A model generated the notes under the pieces. That model made no database searches. It was not told where the DNA came from and was given only the letters and a program-made list of their open reading frames with translations. Source: Gemmataceae bacterium (GTDB taxonomy: Bacteria; Planctomycetota; Planctomycetia; Gemmatales; Gemmataceae). From it: 50,977 nt of DNA. The translations under genes and the position numbers were made by a program. The stretch covers positions 1-50,977 of the forward strand of contig SHZZ01000025.1 of the NCBI GenBank assembly GCA_009692005.1, read 5' to 3'. Of the stretch, positions 1 to 50,977 are shown in pieces (the first letter of the stretch is position 1; each line of letters starts with the position of its first letter).

Positions 1-268
1 GAAGCGCCAAGACCGCCTGGGCCCCCACCGCTTTACCGGGCCGTTTTTCCCTTGGCAAAGGAATTAGCCGAGAGGTTTTAACTTCGCGGGGAATCCGCGA
101 TTGAACAACTGCAAATTCTTTGGAAGGAAAATAGTATGTTCTGGCCAAACGCCAGCCTGCAAGGGAGGGAAAACCGACGGCGGCCCCACCAGCGCCCAAT
201 ATCGCGGCCAAGGCGGCCAACTCCGCCCGCGACACAGGTTCACTTTTCTTTTTTAGCGCCTTGGCCAA
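1..268 (-). CDS. Unrecognised protein, 5' part only (runs off left edge)
   Basis: An 89-codon frame on the minus strand stays open from a TTG at 268-266 to the left edge. GGAGG lies at 279-275, six bases before the TTG, which is good Shine-Dalgarno spacing; no ATG is available. The protein starts with a Lys-rich stretch (AKALKKKSE). A hydrophobic Ala/Gly-rich segment follows at about residues 18-40, then a basic region with several Pro-Arg pairs. This could be a membrane-anchored or Tat/Rieske-like N-terminus, but no family was recognised. It points away from the Gfo/Idh gene at 508, so the 239-bp gap 269-507 probably holds divergent promoters. The continuation lies outside the window. Confidence 0.45.
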   Translation of the reverse strand, partial: MAKALKKKSEPVSRAELAALAAILGAGGAAVGFPSLAGWRLARTYYFPSKEFAVVQSRIPREVKTSRLIPLPREKRPGKAVGAQAVLAL

Positions 269-507
269 ATTCCACCTCCGAATATTTCTCGGAGTAAATT
301 ATAACCAGGGGTCACTGCAGCTTACTTATATTTTCCGCAATAGTATGCCGCCTTTTTGGTGTTTTTCAATTGACCGGGCTGGGAAATCATCCACAGGTAC
401 TGGCCACTGAGAACCTTGAAGGGAATGTTGCTCCTGGCGCTTCCATCGGCTGAAATACTGGTTACAATCGCCGCCAGCAGAATTTCTCCCCTTGGCAAGG
501 AAAAACC

Positions 508-1698
508 ATGAACATCAACCGAAGGCAAGCCGTGGGCGCCCTCTCCGTCAGTCTGTTAACCGGGGCCAAAGTTTTGGCTTCAGCCAACGAAACCATCCGG
601 GTGGGTTGCATCGGCACCGGCGGGCGCTGCAGGCACCTGCTAAAATCCTTGGTCACCCTGCCCAACATCCAAGTGGCCTCCTTCGCCGACATTCGCAAGG
701 ACTCGCTCCAGCAAGCCAGGGCGCTGGCCCCCAAGGCGGTTGAATATTCCGACTATCGCAAGCTACTCGATGATAAATCGATCGATGCCGTCCTGATTGC
801 CTCGCCCGATCACTGGCATGTGCCCATGACGATCGACGCCGTGGCCGCTGGCAAGGATGTGTATGTGGAAAAACCGCTGACCCATTCGCTGGAAGAAGGA
901 GAGAAAGTCATCCGTGCGGTGCGGCAATCAAAGCGAGTGGTGCAGGTGGGCACGCAGCAGCGCAGCATGCCTCATATTCAAAAGGCCCGGCAAGCCATCC
1001 TGGAAGGAGCCATTGGCAAAGTTCACCGGGTGCATATGAGCTGGAACCGAAATGCCGACCGCATTCGCAAAGATTCTTCGCAAATCAAGCCAGGAGATGT
1101 GGATTGGAAAGCGTTCCTGGGCACGGCGCGCAGCCAGCCGTTCGACGATTACCGCTTGCGCAACTGGCGCTGGTTCTGGGATTTCGGCGGGGGCATTTTC
1201 ACCGACCTGATGGTCCACTGGGTCGATGTGGCGCACTGGGTATTGGCCCTGGAATCGCCCCTTCAAGCGGCGAGTCTGGGAACCATGGTCAAGGCCAAAG
1301 ATGTTTGGGAAACCCCGGACATGGTGCAAACGATTCTCATGTACAAGGACGGCATCCAGATGCATTTCGAGGGGGGCTTTGCCAACGCCCGGCACGGCGC
1401 GCGCATCGAATTCATGGGTACGGAAGGCACCGTTTATGTCGATCGCGGGCGATTTGAAATCATTCCAGATTGGAACAAGGCCATCAAGGCAAAGGACCTC
1501 ATCCTGGGAACAGGCCGGCGGGGAGCCGACTTTTACGACAAGCCAGAAGGGGAAAAAGTCCACCTCGAGGACTGGATTTTGGCCATGCGGGAAAAGAGAG
1601 ATCCTGCTTCGCCGGTCGAGGCCGGGGTTCACGCCGCCAATGCCGCTCACCTGGCGAATATCTCCCTGCGCACGGAAAAGTTGGCCGTGTGGAAATAA
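508..1698 (+). CDS. Gfo/Idh/MocA-family NAD(P)-dependent oxidoreductase, Tat-type signal
   Basis: A 396-aa protein of the Gfo/Idh/MocA sugar/inositol dehydrogenase superfamily. The N-terminus NINRRQAVGA followed by a hydrophobic stretch resembles the twin-arginine signals common on planctomycete members, so export is likely. The Rossmann glycine motif GCIGTGG is at residues 33-39 and the dinucleotide/sugar-site signature EKP at 121-123. The C-terminal half is the alpha/beta substrate domain. The substrate cannot be read from sequence; these proteins oxidise or epimerise sugars, amino sugars or polyols. The start ATG at 508 has AAGGA about 8 bp upstream. The gene is monocistronic and convergent with the prenyltransferase, whose stop directly follows. 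Confidence 0.88.
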   Translation: MNINRRQAVGALSVSLLTGAKVLASANETIRVGCIGTGGRCRHLLKSLVTLPNIQVASFADIRKDSLQQARALAPKAVEYSDYRKLLDDKSIDAVLIASPDHWHVPMTIDAVAAGKDVYVEKPLTHSLEEGEKVIRAVRQSKRVVQVGTQQRSMPHIQKARQAILEGAIGKVHRVHMSWNRNADRIRKDSSQIKPGDVDWKAFLGTARSQPFDDYRLRNWRWFWDFGGGIFTDLMVHWVDVAHWVLALESPLQAASLGTMVKAKDVWETPDMVQTILMYKDGIQMHFEGGFANARHGARIEFMGTEGTVYVDRGRFEIIPDWNKAIKAKDLILGTGRRGADFYDKPEGEKVHLEDWILAMREKRDPASPVEAGVHAANAAHLANISLRTEKLAVWK

Positions 1699-2625
1699 TC
1701 AGCGCGCCAGCCAGACCTGGGCCGCGACCACCGCAAGTAGGCCCAGGCTAATAACGGCGTTGACATGGAAGAACGCACGGTTAACCCGCGACAGGTCATC
1801 GGCGCGCACCAGGGAATGCTGATAAAGAACCAAGAGCCCGGCAGCAGCCACTCCGCCCAGATAAATCCAGCCCAGCAAGTGAGGGGCAAGAAAATACAAT
1901 CCGGTTAGAAACAGCAACATTGCCATATGGGCGACAAAAGCAATCTTTAAGGATTTATTAATCCCCCAGCGGGCCGGGATGCTAAACAATCCCTGGCCAC
2001 GGTCAAATTCCATGTCCTGGCAAGAATAAAGAATGTCGAACCCCGCCACCCAGAAAAGCACGGCCCCGGTTAACATCAGGGGGATAGGCGCTTCGCTCCA
2101 GGCCAGGCCGCGAATGGCCACCCAGGCCCCCAAGGGCGCCAGGGACAGGGCAAAACCGAGCCAAAAATGGGAAAGGGAAGTGAAGCGCTTGGCCAGGGAA
2201 TAGCCCAAGAGAACCACCATGGCCAGTGGGGATAAAATCAAAGGCCAGGGGTTATTTATCAGAAGGAATAAAGCCGCCGAGGCGAAAAAACCAACCAGGG
2301 TCAGAAAAAAGAGGGACCAAACCTCGATTTTAGTCAAAATCCCCGCGGGTAAATGGCGGCCAGAGGTTCGAGGATTGTTTTTGTCGTAAGTACTGTCTAC
2401 TAAACGGTTAAATGCCATTCCTGCAGTCCGTCCAGTGACCATGCAGGCCAGAATTCCAGCCAATTGCAGCCAGTGAAATTCCCGGGCGATTTTCCAGGCC
2501 AATAGACCGGAAATCAGGGCAAAAGGCAGGGCAAAAACCGTATGGCTAAATTTAACCAAATCCAGGTAGTTCCGGGCCAGTTCCACCCCGGTTTTCACCC
2601 CAGATTTACTTACTGCTCTTCCCAT
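1699..2625 (-). CDS. UbiA-family prenyltransferase (UbiA-like/MqnP type)
   Basis: A 308-aa integral membrane aromatic prenyltransferase. The first Asp-rich polyprenyl-diphosphate-binding motif, NRLVDSTYDKNNPRT, begins at residue 73 and is followed by GRHLPAG. The second, DILYSCQDMEFD, lies near residue 200 and is followed by SIPARWG. Hydrophobic segments fill the rest, as expected for an eight- or nine-helix fold. These motifs match the UbiA-like group that includes MqnP of the futalosine menaquinone route and 4-hydroxybenzoate prenyltransferases. A quinone role is likely, but the exact acceptor is not determined. The ATG at 2625 is preceded by AGGGGG on the minus strand. Confidence 0.85.
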   Translation of the reverse strand: MGRAVSKSGVKTGVELARNYLDLVKFSHTVFALPFALISGLLAWKIAREFHWLQLAGILACMVTGRTAGMAFNRLVDSTYDKNNPRTSGRHLPAGILTKIEVWSLFFLTLVGFFASAALFLLINNPWPLILSPLAMVVLLGYSLAKRFTSLSHFWLGFALSLAPLGAWVAIRGLAWSEAPIPLMLTGAVLFWVAGFDILYSCQDMEFDRGQGLFSIPARWGINKSLKIAFVAHMAMLLFLTGLYFLAPHLLGWIYLGGVAAAGLLVLYQHSLVRADDLSRVNRAFFHVNAVISLGLLAVVAAQVWLAR

Positions 2626-2720
2626 CCGGCCCCCTATTTCCCATTTCTTTTCAAATATTACGCTTGCCTGAGAGCAACATTCTCCCGAAAATACCCTGGT
2701 CCTGGATTAAGGGTAATCGT

Positions 2721-2794
2721 TTAACCAGGACTACGCGAACAAAAGGGGAGAAGGAAACTTCACCCCAACAGGGCGCCGGGCCTTAACCAGGACT
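2721..2794 (+). promoter_or_regulatory. Repeat and hairpin in nusA leader
   Basis: The 12-mer TTAACCAGGACT occurs at 2721-2732 and again at 2783-2794. Between the copies, at 2745-2766, is a hairpin: GGGG-A-GAAG, a GAAA (GNRA-type) loop, then CTTC-A-CCCC. No gene lies on the plus strand here, so this belongs to the untranslated leader of nusA. That it is regulatory is inference. Confidence 0.35.
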
Positions 2795-2830
2795 GAGCGC
2801 TGCCGACCTGTAAAGGGAGAACGGCATTCC

Positions 2831-2859
2831 GGGTGGGACCTGTCCCACTCTTTTTTTTT
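2831..2859 (+). terminator. Terminator/attenuator hairpin upstream of nusA
   Basis: GGGTGGGA (2831-2838) pairs with TCCCACTC (2843-2850), eight pairs with one G-U, around a CCTG loop, followed directly by nine T residues (2851-2859). This is a textbook intrinsic terminator shape, 45 bp before the nusA ATG. No plus-strand gene ends upstream, so it is better read as an attenuator of the nusA operon than as a gene terminator. Confidence 0.55.
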
Positions 2860-2861
2860 AC

Positions 2862-2878
2862 CCAAGGAACTTCCTTGG
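2862..2878. promoter_or_regulatory. 17-bp perfect dyad between attenuator and nusA
   Basis: CCAAGGAA-C-TTCCTTGG is a perfect inverted repeat centred on 2870, immediately after the T tract and 25 bp before the nusA start. A one-base loop favours a protein operator or part of an alternative fold over a simple hairpin. Its function is unknown. Confidence 0.4.
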
Positions 2879-2903
2879 AAAAGGTCTTGAGGGGAAAAGC
2901 AGG

Positions 2904-4430
2904 ATGAATGGGCAAGACTTGATTCGGGGCGTCGACATTCTCCATAGGGAAAAAACCATTCCCCGCGAACTCATTTTCAGCAGCATTGAAAAAGCGCTAC
3001 GGCTGGCAATCGTTAAATGGCAGAGCGGGTTGCTAACCACGGTCAAACTGAAAAAGCCCAAGAAGAAACCCGAGTCTATTATCGAACCGCCGCCGGAAAC
3101 GACGGCTGCCCTGGCCATCGAGATAGATCCCGATGAGGTCCGTGAGGAGGATGTGCAGGTAGCCATCGACCGGCAAACCGGGGAAATTGTCGCCAAGTAT
3201 AAAGAGAATTCGCTTTCACCCGATGCCGTTGGGCGCATCGCGGCGCAGTCGGCCAAACAGTTGATGATCCAGAATTTCCGCGAGGCGGAAAGCGAACAGG
3301 TCTTTAACGAATACAACGCGCAAAAAGGCGACCAGGTCCAGGGAACCGTGCAGCGGATTGAAAAAGGCGCCGCCACCGTCTCTCTGGGAAAAGTAGAAAC
3401 CATCCTGCCACGCAGCGAACAAATCCCCGGCGAAACCCATCACATCGGCGAGCGGGTAAAAGCGGTTATTCTTGAGGTGCGCAAGGTGGGCCATCGTGTG
3501 CGCATTGTCCTTTCCCGCACGCATCCCGATTTCGTCCGTCGCCTTTTCGAGAACGAAATTCCCGAGATTGCCGACCGAACTATCGAAATCAAGGCCGTTT
3601 CACGCGAAGCAGGCTACCGCAGTAAAGTGGCTGTTTCCAGCATCGACATGAAAGTCGATTGCGTTGGCGCTTGCGTGGGAGTTCGCGGCAGCAGGATCAA
3701 GAACATCGTCGATGAACTCAGTGGCGAGCGCATTGACATCGTCCGCTGGAACGATTCTCTGCAAGTTCTTATTCCCTATGCCTTGCAGCCAGCGCAAATT
3801 GAGGAAGTTTTCCTTTACCCCAAACTTGGTCGCGCCATCGTTCTCGTCAAGGAAGATCAGCTTTCCCTGGCCATCGGCCGGCGGGGACAAAATGTTCGCC
3901 TAGCCTCCAAGCTGGTCGGCTGGGACATCGACATCATGACCCACGACGAACTCAATGATGTTATTCAGAAGGCCGAAGGCTGGTTCAGCCAGCTTCCTGG
4001 GCTGGCGCCGGAAATGGTCGAAGGATTTATCGAAGAAGGGTTCCTCTCCTTTGAGGACATTACTTATTTGGAACCGGCGCAGTTAGTGGAAATGACCGGG
4101 GTCACTGAGGACCAGGCCGAAGACATTATCGCCTACGCCGAGGAAGCCGCCGAGCAGGTCGAAGAAGAAAAAATGCGAGCAAAAGAATTGGCGGAAGAAA
4201 GCGGGGTTCCCATACCCGTTCCCGTCAGGGGAGCGGCCGTGGCCCGCCAGGCCTTTGAAAACCTTTTTGTTCAGCCCGCCGCCGAGAGTCAGGAACCAGC
4301 CCAACCAGGGGAAGAGACCGACCAGGCCCAAGCAGTGCTGGAGGAAACCCCGGACAATGAAACTTCTGCCGCAGTGGACCAAGAACCTGCTGGCGATCCA
4401 CCCCAGGACTCCACCCCGGAGGGAAACTAG
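2904..4430 (+). CDS. nusA: Transcription termination/antitermination factor NusA
   Basis: A 508-aa protein that binds RNA polymerase and nascent RNA and controls pausing, termination and antitermination. The N-terminal RNAP-binding domain covers about 1-135 and the S1 domain about 138-205 (GDQVQGTVQRI). Two KH domains follow with GVRGSRI and IGRRGQN loops near 255 and 325. A helical repeat-like region lies at about 370-440, and a long acidic Glu/Gln-rich tail at about 440-508. The acidic tail is longer than in many orthologues. It is the first gene of the nusA-infB-ylxP-rbfA cluster; the rimP gene that usually precedes nusA is absent. GAGGGG precedes the ATG. The structured leader suggests attenuation, possibly autogenous. 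Confidence 0.96.
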   Translation: MNGQDLIRGVDILHREKTIPRELIFSSIEKALRLAIVKWQSGLLTTVKLKKPKKKPESIIEPPPETTAALAIEIDPDEVREEDVQVAIDRQTGEIVAKYKENSLSPDAVGRIAAQSAKQLMIQNFREAESEQVFNEYNAQKGDQVQGTVQRIEKGAATVSLGKVETILPRSEQIPGETHHIGERVKAVILEVRKVGHRVRIVLSRTHPDFVRRLFENEIPEIADRTIEIKAVSREAGYRSKVAVSSIDMKVDCVGACVGVRGSRIKNIVDELSGERIDIVRWNDSLQVLIPYALQPAQIEEVFLYPKLGRAIVLVKEDQLSLAIGRRGQNVRLASKLVGWDIDIMTHDELNDVIQKAEGWFSQLPGLAPEMVEGFIEEGFLSFEDITYLEPAQLVEMTGVTEDQAEDIIAYAEEAAEQVEEEKMRAKELAEESGVPIPVPVRGAAVARQAFENLFVQPAAESQEPAQPGEETDQAQAVLEETPDNETSAAVDQEPAGDPPQDSTPEGN

Positions 4431-4580
4431 CCCCGGCGCCCGGGCGAGCAGGGAAATTTCACTCCATCTTCCCGCACTTGCCTTTTCAACCCTCTACCCG
4501 CGGTTAAAATGAAATTTAGCCGACCTTGGCCCTTTTGGGGGGCCAAGTTCCAAGACATGATTCAGGAGACGGTTTTGCAA

Positions 4581-7379
4581 ATGGGAAAAGTTCGCATCTA
4601 TACTCTGGCCAAGGAATTAAATGTCGATTGCAAAGAGCTGATTGACTTTTGCAACCGCCATGGTTTCGTGGTCAAAACCCAACTGAGTAACCTGGAAACT
4701 GAGCAGGCAGAAATTGTCATCGCCATGATTAAGAAGGGCGGCCTGCACTCCCAGGCCCCGACCGGAACCGGCGCCCTTGCTGCTCCGCCCACGGCTTCCA
4801 TTCCCGCTTTGGTCCCGCACCGCCCGCCTCAGCTTGGCCCCAAGCAACTTTCCAAAAAAGAAGCCGCTCCACCGCCCCCGACGGCTGCCACGGCAGCAAC
4901 CTTGGCGTCAAAATTACCTGTGCCCGAACCTGAGGAGGAAACCCAGGCGGCCGAGCTCGTGCCAACCGAACCCCCGGCCCCGGGGATCGATCCTTCCCCT
5001 GGAACGATTTCAACTCCACCAGCCATGGTGCCAACGACGGCGCCAACCGTGTTGCGTCCGCGGATGCGCAACCTCAATGCCGCGCCGCGCCCCGGCGCCG
5101 GCGAACCGGGATTGCGCCGTCCTGGAGGAATCAGGCCGCCGAGCCGTCCGAGCTCTGTACACCTGGCCCAACCGCCACAGTTAAGGCCCAGGCCCGTGGC
5201 AGACAAGCCCCCGCTGGCCCCAACTGGCCCGAGAAAACTTGCGGATCTCCCCAAGGACCTCCTCAGCAAGGGCGGCATCCCTATGCGGATTGAGGATCTC
5301 AAAAGGCAAACTCTCCTGAAAAACCAACTGGGCGGCCTGACCCAGCCCGGTTTTCCCCCGGCTGTCGAAATCGAGGACGATGATGACCCTGACGGCCAAA
5401 AGGGAAAACGCCCGGGGGGCGTGGCCGGCCGCGCCGACCGTCACAAAGAGCGCAGCGAAAAGCAGGCGCGCAAGAAACAAGATGAACCCACTTTCCTCGG
5501 CCATAATCTGACGGGATTGCTCGACCAGGAGGACCGGGGATCGCAACAGGCGCGGGAAAGGCGGCATCGGCACAAAGTCCAGCACGGGCCGCAGCCAAGA
5601 AAAGGCAAAATCCAATTAGAAACCCCCATCACCGTTCGGTCTTTGTCCGAGGCCGTGGGCATCAAGTCTTCCGAACTGCTGTTGAAATTGATGGGCGCCG
5701 GGCTCGCCAGCAAGTTGAATATTAATTCAGTCATCGAGCCCGACTTCGCAGCCACCATCGCCTTGGAAGCTGGCAGTGAACTGGAAATCAAGAAGAAAGC
5801 CGACATCGAGGAGAATCTCCTCGCCGGGTTGGCAGTTGAAGACCAGGAATCCGATCTGGTTCACCGCGCCCCCATTGTCACCGTCATGGGGCATGTCGAT
5901 CACGGCAAAACCTCCTTGCTCGACAAGATTCGCAAAAGCGATGTGGTCTCAACCGAAACGGGGGGCATCACCCAGGTGCTGCGAGCTTGGCGGGTGGATC
6001 ACAATGGCAAGGCAATCACCTTCCTTGACACCCCCGGCCACGAGGCCTTCACCAAGATGCGGGCCCGCGGCGCCAATGTCACGGACATCGCCATCATTGT
6101 TGTCGCCGCCGACGACGGCCTCATGCCGCAAACCGAAGAAGCCATCAACCACGCCAAGGCTGCCGGCGTGAAAATCATCGTTGCTATTAACAAAGTCGAC
6201 CTCCCCAGCGCCAACATTCGCAAGACCGAGCAGCAGCTTTATGGTCAAGGGCTCATCCCCGACACCATGGGCGGCGAAGTGCAGTTCGTGCAGACCAGCG
6301 CCGTCTCGGGAAAAGGCATCAATGAGCTTCTCGAAACGATTTCTCTGGTGGCCGAGGTCGAGGATTTCCGCGCGAATCCTGCCAAGCCAGCCAAAGGCGT
6401 TTGCCTGGAAGGCAATGTCAGCGAGGGCGAGGGCATTTTTGCCACCGTGCTGGTGCAGGAAGGCACGCTGCGCAGGGGGGATGTCATCCTGTGTGGCACG
6501 GGCTACGGTCGCGTGCGTTCCATGTACGACGATCTCGGCCGCCCAATTCAGGAAGCCGGCCCCAGCTCCCCTTGCCGCATCACAGGCCTGGATGAGCTGC
6601 CCAACGCCGACGACACTTTCGTCATTGTCCCCGACTTGGCCCAGGCCCGGGAAGTTTCCAGCCGCAGGAAAATGCGGGCTTTGGAACAGCAGTTGCAAAA
6701 ACGCGCGCCCGTCACCCTGGAAAACCTTTCCCTCAACAAAGTCACCGAGTTAAAAGTCATCCTCAAAGCCGACTTCCGCGGTTCCATCGAAGCCATTCGC
6801 AAGGAACTGGAAAAGCTCAAGCACGAGGAAGTCGCTGTCCGCGTGTTGCACGCGGGCGTGGGCGGCATCACCGAAAGCGATATTCAACTGGCGATGGCCT
6901 CGCCGAGCGACACCATCGTGGTGGGCTTCAACTCCGTGCCTGATGACCGCGCCCATGCCCTTTCCGATGAGAAGGGAATCCAGGTTCGACAATACAACAT
7001 CATCTACAATCTGACCGATGATGTGCGGAACGCCCTGGAAGGCAAACTGAAACCGCGCGAGGAAATCATCCATCTCGGCCGCGCCGTCGTACGCGAAACC
7101 TTCAAAGTCAGTCGAGTCGGCACCATCGCCGGCTGCTTTGTCACCCAGGGCGTCATCGAGCGCTCGGCCAAGGTGCGGGTCATCCGCAGCGGCGTGGTGA
7201 TTTATCCCCCGCCAGACAGAAGCGCCGGCCTCGATTCCCTTAAGCGCTTCAAGGACGATGCCCGCGAAGTTCGCGACGGTTTCGAGTGCGGCATCAAAAT
7301 CGCGGGCTACAACGACATCAAAGTCGATGATGTCATCGAGGCCTTCCGCGTTGAACAAATTCAGCGAACGCTGTCCTAA
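4581..7379 (+). CDS. infB: Translation initiation factor IF-2
   Basis: The GTPase that places initiator tRNA on the 30S subunit and promotes subunit joining. An IF2_N helical domain opens the protein ([14 protein letters not shown]). A long Pro/Ala-rich linker extends to about residue 345, followed by a second IF2_N-like domain ([14 protein letters not shown]). The G domain starts near residue 430 with [17 protein letters not shown] and SAVSGKG, and the beta-barrel and C-terminal domains follow. The start at 4581 is chosen because MGKVRIYTL is the conserved N-terminus and CAGGAG lies upstream. An in-frame ATG at 4509 would add 24 unconserved residues (956 aa in total). It follows nusA by 150 bp. 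Confidence 0.95.
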
Positions 7380-7402
7380 AACCCGGGGGCCGGGGGTTTA
7401 GC

Positions 7403-7690
7403 GTGAACGACCTTCAGGTTGGCTGCATTCGGGTGCGGTTGTTGGTGCGGGAATCCCATAGTTTAAAGGACAAGAGGCAGGTTTTGAAGAGCATCAAGGA
7501 TTTGCTGCGCAACCGCTTCAATGTCGCCGTCGCTGAGGTTGACCACCAGGAGAATCGTCAGTTAATCGTTCTGGGAATTGCCTCGGTTTCCAACCAGGCC
7601 AGCCATTTGAAAGCCACCTTCGACGAGGTGGCGCGGTTTCTCAGAAACCACCCCGTGGCGGAATTTATAGACTGCCAAATGGAATATTAG
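7403..7690 (+). CDS. DUF503 (YlxP-like) protein
   Basis: A 95-aa small protein of the DUF503/YlxP family, recognised by the start VGCIRVRLLVRESHSLKDKR followed by the pattern LKSIKDLLRNRFNVAVAEV. Members sit between infB and rbfA in many bacteria, exactly as here, and are thought to act in ribosome or translation biology; no biochemical activity is established to my knowledge. The start is GTG at 7403, 23 bp after the infB stop, in a G-rich stretch. The next gene, rbfA, begins 15 bp after the stop, so co-transcription is nearly certain. Confidence 0.9.
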   Translation: MNDLQVGCIRVRLLVRESHSLKDKRQVLKSIKDLLRNRFNVAVAEVDHQENRQLIVLGIASVSNQASHLKATFDEVARFLRNHPVAEFIDCQMEY

Positions 7691-7705
7691 CACAGGATTT
7701 TAGGC

Positions 7706-8125
7706 ATGAAAACGCATCGGGTAGCTCGGGTGGCAAAAGTGATTCGCGAAGTGGCCAGCGAGACCATTTTGTTTAAACTGCGCGACCCGCGGATCCACAT
7801 GACTACCGTGCTGCGGGCTGAAGTATCCGGCGATTTGCAACACGCCAAGGTTTATGTATCCGTGATGGGAACAGAAGCCGAGGAGAAGGAGACCCTGCGC
7901 GCCTTGAACCATGCCAGCGGGGTGGTGCAGGCCGGCTTGGCCGACCGCATGAAAACCCGCTTTCTCCCGGTGATTACCTTTTATATCGACCGCGGCGTCA
8001 AGAAAAGCCTGGAAGTCAGCCGCCTGATTCAGGAAGCGCTGGCGGCGGGAAAAAAAGAAGAGCCCGTGGAGGAAACCCAAGATACGGTTGAACCTGATTC
8101 CGCAAGCGATAGGATTGAAGATTAG
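7706..8125 (+). CDS. rbfA: 30S ribosome-binding factor RbfA
   Basis: A 139-aa protein needed for late 30S maturation and 16S rRNA 5'-end processing. It has the single KH-like fold signatures of the family: RVAKVIREVASETI, LRDPRI near residues 25-32, and DLQHAKVYVSVMG with its strand/helix spacing. A charged tail of about 20 residues (GKKEEPVEET) extends beyond the core. It sits 15 bp after DUF503 in the infB operon, the usual place for rbfA. Confidence 0.94.
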   Translation: MKTHRVARVAKVIREVASETILFKLRDPRIHMTTVLRAEVSGDLQHAKVYVSVMGTEAEEKETLRALNHASGVVQAGLADRMKTRFLPVITFYIDRGVKKSLEVSRLIQEALAAGKKEEPVEETQDTVEPDSASDRIED

Positions 8126-8188
8126 AGAGTCTCGAGGACGCCTGGACTTCTCCTCGCGCCAGCATCGTTTCATGGAGATGTGAAAGAC

Positions 8189-8902
8189 ATGGCGACCGGG
8201 ATTAACAAGCAAAAAATCGTGTCGGCCATTTTTTCCAAGGGAAAGAAAATCCCCCAGGGCGAAGTCACCACCCTGCCCGTCATGGAGCAGGTCATTTACT
8301 CCATTTGTAGAGAAGGAACCTGCGCCGAACTCGCCGACAAAGCTTACAAATCCCTGGCCGAGGGCTTCTTCGACTGGAATGAAGTGCGCGTCAGTTCCAC
8401 CCGCGAAATCGAGGATTGTTTGCACGGCATGAGCCGCCCCATTGAACGCGCCACCCGCATCATCCAATTCCTCCAGGAACTCTTCGAAACCACCTACTCC
8501 TTTGAAATGGAATTCCTCCACAAAAAAGGGGTGAAGCAAGCCACCAAACACTTGTCCCGTTACCAGGCTGCCAACGATTACCTGGGCGCCTGGGTAACCC
8601 AGCGGTCGCTTGGCGGGCATGCTATTCCTCTCGATTCCCCGACTTTGCGCATCACCAAGCGCCTGGGGCTGGTCGATAAATCGCAGGAAGAAACCGCCGA
8701 AATCCGTGGTTCCCTTGAGCATCTGATCCCCAAGGCCAAGGGTGCCGAGTTTACCGATGCCATCAGCCAGATCGCGGTGGAGTTTTGCCACGACTCTAAC
8801 CCCCGCTGCCCCACCTGCCCCTTGGTGTCGGAATGCCAATATGGCAAAGCCCGCCTGAAACCTGTCAAAAAAAGCCCAAAAGCTAAACCAGGCGCTAAAT
8901 AA
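8189..8902 (+). CDS. Endonuclease III-like (HhH-GPD) protein with Fe-S loop
   Basis: A 237-aa divergent member of the Nth/HhH-GPD DNA glycosylase superfamily. The C-terminus has the C-x6-C-x2-C-x5-C iron-sulfur loop (CHDSNPRCPTCPLVSEC), and IPLDSPTLR aligns with the strand carrying the catalytic Asp. The helix-hairpin-helix LPGVGxKTA with its catalytic Lys is not seen; the region reads RYQAANDYLGAWVTQR. It may be a monofunctional glycosylase or a DNA-binding relative. The ATG at 8189 is preferred over GTG 8180 because GGAG at 8174-8177 is too close to the latter. It follows rbfA by 63 bp, probably as the last gene of the operon. The tail is Lys/Pro-rich. Confidence 0.75.
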   Translation: MATGINKQKIVSAIFSKGKKIPQGEVTTLPVMEQVIYSICREGTCAELADKAYKSLAEGFFDWNEVRVSSTREIEDCLHGMSRPIERATRIIQFLQELFETTYSFEMEFLHKKGVKQATKHLSRYQAANDYLGAWVTQRSLGGHAIPLDSPTLRITKRLGLVDKSQEETAEIRGSLEHLIPKAKGAEFTDAISQIAVEFCHDSNPRCPTCPLVSECQYGKARLKPVKKSPKAKPGAK

Positions 8903-9096
8903 ATCCTGCCGAGCAGGGTGCTGGACCGACCGGGTTTTTCATACCTGGCTTTCGAGCCTGACAATAAGCGCCTTGCTTACGATAGTTGTCCACTTGCAAA
9001 AAAAATCTCCGGGCTAAAGTGGTGTTACTCACCCGCGAGAATTAACACGCCCCTTAATCACTGGATCACCGTCTGCCTCAAGGCTATGATTCTGCC

Positions 9097-10701
9097 ATGG
9101 TTATTGAATCGATCACGCCATTCTTGCGTCACGCCGCTCTTTCCCTGGCGCTTCTGGGTTTGCCACAATTGGCTTTTTCCCAAGAAAACACCAAGAGCGC
9201 CCCCGTTTTCCACCTTCCAGCAGTTGACCAACCACTCACCATCTCCGCCAGCAAGGCCCCTTTTCTGGCTACAGCCGATTTTTCCTTGGCCTTGTGGATG
9301 CAAAACGAGGAAACCGCCAGCCGCCTACCAGGCGATCTACTCTGCCAATACGACCCCGCGCTTCGCCGCGGATTTCAATTAACTCTGAAAAGCAATACCG
9401 GTACAACCACCAGCCAGGCCAATTGGCGCCATTTGCAATTTAGCATCGACGACAACCACAGTTCCGCCTGGAGCGATTGCGGGCGGCCGGGAAACGCCAT
9501 CTTGGCCTTTGCCCTGGCGTCGCATGAAGGGAAACTTTTCGCAGGGACTTGCGAACCGGGGAAAAATGAATCGGGCCGGGTTTACTCCTACGCGGAAAAC
9601 GGCAATTGGACCGATTGCGGCGCGCCGGGCCAGGCCAATTCCGTCACAGCGCTGACCGCTTACCATGGCAAGCTTTACGCTGCCACAGGGAAATACCGCC
9701 TGGCAGGATCGAGCTTGAAAGAATCGGACAATGTCCACCTGGGCGGCCGCGTGTTTGTTTATGAAGGCGGCCACCGCTGGACCGATTGCGGGCAATTGCC
9801 AAATACTGAGGCTGTGGGCGGCTTCGTCGTCTTCCAGGGCCGCCTTTATGCCTCTTCACTTTACAAACCCGCTGGCTTTTTCCGCTACGAAGGAGGAACC
9901 AAGTGGACGGCCCTGCAGGTTCCACAAGGAATTGATCCCGCCACCGGAATGCCCGGCCCCAAACGCGTGGAGGCACTCACGATGTTTGATGGCTTCCTCT
10001 ACGCCAGCAGCTACGATGGCGGCCATGTCTACCGTTACGACGGCAAAAACTGGACCGATTGTGGTCAGCTTGGCAACAACACCCAAACTTATTCCTTCGC
10101 GCAATACGAAGGGAAACTTTACGCCGGCACCTGGCCCAGCGGCAGGGTTTACCGTTTTGATGGACTCAGCAAGTGGACCGACACCGGCCGCCTGGGGAAT
10201 GAACTCGAGGTCATGGGCATGCTGGTTCACAATGGCCGCCTGCTGGCAGGCACACTGCCGCTGGCCGAGGTTTATTCTTTTGAAGGAACTTCCTGGAAGC
10301 GTCTGACTCGGCTGGACCACACACCCGATGTCACCTACCGCCGCGCCTGGACCATGGCGGAGCACGCGGGTCAGGTATTTTGCTCCACCCTGCCATCGGG
10401 CAAGGTCTTCGCTTTTTCCGCCGGGACGCAAGTGGGTTGGGGAAAATCTCTGGATTCCGCCTGGCATCACATCGCCGCGGTCAAATCCGGCCAAAAGCTG
10501 GAACTTTTTGTCGATGGCAAACCGGTGGCGCAATCCAGGGCTTTTGACAGCAAATCTTACTCGTTAAATAGTCAGGCCCCGCTGCAAATTGGCACGGGAA
10601 TGAATGGGCCTTTCAACGGACGGCTATCCGACATTCGCCTGTTTCAACGCGCCCTGGCCCTTGAAGAAATCACCGCCCTGGCCAAGTCACCCCGAAAATA
10701 A
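9097..10701 (+). CDS. Secreted LamG-domain protein with inserted seven-repeat propeller
   Basis: A 534-aa protein with a signal peptide (SLALLGLPQLAFS, cleavage near residue 28). Residues about 30-130 look like the first half of a LamG/concanavalin-like domain (ADFSLALWMQ). Residues about 450-534 look like the second half (AWHHIAAVKSG, LELFVDGKPV, GRLSDIRLFQRAL). Between them are seven repeats of about 40 residues, built on WTDCG...GKLYAGT...GRVYRYEG, consistent with a seven-bladed beta-propeller. The role is probably carbohydrate or surface binding outside the cell; no catalytic site was seen. The upstream gap 8903-9096 has no other ORF that looks real. Confidence 0.75.
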   Translation: MVIESITPFLRHAALSLALLGLPQLAFSQENTKSAPVFHLPAVDQPLTISASKAPFLATADFSLALWMQNEETASRLPGDLLCQYDPALRRGFQLTLKSNTGTTTSQANWRHLQFSIDDNHSSAWSDCGRPGNAILAFALASHEGKLFAGTCEPGKNESGRVYSYAENGNWTDCGAPGQANSVTALTAYHGKLYAATGKYRLAGSSLKESDNVHLGGRVFVYEGGHRWTDCGQLPNTEAVGGFVVFQGRLYASSLYKPAGFFRYEGGTKWTALQVPQGIDPATGMPGPKRVEALTMFDGFLYASSYDGGHVYRYDGKNWTDCGQLGNNTQTYSFAQYEGKLYAGTWPSGRVYRFDGLSKWTDTGRLGNELEVMGMLVHNGRLLAGTLPLAEVYSFEGTSWKRLTRLDHTPDVTYRRAWTMAEHAGQVFCSTLPSGKVFAFSAGTQVGWGKSLDSAWHHIAAVKSGQKLELFVDGKPVAQSRAFDSKSYSLNSQAPLQIGTGMNGPFNGRLSDIRLFQRALALEEITALAKSPRK

Positions 10702-10744
10702 TTCTTCTCGGTTTCCTTTGTGCCCGGCGCTCTTTTTCCAACCC

Positions 10745-13162
10745 TTAGCCCAACCGGTACAGCGCTTGCTGCGCCTCATAGGCATGCGGATTACCTTCAT
10801 AAGAGGCGGCTTGGTCATAGCAAGACTTGGCCTTTTTCACATCCTGGAGTTTTTCAAAAGCCTGGCCCAGTTTGAGCCAGGTGCGCGCGCCGCTCTTGGC
10901 GCTCTTGCGAAAATCACCCAGGCAAGCCACCGCTTTCCCCGCCAGTTCCAACTCCAGGTAAATATCACCCAGCAATTGACACGAGGAATACCAGGCGTCC
11001 TCATCGTCGGCGCCAGCGAACTTCTCTGGCTTCGGCTCGCGCACTTTTTCCAGAATCCCCTGGGCCTGCTCCCGTTCTCCCATGCGCAAGACCGCCCTAG
11101 CCAGGCAGACTGCCGCCAGGCGGCTCCCTGGTTCAATAACCAACACCAGTTCCGCCATATGTTTCGCCACATCCATCCATTCCGGGCCATCCAATTTCCC
11201 ATCGAGTATGGACCTGGCCCGTTTCAAACAATAACCGGTGTCGAAACCCTTTCCATGCGTTTCCAACCTTGCGGCCAGATCTCGCGGGTCAACTGAATAA
11301 GTGTAGCGGTCCTTTCTTTCGAGCAGGTCCTTGTCATTGGATTGGTAAATCAAAGCCTGGTCGGTAACGCGGAGCGCTGCCAGAGCATCATTAGCCTGTT
11401 CATACAAGGAAGCCAAATTGCGCAATGTTTCCACGCCGCTGCGCTCGAAATCCGCATAAAGCTGGAAGTAAAAAATGGCCTGGGCATTATCGCCGCCGTG
11501 AAGGGCCAATTCGCCGAGGAAGCGCGCTGCGGAGAAAAATGCCAGGCGGCTTGGCTCGGGAAGATTCTTCTGGCCCGCGGCCTGGCCGGCCTTCACGGCC
11601 CGTTGAAAATGCTCCGCGGCCTGGCTTTCCAAACCGGCTTTCTGCAAGGCTTTTCCTGCTTGAACCAGCAAATCCGGCGCCAACAGCGGCAAGCCATTGG
11701 CAGCCATTCGCAAATACTCCGCCCCTCGCTCTAAACCCGTTCCTTGCTCCAAAATGGCTAAACCGAGATCATGGCAAAAGGCATGGTCAAAATCTTCCGT
11801 CCCAGGTGAAACCATGCTTTCCAACACTTCGGAATACAAAAAACGCTTGATTCCCCAGGCTCCTTGGTCAGCAGGGTTCTCCCGCAGGTGACATTCAACC
11901 GCGACAATCGCTTCCATGCGCAATTCAGGGTTGCCCACCAGGGAGGCAAGCCTTTTTTTCATTTCCGGATGCCCGCCCAGGGCCAGTTGCCAGGCGGAAT
12001 ACAAAATGGCCTTGCGGGAAAGGCTGGCCTCGCGGTTTTCCAGAATACCGCGCAGTTTTCCTTCCGCCTGAGAAAAGTCGCGGTCGTGCAGGGCCAGCAC
12101 CGCCCGCCAGTAATAGGCGCCAGGCGCCAGCGCAGGTTTTAACTTTTCCACCAAGGCCAAGAGCCGCCCGGCCTCATTCCGTTTATCTTCCTCCGGCTTG
12201 CCTGCAATCAAAAGTTGCCCGACACGGTCAAGGCAGAGGGAACAATCAACCAGGGCCATGGTTTCGGGGTCGGCTTCCAATTTGGCCGGATCGAGGCCCG
12301 CATGGAGTTTCCAGTACTGGTTTTTGGCCAAACGGCTATTGGGATCGAGTTTCAAAGCCCTGGCCAAGGCCATGAGAGCATCCCGCTGTTTACCCAGCCG
12401 GGCAAAACTCATCCCGCGAAAAATATGCTTTAGCACTCGTAAAGCAGGAAGAATGCGCATGGTGTAGATAAAAAACAAGGCCACGGGAAGTAGAAAGCCC
12501 ACGGTCCGCCAGGGCACATGGTCCAAAGTGAGGATAGCAAGGGCGACGCCTGCCAGGGAGCAAATTACGCCGATTTCCACCTCGGATTCTTCCATCACGC
12601 CGGAAAAGGTCAGGAGGTAGAAGAGAGGCAGCATGGCCAGGAGATGAAGAGAAAAGGCGCCCGGGTGGGACAGAGTCAATTTTCTTTCCACCCAGGGAAG
12701 GGCGCCCAGGAAATAAACCAGGAGCAATCCAGTGAGAACGGCCAGGGCCATTACGGTCCACAAACGGTAGGTTTTTTTTCGCACCAGGCGTGTTGCCAGG
12801 AAGGCCACCCCGGCCAAAGCGCCAAGCAAGGCGCAGCTCATGAACAAAGGGGAATCTACGGGGAAGGCAAAAAGGGCGCCCAGAACCGCGCCAAAAAGGA
12901 TGCCGGTGTAAATCCGGCCAGAACATTCCAGCAGGAGGAAGAACAGGAAGGCCAAAGGATTTTTCATTCCTTGAGACAAGCGGTCGCGAAAGGTCCAGGC
13001 GGCCGAGCCCAAGGCCAAAAGCAAACCGGCCCAGGGCGCCCCATGGAGCCACAACCAGGTTTGCGGCCCCGGCGCCCCTTGAACCCCGATTTGCATGGCG
13101 CCATACAGGGCCAAGCCCAGGAAAATTCCCTTCAGAGCATATTCATTGACCGCTTCTTGCAT
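10745..13162 (-). CDS. Membrane protein with C-terminal TPR repeats
   Basis: An 805-aa protein. About the first 250 residues contain roughly seven or eight hydrophobic segments with short basic loops (for example GILFGAVLGALFAF and FLLPVALFFIYTM). From about 255 to the end it is helical and TPR-like, with pairs such as AKNQYWKLHAGL, AEHFQRAVKAGQ, LKLGQAFEKLQD and AKSCYDQAASY. No enzymatic motif was recognised. It may be a scaffold linking a membrane module to cytoplasmic partners. It is convergent with the LamG gene (43-bp gap) and divergent from pckA, sharing a 141-bp upstream region. Confidence 0.7.
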   Translation of the reverse strand: MQEAVNEYALKGIFLGLALYGAMQIGVQGAPGPQTWLWLHGAPWAGLLLALGSAAWTFRDRLSQGMKNPLAFLFFLLLECSGRIYTGILFGAVLGALFAFPVDSPLFMSCALLGALAGVAFLATRLVRKKTYRLWTVMALAVLTGLLLVYFLGALPWVERKLTLSHPGAFSLHLLAMLPLFYLLTFSGVMEESEVEIGVICSLAGVALAILTLDHVPWRTVGFLLPVALFFIYTMRILPALRVLKHIFRGMSFARLGKQRDALMALARALKLDPNSRLAKNQYWKLHAGLDPAKLEADPETMALVDCSLCLDRVGQLLIAGKPEEDKRNEAGRLLALVEKLKPALAPGAYYWRAVLALHDRDFSQAEGKLRGILENREASLSRKAILYSAWQLALGGHPEMKKRLASLVGNPELRMEAIVAVECHLRENPADQGAWGIKRFLYSEVLESMVSPGTEDFDHAFCHDLGLAILEQGTGLERGAEYLRMAANGLPLLAPDLLVQAGKALQKAGLESQAAEHFQRAVKAGQAAGQKNLPEPSRLAFFSAARFLGELALHGGDNAQAIFYFQLYADFERSGVETLRNLASLYEQANDALAALRVTDQALIYQSNDKDLLERKDRYTYSVDPRDLAARLETHGKGFDTGYCLKRARSILDGKLDGPEWMDVAKHMAELVLVIEPGSRLAAVCLARAVLRMGEREQAQGILEKVREPKPEKFAGADDEDAWYSSCQLLGDIYLELELAGKAVACLGDFRKSAKSGARTWLKLGQAFEKLQDVKKAKSCYDQAASYEGNPHAYEAQQALYRLG

Positions 13163-13303
13163 TTTCTTCCACCTGGACCAAAACCATTTCGGTTTGGTAT
13201 TTAATCCCCTTGCCGGGCTATATAAAATTGTAAGCGTAAAGGGTCATTCAAGCGACAAGTCAGTAAATGTTCCCCTGAACAAATTTTAGAGACTGGAACC
13301 GAG

Positions 13304-14887
13304 ATGTTGACACCGGAAGAATTGATTTCTCCATGGCAGGGCCCGTTATGCCATTGGGGATTATCCCCCGCCGCCTTATTGGAAAAAGCTGTCGAGCGGA
13401 AAGAAGGATTGTTGAGCAACCGCGGGGCGCTGGTTGTTCGAACAGGAAAATACACCGGACGCTCTCCCGGCCAGCGCTTTATCGTCGATTCCCCCGCAAT
13501 CCACGAATCCATCGACTGGGGCAGCATTAATCAACCCATTTCCCCTGAGGAGTTCGAGGCCCACTATAAGGCGGCGGCAACGGCTTTGTCGGCAAAGGAA
13601 CGCTTCGTCATGGAAGGCTCCGTTTGCGCCGATGAAAAACACGCCTTGCCCGTGCAAGTGATAGGCGACCTGGCCTGGCATGCCCTTTTCGCAGGATGTT
13701 TATTCCGCAAACCGCTTTCCAACAGTGGAAAAGCGCCACTCAGGATCCTGGTGAACGCGGGGCTGATCCCCGGGTCACCGACGGGAGAAAGTTCCGTGCC
13801 CACCCGCATCTCTTTGGATCTGGAAAGAAAACTGGTGGTGATCACCGGCACGGGGTACGCCGGCGAAATTAAAAAATCGGTGTTTAGTTTCTTGAACTAC
13901 GCCCTGCCTGACGACAATGTTTTTCCCATGCATTGCGCCGCCACCATGGGAAAGCACGGCGATGTCGCGCTTCTCTTTGGTTTGTCGGGCACGGGGAAAA
14001 CCACCCTGTCCGCCGATCCGGAGAGGTTATTGATCGGCGACGACGAGCATGGCTGGTCCGATCAGGGGGTATTCAATTTTGAAGGCGGTTGTTATGCCAA
14101 GGCGATAAAGTTGTCGTCGAAAGCGGAGCCGCATATTTTCAACGCATTGCGGTTCGGATCGGTCATTGAAAATGTACCCATGAACCCGCAAACCCGCAGG
14201 CCGGATTTCTTCGACGATTCCATCACCGAAAATACACGCGCTGGGTATTCACTGGATCTTTTGGAAGGGGTGGCGCCCAATTCTCGCGGCGGCCACCCGC
14301 GCACCATTTTCTTCCTCACCTGCGACGCCTTCGGGGTGCTTCCCCCCCTTAGCCGTTTAACTCCCTCGCAGGCGCTGTACCATTTCCTGTCGGGTTACAC
14401 GGCCAAAGTAGCGGGAACGGAAGCCGGGGTATCGCAACCGCAAGCGACATTCAGCGCCTGCTTCGGCGCGCCCTTCATGCCGCGAAAGCCCTCAATTTAC
14501 ACCCAGATTCTGGCCAGGAAAATTGTCGCGCATTCCTCCCAGGTCTGGATGGTCAACACCGGCTGGCGAGGCGGGCCGCCAGGAATCGGGCACCGCTTTC
14601 CCCTGGCAGTCACCCGGACCCTCCTGGCCGCCGTACTCAATGGCGATTTGGATAAAATATCTTTTCACAAAGACCCGTACTTCGGCCTGGAATCCCCAGG
14701 AAAATGCCCGGGAGTGGAACACCACTTCCTCGACGCGGTCAAAGCCTGGCATTCTCCCAACGCTTACAAAACTCAAGCCGAAAAGCTGGCCAGGCTCTTT
14801 CACGGGAACTTCAAAAAATTCGAAAACCAGGTTGGCATAGAAGTTAGCGGTTCCATGCCCGAGCCTGGCTCTCCAGCCAGTGAATGA
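13304..14887 (+). CDS. pckA: Phosphoenolpyruvate carboxykinase (ATP)
   Basis: A 527-aa enzyme converting oxaloacetate and ATP to phosphoenolpyruvate, CO2 and ADP, the entry to gluconeogenesis. ATP-type signatures are clear: the substrate loop RTGKYTGRSP at 46-55, the kinase-1 P-loop GLSGTGKTT at 226-234, and the kinase-2 motif LIGDDEHGWSD near 243-253. The length is usual for the ATP-dependent family. The last 44 bp overlap the 3' end of the convergent hydrolase gene. The 141-bp upstream region shared with the TPR gene contains an AT-rich TATAAAAT at about 13221 that could serve as a -10 box; this is weak. Confidence 0.95.
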   Translation: MLTPEELISPWQGPLCHWGLSPAALLEKAVERKEGLLSNRGALVVRTGKYTGRSPGQRFIVDSPAIHESIDWGSINQPISPEEFEAHYKAAATALSAKERFVMEGSVCADEKHALPVQVIGDLAWHALFAGCLFRKPLSNSGKAPLRILVNAGLIPGSPTGESSVPTRISLDLERKLVVITGTGYAGEIKKSVFSFLNYALPDDNVFPMHCAATMGKHGDVALLFGLSGTGKTTLSADPERLLIGDDEHGWSDQGVFNFEGGCYAKAIKLSSKAEPHIFNALRFGSVIENVPMNPQTRRPDFFDDSITENTRAGYSLDLLEGVAPNSRGGHPRTIFFLTCDAFGVLPPLSRLTPSQALYHFLSGYTAKVAGTEAGVSQPQATFSACFGAPFMPRKPSIYTQILARKIVAHSSQVWMVNTGWRGGPPGIGHRFPLAVTRTLLAAVLNGDLDKISFHKDPYFGLESPGKCPGVEHHFLDAVKAWHSPNAYKTQAEKLARLFHGNFKKFENQVGIEVSGSMPEPGSPASE

Positions 14888-15860
14888 TTCGGGTTTCTCC
14901 CCAGCGAATGCCACCGTTGCGATCCCGGCCGAGAAAGCCCAGGTGACCGCCATGAGAGGCGATCTCCACCTCGACATAATCCGTTTTTGGAATCGGTTCA
15001 AAGGGCGCCACGGCAATGAAAGGATCGTCGTGGGCGGTGAGAATAAAAGTGGGAACTTGCAAACTGGGAATCAGAGAGGCGGTAGAGCAGAGGCGATAAT
15101 ATTCGTCGGCGCCGGAAAAACCTCCCCGAGGCGCCGTGTAAAGATCGTCAAAGGAAAAAAGGCTCAGGGTCTTGGGAAAAGCGGGGGGATGATGATCGGG
15201 AAAGAGCTGAATGCGCTTTTCCACTTCCCGCCGCAGGTGCGCCAGGAAATGCTTTTCATAAATCCGGTTCTTTTTCTGGCTAATCAAACGGGAACAGGCA
15301 AGCAAATCGATGGGGGGCCCCATGGCGGCAATACCAGCCAGTCCGGGAAGGTCCGGGGTTTCCAACCCCAATTTCAAAACCAGGTTTCCCCCCAGGGAAA
15401 AGCCCGCCAAAAACAGAGGCGAGGGGTTTTTGGCATCTTGAACATGGTGGAACACCTCTCGAACATCGCTTGATCGCCCGGCATTGTAGGGCCGTTTGGC
15501 CAAGCCTATGCCCGGCCCGGCGCCGCGTTGGTTCATGCGAATCACCCGCCAGCCTTGGCGGAATAAATAATTTCCCACGCGGACCACATGGCTGGAATTA
15601 TGGCAGCCAGCCAGGCCGTGGACCAAAATCACCGCCGGATGGCCGGGCTCCCACAATGGCGGGCGGGAATCCATCAGCAAAAGGGAATCGCCATCGGACA
15701 ATTGAAGTATCACTTCCCGCGATGGAAATTCCCCCAGGCGCGGCTTGAACAAGTAGGCCAACAAAGTTTGCGCGTGGGCATTAAACAACAAGGGAAGCGG
15801 TTGAAATTTCCCCGGGTGTTCTAACGGATTATGCTTCATGGCCTGGCCGGGTAATTTCAT
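14844..15860 (-). CDS. Alpha/beta hydrolase of the YheT family
   Basis: A 338-aa hydrolase. Family signatures: FNAHAQTLLAYL near the N-terminus, the oxyanion-side VHGLAGCHNSSH, nucleophile elbow GFSLGGN, acid in TAHDDPF and catalytic His in ASHGGHLGF. YheT-type enzymes are thought to be esterases; the substrate is unknown. The frame stays open to 15983, but the extra 41 residues would overlap the divergent deiminase gene, so the ATG at 15860 is preferred (ATG 15839 is also possible). The 3' end overlaps pckA by 44 bp in antisense. Confidence 0.85.
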   Translation of the reverse strand: MKLPGQAMKHNPLEHPGKFQPLPLLFNAHAQTLLAYLFKPRLGEFPSREVILQLSDGDSLLLMDSRPPLWEPGHPAVILVHGLAGCHNSSHVVRVGNYLFRQGWRVIRMNQRGAGPGIGLAKRPYNAGRSSDVREVFHHVQDAKNPSPLFLAGFSLGGNLVLKLGLETPDLPGLAGIAAMGPPIDLLACSRLISQKKNRIYEKHFLAHLRREVEKRIQLFPDHHPPAFPKTLSLFSFDDLYTAPRGGFSGADEYYRLCSTASLIPSLQVPTFILTAHDDPFIAVAPFEPIPKTDYVEVEIASHGGHLGFLGRDRNGGIRWGETRIIHWLESQARAWNR

Positions 15861-15981
15861 TTTCCCAACAGAACCTATAAAGTGATGAGGAACCTTTGTG
15901 CCCTTTTCTTTCCAGGAAGGTATTTTAAGGCACGGAACGGATTTCCAATAAGGTTTTTTCCTGCCAGAGTGGACAACGGCC

Positions 15982-17043
15982 ATGGAAAAAATGAAAGAAG
16001 ACCTGGGGTCCTTGGGCTACCGCCTGCCAGCGGAGTGGGGAACCCACGCTTCCACCTGGCTTTCCTGGCCCCACCAGGAAGAGGATTGGCCGGGAAAATT
16101 CGAACCCATCCCCTGGGTTTACTGTGAAATCATTCGCTACTTGACCAGCGGCGAAATAGTCCGCCTGGTGACACAAAACGCCCAAGAAAAGGAAAAGATT
16201 CTGGCCCTGTTCAAGAAAACCGGCATTAACTCGGAGAGAGTCGGTTTCATCCTGGCGCCCACCGACCGATCCTGGATTCGCGATTTCGGCCCGGTCTTCA
16301 TTAAGGACAACCATGGCAACAAGGGAATTGTCGATTTTGTTTTCAACGGCTGGGCCAAGTATGACAACTGGAACCAGGACAACGCCATTCCCAACTTTGT
16401 CGCAAGCCGCTTGAATTACTCCACCTGGAAGCCGGTTCACAACGGTTGCCCCGTAGTTTTGGAAGGCGGCAGCATTGATGTCGATGGGGAAGGAACCTTG
16501 ATCACCACCGAGGAATGCCTGCAATCCCGCATCCAGGAACGGAACCCGGGATTTACGAAAAAGGATTACGAGGAAGTTTTTTCCCGTTATTTCGGCATAA
16601 CCAAGGTCCTGTGGCTGGGCCAAGGAATTGCAGGTGACGACACCCACGGGCATGTGGACGACCTGACCCGGTTCGTGGCGCCAGGCCGGGTGGTGACCAT
16701 GGTGGAAAGCAATAAAAGCGACCCAAACTACGAACCGCTGCGGGAAAATCACCAGCGGCTGGCTGGCATGAGCGACAGCCGCGGAAAAAAACTAGAGGTG
16801 ATCAAACTACCCATGCCTGGCCCGGTGGAATTTGCAGGCCAACGGCTGCCCGCCAGTTATGCCAACTTCTATATTGCCAATCAGGTGGTGCTGGCGCCCA
16901 CATTCAACGACCCGAATGACCGAGTAGCCCTGAACACCCTGGAAGAACTCTTCCCCGGCCGGCAGGTTGTTGGGATTCACGCGCTGGATCTGCTCTGGGG
17001 TCTGGGAACCCTGCATTGTCTTTCGCAACAAGAACCACTGTAA
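15982..17043 (+). CDS. Agmatine deiminase / peptidylarginine deiminase family protein
   Basis: A 353-aa member of the guanidino-group hydrolase fold (agmatine to N-carbamoylputrescine and ammonia in characterised members). Signatures: LPAEWGTHASTWLSWP at the start, DRSWIRDFGP, LEGGSIDVDG, DDTHGHVDD and the C-terminal nucleophile in GLGTLHCLSQQEP (Cys346). All expected catalytic residues are present, so it is probably active, as the first step from agmatine to putrescine or in arginine-derivative breakdown. The zinc dehydrogenase follows 13 bp downstream and is probably co-transcribed. Confidence 0.9.
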   Translation: MEKMKEDLGSLGYRLPAEWGTHASTWLSWPHQEEDWPGKFEPIPWVYCEIIRYLTSGEIVRLVTQNAQEKEKILALFKKTGINSERVGFILAPTDRSWIRDFGPVFIKDNHGNKGIVDFVFNGWAKYDNWNQDNAIPNFVASRLNYSTWKPVHNGCPVVLEGGSIDVDGEGTLITTEECLQSRIQERNPGFTKKDYEEVFSRYFGITKVLWLGQGIAGDDTHGHVDDLTRFVAPGRVVTMVESNKSDPNYEPLRENHQRLAGMSDSRGKKLEVIKLPMPGPVEFAGQRLPASYANFYIANQVVLAPTFNDPNDRVALNTLEELFPGRQVVGIHALDLLWGLGTLHCLSQQEPL

Positions 17044-17056
17044 CCAAGGTCCAAAA

Positions 17057-18067
17057 ATGAAAGCCGCTCTGCTGCGAGATTTTAATAAATCAATTGAGAT
17101 AGAGGAGGTTCCAATTCCCCGTCCCAAGCCCAACCAGGCCTTGGTGAAAATCCAGGCCAGCGGCCTGTGCCATACCGATATCCACACGATGCACGGCCAC
17201 TGGCCGGTGAAACCCCGCCTGCCTGTCATCCCCGGGCATGAAGGCGTGGGGATTATTGAAAGCATGGGCGGTAAAGTTTTGGGCTGGAAAACAGGCGACC
17301 GGGTGGCCATTTCCTGGCTGGGGCGCACTTGCATGGAATGTTATTTCTGCAAGTCAGGCCAGGAAAATTACTGCTCCGGACAATTCCATTCCGGTTATTC
17401 AATCAACGGCTGCCATGCGGAGTACGCCGTGGCCGACGCCCGTTTTCTATCGCGAGTTCCCGCGGGAATTGCGGATCACGAAGCTGCGCCCTTGGCCTGC
17501 GCTGGCCTGACGGCTTTTGCTTCCGTGGAAAGAGGCGGGCCCCTGGAAGGCAAAATCGCCGTGATTATGGGCGTGGGCGGCCTGGGCCACCTGGCAATTC
17601 AATACGCCCGGTTGAAAGGGGCCCGGGTGGCGGCCATAGACATCCATCCCGAGAAACTTGCCTTGGCCGAATCCCTGGGGTGTGAAAAGGAACTTTGTCT
17701 GGAACCATCCAAGGCGGCGGAAGTATTGAAAAAACTGGCGCTGCCCCTGACAGTATTCTGCTTTTCCGCTGATCCGCTGGCCCCGGCTCAATCTCTTGCC
17801 CTCTTGCCGATTGGCGGGACCTTGGTGTTCGCTTCCTTACCGCAACAGGCTACCCTGGAAATTCCCGCTTTCGACCTGGTAACACGGGGATGGACCATTG
17901 CAGGGTCGTATGTGGGAACGCGCAAACAATTGGAAGAGGTATTCCGCCTGCACGCCGAGGGGAAAACCCGGGTGCAAGTGGAAACCCGCCCCCTAGTGGA
18001 GATCAAGCAAGCCCTTCACGACCTGGAAAAAGGGAGCGTTCAGGGCCGGGTAGTCTTGATCCCCTGA
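17057..18067 (+). CDS. Zinc-dependent alcohol dehydrogenase (MDR family)
   Basis: A 336-aa medium-chain dehydrogenase. Catalytic zinc ligands lie in SGLCHTDIH and GHEGVG. The structural-zinc cluster is CMECYFCKSGQENYC. The Rossmann motif is GVGGLGHLAIQ with an acidic residue (AAIDIHPEK) that favours NAD. It resembles AdhP-like enzymes oxidising short-chain alcohols or reducing aldehydes. The start at 17057 (AAGG upstream) is chosen because a longer frame from 16967 would lie inside the deiminase gene and adds no conserved residues. The pairing with the deiminase hints at aminoaldehyde or polyamine metabolism, but that is inference. Confidence 0.9.
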   Translation: MKAALLRDFNKSIEIEEVPIPRPKPNQALVKIQASGLCHTDIHTMHGHWPVKPRLPVIPGHEGVGIIESMGGKVLGWKTGDRVAISWLGRTCMECYFCKSGQENYCSGQFHSGYSINGCHAEYAVADARFLSRVPAGIADHEAAPLACAGLTAFASVERGGPLEGKIAVIMGVGGLGHLAIQYARLKGARVAAIDIHPEKLALAESLGCEKELCLEPSKAAEVLKKLALPLTVFCFSADPLAPAQSLALLPIGGTLVFASLPQQATLEIPAFDLVTRGWTIAGSYVGTRKQLEEVFRLHAEGKTRVQVETRPLVEIKQALHDLEKGSVQGRVVLIP

Positions 18068-18090
18068 AATACCTGGGAAGCGTTAGCCCC

Positions 18091-18825
18091 TCAGGGGGTT
18101 GACATCCCCAGGGTGCGAAGTGACGACTCTTTCAATTTCAGAATCGCCGACTCCGGGTGAAACAAGGGGGCGTGCGTGCCCAACAGAAGTGCTTTCTCGC
18201 CCAAATTTGCCGCCGCTTTTTCCAACCCACCCGCCCCCTCAAGCATGGCCCAGTCGAAAAACACCCTGCCGGTGCGGGCCAGGGATTTGCCCAACTCGCC
18301 CCGCAGCTCCTGCATGCCATTCAGCACCTGAACCCTGGCAAGGGGGGCTTTTATCAAGGCCGCCTCCAGCGGTTTCAAATCCACGGGTGCAACTCGCATC
18401 AAGGGATGCTGCGTCCGTTCATCCTCCATGCGCAACACAATTTGCACCTGGAATTCCCCTTGCGCTTTTGCCAACAGCAAGTGAAAGCTCTCGTCACTTA
18501 AATTGTAACCATGGTAATTGGGATGAAGGCGAATGGCCTTCACGCCCAATTCCTCCTTGCACAGGCGCAAGTCCTCTTGCCAATCGGGAAGCGCCGGGTT
18601 GATCGAGACCGCGGGCAAAAGGGAAATAGATTTCTCCCCTTGGCAGGCCCGAGCCAAGCGCTGATTCACCCCGCGTAACTCCTGATGAAACACGCCCTCC
18701 AAACTGCCCATCCAGGCCTGGGTGATCCCCAGCGCTTTGGCTTTGACTGCATAGTTAGCCGCTTCCTCCAAGGGCAGGCGGCGGAAGGGCCAGCGCCCCA
18801 AGTTGGCGTTGTAATCGACCGTCAT
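18091..18825 (-). CDS. Amidohydrolase-fold protein lacking metal ligands
   Basis: A 244-aa TIM-barrel protein related to metal-dependent amidohydrolases (PF04909-like). The position of the usual HxH after strand 1 reads DYNANLGRWPF, and the usual terminal Asp (GSDxP) reads LGTHAPLF, so the metal site appears lost. Other barrel features remain (VKAIRLHPNYHGYNL, VQIVLRMEDERTQHP). Its ATG overlaps the stop of the upstream amidohydrolase by 4 bp (ATGA), indicating translational coupling and possibly a heteromeric partner. A longer frame to 19296 is a shadow of the neighbour. The region ends at an A/T-poor CCCC-TCA-GGGG dyad shared with the convergent adh gene. Confidence 0.7.
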   Translation of the reverse strand: MTVDYNANLGRWPFRRLPLEEAANYAVKAKALGITQAWMGSLEGVFHQELRGVNQRLARACQGEKSISLLPAVSINPALPDWQEDLRLCKEELGVKAIRLHPNYHGYNLSDESFHLLLAKAQGEFQVQIVLRMEDERTQHPLMRVAPVDLKPLEAALIKAPLARVQVLNGMQELRGELGKSLARTGRVFFDWAMLEGAGGLEKAAANLGEKALLLGTHAPLFHPESAILKLKESSLRTLGMSTP

Positions 18826-19604
18826 GGTTTGATCCCCTTGGAAAGCAGGATGGGCGCTAGCAAGGCACGCAGGTTCTCTTTGAGAATGCGCCGTTTGTCT
18901 GCCTCGGGAATGTCCGCGCCGGTGACCTTGGCGATTTGCGAGGCGAAGGACCGGCCCGGGGCGTCGCTGCCATAGACCACTCGCGAAGCCGACAGTTCCC
19001 TGCAAGCCATATCGACCATGCCATACACGGGATCGAATCCCCCGGTCTCGGCGATCAAGTTTGACGAAGAGCGAATAGCGCGAATGCCCTTTTCCCAATT
19101 GCCGCCCGTGTGGCCGCAAAGAATCTTTAAATGAGGATGGCTTTTGGCCAAGGCCACCAGGTCCAGGGGGGTCGATTCCCCAGGAAAGTTTCCTGTTGTT
19201 TTGAACCATGTGTGCTGATACACCACGGCCTTCAACTCCGCGGCTCGGCGCAGAATCGGCTCGACATCCTCGAGATGACAACGCCGGGCCACCCAAAGTT
19301 TTATCCCGACCATCGGCCCGTTTTTCACGCAGCGCTCGATTTCCTCAAGGCTGGCCTTGAGATGCTTCGGGCTGACATAGACAAAGCCAAAGGCCCGGTC
19401 GTGGTGGTGTGCGAGGGCTTGCAATACCTGATCATTCTGCAGCCGGAGTTGTTCTCCCGTGGGATCTTGCAAAAACGGGTAGCCCATGAAAACCACCAGC
19501 TTTTCAATGCCCACGCGATCCGCGTGCCGCAGCAGAAACAACATCTTCTCCCCGGGGGTGCGCCCATCGGCGCTCGATAAATGACAATGAACATCCCAGA
19601 TCAC
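18822..19604 (-). CDS. Metal-dependent amidohydrolase (TIM-barrel)
   Basis: A 260-aa amidohydrolase. The metal-binding start WDVHCHLS gives the HxH pair. The barrel His is in VVYQHTWFK, another His is in LCGHTGGN, and the terminal metal Asp is in VYGSDAPGR. It resembles PF04909 enzymes (decarboxylase/hydrolase types); the substrate is unknown. The start is GTG at 19604. Its Shine-Dalgarno GAGGAG overlaps the stop of the upstream cytochrome gene (10-bp gap), so the three genes form a tight leftward operon. Confidence 0.85.
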   Translation of the reverse strand: MIWDVHCHLSSADGRTPGEKMLFLLRHADRVGIEKLVVFMGYPFLQDPTGEQLRLQNDQVLQALAHHHDRAFGFVYVSPKHLKASLEEIERCVKNGPMVGIKLWVARRCHLEDVEPILRRAAELKAVVYQHTWFKTTGNFPGESTPLDLVALAKSHPHLKILCGHTGGNWEKGIRAIRSSSNLIAETGGFDPVYGMVDMACRELSASRVVYGSDAPGRSFASQIAKVTGADIPEADKRRILKENLRALLAPILLSKGIKP

Positions 19605-19614
19605 GGCATACTCC

Positions 19615-22600
19615 TCACCTGGGGGCCAAAAGAAATGTCAGCAGGTCGGCCATGGCCGCTGGCGAGATCCGTTCCTCGAAGCCCACCGGCATGAACGACT
19701 TGCCCGTGCAAACCATCTCTTCCACTTCCTCGCGAGTTAGGGTTTCCACCGTGGCATCACTTTTGGAAACCGTAATCGATTTCGCTGACTCGGCTGTCAC
19801 CATCCCCGTGACCAGCTTTCCCCCTTTGAGCGCGAATACATAATTGAGGTAGCGCGAATCGACCTCGCGGTCGGGATCGAGAATGGCGGCGAGAAAAGCC
19901 TCAGGCGTGCGAGTGCCAACCGTGAGGAGGTTGGGGCCAATGTCTTTTCCCTCGGCGCCAACCTTGTGGCAAACCGCGCATTCCTTTTGATACACCACCT
20001 TCCCCCGAGCCCAATCGCCACCTTTAAGAGAGGGCGCATACTTGGCCAGCACCTGTCCCCGCGCTTGGTTGACCGCGAAAAGTTCCCCAGCCAGGGTTTG
20101 AATCTCCTTGTCACGGTGTTTGAGCAGCGCTTGCCTTTTCACCAGGTCGATGTCCGAGGCGCTTATGCCGCCTTTCTTGATCTCTTCCAGTAAGAGCTTG
20201 GTCCAGGCAAACCGGGAGAGCAAGGCCTCGGCAGCTTCGCTGCGCAACGCCGGGGTAAAGGATTTCCAATGCTTGAGCAAAACGGCCGGGACAAACGCAG
20301 CACCGGATGTTCTCAGCGCCCGCAGGGCCGCCACTTGCACCTCTTTAAATTCCTGGGGTTGCAACAAGTTGCTCAGGGTTTTTTCCGCTACGCCCGAATC
20401 GGCAAAAGCCAGCAGCAGGGTTGCCTGGACCCTTTCATCCACTGATTGACGGCTGTCGGCCGCCATTACCTGGGCCAGGGCCAGCTTCTTCTTCACCCAG
20501 GCCGCAACCTGCGGGTTTTGAGCCGGCATCAGCGTACGGGACACCCGCTTGCGGCCCAGGCCGAACGACTGCAAGAACCGAATAGTCTGGGAGGGATCCT
20601 TGGAATCGGCCTGGGCCAGCAAGAACAGGGCTTTGTCTCCTTCAACCGGGTCACCTCCGCCAAGGTTCAAGAACAACTGCGCCAGCGCCTGCCTGCCCGG
20701 CTCGCTTTCCCAAAAAGCTTTCTTCGTGTGAAGATTCTCCAGCAATGGCAGGGCAAATCTGGCCCCAGAGGACAAACAGGCGGTTCGGATCCAGGGGTCG
20801 CTCAGATGCTTTTCCAAAATGTCTGCCAGAACCAGGGCGGCCTTTGCGTCCTTGATTGCCCCGCAGGCGATTGCCAACTGAAAGCAAACCCGCGGGTCCG
20901 GGTCGCCCTGCAACTGCAAAATGTCTTCTTGCAGTTTAGGGAAGCGCGCCAGCGACTTTTCCGCCAGGATGAGGCCATGCTCGCGCAGGCCAGCCTCAGG
21001 ATGAATAAGCGCCAGACGGATTTCCGCTTCACTCAGCTCTCCCAGCCCATCCAGTAGGTAAATTGCGTGCAAGCGGGCCAGGGGATTCAAGGAAACCCCC
21101 GCCAGCCTTTTAATAAGTGGCAGGGCCTGCGGGTCGCGCCTTTCGTAAAGCAGCCGTTGCGCGGTCTCCCGCCACCAGGCGCCGCGATGTCCCAAGAGGG
21201 AAACGAGTTCTTTTGAACTCGCCTGCGACAGTTTGGCCGGCGCGGAAGTTTGAAACCCGGGAGGCGCCAACCGGTAAATTCGCCCCCGGTCGCGACCACT
21301 ATGCAAATCAAGGCATTCCTTGATGTCATCAGGAATGGTCCAGGGGTGTTCCACCACTTCCCTGTACATATCGAGAACATGAAGAGTGCCATCGGGAGCG
21401 TTGATGAAATTCACAGGTCGAAACCAGATATCTTTCGAGCGGACAAATTCAGTTTTTACATCGGCAGGGATGGCCTGGTGGGTTGCGCCAGCCGGCAGCA
21501 GGGCCCTGCGATGGATCAAGTTTCCCGCCGGATTGGCGATAAAAGCCTGCCCCTTGTAGCCTTCGGGATAGGCGTGGCCGCGATAAATGGTAATGCCAGC
21601 GGCCGAGGTGAACACGCCGCTGGCCACCATTTCGCTCAAGGCAAACTTCTGCCCCTCAGCCAGGTAACGCTCCGTGCGCACCGTGCGCCAGGGCTCTGGC
21701 GGGCTGATGGGGTAAACCGGAATCGGGTTCCCCTGGCCCTCCACCACTTCATAAGCCACCGAGGAGGGAATGGTCAACAAAGGGTTCCTGTCCAGAACCC
21801 GCGAAGGGAGAATCACCTCCATCACCGGGTCGCGGTTGGAACAGGTGAAGCGATGGTACCAGTCGTCGAAGGCCAGTCCGAACTGTCCCGTGCCGGAAAT
21901 CGCTTCGAAGGACTTGCTCAAGGGATCGAATTTAAAATCCCTGCGTCGCAGGGGAAGGGTATCCTGGCCAGAGGATTTCAAGTCGGCGCCATTCCCCGCT
22001 GTAATTCCGTAAATCCGGTTGTCCACTCCCCAGCGCAGGTTATTCGCCAACTGCTGCACATTGTAAATGATGAAGCCGGTGGCAACTTTTTCCCGCACAT
22101 CGGCCTTTTCGTCCCCATTGGTGTCCTTGAAATACCAGATATCGGGCGCCGACAGGACATAAGCGCCCCCCTTCCAGCAGGCCACGCCAGTGGGCCAAAA
22201 AAGGCCATCCGCCACGGTGTGGCTTTCATCGAAACGGCCATCGCCATCTCGGTCGATCAGCTTTCTCAGCCGCCCTTTGGGGATTTCCCCCTCTTTCAAG
22301 GGGTTGGGATAATCGGACATCTCGACAACAAACAGGTTGCCGTCCTCGTCATAGGCCCCAGCGACGGGGTCGAGGACCAAGGGTTCCACCGCCAGAGGTT
22401 GGAGAACGAAGCCACCCAAGGTTTGAAAGGATTTTAACGCCTCGTTCAAGTTCAAAGGGGGAACGCGCTTGACACGGTCCTTGAGCGAAGGGGCAGGTTT
22501 CTCCTCGGCCCGGGGCGGGGTTCCTGCCAGGATCAACAATAGGAAAAAAGCGCTCAGCATGGCTGAACGAGCCAGCCCCTGGACCAGCCTGGAGATCGAT

Positions 22601-22623
22601 TCCTTGGCCATGGTTCTTTCCAT
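19615..22623 (-). CDS. PVC-type membrane-bound dehydrogenase with HEAT repeats and c-type cytochrome
   Basis: A 1002-aa exported protein. A signal or anchor segment covers about 18-38 (AMLSAFFLLLILAGTPP). The N-terminal propeller dehydrogenase domain covers about 60-480 and includes calcium-loop-like DRDGDGRFDE and DTNGDEKADV. A HEAT-repeat section covers about 480-860. The C-terminal planctomycete haem domain has CAVCH near residue 887 and a probable axial Met in SFMPVGF. This architecture is typical of Planctomycetes and Verrucomicrobia, where it is linked to periplasmic sugar or alcohol oxidation; the substrate is unknown. The ATG at 22623 has GAAGGG upstream. It is the first gene of the operon with the two amidohydrolase-fold proteins. 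Confidence 0.9.
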   Translation of the reverse strand: MERTMAKESISRLVQGLARSAMLSAFFLLLILAGTPPRAEEKPAPSLKDRVKRVPPLNLNEALKSFQTLGGFVLQPLAVEPLVLDPVAGAYDEDGNLFVVEMSDYPNPLKEGEIPKGRLRKLIDRDGDGRFDESHTVADGLFWPTGVACWKGGAYVLSAPDIWYFKDTNGDEKADVREKVATGFIIYNVQQLANNLRWGVDNRIYGITAGNGADLKSSGQDTLPLRRRDFKFDPLSKSFEAISGTGQFGLAFDDWYHRFTCSNRDPVMEVILPSRVLDRNPLLTIPSSVAYEVVEGQGNPIPVYPISPPEPWRTVRTERYLAEGQKFALSEMVASGVFTSAAGITIYRGHAYPEGYKGQAFIANPAGNLIHRRALLPAGATHQAIPADVKTEFVRSKDIWFRPVNFINAPDGTLHVLDMYREVVEHPWTIPDDIKECLDLHSGRDRGRIYRLAPPGFQTSAPAKLSQASSKELVSLLGHRGAWWRETAQRLLYERRDPQALPLIKRLAGVSLNPLARLHAIYLLDGLGELSEAEIRLALIHPEAGLREHGLILAEKSLARFPKLQEDILQLQGDPDPRVCFQLAIACGAIKDAKAALVLADILEKHLSDPWIRTACLSSGARFALPLLENLHTKKAFWESEPGRQALAQLFLNLGGGDPVEGDKALFLLAQADSKDPSQTIRFLQSFGLGRKRVSRTLMPAQNPQVAAWVKKKLALAQVMAADSRQSVDERVQATLLLAFADSGVAEKTLSNLLQPQEFKEVQVAALRALRTSGAAFVPAVLLKHWKSFTPALRSEAAEALLSRFAWTKLLLEEIKKGGISASDIDLVKRQALLKHRDKEIQTLAGELFAVNQARGQVLAKYAPSLKGGDWARGKVVYQKECAVCHKVGAEGKDIGPNLLTVGTRTPEAFLAAILDPDREVDSRYLNYVFALKGGKLVTGMVTAESAKSITVSKSDATVETLTREEVEEMVCTGKSFMPVGFEERISPAAMADLLTFLLAPR

Positions 22624-22744
22624 CGTTACCCTTCACAAGAAAGGTACATTTACCTTGGCTTAACTCTTGTAATTAGGGCGTTGACGCAACCTGCGCGCCG
22701 GGTTTGTCAAAAGGACGGGATCACTCGGCTGTTTCCAGGAATCC

Positions 22745-23503
22745 TTAAAACCAGGAGCTGCCGTCCCAGGCAATCACCTTTTCCAAAAAGCCCACGGCAT
22801 TTTTGGAAAAAGTGGAGAAGAGCAGTTCCCCCTTTTCCGCCGTGGCATGGCAAGGGTCGCCGATGTGTCCAGGTTCCGTGCGGTCTTTCGTTATCCAACC
22901 GCGGTACGCCGGTTCAAAGGCAAACCCAAATTCCACTTTCTTCAATGAAGCCACAGGCTTCTTCACCAGGTGAGGCGCCAACTTCAATATCATCGAGGTT
23001 TCCCATTCGCAGGCGTGCCCCATCTTGGCCTGCACGAAGTTCTTCCCTTCCACCGGGTTGCCCGCCGCCAGGTCCCAATAAGTGCTGAAAAGGAGGAGCA
23101 AATCATTCCTATCGCGGTATTTCTGCCTCAGTTCAAACACCGCCTGCTTTCCAGGGTAAATGTTTCCCCCATGGCCGTTGATGAACACGATCCGCTTGAA
23201 TCCATGATCAATGAAGTTGTTGGCCAAATTCTCAAGCAGGTCGAGGTAGAGCCTCGGCTCGGCGCTGAGCGTGCCGGGAAAATCCATGTGGTGATGGGAA
23301 TTACCCAGCCAGGTAAGGGGCGCGAAGAGGACCTTTCCTTGCATCGCCTCGGACACTCTGCGGATCACCTCGCCGAGCAGCATGCTGTCGACGAACACGG
23401 GCAGGTGGCGCCCATGCTGCTCCAGCGCCGCCACCGGAATAACCACAGGCGTATCCCGGCTTAAACCTCCCACTTCTTCCCAGCTCATTTCTGCGAGGTT
23501 CAT
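22745..23503 (-). CDS. Creatininase-family hydrolase
   Basis: A 252-aa protein with the metal-binding pattern of creatininase/creatinine amidohydrolase-type enzymes: ALEQHGRHLPVFVD (Glu, His and Asp ligands), LGNSHHHMDFPGT, NGHGGN and HACEWETS. Planctomycetes carry many paralogues of unsettled substrate (cyclic amides, formamides). The start at 23503 has a very good AAGGAG six bases upstream; the frame extends to 23737 without support. It is divergent from the DUF1080 gene, and the 127 bp between them should hold both promoters. Confidence 0.87.
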   Translation of the reverse strand: MNLAEMSWEEVGGLSRDTPVVIPVAALEQHGRHLPVFVDSMLLGEVIRRVSEAMQGKVLFAPLTWLGNSHHHMDFPGTLSAEPRLYLDLLENLANNFIDHGFKRIVFINGHGGNIYPGKQAVFELRQKYRDRNDLLLLFSTYWDLAAGNPVEGKNFVQAKMGHACEWETSMILKLAPHLVKKPVASLKKVEFGFAFEPAYRGWITKDRTEPGHIGDPCHATAEKGELLFSTFSKNAVGFLEKVIAWDGSSWF

Positions 23504-23630
23504 GAAAGCTCCTTTTTCCTTTGGAAATTCTCCCGCGCCGGATAAGCTACGGCATACCTTTGCCGGGCGCAAGAAACTCCCGGCTGGGCTGCTGGTTTTC
23601 CTTCCGCGACCCTTTTCGAGGATCCTTTCC

Positions 23631-24455
23631 ATGCGCTTTCTTGCCGCTTTCCTTACCCTTGCTTGTTTTACCTTGGCAACGGGTTCTGGCCTGGCCAGGG
23701 ATGAAAAACCCAAAGCTATTCCACTGTTCAATGGCAAAGACCTCAGCGGCTTTTACACCTACCTGGTGGCGCCCGCCAAGGGCCAAGCCAAACTGGGCAA
23801 GAACAACGATCCCAAAAAAGTCTTCTCGGTGAAGGACGGCATGATTCACGTGTCGGGCGAGGTCTACGGCTGTTTCACCACGGAAAAAGAGTACGAGAAT
23901 TATCTTTTGATCACGGAATTCAAATGGGGTGAAAAAACCTGGGCGCCCAGGGACAAGGCCACCCGCGATAGCGGCATTCTGCTGCACTGCGTGGGAGAGG
24001 ACGGCGCCGCCGGCGCCTGGATGGAGTCGATTGAATGCCAAATGATCGAGGGGGGAACTGGCGATTTCATCCTGGTGGGGGGGAAAGCCAAGCCCTCCAT
24101 GTACGCCAAGACGATTGAGAAAGCGACGGGCAAGGGAGAAAAAAAAGCCAATCAGCCTTACTATAGCCCCGATGGCCAGGTGAAGAAGTTCATGGGCGGG
24201 CGCATCAACTGGTACGGGCGCGACCCGGAATGGACCGACACCCTGGGCTTTCGAGGGAAACAGGATGTGGAAAAGCCCGTGGGCGAGTGGAACCGGCTGG
24301 AATGCCTCTGCCAGGGAGACAACATCACGATTACTTTAAATGGTGTGAAGGTGAATGACGGGTTCATGGCCAGCCACACGAAGGGGAAAATCCTGTTTCA
24401 GTCGGAAGGTGCGGAGCTGTTTTTCCGCAAGATCGATCTGGTGCCATTGAAGTAG
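23631..24455 (+). CDS. DUF1080 3-keto-disaccharide hydrolase
   Basis: A 274-aa secreted protein with signal peptide RFLAAFLTLACFTLATGSG. The concanavalin-like DUF1080 domain follows: IPLFNGKDLSGFYTYL at the start, DSGILLHCVGEDG, ECQMIEGGTGD, WNRLECLCQGDNITITLNG and GKILFQSEGAELFFRKID at the end. Characterised relatives hydrolyse 3-keto-disaccharides made by Gfo/Idh or related dehydrogenases. GAGGA lies upstream of the ATG at 23631; an ORF extension to 23382 runs antisense through the neighbour and is rejected. The nearby PVC dehydrogenase and the Gfo/Idh gene at 508 fit a keto-sugar theme. Confidence 0.9.
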   Translation: MRFLAAFLTLACFTLATGSGLARDEKPKAIPLFNGKDLSGFYTYLVAPAKGQAKLGKNNDPKKVFSVKDGMIHVSGEVYGCFTTEKEYENYLLITEFKWGEKTWAPRDKATRDSGILLHCVGEDGAAGAWMESIECQMIEGGTGDFILVGGKAKPSMYAKTIEKATGKGEKKANQPYYSPDGQVKKFMGGRINWYGRDPEWTDTLGFRGKQDVEKPVGEWNRLECLCQGDNITITLNGVKVNDGFMASHTKGKILFQSEGAELFFRKIDLVPLK

Positions 24456-24588
24456 TTCAAGGTATGCTTGGCGCCAATGACCTGGGAAAATGCGGAACCT
24501 GGATGGAATTGACGGTTCTTCCCTGGTCACTAAAATCACGATCCCCGGGGTTTTCAACCCGAGGTTGCCGTGAAATGGAAACCAAGCA

Positions 24589-26058
24589 GTGACAGACACC
24601 CCGGATATCCTCGAAGACTCCCGTTTGGATAAGCTCAAGGCGCTTACAGCTCTGGGGGTTGATCCCTGGGGCATGCGCTTTGACAACCACTTGCCGATTG
24701 CACAAGCCAGGGACCTTCCCATCCAGGTGGAAAACCCGGCGCCAGTGCGCATCGCTGGCCGAATTGTCCTCCGGCGAGGCATGGGCAATGTTCACTTCCT
24801 CAACCTGCGGGATTGGACCGGCCAAATCCAGGTCATGGCAGGAAAGAAGCAAGTTGGTGAACAGGGCTGGGGAATCGCCAAGAACCTCGATCTGGGCGAC
24901 CTGCTCGGCGTGGACGGGCACTTTGGCAAAACCAAGACCGGCGAGCTGACCGTCTTCGCCAACAAGCTCACTTTCCTGGGGAAATCCCTGCTGCCCCACC
25001 CGGACAAGTGGGAAGGCATGCAGGACATGGAATTCCGCCTGCGCCACCGCTACCTCGACCTGACCTACACGCCAGACACCCTTCGGCGAGCCCGCGAACG
25101 AATACACATTGTCCGCTCCATGCGCAGGTTTCTTGACGATCAAGGTTTTTGGGAAGTGGAAACGCCCACGCTGCACTCCATCGCCGGAGGCGCCGCCGCC
25201 AGACCCTTCATCACCCACCACAACGCTCTCGACATCGACCTGTATTTGCGCATTGCGCTGGAGCTGCATTTAAAACGCTTGCTGGTCGGGGGCATTGAAA
25301 AGGTCTACGAGATCGGCCGCGTCTTCCGCAACGAGGGGATCAGCCCGCGCCACAACCCCGAATTCACCATGATGGAACTCTATCAGGCTTATTCCGACTA
25401 CCAGGGCATGATGGACCTGACCGAAGGGCTGATACTAAACGCCATCGAAGCCCTGGGTGGAGATAAAATCAGGCCATATGGCGGCCACACCATCGACTTC
25501 ACGCCCCCGTGGAGGCGGGCATCCTATGCCGACCTCTTCCGGGAACACACCGGAGCGGACTTAGGCGACCCCGCGGCAGTGGCCGCCGCCGCTGACTCTG
25601 CCAACATCATCACCAAGGGCAAGCATCCCGATGTCCTCATTCAAGAACTGTTTGAGTTGAAGGTAGAGCGCCAGCTCATGGGGCCCATCTTCGTTTACGA
25701 TTATCCCGCCTCGCTCTGCCCGTTGACCAAGCGCAAGCAAGGGAACCCGGCCTTGGCTGAGCGCTTTGAACTCTTTATTAACGGCATGGAACTGGCCAAT
25801 GCTTACACGGAGTTGAACGATCCGGTGACGCAGGAAGAGACCTTCCGCGCGCAACTTTCCGGGCTGAAGGAAGAGGATTCCATGGCCAAGATGGACGACG
25901 ACTTCGTCCGCGCCTTGAAGCATGGCATGCCTCCAGCGGGCGGGTTGGGCATCGGCATCGACCGCTTGGTCATGCTGCTGACCAACACGCCAACGATTCG
26001 CGATGTCATCCTGTTCCCGCTGTTGCGGCCGGAAGGCCGACCAGAGCCGGTTGGATAA
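24589..26058 (+). CDS. lysS: Lysyl-tRNA synthetase, class II
   Basis: A 489-aa enzyme charging tRNA-Lys. The N-terminal OB-fold anticodon-binding domain covers about 45-160 (VRIAGRIVLRRGMGNVHFL). The class II core follows with motif 2, VFRNEGISPRHNPEFTMMEL, and motif 3, GGLGIGIDRLVMLL. Length and motifs are normal. The start is GTG at 24589 with GGAAA upstream. It sits 133 bp after DUF1080 and 39 bp before the ABC permease, so it may be co-transcribed with the exporter genes, an arrangement found in several bacteria. Confidence 0.96.
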   Translation: MTDTPDILEDSRLDKLKALTALGVDPWGMRFDNHLPIAQARDLPIQVENPAPVRIAGRIVLRRGMGNVHFLNLRDWTGQIQVMAGKKQVGEQGWGIAKNLDLGDLLGVDGHFGKTKTGELTVFANKLTFLGKSLLPHPDKWEGMQDMEFRLRHRYLDLTYTPDTLRRARERIHIVRSMRRFLDDQGFWEVETPTLHSIAGGAAARPFITHHNALDIDLYLRIALELHLKRLLVGGIEKVYEIGRVFRNEGISPRHNPEFTMMELYQAYSDYQGMMDLTEGLILNAIEALGGDKIRPYGGHTIDFTPPWRRASYADLFREHTGADLGDPAAVAAAADSANIITKGKHPDVLIQELFELKVERQLMGPIFVYDYPASLCPLTKRKQGNPALAERFELFINGMELANAYTELNDPVTQEETFRAQLSGLKEEDSMAKMDDDFVRALKHGMPPAGGLGIGIDRLVMLLTNTPTIRDVILFPLLRPEGRPEPVG

Positions 26059-26097
26059 CCGGCCCCAACTCACCTTGAAAGGATACGGGGTGGTTTT

Positions 26098-27510
26098 ATG
26101 TTCAAAGTTCTTCTTTGCTGGAAATACCTGAGGACCAGGTTTCTCGCTCTCGCCTGCATTGTCAGCGTCATGCTAGGCGTGGCCACCTTGATTGTGGTCA
26201 ACTCGGTCATGGGCGGCTTCAGCACCAAGCTGAAAGAACGCCTACACGGGCTCCTTTCCGACATTGTCCTGGAGGCCTACGACTACGACGGTTTCACCGA
26301 TGTCGAGGGGAAACTGGCCCGCATCAATGCCGACCCCTTTCTCAAGCAGGAAATCGTGGCCATGACTCCCACGCTTGAGATCTTCGCCATGCTGCAATTC
26401 AACTTTCGTGATGCGCCTTTCACCCGGCCAGTGCGCCTGATCGGCATTGAACCCGAGGGGAGAAAAGCGGTTGGCGGCTTCGCCGAGCATTTGGTCAATC
26501 CGTTAAACCGCAAGCGCCCCTCCTTCGAAATGACGGAAGAGGCCAAGGAGAGGTTTTTGATCAAGAGGGCGGCGCGGGGTGTTGATTTTCCCGGCCCCAA
26601 GGCTTTTGTCAACCCGAACGAACCGCCTCCCCCCGACCCGCCCCCCAGCCGCCCGCACGACCCCCAGGGAATCATCTTGGGTTACGCCATCGGCCACTTT
26701 CGCGACCGCAACGCCCCAGCCGAGGTCGTTAATAAAGATGTGCGCACTTTGGAACCAGGCGACGAGGTAATCATCACCACGGTCAGCGGCGCGCGACTGG
26801 CGCCAGTCTACGATCGCTTTATCGTCACCGATTACTTCAAATCCGAGATGAGCGAGTACGATTCCAATTATGTCTTCCTGCCCCTGGAGCATTTGCAAAA
26901 ACTGCGCACCATGGAAGACCGCGTCACCAGCATACAAATCCGCCTGCGCGACTTCGACCAGGCGCCCAAGGTGGTGGAAAAGCTCAAGGCCATGTTCGCC
27001 GACGCTCCTTTGGAAGTACAAACCTGGGAACAGAAGCAAGGAGCCATCCTGGCCGCCATACGGGTGGAAAAAGGTATTTTGAATGTCCTCTTGTTTCTGA
27101 TCATCGCCGTGGCGGGGTTTGGCATCCTGGCCATTTTTTCCATGATCGTGGTGGAGAAGACGCGGGACATTGGCATTCTCAAGGCGCTGGGGGCTTCCAA
27201 CCGCGCCATCCTGGCCATCTTCCTCGGCTATGGCCTGCTGCTGGGACTGGTCGGCGCGGGGTTCGGCACCTTGATGGGGCTGGAACTCACCTGGCATCTC
27301 AACGACATTGAGAAATTCATCTCCAAAATCACAGGCCAGGACATCTTCCCCCGCGATGTCTATTACTTTGATAAAATCCCCACCGACATCCAGCCCATGG
27401 GTGTTTTGCTGGTGAACCTCGGTTCGATTGGCATTGCTGTTCTCTTCAGCCTCCTGCCCGCGTTGCGGGCGGCGATGCTGCACCCGGTGCGTGCCTTGCG
27501 CTTCGAGTAA
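26098..27510 (+). CDS. ABC transporter permease, LolC/LolE-MacB type
   Basis: A 470-aa permease with one N-terminal transmembrane helix (about 13-36, FLALACIVSVMLGVATLIV). A large extracytoplasmic domain covers about 40-320 and includes a Pro-rich loop (EPPPPDPPPSRPHD near 180-195). A C-terminal FtsX-type three-helix domain completes the protein (NVLLFLIIAVAGFGILAIFS, LAIFLGYGLLLGLVGA and a last helix before LHPVRALRFE). This is the topology of LolC/LolE, which extract lipoproteins from the inner membrane. The ATPase gene follows 21 bp downstream. The Pro-rich insertion is unusual and probably lies in a surface loop. Confidence 0.88.
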   Translation: MFKVLLCWKYLRTRFLALACIVSVMLGVATLIVVNSVMGGFSTKLKERLHGLLSDIVLEAYDYDGFTDVEGKLARINADPFLKQEIVAMTPTLEIFAMLQFNFRDAPFTRPVRLIGIEPEGRKAVGGFAEHLVNPLNRKRPSFEMTEEAKERFLIKRAARGVDFPGPKAFVNPNEPPPPDPPPSRPHDPQGIILGYAIGHFRDRNAPAEVVNKDVRTLEPGDEVIITTVSGARLAPVYDRFIVTDYFKSEMSEYDSNYVFLPLEHLQKLRTMEDRVTSIQIRLRDFDQAPKVVEKLKAMFADAPLEVQTWEQKQGAILAAIRVEKGILNVLLFLIIAVAGFGILAIFSMIVVEKTRDIGILKALGASNRAILAIFLGYGLLLGLVGAGFGTLMGLELTWHLNDIEKFISKITGQDIFPRDVYYFDKIPTDIQPMGVLLVNLGSIGIAVLFSLLPALRAAMLHPVRALRFE

Positions 27511-27531
27511 CCAGGGCAAAGGAAGGATCCC

Positions 27532-28308
27532 ATGGTCGGCCAGGAATTGATGAGGGCAGGCAACCTGCATAAGACCTACCGCAAAAACGCGGTGTGTACG
27601 CCGGTGCTGCTCGGCGTAGATTTTGAGGTCAACCAGGGGGAATTCCTCAGCATCGTCGGGCCGTCAGGCTGCGGCAAAAGCACACTCATCCACCTGCTGG
27701 GCACGCTGGATAAGCCCGACCAGGGCGAGGTGTACTTTCGCAACCAACGCATCGACAATCTCCCGTCAAGTCAACGCGACCACCTGCGCAACCGCGAATT
27801 CGGCTTTATCTTTCAGTTCTATCACCTGCTGCCGGAGCTCACCACTCTGGAGAATGTCCTGATGCCGTTGATGATCCGCCATTCCACACTGGGCTGGCTG
27901 ACAGCGCGTTGGCGGGCAATAAAAAAAGCCAAGGATCTTTTGGGAAAGGTGGGGCTTGGCCACCGCATGAACCACCTGCCGAAGGAACTTTCCGGGGGAG
28001 AATTGCAGCGGACGGCCATTGCCAGGGCGCTAATTGGCGACCCGGCTCTGCTTTTTGCCGATGAACCGACCGGAAATCTCGACGAATCCACAGGCAACGG
28101 CATCTTTGACACACTGCGTGGCTTGAACCAAATCGACGGCGTCACTATCATCATGGTCACGCACAATCTCGATATCGCCTCGACTACGCATCGGACTATT
28201 CGGCTGGCGGCAGGGCAAGTGGAATCGGCAGAGCCCGCCCCGGCGCGAGTTCACCCCTGGGTTTTCGATCCTCGAAACGAGGGGCCGTTGCGGCAGACGG
28301 GCGGTTGA
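27532..28308 (+). CDS. ABC transporter ATP-binding protein, LolD-like
   Basis: A 258-aa ATPase partner of the preceding permease. Walker A GPSGCGKST at about 43-51, Q-loop IFQFYHLLPELT, signature LSGGELQRTAIARAL, Walker B LLFADEPTGNLD and switch His in MVTHN are all present, so it should be active. It belongs to the LolD/MacB family. An extra 20-30 residues after the H-loop (Pro/Arg-rich, ending PLRQTGG) lengthen it slightly. GGAAGG precedes the ATG. Together the pair would move lipoproteins or other hydrophobic substrates across or out of the inner membrane. Confidence 0.92.
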   Translation: MVGQELMRAGNLHKTYRKNAVCTPVLLGVDFEVNQGEFLSIVGPSGCGKSTLIHLLGTLDKPDQGEVYFRNQRIDNLPSSQRDHLRNREFGFIFQFYHLLPELTTLENVLMPLMIRHSTLGWLTARWRAIKKAKDLLGKVGLGHRMNHLPKELSGGELQRTAIARALIGDPALLFADEPTGNLDESTGNGIFDTLRGLNQIDGVTIIMVTHNLDIASTTHRTIRLAAGQVESAEPAPARVHPWVFDPRNEGPLRQTGG

Positions 28309-28333
28309 GTTTTGGCGCCAGGGGTAACACGCC

Positions 28334-29188
28334 ATGAACCAGATCTATCTCAATGGCAAAATCGTCAGCCGCGAACAGGCCGTCGTCTCGGTCTACGACC
28401 ATGGCTTTCTCTATGGCAACGGCATCTTCGAAGGCATCCGCATTTACAACGGCAAGGTCTTCCTCCTGGGCGAGCACCTCACCCGGCTTTATGAAAGCGC
28501 CCGCCACCTCGACCTGGTCATTCCCATGGCGCTGCCGGCGCTGGCCAAAGCTGTGGAAGAAACCGTCACCGCCAACAACAAAAAAGAGGGCTACATCCGC
28601 CTGGTCATCTCCCGCGGCGTGGGCAACCTCGGGCTCGACCCGCGCAAAACCACCACGCCGCAAGTCATCATCATTGTCGATGACATCTCCATTTACCCCG
28701 AGGAGACTTATGAAAAGGGCATGGAGATCATCACCGCCTCGACCACCAAAAACCTTCCCAACGCCATCAACCCCAGGATCAAGTCGCTGAATTACTTGAA
28801 CAACATCCTGGCCAAGCTGGAAGCGAACCGGGCCGGAGTTCCCGAGGCCATCATGTTGAATCACCTGGGCGAAGTGGCGGAATGCACCGCGGATAATATC
28901 TTCCTGGTGAAGAATGGAACCCTGGCCACGCCGGCTGTGCACTGCGGCATTCTCGAAGGCATCACCCGCAATACGGTGATGGCCCTGGCACGCAAGGAAA
29001 ACCTTTCCGTCCGCGAGTGCGTGCTGACCCGCCACGATGTCTACATCGCTGATGAGTGTTTCTTGACGGGCACTGCGGCAGAAGTCGTTCCGGTGGTGCG
29101 CTGCGACGGACGGCCCATCGGCACGGGGGTTCCCGGAAAAATCACGCGCTTACTTGGTGAACGCTATCGCGCCTTCGCCAGGCTATAA
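28334..29188 (+). CDS. ilvE: Class IV aminotransferase (branched-chain IlvE-like)
   Basis: A 284-aa PLP enzyme of fold type IV. Signatures: VYDHGFLYGNGIFEGIR near the N-terminus, the PLP-Lys in NPRIKSLNYLNNILAK, LNHLGEVAECTADNIF, and GILEGITRNTVM binding the phosphate. The closest fit is a branched-chain amino acid aminotransferase; D-amino acid aminotransferase or aminodeoxychorismate lyase share this fold, so substrate confidence is moderate. It starts 25 bp after the LolD-like gene and is followed 54 bp later by uspA. Confidence 0.85.
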   Translation: MNQIYLNGKIVSREQAVVSVYDHGFLYGNGIFEGIRIYNGKVFLLGEHLTRLYESARHLDLVIPMALPALAKAVEETVTANNKKEGYIRLVISRGVGNLGLDPRKTTTPQVIIIVDDISIYPEETYEKGMEIITASTTKNLPNAINPRIKSLNYLNNILAKLEANRAGVPEAIMLNHLGEVAECTADNIFLVKNGTLATPAVHCGILEGITRNTVMALARKENLSVRECVLTRHDVYIADECFLTGTAAEVVPVVRCDGRPIGTGVPGKITRLLGERYRAFARL

Positions 29189-29242
29189 TGAATCGGTCGC
29201 GCAATTTCCACGGCAGGATGCCGGTTGACCCCGGAGACCGCC

Positions 29243-29719
29243 ATGATCCATTTGCAATCGATCCTGGTCCCCACCGATTTCAGCAAGCAGTCGCGGACGG
29301 CGTTGCAATACGGAATAGAGCTGGCGAAGAAGTTCAACTCGACATTGGATGTGCTGCATGTGGTGCAGGATGTGGCAGTGTTTTTGCCAGAGACCGCAGT
29401 GCTGGCCCCGTCTGTCGCTGTCGCCGCCTTTGAACCGCTCCTGCAAGCCGCCAGGAAACTGATGGAAGAATTTCTACAACCGTTTCAAAACCAGGGCGTT
29501 CCCTTCCATTCCCATTGCGAGGAAGGCAACCCACTCGACGAAATCCTGCAATTCGCAGAGGATAAAAAGGTCGATCTGATAATCATCGGCACGCATGGCC
29601 ACACCGGGTTTGCCCACATGGTCCTGGGCTCGGTTGCGGAAGCCGTGGTCCGCCGCGCCCCTTGCCCAGTGCTTACCGTGCGCAACCCCGAGCATGAATT
29701 CGTCAGCCCAGGGAACTAA
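29243..29719 (+). CDS. UspA-family universal stress protein
   Basis: A 158-aa single-domain Usp protein: ILVPTDFSKQSRTALQYG at the start, LIIIGTHGHTGF and the ATP-binding-type G-2x-G-9x-G-(S/T) region LGSVAEAVVRRAPCPVLTV at the end. The Gly pattern suggests a nucleotide-binding member. The ATG at 29243 with GGAG six bases upstream is chosen over an in-frame TTG at 29225. It is convergent with comEC, whose stop lies 2 bp downstream, so the two transcripts probably overlap. Confidence 0.9.
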   Translation: MIHLQSILVPTDFSKQSRTALQYGIELAKKFNSTLDVLHVVQDVAVFLPETAVLAPSVAVAAFEPLLQAARKLMEEFLQPFQNQGVPFHSHCEEGNPLDEILQFAEDKKVDLIIIGTHGHTGFAHMVLGSVAEAVVRRAPCPVLTVRNPEHEFVSPGN

Positions 29720-29720
29720 A

Positions 29721-32216
29721 TCAGCGGTTCAAAAGCACGATGGCCGACTGGGTGGAATAAGTCCGAACGGTTACCCCATTTCCCTGTAGCGTCACGGTAA
29801 TGGCGCCTTCTTCCCGGGTGGAAAGCCATTGCTGGGGCAAACGCTTTTTCCAGGGAAAATCACTCGACACTTCTCCCTGGCTGGCCACCACCAGCGAGGG
29901 ACTAGACCAATCGAGAAACTCCTGGGGCAAACTGGCCGGGCTGCCATGGTGCGGGGCCTGAAGAATATCCACGCGCTGGGGCGGTTTTCTCAACACCTGT
30001 TCCAGACCCGGAGGTTGCAAGTCTCCGGTCAGCAGCATTTTCTTCCCCCGAAAGGTCACCAGCAGCACCAGGCTGCGAATGTTCTCCACGCCCGGCAGGC
30101 CTATGCCGGGCGGGTGCAGCGCTTCCAGCGTTGCCTCGCCAAGCGAAAAACCATCCCCTGCCCGCATGGTCTCCATGGGGACCCTGGCTCGTTTTAACCG
30201 CTCAAATACTACTGCCACGCCGGGGCTTTCCTTGGCAAAAAAGCTCGGATTGGTGATGACCTGGCCAATGGGAAAGTAATCCAGGAGAGCGGGGAGAGCG
30301 TTGAAATGGTCGAGGTCGGCATGAGACAGAATGACCCGGTCGATTTTGCGGATCCCCCGCCACCACAGGAAGGGGACGATTTTAGTCCGTGCCACCTCGG
30401 GGCCGTTGAACGACCCGGTATCGTAAAGCAGCGTTTCCCCGCTGGGCAGTTCCAGGACAACGCAGCCGCCATGGCCCACGGCGAGAAAGGTGGCGCGCAA
30501 TTCCCTTGGCGCCAGCCGCCAGGGAAAAACCAGCAAGGCAGTCCAGGCGATTAACGCGGTCAGCCAGCCCCAGCGAGGGAGGATCGCCCGGTTGATTTGC
30601 CAGGTTACTAAGCCAAGAAACCCCAAGGTGAGTAGCCAGGGGCTAAGGTCCGGAAGGAAGAAATGTCCCATCGGGACGGCCAGGGCGAAATCGACCAGGC
30701 GATTGCATAGCCAAAGGGAGGGATAGATAACCAGGGCGGCAACATTTCCCAACCAGGGGAAAACCATCCCGGTTAACAGCCCGGCGAACCCGGCCAGCAA
30801 GGCAATCGTGGTCAGCAGGATCAGGGGCGGGCCGATCAATAACCCCACAGGGGACACCACATGGGTGATGCCAGCCGCAAGGGGGGAAACGGTCAGCCAG
30901 ACGATCCCCGAGATGAGGAAAAGTTTTTTAACATTGCGGAAAAGGGAGCGGAGGAATTGAACCGCCACGGGTCGGGAAGCCTCGGTCAATTCCTCCAAGG
31001 GGTCCACCTGGTTGGAAAGCACGAATGGAACAATCCAAACCAGGCACCCGGCAGCAAGGAAGGAAAGCAGGCATCCGGGAGAAAACAAATCACCCGGCTG
31101 TACCAGGGCGATAAGAATCCAGGCGAGGGCCATGGCGTGCAGAGGCATGGCAGGCCTGCGGCAAATGGCGCCCAGGCTGAAGGCGCCGACCATGATCGCC
31201 GCCCGCATGGCCGAGGGCCGCGCCCCGGTGAGCAAGGCGTAAAAAAACAGCACTGCAGTTACCACCAGGGCTGCTCTACGGGTCGGCACGCGACACCATC
31301 GGAACACCATCATCAACGCCCCGCCGAGAATGGCCAGGTGCTGCCCGCTGATGGCCAGGACATGCAAGACGCCGGTGTTGCGGAATTTGTCCCAGGTCTG
31401 GTGGTCCAGGCCTGGGCTGTCGCCCAGGAGAAGCGCTTCCGCCAGCGACTCCTCTGGGCCAGAAAGGGAGGAGGCAAGAACGCGCCTGGCATTTTCCCTG
31501 ACCCAGGCCAGCGCCAGCCCCAGGGAAAACTGTTCAGCTTGATCGAGAAGAATGAGACCGTCGCCGCGCACCCGCAAGTCGCCCAGGACACCTTGCCCTG
31601 CCAAAAACTCGCGGTAATTCCACTCCCCGGGGTTGCTGGGCCCAGGAATCAGTCGGCCGCGGCCGATGGCTTCCACCCGGTCCCCCGGATGCAACCCCAC
31701 CCCTGGGGCATCGAGGCCAAGGCGCAGGCATCCTTGGACTGGTTGCCAATCCCCATCGAGGAGCATTTCCTCAGCCCGTATCAGCCAGGTCACCCCCGTG
31801 CCAGAAGGAAGCGATTTCAACGGGTCTTGAGGTGAAGGCAACCAAACGCGGGGTTCACCTTGCAAGGATCCGCGAACCCGGGCCAGTTGCCATTGGTCCC
31901 GCAGATGAAAGCGGATGTCGTGCAGAGAAACCCAGCGCAGGGAAAAATAATGCCTTATGCCTCCCAGCGACGCCAGGACAAGAAAAAGGTAAAGAAGCGC
32001 CAGCCCCCGTCTTTTCCCTGCCAGGCAGATGATCCAGGCGAGAAGCGCGCCAGCCAGGAATCCGCCCAGGGCCAAGGGCGGCGGCTCTAGCCAGCGGTCA
32101 AGTAAAAACCCCAGAGTGATGGCCAGGGCGGCGAAGACGGAGGGGATTTTCCAAAAGTGGAACAAGGATCCACGCGGTAGCAAGCCAATGCTGGTGAATT
32201 CCTGGGCAAAAGACAT
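29721..32216 (-). CDS. comEC: DNA internalisation competence protein ComEC/Rec2
   Basis: An 831-aa polytopic protein that moves single-stranded DNA through the inner membrane during natural transformation. The N-terminal helices and OB-fold/DUF4131 region extend to about 230. The competence core covers about 250-540 with the family motif GVLHVLAISGQHLAI and TGARPSAMRAAIM. The C-terminal metallo-beta-lactamase domain covers about 570-831 with ILSHADLDHFNALP and LLTGDLQPPG, and the later metal His is in PHHGSPAS. The domain set is full length. A good promoter precedes it. No pilus or other com genes are in the window. Confidence 0.93.
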   Translation of the reverse strand: MSFAQEFTSIGLLPRGSLFHFWKIPSVFAALAITLGFLLDRWLEPPPLALGGFLAGALLAWIICLAGKRRGLALLYLFLVLASLGGIRHYFSLRWVSLHDIRFHLRDQWQLARVRGSLQGEPRVWLPSPQDPLKSLPSGTGVTWLIRAEEMLLDGDWQPVQGCLRLGLDAPGVGLHPGDRVEAIGRGRLIPGPSNPGEWNYREFLAGQGVLGDLRVRGDGLILLDQAEQFSLGLALAWVRENARRVLASSLSGPEESLAEALLLGDSPGLDHQTWDKFRNTGVLHVLAISGQHLAILGGALMMVFRWCRVPTRRAALVVTAVLFFYALLTGARPSAMRAAIMVGAFSLGAICRRPAMPLHAMALAWILIALVQPGDLFSPGCLLSFLAAGCLVWIVPFVLSNQVDPLEELTEASRPVAVQFLRSLFRNVKKLFLISGIVWLTVSPLAAGITHVVSPVGLLIGPPLILLTTIALLAGFAGLLTGMVFPWLGNVAALVIYPSLWLCNRLVDFALAVPMGHFFLPDLSPWLLTLGFLGLVTWQINRAILPRWGWLTALIAWTALLVFPWRLAPRELRATFLAVGHGGCVVLELPSGETLLYDTGSFNGPEVARTKIVPFLWWRGIRKIDRVILSHADLDHFNALPALLDYFPIGQVITNPSFFAKESPGVAVVFERLKRARVPMETMRAGDGFSLGEATLEALHPPGIGLPGVENIRSLVLLVTFRGKKMLLTGDLQPPGLEQVLRKPPQRVDILQAPHHGSPASLPQEFLDWSSPSLVVASQGEVSSDFPWKKRLPQQWLSTREEGAITVTLQGNGVTVRTYSTQSAIVLLNR

Positions 32217-32245
32217 TTTGACCCCTATTCGGATGGCCTTGGTTT

Positions 32246-32274
32246 ATTGTTGGCCGGGAAAGGGGAGGTGTCAA
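32246..32274 (-). promoter_or_regulatory. Sigma-70-type promoter for comEC
   Basis: On the minus strand TTGACA (32274-32269) is separated by exactly 17 bases from AACAAT (32251-32246), a consensus -35 and a 4-of-6 match to -10. It lies 30 bp upstream of the comEC start and drives leftward transcription. Confidence 0.5.
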
Positions 32275-32361
32275 ACCTTTTTTGGAAGCAATTTCAGATT
32301 ATTCGGTTGCTAGCATCAGGATCGGCAAGAAGGGCGCGCCAGGGCCAGCGGGCCAAGGGAG

Positions 32362-34287
32362 TTATTTTTTCAGGGTATTGGCCAGGAAGAGACGGGCGCA
32401 TTTTTCCTGGGGGTGCATCGGACGGGAAAGGTCGCGCCAAAGGGCCTCCGCAGCGGCATTCTCTCCCAGGGCAACCAATGCCTGCCCGCGCAGCACCTGA
32501 GCATTCGCCGACCCCGCCCCTGTGGGAAATTCCTCCAAATACCGTCGCCAGGAACTTTCAGCATCCTTCCACTTGTTCAGCCGGTCTTGAACCGCCTGGG
32601 TCCCAGGGGTGGCGCTTTCCGAAAGGAACCGCCTTTCCTGCTGCAAGGCCAACTCATGCTTGCACAAGGCCAGCATCCAGGCGATTTGGTCGCCTCGAGG
32701 GCGCCCAATGGCCCCGGCAATGAGCAGTTTCAAATCGGCGTCGCCGTCCTTCCACAAGCTAAAAATTCGCTGGGTGGCAATCTCCCTTTCCTCGAGGCTG
32801 GAATCGGCGTTGTTCAAAACCTTTTCCAGGTTTTGATATTCCTGGCCGGCGCGAGCCAGCCATAAGTTCACCCGGTTTCCCAAAGCGGGATCGTTCTCGG
32901 CGGCACGCAATTGACCGCGCAATTCATCCCCCTCGCGAACAAGGTCCGGCACGGCCTTGGCATAGCGAGCGTGGATCATCAGGTCACGGGGTAATTTCCC
33001 CCCCAACACCGAATCAATGAACGGCCGAGACAGCAAATTGCCAACCTGCTGAAGGATATGCTCATTGGGCGCGCGGGCCAACTGCGGAGGCACCGCGGTC
33101 TGCGGGATCAATTCCACTTGAAACTTCTGGTACCGCTGGGGCGCGGCCAAGCCGCCTTCCTCCTGAGGATGGAAAGCCAGCAATATTTCTACTGCCGGGG
33201 GGAACAACTCCACCCGGGTGGAAGGCCCCAAAGCCGGGCGGGCGGCCTTTTCCAATTTTTCCTTCATCACCTCGAAGGGCACATACAGTCGGGCTTTCCT
33301 GCCGGCTGGAAGGTACTTCTCCTCGAGCAACTTCATACGCGGAGCAAATGAGGAAATGGAAGGAGCCATTATCAGGGTCATGGGCGAGAGATTTTCGGGT
33401 TGCACATCGTAGGGGTTGTCCTTGGCATCCAGCAGACGGAGTTTTTTCGGATCGGCCCTTAGCTCGGTCAATAGGAGAGGCTTGCCATCTTGGCCTCCCG
33501 GCAATGGCAGGCCAAGCATTGGGTCGAAAAGATAGAGGTCATTTCCCGCTTCGTTAACCACGGCAACCCAAAAGCGGGCCAAATTCGGGTTGGCTGTCTT
33601 TAAGAAAATCATGCAAGCAGCGGGAGGATCCCCCCCGGCGCCCGGAGGAAAGAACTGATCCAGGAGGGAGAAAAAAACCAGGCAGCGTTCAAAAGCGCTG
33701 CCCCAACCCCGGCGAAGAGCGTAGGCCGGCGGCGCCCTTTCCGGCTCGCGCTGGGTCTGGCGAATTTGCCTGACCGTCCAAGAAAACGCTGTCGTGGAGA
33801 TCGCGGCAATGGTTGGCCTGGCAGCCCGCGCGCCCAACACAGGGGGTTCCAAAAACCGCGCCACTTCCCTCAGCATCAGCCGTTCTTCCAAATAATGCCC
33901 ATCGAGCAGAGTAAATGTGGGGCTATCCACCTCGTTGAAATGCGGATCTTTGAAGCCAATGTTCTTGAACATGGCCTTGAGGTTGGCTGGCAATTCGCCC
34001 GGTTTTTCCTCCGGGTGGGTGGCCAGGTGGCTGTTCATTTGCTGCAAGACATTTTTGCAAGTAACCAAGTCGTTGTCGCTGGAAAGAATATCCTGGGCGG
34101 TTTTTAGGGACTGGTCGTCTTGAGGAAGGTTGGCGCCCGGGTCAACTCCGGGGGTTTTCCCGGATGGGCCGCTGAATCCCAAGAAAAGAATAAGCGCGGC
34201 CAAAAGTCCCCCGCCGATCACCGCCGGCCAGAGCCAGCGCTTGCCTCGGGGGGATTCACTCTCTCCATTGACGGGTGTTTCGCTCAT
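32362..34287 (-). CDS. Membrane-anchored protein with transglutaminase-like and TPR-like regions
   Basis: A 641-aa protein of unrecognised function. One N-terminal transmembrane anchor lies at about 22-42 (WPAVIGGGLLAALILFLGF), followed by a long extracytoplasmic part. Residues about 180-260 resemble a transglutaminase fold: RRGWGSAFERCLVFFSLL around a candidate Cys, and DLYLFDPMLGLPLPG around a candidate Asp. The usual central His appears replaced (RFWVAVV), so it may be inactive. The last 200 residues are helical and TPR-like. ATG 34287 is 17 bp after the kdsA stop; an in-frame TTG at 34308 is less likely. It probably sits in the kdsA operon. Confidence 0.65.
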   Translation of the reverse strand: MSETPVNGESESPRGKRWLWPAVIGGGLLAALILFLGFSGPSGKTPGVDPGANLPQDDQSLKTAQDILSSDNDLVTCKNVLQQMNSHLATHPEEKPGELPANLKAMFKNIGFKDPHFNEVDSPTFTLLDGHYLEERLMLREVARFLEPPVLGARAARPTIAAISTTAFSWTVRQIRQTQREPERAPPAYALRRGWGSAFERCLVFFSLLDQFFPPGAGGDPPAACMIFLKTANPNLARFWVAVVNEAGNDLYLFDPMLGLPLPGGQDGKPLLLTELRADPKKLRLLDAKDNPYDVQPENLSPMTLIMAPSISSFAPRMKLLEEKYLPAGRKARLYVPFEVMKEKLEKAARPALGPSTRVELFPPAVEILLAFHPQEEGGLAAPQRYQKFQVELIPQTAVPPQLARAPNEHILQQVGNLLSRPFIDSVLGGKLPRDLMIHARYAKAVPDLVREGDELRGQLRAAENDPALGNRVNLWLARAGQEYQNLEKVLNNADSSLEEREIATQRIFSLWKDGDADLKLLIAGAIGRPRGDQIAWMLALCKHELALQQERRFLSESATPGTQAVQDRLNKWKDAESSWRRYLEEFPTGAGSANAQVLRGQALVALGENAAAEALWRDLSRPMHPQEKCARLFLANTLKK

Positions 34288-34304
34288 GGTTTTACTGTCC
34301 GGTT

Positions 34305-35132
34305 TCAAGGTAGATCAAGTGCATGGCGAATGCGGATACATTGTTCCAAAAGAGCAGGCAGGTTGGCCAGAGAAATCATGTTCGGACCATCGCTGAGAGC
34401 CTGGTCGGGATCGGGATGGGTTTCGAGGAAGATGCCGTCGCAGCCAGCGGCAACAGCGGCTCGAGCCAGGTAAGGCACCATGCGTCGGTCGCCGCCGCTG
34501 CGGTCGCCGCCGGCGCCGGGCATTTGCACGCTGTGGGTGGCGTCGAAAATCACCGGCGCGCCCAGGTCCTGCATGAGCGGGATCGAGCGCATATCGGTAA
34601 CCAGGTTGCCATAGCCAAAGGTGGCGCCTCGCTCGGTCAGCAGTACGCGCGGGTTGCCCACCTCGTCCAGTTTGGCCAGGACATTTTTCATATCCCAGGG
34701 CGCCATGAACTGGCCTTTTTTGACATTGATGACCCGTCCAGTTTTGCCTGCGGCAAACAAGAGGTCGGTCTGGCGGGCCAGAAAGGCGGGAATCTGCAGG
34801 ACATCGCAGACTTCTCCGGCCGGGGCGGCATGGCCGGTTTCATGAATGTCGGTAAGAACGGGCAGATTGAACTGGTCGCGGACCTCGGCCAGGACTTTCA
34901 GGCCGGCTTCCAACCCCGGGCCGCGAAAGGTCGCGCCAGAACTGCGGTTGGCCTTGTCAAAGGAGGCCTTAAAAACCAGCTGCAGCTTTTTTTCCCGGGC
35001 CAAGTCGGCCAGAGTGTTGGCCACACGCAAGACCAAGTCACGCGATTCAATGACACAGGGCCCGAGAATAAACAACAGGGGCTGGCCGTTTCCAACCTTC
35101 CACTGTCCGACCTGGACCACCCGTTCCCTCAT
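34305..35132 (-). CDS. kdsA: 3-deoxy-8-phosphooctulonate synthase (Kdo-8-P synthase)
   Basis: A 275-aa enzyme joining phosphoenolpyruvate and arabinose-5-phosphate to Kdo-8-phosphate for lipopolysaccharide core. Signatures: [12 protein letters not shown] (here shortened to DKANRSS in text), [23 protein letters not shown] and [11 protein letters not shown]. Cys26 in GPCVIES, the His in DATHS, the Glu in FLETHPDP and the Asp in SDGPNM match the four ligands of the metal-dependent class; metal-free enzymes have Asn at the Cys position. It lies in a leftward run pcrA, pterin dehydratase, kdsA, anchored TPR protein. Confidence 0.95.
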
Positions 35133-35151
35133 GCGAGATCCTTGTTGCTGG

Positions 35152-35505
35152 TTATTGAGCGGTGAGTGAATTGATTTTCGCCGCCAGGATGAAATCGTTC
35201 TCTGTCAGGCCACCCACGGCATGGGTCCAGATTTCGATGGACAAATTCCGGTAATTGGTGAGGTGAAAATCAGGGTGGTGCCCTTCTACTTCAGCGAGCG
35301 CGGCCACCCTGTCGAGAAATTTCATGGCAGAAGTAAACTCAGACATTTTCCATTCACGGCGAATACGCAAGCCATCGGTTGTCAGAGCCCACCCTGGGAC
35401 GGCGACAAGAAAAAGCGCGGCCTCGCCCGCAGTAAGGCTGGGCAAGTCGCTGTCGCAGGCCTGGCATTTCTTCTGGGCCAATTCCGTTTGACTGAAACCA
35501 ACCAT
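35152..35505 (-). CDS. 4a-hydroxytetrahydrobiopterin dehydratase (PCD/DCoH)
   Basis: A 117-aa pterin dehydratase that recycles 4a-hydroxytetrahydropterin, normally for aromatic amino acid hydroxylases. The C-terminal core has the active-site pattern [19 protein letters not shown] followed by [12 protein letters not shown]. An N-terminal extension of about 35 residues carries CQACDSDL, a common feature of bacterial members. The ATG at 35505 has GGGAG six bases upstream and is preferred over GTG 35520. No phenylalanine hydroxylase is nearby, so the partner is unknown; many bacteria carry the gene without one. Confidence 0.92.
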
Positions 35506-35600
35506 GGTTCGCTCCCGCACCCTAGGTATCCCTTGTATCTGGCAGAAAACCCCCTAGAGAGTGCCCGGAATTGCAATATTTTGCAAGAGGCAATCCCGCT

Positions 35601-37817
35601 TCAACTTTGCTTGGGCCGCCCCTGGGCCCCGGGAAATTCCAAAATCACTTTGTCGGCAATGAAGGCTCGTTCGCCGGCGGTTTGAAAGCGGACTTTTATC
35701 CGCCTCAACGCCCCATTGCCGCTTACCTCAACGATCTTACCCAGGCCATAATTTGCATGGCGCACGACCACCCCCTCGGCAAACTGGCCGGAACTTACCG
35801 GGGCGGAAGCGACCGCCGGGGGGACTTGCCCAAAGCGTGTGGCGGATCCCATTCCAGGCCCGTGTAGCGCCGAATCCAGGGAATCAGATCTACCCGCCCG
35901 CGTCGATTGCACATGCTCCTGGTCAATTTCATTCAGAAACATGCTGGGAACCATGCGCAGCGACAATCCCCGATAGTCCCGAAGACTGGCAAAGGACAAA
36001 TTCAATTCCTCCATGGCCCTGGTCATGCCGACAAACGCCAGGCGCCTCTCTTCTTCGATTTCCTTGTCCTGATTCAGGGAGCGCTCGTGAGGGAGAATTC
36101 CTTGCTCCATGGCGATCATAAAGACGACAGGAAACTCCAGCCCCTTGGCGGCATGCAAGGTCATGATGGAGACGCAATCTTTTGCACCATCGTGGCTGTC
36201 GGTGTCGCTGGCCAGGGCAATACTCTCGAGAAAACTAGCCAGGGAAGAATCTGGATCAGCCTGGCCAAACTGCCTGGCGGCGGTGATGAGTTCCTCCAGA
36301 TTAGCCAGGCGTTCCTGGCTGGCGGGATCGGTGCTGCGATTGAGTTCGTCCCTGTAGCCGGAAGCATTCAAAGTCCTGCCAATGATTTCCTCCGGTTTCT
36401 CTTCGACAGAAGCGGTGAGGTCGTAAATCACCTGGGCAAAATCCTTCAAGGCGGCGCAGGTTTTTCCCTTGATGGTGGGAATACGCTGCGCTTCTGAAGC
36501 AGCGGCCAGCAGGCTAATTTCCCTTTCCTGGGCGTGAGTCTGCAAGCGCTCGAGGGTAACTTTTCCAATCCCCCTGGCGGGTTCATTGACAGCGCGAAGG
36601 AAGGACAGGTTGTCGCTGGGATTTACCAACAAACGCAGATAGGCCAAAAGATCGCGGGTTTCCTTGCGTTCAAAGAAAGCCAGGCCTTTGACAATCTGGT
36701 AGGGAATTCGGAATTGAGTCAGGGCGCCTTCCAACCCGCGGGTCAGGGCATTCATGCGAACGAAGATGGCGAAATCGCGGTAGGATCTGCGGCCCAAGCG
36801 CACAGCATCTTGAATCCGTTTTGCCAACCACTCGGCCTCGCGGCTGCCGGATTCGTGCTCCACCTGATTAATGGGCGCCCCTTTTTCCTTTTGCGAAAAG
36901 AGCGGCTTGGGTTTGCGCTGGGTATTGTGGCGGATGAGAGAGCCGGCGGCGGCCAGGATTGACGGAGTGCTGCGGTAATTCTCCCCCAGAGTAAGCACCC
37001 GGGCATTGGGGAAGTCGCGCTCAAAGTCGAGAATGTTGCGAATGTCCGAGCCGCGGAATTTGTAAATGGATTGATCAGGATCCCCAACCACGCACAGGTT
37101 GGGGTAGTCCTGGGCCAGGGCCTTGGCAATGGCATACTGCGCCATGTTGGTGTCCTGATATTCATCGATAAGGAGATAGCGGTAGCGGCAATCGAGTTCG
37201 GCGCGCATCTCGGGATCGTTTTTCAATGCCAGGGCTGGCCAGTAAAGCAGGTCATCAAAGTCCAGGGCATTGGCTTCCCTCAAACGCTTTTCATAACCGG
37301 GATAGACCTGGGCCACAGTGCGGGAAAAGAAGTCGTGGGCCCTGTCCAGGTATTTGTCCGGTGACAGGAGCTGGTTTTTGGCACGGCTGATGGCGCCCAT
37401 GACCGACTCGGGCTTGAAGCGGTCGGCAGGAATGCTGGCATCTTCCATGGCGATCTTGATCATCCGGACCCGGTCTTGCTGATCGTAAATAGTGAAGTTG
37501 CGGTCCAACCCGAGGCGGTCGGCGTATTGCCGCAGCATCCGCGCGCCAAAACTGTGAAAGGTGCTGAGGAGAACGCGGTGGCCGGGAACGATTTCTTCAA
37601 CCCGTTTGCGGATCTCTCCGGCGGCCTTGTTGGTGAAGGTAATGGCCAAAATGGAATAGTCGCGAACCCCCTGGTGAAGAAGCCAGGCAATGCGCCGGGT
37701 GATGACCCTGGTTTTGCCGCTGCCAGCGGCGGCCAAAATCAACAGCGGCCCCTCGCCATGCAAAACGGCTTCCCGTTGGGCTTCATTCAAACCCTCCAGC
37801 AGGTGTTCTTGCTCCAT
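35601..37817 (-). CDS. pcrA: UvrD/PcrA-family DNA helicase
   Basis: A 738-aa superfamily 1A 3'-5' helicase. Motif I AAAGSGKTR near residue 29, motif Ia TFTNKAAGE, motif II LLIDEYQD, motif III GDPDQSIYKFRGSD, motif IV LGENYRS, motif V TLHAAKGLEFPVVF and motif VI VGMTRAMEEL are all present. The C-terminal tail RHANYGLGKIVEVSG is the RNA-polymerase-interacting Tudor-like domain typical of PcrA/UvrD. It acts in nucleotide-excision repair, mismatch repair and clearing of replication-transcription conflicts. It is divergent from the acpS-like gene with a 109-bp gap. Confidence 0.94.
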   Translation of the reverse strand: MEQEHLLEGLNEAQREAVLHGEGPLLILAAAGSGKTRVITRRIAWLLHQGVRDYSILAITFTNKAAGEIRKRVEEIVPGHRVLLSTFHSFGARMLRQYADRLGLDRNFTIYDQQDRVRMIKIAMEDASIPADRFKPESVMGAISRAKNQLLSPDKYLDRAHDFFSRTVAQVYPGYEKRLREANALDFDDLLYWPALALKNDPEMRAELDCRYRYLLIDEYQDTNMAQYAIAKALAQDYPNLCVVGDPDQSIYKFRGSDIRNILDFERDFPNARVLTLGENYRSTPSILAAAGSLIRHNTQRKPKPLFSQKEKGAPINQVEHESGSREAEWLAKRIQDAVRLGRRSYRDFAIFVRMNALTRGLEGALTQFRIPYQIVKGLAFFERKETRDLLAYLRLLVNPSDNLSFLRAVNEPARGIGKVTLERLQTHAQEREISLLAAASEAQRIPTIKGKTCAALKDFAQVIYDLTASVEEKPEEIIGRTLNASGYRDELNRSTDPASQERLANLEELITAARQFGQADPDSSLASFLESIALASDTDSHDGAKDCVSIMTLHAAKGLEFPVVFMIAMEQGILPHERSLNQDKEIEEERRLAFVGMTRAMEELNLSFASLRDYRGLSLRMVPSMFLNEIDQEHVQSTRAGRSDSLDSALHGPGMGSATRFGQVPPAVASAPVSSGQFAEGVVVRHANYGLGKIVEVSGNGALRRIKVRFQTAGERAFIADKVILEFPGAQGRPKQS

Positions 37818-37926
37818 CGCCCCTTTTTCTCCATCCTTGAATTACCCGTAGAATCGATTTTACGCCTGGAAGGAACTTTTGCTACCATGGGATCAATCAC
37901 CCATTTCCATCCTTTGGACCAATGCC

Positions 37927-38334
37927 ATGGAAATCACCGGCTTGGGCAGCGCGATTGTAGAGTGCCCGCGAATAGGAAAAATGATCCAGCAGTACGGGGA
38001 GATCTTTTTGATTCGTGTTTACCGTGAGAAGGAACTGGTGTTTTGTCAAAGGAGGACGCGTGCCTTGGAGTTTTTTTCCTCGTTCTGGGCAGCCAAGGAG
38101 GCGGTTTTGAACTGCCTCGGTTTCTCAGGCCCGGGAGTGTCGCGAACCCAGGTTGAAATCATCATGGATCGCCAGGGCCGCCCGCTGGTTCAGTTGCATG
38201 GCAGCGCCAAACTGGCTGCCAAAAAACTGGGCATTGCCGATTTCATGATCTCACTCGCCTCTTGCCGAACCCATGCCACTGCCACTGTGATTTCCCTGCC
38301 AGGAAAGGCAGTTTCATCAAGGAATCGAGACTAA
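37927..38334 (+). CDS. AcpS-like 4'-phosphopantetheinyl transferase, divergent
   Basis: A 135-aa protein with AcpS fold signatures: the start EITGLGSAIVECPRI, which aligns with the usual GTDIVEIERI, and FFSSFWAAKEAVLNCLG with the catalytic Glu region. Two key positions differ: the Mg-binding Asp after the first glycine pair is Ala9, and the C-terminal S-I-S-H element reads SLASCRTH. Holo-ACP synthase activity is therefore doubtful, unless the alignment is shifted. The start ATG 37927 is chosen because it gives the family N-terminus; an ORF extension to 37879 is not conserved. DUF4416 follows 10 bp downstream. Confidence 0.75.
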   Translation: MEITGLGSAIVECPRIGKMIQQYGEIFLIRVYREKELVFCQRRTRALEFFSSFWAAKEAVLNCLGFSGPGVSRTQVEIIMDRQGRPLVQLHGSAKLAAKKLGIADFMISLASCRTHATATVISLPGKAVSSRNRD

Positions 38335-38344
38335 TCCCCACGCC

Positions 38345-38914
38345 ATGGCCAATCACAAACAACCCGTCCCCGCTCTCCTTGCGGTCGCCGCTTTCAGCCA
38401 GTCGCTACCCTTGCTTGCCTGGGCAGGAGAAAGATTGCAACGCTACCTGGGCCCGGTGGCCTTGCAATCCCCCTGGTGGGACTTTAACCAGACTGCGTAT
38501 TACGAGAATGAAATGGGCTCGGATTTAAAGAAAGGGTTTTTCGTATTCGAGGAACTGGTCGATCCGGGAAAGCTGGCTGAGATCAAACTTCTGACCAACG
38601 GAATTGAAGGGGAAGCGCCGGCGGCGGGATTGAGCGACCAACTCCGGCCGCTCAACCTTGACCCGGGCCTGCTGACCCTGGGAAAATTCATGCTGGCCAC
38701 TACCAAAGACCAGGCGCACCGCCTCTACCTGTCCCAGGGTATCTTTGCCGAGGTTACCCTGCATTTTCAAGACGGGGAGTACCTTCCCTGGCCCTGGACC
38801 TACGCCGACTACCAGACCATGCCGGTGCGGGATTTTTTGAAAACCGCCCGCGATTTCTACAAGGCCAAGTTAAAAACCATGCCCCAAGATGACGAAACGG
38901 CTTCGGGGGCGTAA
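38345..38914 (+). CDS. DUF4416 protein
   Basis: A 189-aa protein matching the DUF4416 family (GTP-binding-protein annotation in some genomes, without evidence of a G domain). Characteristic parts are the start PALLAVAAFSQSLPLL, the pattern FNQTAYYENEMG near residue 50, LNLDPGLLTLGKFMLAT, HRLYLSQGIFAEVTL, PWPWTYADYQ and the final helix around KTARDFYK. No P-loop or metal site was seen. Function is unknown. It lies between acpS and the WecA-like gene with gaps of 10 and 4 bp, implying an operon. Confidence 0.85.
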   Translation: MANHKQPVPALLAVAAFSQSLPLLAWAGERLQRYLGPVALQSPWWDFNQTAYYENEMGSDLKKGFFVFEELVDPGKLAEIKLLTNGIEGEAPAAGLSDQLRPLNLDPGLLTLGKFMLATTKDQAHRLYLSQGIFAEVTLHFQDGEYLPWPWTYADYQTMPVRDFLKTARDFYKAKLKTMPQDDETASGA

Positions 38915-38918
38915 CTCC

Positions 38919-39998
38919 ATGTTTCAAAACTGGGCTGAGGTTGCGCTCCTTGTTGGCGCACTGATAGGAACCGCCCTGGCCCTCTCTTTGGTATTAACCG
39001 GCCTGGCCATCCGGCGGGCTCCTGGCCTGGGGTTGCTGGACAAGCCCAGTGAAAGGAAGGCTCATTCCGACCTAATTCCCCGCGCCGGGGGAATTGCCAT
39101 CAGCCTGGCCATGGCTGGAACTTTCCTCCTTTGGACCGACTTTTTTCCCTGGCCGATGTTTGCCAATCCTTGGTCCACGCCGTTGGCTATTTGCCTCGGG
39201 ATATTATTGATAGTCGGGCTGCTCGATGATCTGTACGGTTTGCCCTGGTTGCCTCGGTTGCTCATCCACTTCGCCCTGGCCGCCTTTTTCCTGATTCAAC
39301 AAACCGACTTTGCTGAACCGTTTTCCTGGCCCATTCTCGCCTTGGGAATTTTCTGGCTGGCCCTCCTGACCAATGCTTTTAACATGATCGATGGCATGGA
39401 TCTGCTGGCGGGGGGAACCGGGTTTCTTATCGGGGGAGCCATTTTCCTGGCCGGGTTGTTTTACCCCTCCGATGCCGTGATCTGGTCGATTCCGCTGCTT
39501 GGGGCCCTGGCCGGATTCTTGTTTTTCAACCGGCCGCCGGGAAGGATTTTCCTGGGCGAGGCGGGCAGCACCACTCTCGGCTTTCTTCTAGCCAGCCTGT
39601 CCCTGGTGGTTGTTTTGGGACAGGCGCCCCACTGGAAACAATTTCCCGCCCTGCTTTTTTTGTTCCTCGTGCCGGTTTATGATCTGGTAACTGTGGTGGG
39701 CCTCCGGCTGTTTCAAGGCAAAAGCCCTTTTAAGGGGGACCGGCAGCATCTGGCTCATCGGTTGTTAGGCCAGGGCCATTCCCAAGGGAAAACGCTTGCC
39801 CTAATGTTCGGTTTGACCATTGGAGGAATCCTCAGCGGCTTGGGAATCTTGCTGACGGACAATGAGTTGCTGATGACCTCGCTTTTAATCTGGCAATCAG
39901 GTGGCATCGTTGGGTTCTTTCTTCTTGAATATACTTCGGGCAGCCTGACCCCTGTGAGCGCCAAAGAAGCGGCCACCAAGGAGCCAAGCCATCGATAA
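38919..39998 (+). CDS. WecA/TagO-type undecaprenyl-phosphate sugar-1-phosphate transferase
   Basis: A 359-aa polytopic transferase of the MraY/WecA family that starts glycan assembly on undecaprenyl phosphate. Signatures: HSDLIPRAGGIAI near residue 48, LLDDLYGLPWLPRL (Asp pair), NAFNMIDGMDLLAGG (catalytic Asp), FLGEAGSTTLGFL and KGDRQHLAHRLL (the family HxxH region, here HLAH). About ten hydrophobic segments are seen. The ATG 38919 lies 4 bp after the DUF4416 stop, and an upstream extension to 38889 is rejected. The next gene is an O-antigen-ligase-like protein, which fits polysaccharide biosynthesis. Confidence 0.88.
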   Translation: MFQNWAEVALLVGALIGTALALSLVLTGLAIRRAPGLGLLDKPSERKAHSDLIPRAGGIAISLAMAGTFLLWTDFFPWPMFANPWSTPLAICLGILLIVGLLDDLYGLPWLPRLLIHFALAAFFLIQQTDFAEPFSWPILALGIFWLALLTNAFNMIDGMDLLAGGTGFLIGGAIFLAGLFYPSDAVIWSIPLLGALAGFLFFNRPPGRIFLGEAGSTTLGFLLASLSLVVVLGQAPHWKQFPALLFLFLVPVYDLVTVVGLRLFQGKSPFKGDRQHLAHRLLGQGHSQGKTLALMFGLTIGGILSGLGILLTDNELLMTSLLIWQSGGIVGFFLLEYTSGSLTPVSAKEAATKEPSHR

Positions 39999-40068
39999 GA
40001 AAAAGAAAACTGGCCAAAAGGAAAGCCCCCTTCGCGGACCGGAGGAAAACCCTGGCGATGGCAGCCGC

Positions 40069-42321
40069 ATGGTTCTGCTGTTGTCCACGGTGGCTTTGCT
40101 GGTGGCCCGGCCGCTGGTGCCGGGTGAAGACCCGGCCTTTCTTTCCTCGCTGACCGACCCGGGCGGACCAACCCCGACCTTTTTGTGGTTTCTCCTGGCC
40201 GCCGCCTGGGCCCTTCGGGCTGTGCTAACCCGGCAAAGCGCCTTGGCCATGGGCTGGGTGGATTGCGGCCTCCTGGCGCTGGCTGGGGTGTATTTCCTAT
40301 CCGCCGAGTTCGCTCCCGCGATTTATCCCGCCCGCTTGACTGCTTGGGAAATGCTCGGCATGGCCGCCTGTTTCCTGAGCATGAGACAGGCGGCTCGCAG
40401 CCAGGAAGAACTGAAACCACTTTGGAATGCCTTGCTGGCAACGGCTTTTTGCGTTTCCCTCTACGGGCTGTATCAGCATGCCTGGGAAATGCCTGCCTTG
40501 AGAAAACAATACGAAGGGAACTTGCAAAAGCTGAAGGAGGATTTTGCCAAACAAAACCCGGGAATGGTGGAACTCGACGAGGCCTTCCTCGGGCAATTAA
40601 AGGATAGGGTGCTGCAACCCCATATTTTCTCCACCTATTCCCACCCCAATTCGCTGGCCAGCTTCTTGGTTCTGCTGGCGCCCTCATTCGTCTTGGCGGC
40701 AGTTGCGGCCTTCCGCCACCCTTACCCAAGGCGCGCTCTGGCCTTTACCCTGACTCTTTTGGCCAGTTACTGTCTGGCCATTTGGTTCAATTTCAGCCGT
40801 GGCGGCATGGGCGCCCTGGGAATTACAGCCCTGGGTTGGGGCGCCTGGCATGCCTGGAAAAACCCGCCCTGGAGAAAATGGGTTTTCTCCGCGGTTGGCG
40901 CGGGCCTCTTACTGGCCGCGGGGATTTGGCAAGCGGGCTTCCTCGACAGCTTGTGGACAAAAGAAGGCTCGGGTGGAATGAAAGCCCGGGTGGAGCATTG
41001 GCAAGGTACCTGGAGAATGATTCAGGCCAAGCCATGGCTTGGTGTGGGGCCGGGAAACTTTGGCAATTTCTACACCTCTTTCATGAACCCCGCCACCGAG
41101 GAAAAAATTAAGGACCCCCACAATTTCATTCTGGAACTTTGGTCCAATGCTGGCGCCACAGCTCCCCTTATTTTTCTTTGCGTTTTGGCCTGTCTCTTTT
41201 ACGCGCTTTGCAAAAAGCCCAACCAGGTGGATTCCCCACCAGGCGTTCAGGAAGTCGTCAACCCAATACCGCCGTGGATTTTTTACCTCGGCGGCATGTT
41301 TGGCTTGCTTTTGGGTTTTGTCCTGCGCGTTGAATACCGTTCCACTAATGACCTCATCAGTGAGTGCATTGGCGCCTTGATCCGCACGGCCGGGTGGTTC
41401 TTCGCCTTTGGCATTTTGGAAAACCTTTCCACCAGCAAACGCGAGCAAGTCATGGCGCTTGCACTCGGACTTGTCGCTATGCTGATCAACTTGTGCCTTT
41501 CAGGAAGCGTCCTTTTTTCCTCGGTCATGATTCCCTTCTGGGCGTGTGCGGCGCTGGCATTAAATGCTTCCTTGCCTGCTGGCCAATTCCGAGGCATCAA
41601 GCCGGCCTGGGGCTTCCCTTTCATCGCCGGAGTAACGGCGCTTTATGCTTTTGCCGTCTTTATCCCCTTGGCCACAGCCCATGGTTTGGCTTTGCAAGCC
41701 AGTCGAGAAGGGCATTCACCTGGGATGGATTTGGGGCAAAAAACCATACGAGGCATGGACCGCGTGGGGCATCTTTTGAACCGGGTAGTAGGCCCCTATT
41801 TGGAGGCAGCCAGGTTAGAACCGCTGAATCCCCGCTGGCCATTGGGCCTGGCAACCTGGTACCCGGTGGTTTTTGTGGAAGCCACTCGCCGGGGAGATCC
41901 CAACGCTTTGGCATATGGCAACGCGGCATTAGCTGCGGTTGAACAAGCGGAAAAACTCGACCCGCAATCGACGGAAACGGCGCTGGCCCGCTACCACCTG
42001 CGCAGTTTTTTCGCGGAAAGGAACAAAAAGGAAGCCGCCCGCCAGTACCGGGATGCCGCGCAAGGACTCAACCAGGCCATCCAGAAGGACCCCTACGAGG
42101 CCAAATGGCATTACCTGCTGGCCGATACCTTGGTCCAAGCCCTGAAAGCGGATCCCAACTCCAAAGACAAAGGAACCTTTCAAGGGGAGATCAAAAAACA
42201 CTCTGCCGAGGCCCTTCGCCTCGATGCGCAGTTTCAGGCCCCCATGCGGAAATTAACTCCCCCGGAGCGAATCAAGGCCTTGGAATGGAAAGCTGGGAAA
42301 GTGCTGCCCACCCCTAAATAA
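40069..42321 (+). CDS. O-antigen ligase-like polymerase with C-terminal TPR domain
   Basis: A 750-aa protein from the first ATG. About 12 hydrophobic segments are seen, with the Wzy/WaaL-type core SRGGMGALGI and the periplasmic loop LGVGPGNFGNFY, then PHNFILELWSNAGA (the ligase His). The last 180 residues are hydrophilic, helical and TPR-like (AVEQAEKLDPQSTE, LNQAIQKDPYEAKWHY). It would join or polymerise glycans outside the inner membrane. The reading frame stays open 37 codons upstream with a Lys-rich cap (DKKKKTGQKESPLRG), and AAGGAG lies seven bases before an ATC at 39991, overlapping the WecA stop. The true start may be that ATC, giving 776 aa. Confidence 0.85.
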   Translation: MVLLLSTVALLVARPLVPGEDPAFLSSLTDPGGPTPTFLWFLLAAAWALRAVLTRQSALAMGWVDCGLLALAGVYFLSAEFAPAIYPARLTAWEMLGMAACFLSMRQAARSQEELKPLWNALLATAFCVSLYGLYQHAWEMPALRKQYEGNLQKLKEDFAKQNPGMVELDEAFLGQLKDRVLQPHIFSTYSHPNSLASFLVLLAPSFVLAAVAAFRHPYPRRALAFTLTLLASYCLAIWFNFSRGGMGALGITALGWGAWHAWKNPPWRKWVFSAVGAGLLLAAGIWQAGFLDSLWTKEGSGGMKARVEHWQGTWRMIQAKPWLGVGPGNFGNFYTSFMNPATEEKIKDPHNFILELWSNAGATAPLIFLCVLACLFYALCKKPNQVDSPPGVQEVVNPIPPWIFYLGGMFGLLLGFVLRVEYRSTNDLISECIGALIRTAGWFFAFGILENLSTSKREQVMALALGLVAMLINLCLSGSVLFSSVMIPFWACAALALNASLPAGQFRGIKPAWGFPFIAGVTALYAFAVFIPLATAHGLALQASREGHSPGMDLGQKTIRGMDRVGHLLNRVVGPYLEAARLEPLNPRWPLGLATWYPVVFVEATRRGDPNALAYGNAALAAVEQAEKLDPQSTETALARYHLRSFFAERNKKEAARQYRDAAQGLNQAIQKDPYEAKWHYLLADTLVQALKADPNSKDKGTFQGEIKKHSAEALRLDAQFQAPMRKLTPPERIKALEWKAGKVLPTPK

Positions 42322-42365
42322 ATCGAGTTTTGTCAGGAAGTTATTAATCTAAGGTGTTATTTAAT

Positions 42366-42797
42366 ATGGCTTTATGGCTATTCAAACAGGAACCTGGATG
42401 CTATCCCTATTCCCAACTAGAAAAAGAGGGGAAAACCGAGTGGGATGGTGTTCGTAACAACTTGGCATTACAGAACTTACGGAAAATAGCCCCGGGAGAC
42501 CTCGCCTTCTTTTATCACACAGGGAAAGAGAAATCGATTATTGGCGTGATGTGCATAACAAAAGTCGCTAAAATGAACCCCAGGTTTCCTGCGGTGAATA
42601 TTCCTTTGGTTGAAGTGATCCCTGTTCGAAGCCTGGCCAAGCCAGTAACCCTTGGTCAAATCAAAGCGAAAAAAGCTTTGGCTACCTGGGAATTGTTACG
42701 CCTGCCCCGGCTTTCAGTTGTCCCGGTTAGTTCCCATCAATGGAAGCTCATTGAAGAAATGAGCCTTGAAGCAAATGAGTACTTTGGAAACGGGTGA
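42366..42797 (+). CDS. EVE domain protein
   Basis: A 143-aa single-domain protein of the EVE (PUA/YTH-like) fold. It opens with MALWLFKQEPGCYPYSQLEK and has TEWDGVRNNLALQNLRK, GDLAFFYHTGKEKSIIGV and a final helical cap. EVE proteins bind modified bases in nucleic acids. The ATG 42366 is preferred over GTG 42354. The stop overlaps the start of the DHH gene by 23 bp, indicating a coupled pair. The flanking base composition is AT-richer than the surrounding genes (about 42330-42800), which may signal a different origin. Confidence 0.9.
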   Translation: MALWLFKQEPGCYPYSQLEKEGKTEWDGVRNNLALQNLRKIAPGDLAFFYHTGKEKSIIGVMCITKVAKMNPRFPAVNIPLVEVIPVRSLAKPVTLGQIKAKKALATWELLRLPRLSVVPVSSHQWKLIEEMSLEANEYFGNG

Positions 42798-43953
42798 GAA
42801 GGGAAGAACCGGGGATTCTCCCAGGCGGAGCAAGGGACCCAGAGAAGGGAAGAAAGCCAAAGCCAGTTTGCCAAGAAAAAAACACCAGGGATCGGGTTAT
42901 CGAACCCGGCCGCAATCCCGTTCCGACCGCCTACTTTCCATCCTGGCCCCGGCTGAAACGATTACGCTTATCTCCCATATTTCGCCCGATCCCGATAGCC
43001 TCGGCAGCATGATGGGTCTGGCTCACTTGATCCAAACCACTCTGGGGAAGAAAGTCATCCTGACCCGCGACGGCTTGATTGGCCGTGCGGAAAACAAAGC
43101 CATGGTGGAATTGCTTGACCTCAATCTGATCCCGGTGGACCAGGTGTCCTGGGGAGACCGCGACGCCGTAGTCATGGTTGACAGCCAGCCGAAAACCGGC
43201 CGTCATTCGGTAGACAAGCCCATCCCGCTGGCAGCCGTCATTGATCACCACGACACGCCGGGGAAAATCCGGGGCATCACCTTCCGCGATGTGCGTAAAT
43301 CCGTGGGCGCCACTTGCACCATGGTGGTGGAGTACCTCCGGGAACAAAACATTGCCATTCCCGTCCTTACGGCCACGGGCATGATGTATGGCATGGAAAC
43401 CGAACTGACAGGGTACCCGCGGAAAGCCAGCGATGCAGACGACGAGGCGATGCAATGGCTATTTCCTCAGGCGGACCGCGATCTGCTGGCCAAGATCCGC
43501 AACGCTCGCTTGCCGCAGAGCCATTTCGAATGCCTGGTGCAAGCGTTGCAGACCTCCTTCATTTATGACCGGTTGATAATCAGTTGGGTGCATGAAATGC
43601 CGCAGCCGGAACTGGCGGCGGAGGTGGTGGATTTTCTCATCCGCTTCGAGGAAGTGGATTGGGCGGTCTGCGCCGGGGTTGTCGAGGATAAACTCATTCT
43701 TTCCTGCCGTTCCAGCGGGGAAAATGTGCGCGCCGGGGAATTGCTAAGAAAAGTGGTCGGCCGCATGGGCCGGGCGGGCGGCCATGATCGTCGCGCCGGA
43801 GGCAGCATCCTTTTAGAAAGCACCTCGGCCAACGCCGTGGATAAAGTGACGACCAAGCTTCGCCGCCGCTTGCTGCGCGCCCTGCGCATCGATGAGCAGC
43901 GAGGCCAGCGTCTGGTCTCCCGCAAGGATATTCTGCAAAGTCTGCAAAGCTAA
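42775..43953 (+). CDS. DHH-family phosphoesterase (NrnA-like)
   Basis: A 392-aa phosphoesterase of the DHH/DHHA1 superfamily. After a basic 45-residue N-terminal tail, the core begins with LISHISPDPDSLGSMMGL (metal ligands), MVDSQPKTGRH, DHHDTPGK as the DHH motif and GMETELTGY. The DHHA1 end is GGHDRRAGGSI. Relatives degrade short oligoribonucleotides, cyclic dinucleotides or pAp. The basic tail is not typical of NrnA and may bind nucleic acid. ATG 42775 overlaps the EVE gene; in-frame TTG 42766 is less likely. Confidence 0.88.
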   Translation: MSTLETGEKGRTGDSPRRSKGPREGKKAKASLPRKKHQGSGYRTRPQSRSDRLLSILAPAETITLISHISPDPDSLGSMMGLAHLIQTTLGKKVILTRDGLIGRAENKAMVELLDLNLIPVDQVSWGDRDAVVMVDSQPKTGRHSVDKPIPLAAVIDHHDTPGKIRGITFRDVRKSVGATCTMVVEYLREQNIAIPVLTATGMMYGMETELTGYPRKASDADDEAMQWLFPQADRDLLAKIRNARLPQSHFECLVQALQTSFIYDRLIISWVHEMPQPELAAEVVDFLIRFEEVDWAVCAGVVEDKLILSCRSSGENVRAGELLRKVVGRMGRAGGHDRRAGGSILLESTSANAVDKVTTKLRRRLLRALRIDEQRGQRLVSRKDILQSLQS

Positions 43954-44052
43954 TCCTGGCAACGGAATTCGACAGAATTCCAAATGGATTTCATCAAACG
44001 AAACTATTACGAGTTCCCCTAAGGAACAGATTGCCAATAGACGAGGATGTAT

Positions 44053-45861
44053 TTACTTTCCCGGCGGCATCCAGACCTTATCAAATTGAGCCGAGGGATT
44101 GATCATTTCTTGGGCGGCCCGGTTCAGAATCAGCATTAAGGGACCATCCTTGGGGAAGGATCCAATGCCTATGCCCGCCAGTTTGGCCGCCGAACTGAAT
44201 TCCCCATTTTCCAGCTCCTTCAAGGCTTCTTCAGTCACCGTGCAGAGTTCCTTGTCCCCAGGGGTTTTGCCCAAAAGCACCTGGTAAATGTCAACTGCCT
44301 CTTGCACATTGGTGACCCGAGTGCGGGTCACGCGCCTGGTAAGGAAATCTTCATCCAGGAATTTTTTTGTGGCCCCGGTGACCAGAATGGAGCAGTGCAG
44401 GTATTTGGTCAGTCCTTCGACCCTGCTGGCCAGGTTGACTGCCGGCCCCAAAGGACCGTATTTGAATTTGATCGAGGAGCCAGTGTTCCCCACCCAGGCT
44501 TTGCCGCTGTTAATGCCAATGCCAATGGCCAAGTTGTCGGCGATTTGCCGGCGCCATTTCTCGTTGAGCACCACCATTTTCCCCTGCATTTGCAAGGCGG
44601 CGTTAACGCAGCGGCGGGCATGATCCGGTTGAAACCCGGGCACTCCCCACATGGCCAGCATGCCATCGCCAAGAAAATCCACCAGCACCCCGGTCTCGGC
44701 GTGAACGCATTTGGAAAGCTCATCGAAAATGGAATTCATGACGCGGTTGGTGCCTTCGGGCCCAATCCGTTCGCTGATGCGGCTGAAGCCGCGAACATCG
44801 GCAAAAAGGAGGGTCACTTCGGCCTGGCGGCCTTGCAACAAATCGGGTTCACGCGCCAGTTGCTGCGCCAATTCCGGCGTGAAAAACTGCTCGAATTGCA
44901 CCCGCGCCTGCATCGCTTCCTTTTCGTATCTCTGCCGGGCCAGCCCGGTTGAAACCCCGCAAGCAATCATGTCAACCAGCAAGGCCTCGAAAACACCTTT
45001 GCGAGGATCTCTTTGACCAGGGGGCTTTTCCCCGTACAGGGCGCCCAGGAGGTTGTTTTTTGAATCCCGTATGGGCGCCGCCACTAGAGCCTTGTCGCCC
45101 AAGTGAGTCTTCATGGCGCTGGCTTCACCGGAATACCACACCGCCTTTTTTTCCCGGTTCAACTTTTGCAGGATTTTGGCATTGGGCTTCCACTTGGGTT
45201 GCTGGTTCCCGGTTTCCGGGTGAGAGGTGGCAACGCTGATTTCGCTTCCATGAAAAAGCAACACCCGCCCAGAATCCAAACCGACAATGTCCACCATGGC
45301 AACCGCTGCTTGCTTGAGAAAATCCTCACTGCCAATCGTGGCATTCAACACCTGCATGATCATTTGCAGCCAATTCACCAATTCATGAACTTCCCCCTCG
45401 GCGATGTTGGACAACCGCGCCGACTGGTCCAAGATTGAATGGCCTGTGACGGTAAAGCTGGCCAGGGACTGAAGTAAATCGACGGCGTCCATCTGGCCGG
45501 AACTGCCATTGGGCTGAATGCGAAAGAGTTTATTGTGCAGGGCAAAAGAGAAGGGGATTTTTTTTTCGCAAGCCGCCCCTGGCGCCAAAAGAGTTTCCAC
45601 ATCCAATTGGCAGGAATTTTTCGAGATATTGGTGATGCGGCACTTATTCCCCTCCAGCGGTTCCAGCATCACCTGGCGGCGGCTAAAGCTGGCATCAGAT
45701 TGGAGCGCGATCACCAAACGGTCGATGCCGTCCTCACCTGTTCCCTTGGCCAGGTTGTAGGGGGGCGGGTCTTCGTTCCTCTGCCGGCCAAACTCCACCG
45801 GGCCAGAGAACTCAAAGCGCAACACCGCTTCATCTTTTTGATGGATTTCAACAATTGGCAA
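44053..45861 (-). CDS. Adenylate/guanylate cyclase with FHA-like and GAF domains
   Basis: A 602-aa class III nucleotide cyclase. The N-terminal about 115 residues look FHA-like (FGRQRNED, SDASFSRRQVMLEP, NISKNSCQL). A GAF-like region covers about 170-300 (SGRVLLFHGSEISV, ALVAAPIRDSKNNLLGALYG). The cyclase domain covers about 345-520: both metal Asp residues appear in LLFADVRGFSR and DFLGDGMLAMWG, and GIGINSGKAWVGNTGS and LGPAVNLASR follow. It is predicted to be active and cytoplasmic, responding to a phosphopeptide and a small ligand or redox signal. It is convergent with the DHH gene. Confidence 0.88.
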   Translation of the reverse strand: MPIVEIHQKDEAVLRFEFSGPVEFGRQRNEDPPPYNLAKGTGEDGIDRLVIALQSDASFSRRQVMLEPLEGNKCRITNISKNSCQLDVETLLAPGAACEKKIPFSFALHNKLFRIQPNGSSGQMDAVDLLQSLASFTVTGHSILDQSARLSNIAEGEVHELVNWLQMIMQVLNATIGSEDFLKQAAVAMVDIVGLDSGRVLLFHGSEISVATSHPETGNQQPKWKPNAKILQKLNREKKAVWYSGEASAMKTHLGDKALVAAPIRDSKNNLLGALYGEKPPGQRDPRKGVFEALLVDMIACGVSTGLARQRYEKEAMQARVQFEQFFTPELAQQLAREPDLLQGRQAEVTLLFADVRGFSRISERIGPEGTNRVMNSIFDELSKCVHAETGVLVDFLGDGMLAMWGVPGFQPDHARRCVNAALQMQGKMVVLNEKWRRQIADNLAIGIGINSGKAWVGNTGSSIKFKYGPLGPAVNLASRVEGLTKYLHCSILVTGATKKFLDEDFLTRRVTRTRVTNVQEAVDIYQVLLGKTPGDKELCTVTEEALKELENGEFSSAAKLAGIGIGSFPKDGPLMLILNRAAQEMINPSAQFDKVWMPPGK

Positions 45862-45939
45862 AGGATCCCCTCACTTTTTCGAGTTTGGCAGGCGGCATTC
45901 CCCTAGTTTACCCGCCTGTGGGTCAAAAAACACCCGCCC

Positions 45940-47058
45940 TCATAATTTCAAAATCAGTTTTTGTTTTTCCATGGCCCGTAAAATCACCCAGCAGAGCATA
46001 AAGTAGAACAAGAATATCCCCGCCACATACCAGCCAGGGCTGTCCTTCGGGGCCAAGGGTTTCACCGCCTCGGCCACCAGTTCATGCAGAATATAACCTG
46101 CCAGGGCATTGGTGCCAAAAGTGCGGAACATCCCCAGGTTGAGAACTTTCATGCGGTCGCACAGCACATGAAACAGGGCAAATACCAAAAGGGAAAACCC
46201 GGTGGCAAAGGTCAAATAGGAAACGCTCCCCGCGCGCTGGCTCATGGTCCAGATGTTGACCGGTTTTGACGGGGCAAAAAATGGCGGCTCCACCAGAACG
46301 GAGGAAAGGCCATCCAAATGGTTCGGCGTGGTAACCCGGTTCATGCAGGAAATTCCATATCCAAGGCAGCACACCAGGCCGCCCCATAACACAAGAGGGC
46401 CGAGGAATTTCTCCGGTTTCGACTGCGTCAAGTCGTAAACCAGCGTGCCAGCGATCATGGGGATCGTCCAGGTGAGGAAACCCAAAGGCCCGCCATCAAT
46501 CCCCGGCCTTTTCATGACCCAATCATAATACCAAACCTGGGAGAGGAATTGAAAAAGCACGGCGGAGAAAATTAGCCAGCCAATCCGCCAAGAAGCCGAC
46601 AGGCGGATGACAGGCAAAATCCAAAAAGAAGTGACGGCGATATGAGTCAGAGTTTGGAAGAAATTCCTCTGGAAGGAATTCGTCAAAAATCCCCAGACTC
46701 CGGTTTTTTGGAGGTCCGCCCATTTATCGTATCTGCCGTCGAGGTGGTGGATGAGAAACGCCACCAACAAGAGAGAAAGGTTTCGCTTGATGGCGTGCCA
46801 ATAAGCCGCCTGCACGCCATCTTTTTCCAGCCGTTTCATGAAGGTCAACCGGTAGGCGAACCCGATGGCAAAAAAGAAATGCGGCATGATGGAATCGGCG
46901 TAACTAAAGTACTTATTCCAATGTTTTAATACAGGCAAGGTTTCTTGGATGAAAACGAAACTGCCGATGAAATTCACCAGGAACATCCCAGCGACGGTGT
47001 AGCCGCGGAATTGATCCAAGGAAAGAACGCGGCCGATGGAAGGTAATGCTTGGCTCAT
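45940..47058 (-). CDS. DUF5009/heparan-alpha-glucosaminide acetyltransferase-like membrane protein
   Basis: A 372-aa protein with about ten hydrophobic segments. The start SLDQFRGYTVAGMFLVNF and the early HWNKYFSYADSIMPHFFFAIG match the acyltransferase 3-related family of heparan-alpha-glucosaminide N-acetyltransferases (DUF5009). Those enzymes acetylate sugars using an acetyl donor from the cytoplasm; the substrate here is unknown. Neighbours give no pathway clue. It lies 79 bp upstream of the cyclase gene in the same direction, and 16 bp after the lipoprotein gene. Confidence 0.85.
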   Translation of the reverse strand: MSQALPSIGRVLSLDQFRGYTVAGMFLVNFIGSFVFIQETLPVLKHWNKYFSYADSIMPHFFFAIGFAYRLTFMKRLEKDGVQAAYWHAIKRNLSLLLVAFLIHHLDGRYDKWADLQKTGVWGFLTNSFQRNFFQTLTHIAVTSFWILPVIRLSASWRIGWLIFSAVLFQFLSQVWYYDWVMKRPGIDGGPLGFLTWTIPMIAGTLVYDLTQSKPEKFLGPLVLWGGLVCCLGYGISCMNRVTTPNHLDGLSSVLVEPPFFAPSKPVNIWTMSQRAGSVSYLTFATGFSLLVFALFHVLCDRMKVLNLGMFRTFGTNALAGYILHELVAEAVKPLAPKDSPGWYVAGIFLFYFMLCWVILRAMEKQKLILKL

Positions 47059-47073
47059 GAAAACCCGCCTGGC

Positions 47074-47493
47074 TCAGGGAATCTCAAAAGGAAAAAAGCT
47101 ATCTCCAGGCGACACTTCCCGGATGAGGGGTGTTTGCGACAAGGCGGAATAAGCGGGGTCGAGCCGACTTTTTTTTCCTTGCGAAGCGTCCTTGCCATCA
47201 CCTGCAGTCCCCAGGAATTTTTCTATCCCCGACAAATCCTGCAAGACCACCTTGTGCCGACCAAAAAGTATCCGTTGGCCATTGGCGGGAATCAAGACAA
47301 ATTGGCCCTTCGCATCGGTTTCACCATGGGACTTCGGCCCATCCTTCAAGGGCACAAACTCGACCAAAATCCCCGGCGCCGGGCGACCGTCGATGACAAC
47401 CTTCCCCGACACCGGACCGGCATATTGACCCTGGCACCCAATCCATGCCAGGGAGCAAAGACAAACCCAAACCCGGGTCCGTATCAACCTCAT
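47074..47493 (-). CDS. Small lipoprotein, carboxypeptidase-regulatory-like
   Basis: A 139-aa lipoprotein. The signal RTRVWVCLCSLAWIGCQG places the lipobox Cys at about residue 19. A beta-sandwich of the carboxypeptidase-regulatory type follows: VSGKVVIDGRPAPGILVEF, GETDAKGQFVLIP and GRHKVVLQDL. Such proteins are very common in Planctomycetes next to DUF1559 genes, as here; their role is unknown. The ATG 47493 has GGGAG five bases upstream. The last 45 residues are Ser/Lys-rich and less structured. Confidence 0.85.
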   Translation of the reverse strand: MRLIRTRVWVCLCSLAWIGCQGQYAGPVSGKVVIDGRPAPGILVEFVPLKDGPKSHGETDAKGQFVLIPANGQRILFGRHKVVLQDLSGIEKFLGTAGDGKDASQGKKSRLDPAYSALSQTPLIREVSPGDSFFPFEIP

Positions 47494-47569
47494 GAAATCT
47501 CCCAAGTCGCATTATCTAGTTCGTGAAAAAAAGAAGGCAGGATAGTCAGGGAAACCCTCGTGGCAATTT

Positions 47570-48574
47570 CTATTCCTCGATTTTCTCACCACCGGCCCTG
47601 GTCCCCAGCGCTTCCAGCGTCAGTTGCGAAATCCCCTCTGATATAAACCGGGCTGACCCGTCTCCCATGGCAAAGCAAACCCCTTGGTCATGGCCGCTGC
47701 CGTATGCGTTTACCCGGTCATCAAAAAACCGCTGTTTGTTTCCCGGGGAAAGGTCCTTGAAATTATTCGGCAGTTTGAAATTGATGGGCACATTGGCGCC
47801 AAGAAACACATCCCCCTGGGCGCCGAACCAACACCAGCCCCAATTGCCGATCTTGGAATCGGTCTCCGCGTCGAAAACAGGGTCAAGATAAAAGCGCTCC
47901 CCCAGCATCAAGGTGCTGGACAGCCCATCGGTGAAATCGGCCGGCTTGGCCTGGGAATTTTGCTGGAAAAAGCCATCCTGGTATTGGAACAGGGAAAGCC
48001 GCGGGTCTGGCGGTGTCACCCAACGAGGATAACCCCGAGTTCCCGCCGAACCGAGGTAGCTGGTGATGAAATAGACTTCCGCAATGGACGGGTTGGAATA
48101 GGTATTGAACGATTCCCTTGCATTGGCATTGGCCGGGCAAATCAAAATGGGCAGCGCCTTGCGCATGAAGCCCGAAGCTTTGTTGGTGTTAAAATTGACC
48201 GGGTCCCATCCCTTCCACATTTCCTCTTGGCCAAGGTAGGGAAGCAACTGGTGGATTAATGAATAGCGTGAAAAGGGAGGGCTATTCCCCGCGACCCGGT
48301 CGGGGTGCGGGAAACCAGGATTGGGGTTGGAGCTTGGTTGATCACGCAGAAGCCCAAAGGGGACCACTCCTTTGGCAACGACATATTCATTTACCGTGGC
48401 GGCCAATTGTTTCAACTGGTTGACACATTGCGCCCGCGCCGCCGATTCACGAAACTTGTGCAGCGCCGGGGGCAATAAACCAACCAAGATGGCCAAAACG
48501 ACCAGAACAATCAAAACTTCAATGAGGGTGACCCCTGGGCGGAACCGCTGGCATGATTTGTCTTGCTCAGGCAT
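47570..48574 (-). CDS. DUF1559 pilin-like protein
   Basis: A 334-aa protein of the planctomycete-specific DUF1559 family. The type IV pilin-like N-terminus GVTLIEVLIVLVVLAILVG at about 17-36 has the Gly before Val and a Glu at +5, as prepilin peptidase substrates do. The DUF1559 core follows (AQCVNQLKQLAATVNEY near 54-70, NIDGH-type middle region, GDGSARFISEGIS at the end). The function is unknown; it may be a pseudopilin or sorting-related protein. ATG 48574 has GAGG seven bases upstream; the frame continues to 48664. It precedes the lipoprotein gene in the same direction. Confidence 0.93.
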   Translation of the reverse strand: MPEQDKSCQRFRPGVTLIEVLIVLVVLAILVGLLPPALHKFRESAARAQCVNQLKQLAATVNEYVVAKGVVPFGLLRDQPSSNPNPGFPHPDRVAGNSPPFSRYSLIHQLLPYLGQEEMWKGWDPVNFNTNKASGFMRKALPILICPANANARESFNTYSNPSIAEVYFITSYLGSAGTRGYPRWVTPPDPRLSLFQYQDGFFQQNSQAKPADFTDGLSSTLMLGERFYLDPVFDAETDSKIGNWGWCWFGAQGDVFLGANVPINFKLPNNFKDLSPGNKQRFFDDRVNAYGSGHDQGVCFAMGDGSARFISEGISQLTLEALGTRAGGEKIEE

Positions 48575-48712
48575 TGGACACCTCAATACGAGCCTAAAAA
48601 GGAAAAGGCCTTTTATCCTCCACATTGTCACTCTCATCCTAACTTCTTCGATGGGGATTGCCAAATACTAAAGTACATGTTCCAGGGATAAAATCAGGCC
48701 CAAATGGTGGCT

Positions 48713-49369
48713 TCAACTTCCCTTGAGGGCCTGCTTCACCCGCCTGGGCAAAAGATGGTAATGCATGGTCTTCCCCGCCAGATCAGGGTTGCCCGAGGCA
48801 ATGGCGTCTACGAGCAACTGGTGATTTTCCACCAGGTTCTGAAAATCGCCAAAAGCATCATTCGTTTTTAGCCTTCGGCGGACTACTTCAAGAAGATGGC
48901 AACGCTCCAGGGCTTCTTGCAAACTTGGGCTGCCGGTCATGCTGGCAATGGCCATGTGAAATTTGACATCGGCGGCGCCCGCTTCTTCCCTTTTTTCTTT
49001 GCGCACGAGTTCGGCCATACCCTCGACCATTTTTTGCAACCGGGCAATATCCTTGGATTTGGATTCTGTCGCCAGCAGCCGAGCCGCCTCGGTCTCCAGC
49101 GCCCGCCGGATGACCAGTTTGTCTTCCAACTCCTGGTCGCTCCAATCGGTTACCTTGCAGCCATGGCCGCGGACATGTTTGACCAATCCCTCATGGGTCA
49201 GCCGCCTTAAGGCGCTGATCACCGGCCCATTGCTGGTGCCCATGCTCTGCGCCAGCACATGCTGGCTCAGGCGGGTCCCCGGTCCGAGTTTTCCCGAAAC
49301 CAACTGGTCGCGAAGAGACTCATACACGCGGATAGATTCCAACCCTTTTCTTCGCCCAGTCTTTTTCAT
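48713..49369 (-). CDS. GntR/FadR-family transcriptional regulator (FCD domain)
   Basis: A 218-aa regulator. The N-terminal winged helix has YESLRDQLVSGKLGPGTRLS, then LAQSMGTSNGPVISALRRL and HEGLVKHVRGHGCKV. The C-terminal helical FCD ligand-binding domain includes LVIRRALETEAARLL, DVKFHMAIASM and HQLLVDAIASGN, where Asp and His residues normally bind metal or ligand. FCD regulators usually respond to sugar acids or carboxylates. Frame extension to 49528 is not conserved and is rejected. The target genes are not evident. Confidence 0.92.
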   Translation of the reverse strand: MKKTGRRKGLESIRVYESLRDQLVSGKLGPGTRLSQHVLAQSMGTSNGPVISALRRLTHEGLVKHVRGHGCKVTDWSDQELEDKLVIRRALETEAARLLATESKSKDIARLQKMVEGMAELVRKEKREEAGAADVKFHMAIASMTGSPSLQEALERCHLLEVVRRRLKTNDAFGDFQNLVENHQLLVDAIASGNPDLAGKTMHYHLLPRRVKQALKGS

Positions 49370-49586
49370 GCTCGCTGCCCCAAGACTTCCCACTGGAAAA
49401 AACCAGCCACCAAAATACACACCCAGCCCCTGAAATGCAAAAGGTAACCGCTCCATTGCAAAAGGCGTTTCAGCAAGAGGCGGCGTTAGACCGCCTTCAG
49501 GGGAACAACCATCGCTTCCTAGTCCCATTTTTTGAGATCAGAGACGATTTGCTTAACTTTCTCGCGGTGTTTTTCAAAAGAGGCTG

Positions 49587-49678
49587 AAAAGGGGACATTA
49601 TTAATTACCAGCCTTATCGATGCATTGTGTGTGCATCGGGCACCTCCAATAGCGCCATAAATAAGGATGTCCCCTTTT
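49587..49678. repeat. 92-bp palindromic REP/MITE-like element
   Basis: The ends are a perfect 12-bp inverted repeat, AAAAGGGGACAT (49587-49598) and ATGTCCCCTTTT (49667-49678). Inside is a 7-bp stem CGATGCA/TGCATCG with a 7-base loop (49618-49638), and GGAGGTG on the minus strand before an ATG that opens only a short frame. GGGGACA-ended elements of this size are, to my knowledge, typical of elements moved by REP-associated tyrosine transposases; that link is inference. It lies exactly at the end of a truncated ORF. Confidence 0.6.
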
Positions 49679-49680
49679 CT

Positions 49681-49770
49681 CTACCCGTCAATCGTGCCCG
49701 GCCCGCCAAGCACGCGGAGGGCTTGCAACAGCGGGTTGTACAAGTCATCCTGGTGAGGCCCGGTATCCAT
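49681..49770 (-). pseudogene. Truncated ORF, Mrr-N/winged-helix-like start
   Basis: From ATG 49770 the frame encodes about 29 residues beginning MDTGPHQDDLYNPLLQALRV, then LGGPGTIDG and a TAG stop that falls at the edge of the palindromic element. The text resembles the start of the Mrr N-terminal winged-helix domain (restriction-system family), remembered rather than searched. It would then be a cassette gene broken after 29 codons. An open frame upstream of the ATG (to 49890) crosses a possible recombination site and is not counted. Confidence 0.35.
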
Positions 49771-49816
49771 CAGTTGCACCCGCTCATCCGAGCGCCCATC
49801 GTGCGACAGGTCTTGG

Positions 49817-49888
49817 GGGCTAACGACCCAGCTCAGCAGCGGTTGGTTCGGCTTGGATGCTCCCCAGCATCGTCGGGTCCGGCTTAAC
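49817..49888 (-). other. Possible integron cassette junction (attC-like)
   Basis: On the minus strand TCGTTAGCCC (49826-49817) resembles a GTTRRRY core site, and GTTAAGC (49888-49882) matches that pattern fully. A short stem GATGCT-CCCC-AGCATC lies between them (49856-49871). The complementary outer arms expected for a true attC were not found, so this is weak. It separates the methyltransferase gene from the truncated second ORF. Confidence 0.25.
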
Positions 49889-49938
49889 ACGGCTTGGAGT
49901 GGCGGTTACTGCCGACGAAACATGCACTCTGTCCGACC

Positions 49939-50634
49939 TCAGCCTTTCCGTGCCACGACGATGTTTTTCGCTTGCGGATAATAGAAGAAGTAACCGCACC
50001 CGAGGCGCAGGCAAGCCTTCAAGAAGCCTCGAACGCCCCGGTAGGACGACCCTGGATCGTGGTAGAACGAAAGGTCGCTGAAGCCGGCCTCGCGCAGGGC
50101 TCGCCGCAACTGCCGCCTCGTGAACCCGAGTTCGGTAACGCCGAACTCCCGAGTCACTTGACGGGCGTGCGGGGAATACCGGTGAAGCCAGGTCGTTTCC
50201 AATAACAGCACGTGACCACCGGGCCGCAGATGGGCGTACGCCCGTTTTAGTGCTTTGGCATAGGCCGGGCAGTGATGGAGGCAGTCGAAGAACAACGCGC
50301 CGTCGAAGTCGGCCCGCCCCAGATCCATGTCCTCCATGTCACCGACGACGAACTCGGGCGCAGCATTGTCCCGCGAAATCTGTTCCCGAGCGATCTCTAT
50401 CATCCGCTCCGAGATATCGACACCGACCACCTTGTAGCCGGCCCGGGCCAGGAACAAGCTGGTCCAACCCGGTCCACAGCCGATGTCGAGGATGGTGCCG
50501 CCGGCTAGTCGCTCACCGAACACCTCAAGGACGAGGGCGAACTCCCGAAAGACGCGCGGGTCGTTGAACGGCTTCCCGAACAAGTGGGTTTGATCGACCT
50601 TGGTGGCGTAATCCCGTTCTGCTTGCTTGGACAT
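49939..50634 (-). CDS. Class I SAM-dependent methyltransferase (candidate integron cassette gene)
   Basis: A 231-aa methyltransferase with the SAM motif LDIGCGPGWTSLFLA near 45-60, VVGVDISERMIE (acidic SAM-ribose residue), VGDMEDMDL and FDGALFFDCLHHCP, then LRPGGHVLLLETTWL. The substrate is unknown; it resembles methyltransferase type 11/25 proteins. It is transcribed away from the integrase at the right edge, as a first cassette would be. Codon and base usage (richer in CG, few A/T runs) differ from the preceding planctomycete genes, in keeping with transfer. AAGGAA lies upstream of the ATG. Confidence 0.85.
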   Translation of the reverse strand: MSKQAERDYATKVDQTHLFGKPFNDPRVFREFALVLEVFGERLAGGTILDIGCGPGWTSLFLARAGYKVVGVDISERMIEIAREQISRDNAAPEFVVGDMEDMDLGRADFDGALFFDCLHHCPAYAKALKRAYAHLRPGGHVLLLETTWLHRYSPHARQVTREFGVTELGFTRRQLRRALREAGFSDLSFYHDPGSSYRGVRGFLKACLRLGCGYFFYYPQAKNIVVARKG

Positions 50635-50671
50635 TGACCCGTTCCTTGGAGCCGATGAGATCAGTTTCTTC

Positions 50672-50748
50672 GGCCGAACGATGATTCGGCGGAATTCATT
50701 CTGTCAATCAGCTTGATTAATTCTTGCTAATCCCGATTTCATTCTGTC
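50672..50748. other. Candidate attI region: dyad and direct repeats
   Basis: GCCGAA (50673-50678) and TTCGGC (50685-50690) form a dyad. TTCATTCTGTC is repeated exactly at 50695-50705 and 50738-50748. On the minus strand TCGTTCGGCC (50681-50672) resembles TCGTTAGCCC at the other end of the methyltransferase gene, so both may be crossover sites. Direct integrase-binding repeats are a known feature of attI sites; the assignment is inference. Confidence 0.3.
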
Positions 50749-50843
50749 TAATCTGGGCTAGCGATCTCGCTGAATGTGGGGAAACATCCACCTATCCTTC
50801 GACAACCCTAACCCCGCCTTTGTGCGTTTGCAAGGAGAAAGCG

Positions 50844-50977
50844 ATGAATTCGCTGACAAACTCGATTCAACCGCAGCCGCCGAAGTTGCTGGATCAAGTC
50901 GCGGGGAAAATGCGGTTGTTGCATTACTCGAAACGGACCGAAGGGGCGTATGTCGATTGGATCAAGCGATACATCTA
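50844..50977 (+). CDS. intI: Integron-type tyrosine recombinase (IntI), 5' part only
   Basis: The first 44 codons run to the right edge. PPKLLDQVAGKMRLLHYSKR followed by TEGAYVDWIKRYI matches the N-terminal SAM-like DNA-binding domain (Phage_int_SAM_4) of integron integrases, notably the LHYSxRTExAYxxWI pattern that IntI1 also has. The catalytic Arg/His/Tyr part is off the window, so XerC/D-like relatives cannot be fully excluded. AAGGAG lies six bases before the ATG. It faces away from the methyltransferase gene with a 209-bp gap, the usual intI/attI/cassette geometry. Confidence 0.7.
   Translation, partial: MNSLTNSIQPQPPKLLDQVAGKMRLLHYSKRTEGAYVDWIKRYI

Follow-up and report, generated by a model that had tools for sequence, protein, structure and literature searches.

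Transcription of nusA in this Gemmataceae bacterium is, on the evidence of sequence comparison, very likely controlled by premature termination in the leader of its mRNA. The window (the whole stretch of DNA analysed, 50,977 nucleotides of contig SHZZ01000025.1) carries a conserved, nusA-specific intrinsic terminator between a conserved promoter and the gene, and the leader attenuator proposed for this position in an earlier note is thereby well supported. It is reasonably probable that the terminator attenuates nusA with NusA itself as the most likely controlling factor. The coordinates of the locus are collected in Table 1.

Table 1. Features of the nusA locus and its leader in the window
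Feature	Position	Strand	Basis or remark
Divergent UbiA/MqnP-like prenyltransferase gene	1699-2625	-	TIGR01475; same neighbour in nearest genus
Probable promoter (-35 TTGCCT 2664-2669, 17-nt spacer, -10 GAAAAT 2687-2692)	2664-2692	+	Placed by conservation
5' leader hairpin GGTCCTGGATTAA...TTTAACCAGGAC	2698-2732	+	Folding; 5' arm could pair instead with repeat copy 2; not conserved in nearest genus
Direct repeat, copy 1	2721-2732	+	Sequence; not conserved in nearest genus
GAAA-loop hairpin	2745-2766	+	Sequence and folding; not conserved in nearest genus
Direct repeat, copy 2	2783-2794	+	Sequence; not conserved in nearest genus
nusA-specific conserved intrinsic terminator (putative attenuator)	2831-2859	+	Stem 2831-2850, nine T 2851-2859
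17-bp dyad/small hairpin between terminator and ribosome-binding site	2862-2878	+	Sequence not conserved
GAGGGG, probable Shine-Dalgarno sequence of nusA	2889-2894	+	Sequence
nusA	2904-4430	+	NCBIfam TIGR01953, 322.7 bits against a cut-off of 253.4
infB (IF-2), next gene of likely operon	4509-7379	+	TIGR00487
rbfA, further gene of likely operon	7706-8125	+	TIGR00082

The nusA locus and its probable promoter

On the 3' side of nusA, the window contains infB, then a short ORF, and then rbfA. In E. coli and B. subtilis, nusA is preceded by rimP, the gene with which the Bacillus nusA operon starts. By contrast, no match to RimP_N (PF02576) was found in the whole genome to which the window belongs, using a search that was positive in 10 of 14 control genomes, and nusA is therefore regarded as the first gene of a nusA-infB-rbfA cluster. 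The closest gene upstream is the prenyltransferase gene on the minus strand, which agrees with the earlier claim that no plus-strand gene precedes the leader. Given this divergent arrangement, the terminator cannot be there to stop read-through from a plus-strand gene immediately before it.

The leader was aligned with those of six species of the nearest genus, the window's own genus being represented by a single genome. Three peaks of conservation were seen, corresponding to the promoter, the terminator, and the ribosome-binding region. The promoter peak reads ATTACGCTTGCCT...GAAAATA, and the terminator peak, together with its flank, reads TTCCGGGTGGG...TCCCACTCTTTTTTTTTA. The probable promoter had been missed by the earlier note. 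Its hexamers and their spacing (TTGCCT-N17-GAAAAT) are identical in all seven nearest-genus genomes and in locus L051, and an equivalent form, TTGCYC-N17-GACAAT, is found in L043, L048, and L055. The transcription start is accordingly placed, provisionally, at about 2699. The approximately 130 nt between promoter and terminator, including the direct repeat and the GAAA hairpin, are not conserved in comparison with the nearest genus, and neither is the sequence of the dyad that follows the terminator. An alignment of upstream regions from relatives, which had been recommended as a check on the leader, gave a divided outcome: the nearest genus keeps the terminator, but not the direct repeat, the GAAA hairpin, or the dyad.

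The U-run ends 44 nt before the nusA start codon in the window and 19-44 nt before it in about 30 loci (19-37 nt in many relatives), which is too little for a promoter, and no promoter-like site was found in this interval in the window. With no promoter downstream and no room for one, polymerase must cross the terminator before it reaches nusA. A transcription start downstream of 2860 had been named as an observation that would speak against attenuation; there being neither room nor a promoter in that region, the claim stands. The intrinsic terminator sits, as an attenuator does, between the promoter (as located by conservation) and nusA.

These observations also bear on whether the hairpin could be a mere insulator against upstream transcription, with the nusA promoter lying downstream of it. 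Such a role would suit some relatives, in which a co-directional ABC-transporter-like gene ends shortly upstream, but it is quite improbable given the divergent upstream gene in the window and nearest genus, the short interval without a promoter-like site after the U-run, and the conserved promoter upstream of the terminator.

Conservation and specificity of the terminator

The intrinsic terminator has the form claimed for it, a stem of GGGTGGGA-CCTG-TCCCACTC followed by nine T residues. The comparison drew on NusA loci from 80 related records and from 95 family genomes. The consensus of the hairpin upstream of nusA is [A/G]AGUGGG, 3 to 9 nt, CCC[A/G]CUU, and approximately seven U, commonly with G or A and UU after them. 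Searching for the pattern GTGGG(n)CCC[A/G]C with an adjoining 3' U-run placed this hairpin 20-273 nt before nusA in 52 of 81 planctomycete loci, whereas 1.38 Mb of other sequence taken from these loci gave 4 matches by chance. Because the core letters served to pick these 52 loci, their invariance is partly circular; independent support comes from a sequence-blind terminator scan, which recovered the same hairpin upstream of nusA in most loci with a strong terminator.

Searches of 95 whole family genomes with GTGGGN{3,9}CCCRCYTTTTT returned 35 matches. Of the 35, 27 lie immediately before nusA, and the hairpin is therefore regarded as specific to nusA, as opposed to a stock terminator. On the scale of the class (198 genomes, a set that overlaps with the 95 of the family), 43 of the 58 matches with a known nusA position are at nusA. 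This search pattern does not cover the variant of the window and the nearest genus, in which CCCACTC precedes the U-run; GTGGGACnnGTCCCAC occurs in the window's own genome only at nusA. The hairpin is retained beside divergent or co-directional upstream genes, of whatever family. A covariance model of the hairpin (216 phylum genomes) was discarded as too short for useful specificity, and exact patterns and NusA positions were used for this reason.

Compensatory variation is seen in the outer and innermost stem pairs and not in the middle of the stem, and the stem letters are near-invariant across the class. A lack of conservation or covariation in the hairpins had been listed as counting against the attenuator; the terminator is conserved and shows some compensatory change. 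The constancy of the stem appears to exceed the needs of simple termination and suggests sequence-specific recognition by some factor.

A different account would have a trans-acting small RNA of ~160 nt end at the terminator, with nusA merely adjoining it. Promoter, structured leader, and strong terminator do make up a complete transcription unit, but the body of the leader is unconserved even in the nearest genus and the terminator is tied to nusA over the class, so that a small RNA is very improbable.

The nusA hairpin is absent from a Gemmata/Isosphaera clade of NusA, where it is evidently dispensable, and in a NusA tree (a quick version) its loss is mostly found in this one clade. The loci concerned are L060-L084, and in several of them nusA closely follows an ABC-transporter-like gene. 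Among the papers listed by the literature searches, none was found to describe this nusA terminator element.

Other elements of the leader

The 12-bp direct repeat (TTAACCAGGACT), the GAAA-loop hairpin (GGGGAGAAG-GAAA-CTTCACCCC, with eight pairs and one A-A mismatch), and the perfect 17-bp dyad (CCAAGGAAcTTCCTTGG) are all present in the window as the earlier note had described them. A 5' element absent from that note (GTCCTGGATTAA, 2699-2710) could pair with either copy of the direct repeat. The element and the two identical copies form a switch-like layout, which the nearest genus does not keep. Folding of the leader is stronger than in 200 of 200 dinucleotide shuffles (z -3.2). Rfam searches of the leader at the gathering threshold and at an E value of 10 gave nothing credible, in keeping with the earlier remark that no described RNA family has this form.

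The strong folding of the leader, and the alternative pairing of its 5' element with two repeat copies, are what a ligand-binding riboswitch controlling the terminator might show. Against this, neither an Rfam covariance-model match nor a conserved aptamer was found, the latter in the alignment with the nearest genus, and by duplex energies the pairing of leader segments with the two terminator arms stayed within chance (in both groups the mean z was 0 or above), which leaves a riboswitch extremely improbable. The ligand-controlled attenuator that had been suggested is unsupported on the same grounds, with the repeat and GAAA hairpin unconserved in the nearest genus and no antiterminator pairing. 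Nor could a role be sustained for the dyad as an operator or part of an antiterminator; it is unconserved in the nearest genus, and no pairing of a leader segment with the terminator arms exceeded chance. Because the nearest genus lacks the repeat, the GAAA hairpin, and the dyad, none of the three was retained as a candidate regulatory part.

Further hairpins were noted in the leaders. One immediately ahead of the terminator is no more than suggestive (mean z -0.79 compared with -0.13 in coding sequence). In L053, L054, L056, and L059, hairpins, some of them long, lie between the terminator and the ribosome-binding site, a position like that of the dyad. The post-terminator hairpins of relatives have a mean z of -1.0, and their sequence is not conserved. 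In L043, the part of the nusA leader that precedes the terminator is filled by a long inverted repeat, CCCGCCCGCTTGGCCAACGAGCCGGAAGC with its complement.

The leader of the window contains no ATG and no TTG, and its single GTG is inside the terminator. A leader ORF, as expected of a leader-peptide attenuator, is absent from the window's leader and was found only in the sister clade Planctomycetaceae, a label that follows the titles of the records.

Minimal reading frames in Planctomycetaceae nusA leaders

A total of 39 non-redundant leaders from the Planctomycetaceae clade were collected, each confirmed to precede nusA. A Shine-Dalgarno-led ORF of 1-6 codons is present in 38 of the 39 (2.6 expected; maximum 9 in 200 shuffles), and 24 contain a pure AUG-stop frame, against 0.6 expected and at most 3 in any of 200 shuffles. 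The median distance from the short ORFs to the terminator is about 115 nt; the frames read, for example, M*, MF*, MC*, MSA*, MDKM*, and MHSM*, and loci with such frames include L087 (~113 nt before the terminator), L103, L113, L175, L177, L186, and L188, among others. All three stop codons are used by the start-stop frames (TAG 12, TAA 6, TGA 6), which argues for their translation. The sequence ATGTGG was never found in that stretch of the Planctomycetaceae-clade leaders, and the reverse strand, searched in a first, slightly larger leader set, contained none of these frames. Promoters upstream of the ORFs could not be recognised in these leaders, and the ORFs are therefore only assumed to lie within the transcript.

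Among 30 leaders from the window's side of the NusA tree, none has a start-stop frame and 3 have a short frame (1.2 expected). Across the tree, the short frames fall in one well-supported clade, except for two cases that are likely to be due to chance.

These frames raise the question of whether the attenuator is real and its regulator is something other than NusA, either a system that senses leader translation or a protein that binds the stem, such as IF2 or a ribosomal protein. The near-invariance of the stem letters over the class, the frequency of the short and start-stop ORFs at their position ahead of the terminator, and the presence of the IF2 gene in the operon are all consistent with such a regulator. 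Sensing of translation, however, is at odds with the lack of usable start codons in the window leader outside the terminator and of start-stop ORFs on the window's side of the tree, and no RNA switch was found that would join the ORF to the terminator. A regulator other than NusA is considered unlikely. Tentatively, and with rather less confidence than would be given to an even choice, the class-wide nusA terminator may be the core of an attenuator whose input differs among lineages, being the 1-6-codon ORF in Planctomycetaceae and operating without leader translation in the lineage of the window.

Proposed mechanism and comparison with known systems

Where NusA itself is the controlling factor, as is preferred here, transcription would start near 2699 from the conserved promoter, and the region from 2699 onward would form the 5' leader of a nusA-infB-rbfA mRNA. 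Polymerase would then meet the intrinsic terminator, and the fraction that reads through would alone make nusA mRNA. Plentiful NusA would increase termination in its own leader, and scarce NusA would permit read-through. Termination at 2831-2859 is presumably partial in vivo, and control by NusA would, by analogy, be autogenous. That the terminator alone is conserved in the leader fits a regulator acting on termination itself, and NusA is such a factor.

In B. subtilis, NusA controls its own gene by stimulating termination in the 5' leader (Mondal et al. 2016, as described in PMC12288461). The two leaders are alike in that an intrinsic terminator sets transcription into the gene for termination-stimulating NusA. 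They differ in that the planctomycete stem is conserved in its letters over the class and its dependence on NusA is a prediction. NusA- and NusG-dependent terminators of B. subtilis have weak end pairs and interrupted U-tracts (PMC8060035). Many relatives of the window are similar, with A-U or G-U end pairs and a G or A after U7, but the window is not, and by the Bacillus criteria its terminator may be independent of NusA, having a strong stem and a run of nine U without interruption. The planctomycete element would work like the Bacillus nusA attenuator, and would be the same regulated system only if it is NusA-dependent.

The B. subtilis rplJL leader (L10(L12)4, PMC4538822) likewise places a gene-expression operon under autogenous control by a leader terminator, but it relies in addition on an RNA that binds protein and on an antiterminator/anti-antiterminator switch, neither of which was found in the window. 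Eukaryotic AUG-stop uORFs, such as that of Arabidopsis NIP5;1 (cited in PMC5972666), resemble those of the Planctomycetaceae nusA leaders in being leader ORFs of a start and a stop only. Unlike the eukaryotic ones, the Planctomycetaceae frames are bacterial, Shine-Dalgarno-led, and located before a transcription terminator; the window is without any.

Bacillus is known to attenuate nusA through a leader terminator, and such control would now extend to a distant phylum. There, the stem letters are nearly constant and the terminator is almost reserved for one gene, which suggests that some factor reads the sequence of the terminator. The start-stop frames of the Planctomycetaceae, if they act on the terminator, would represent a sensor of translation initiation in bacteria whose codon content is small or nil. 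If the lineage-specific input holds true, translation initiation in the Planctomycetaceae would set the transcription of nusA-infB, with the loop closed via IF2.
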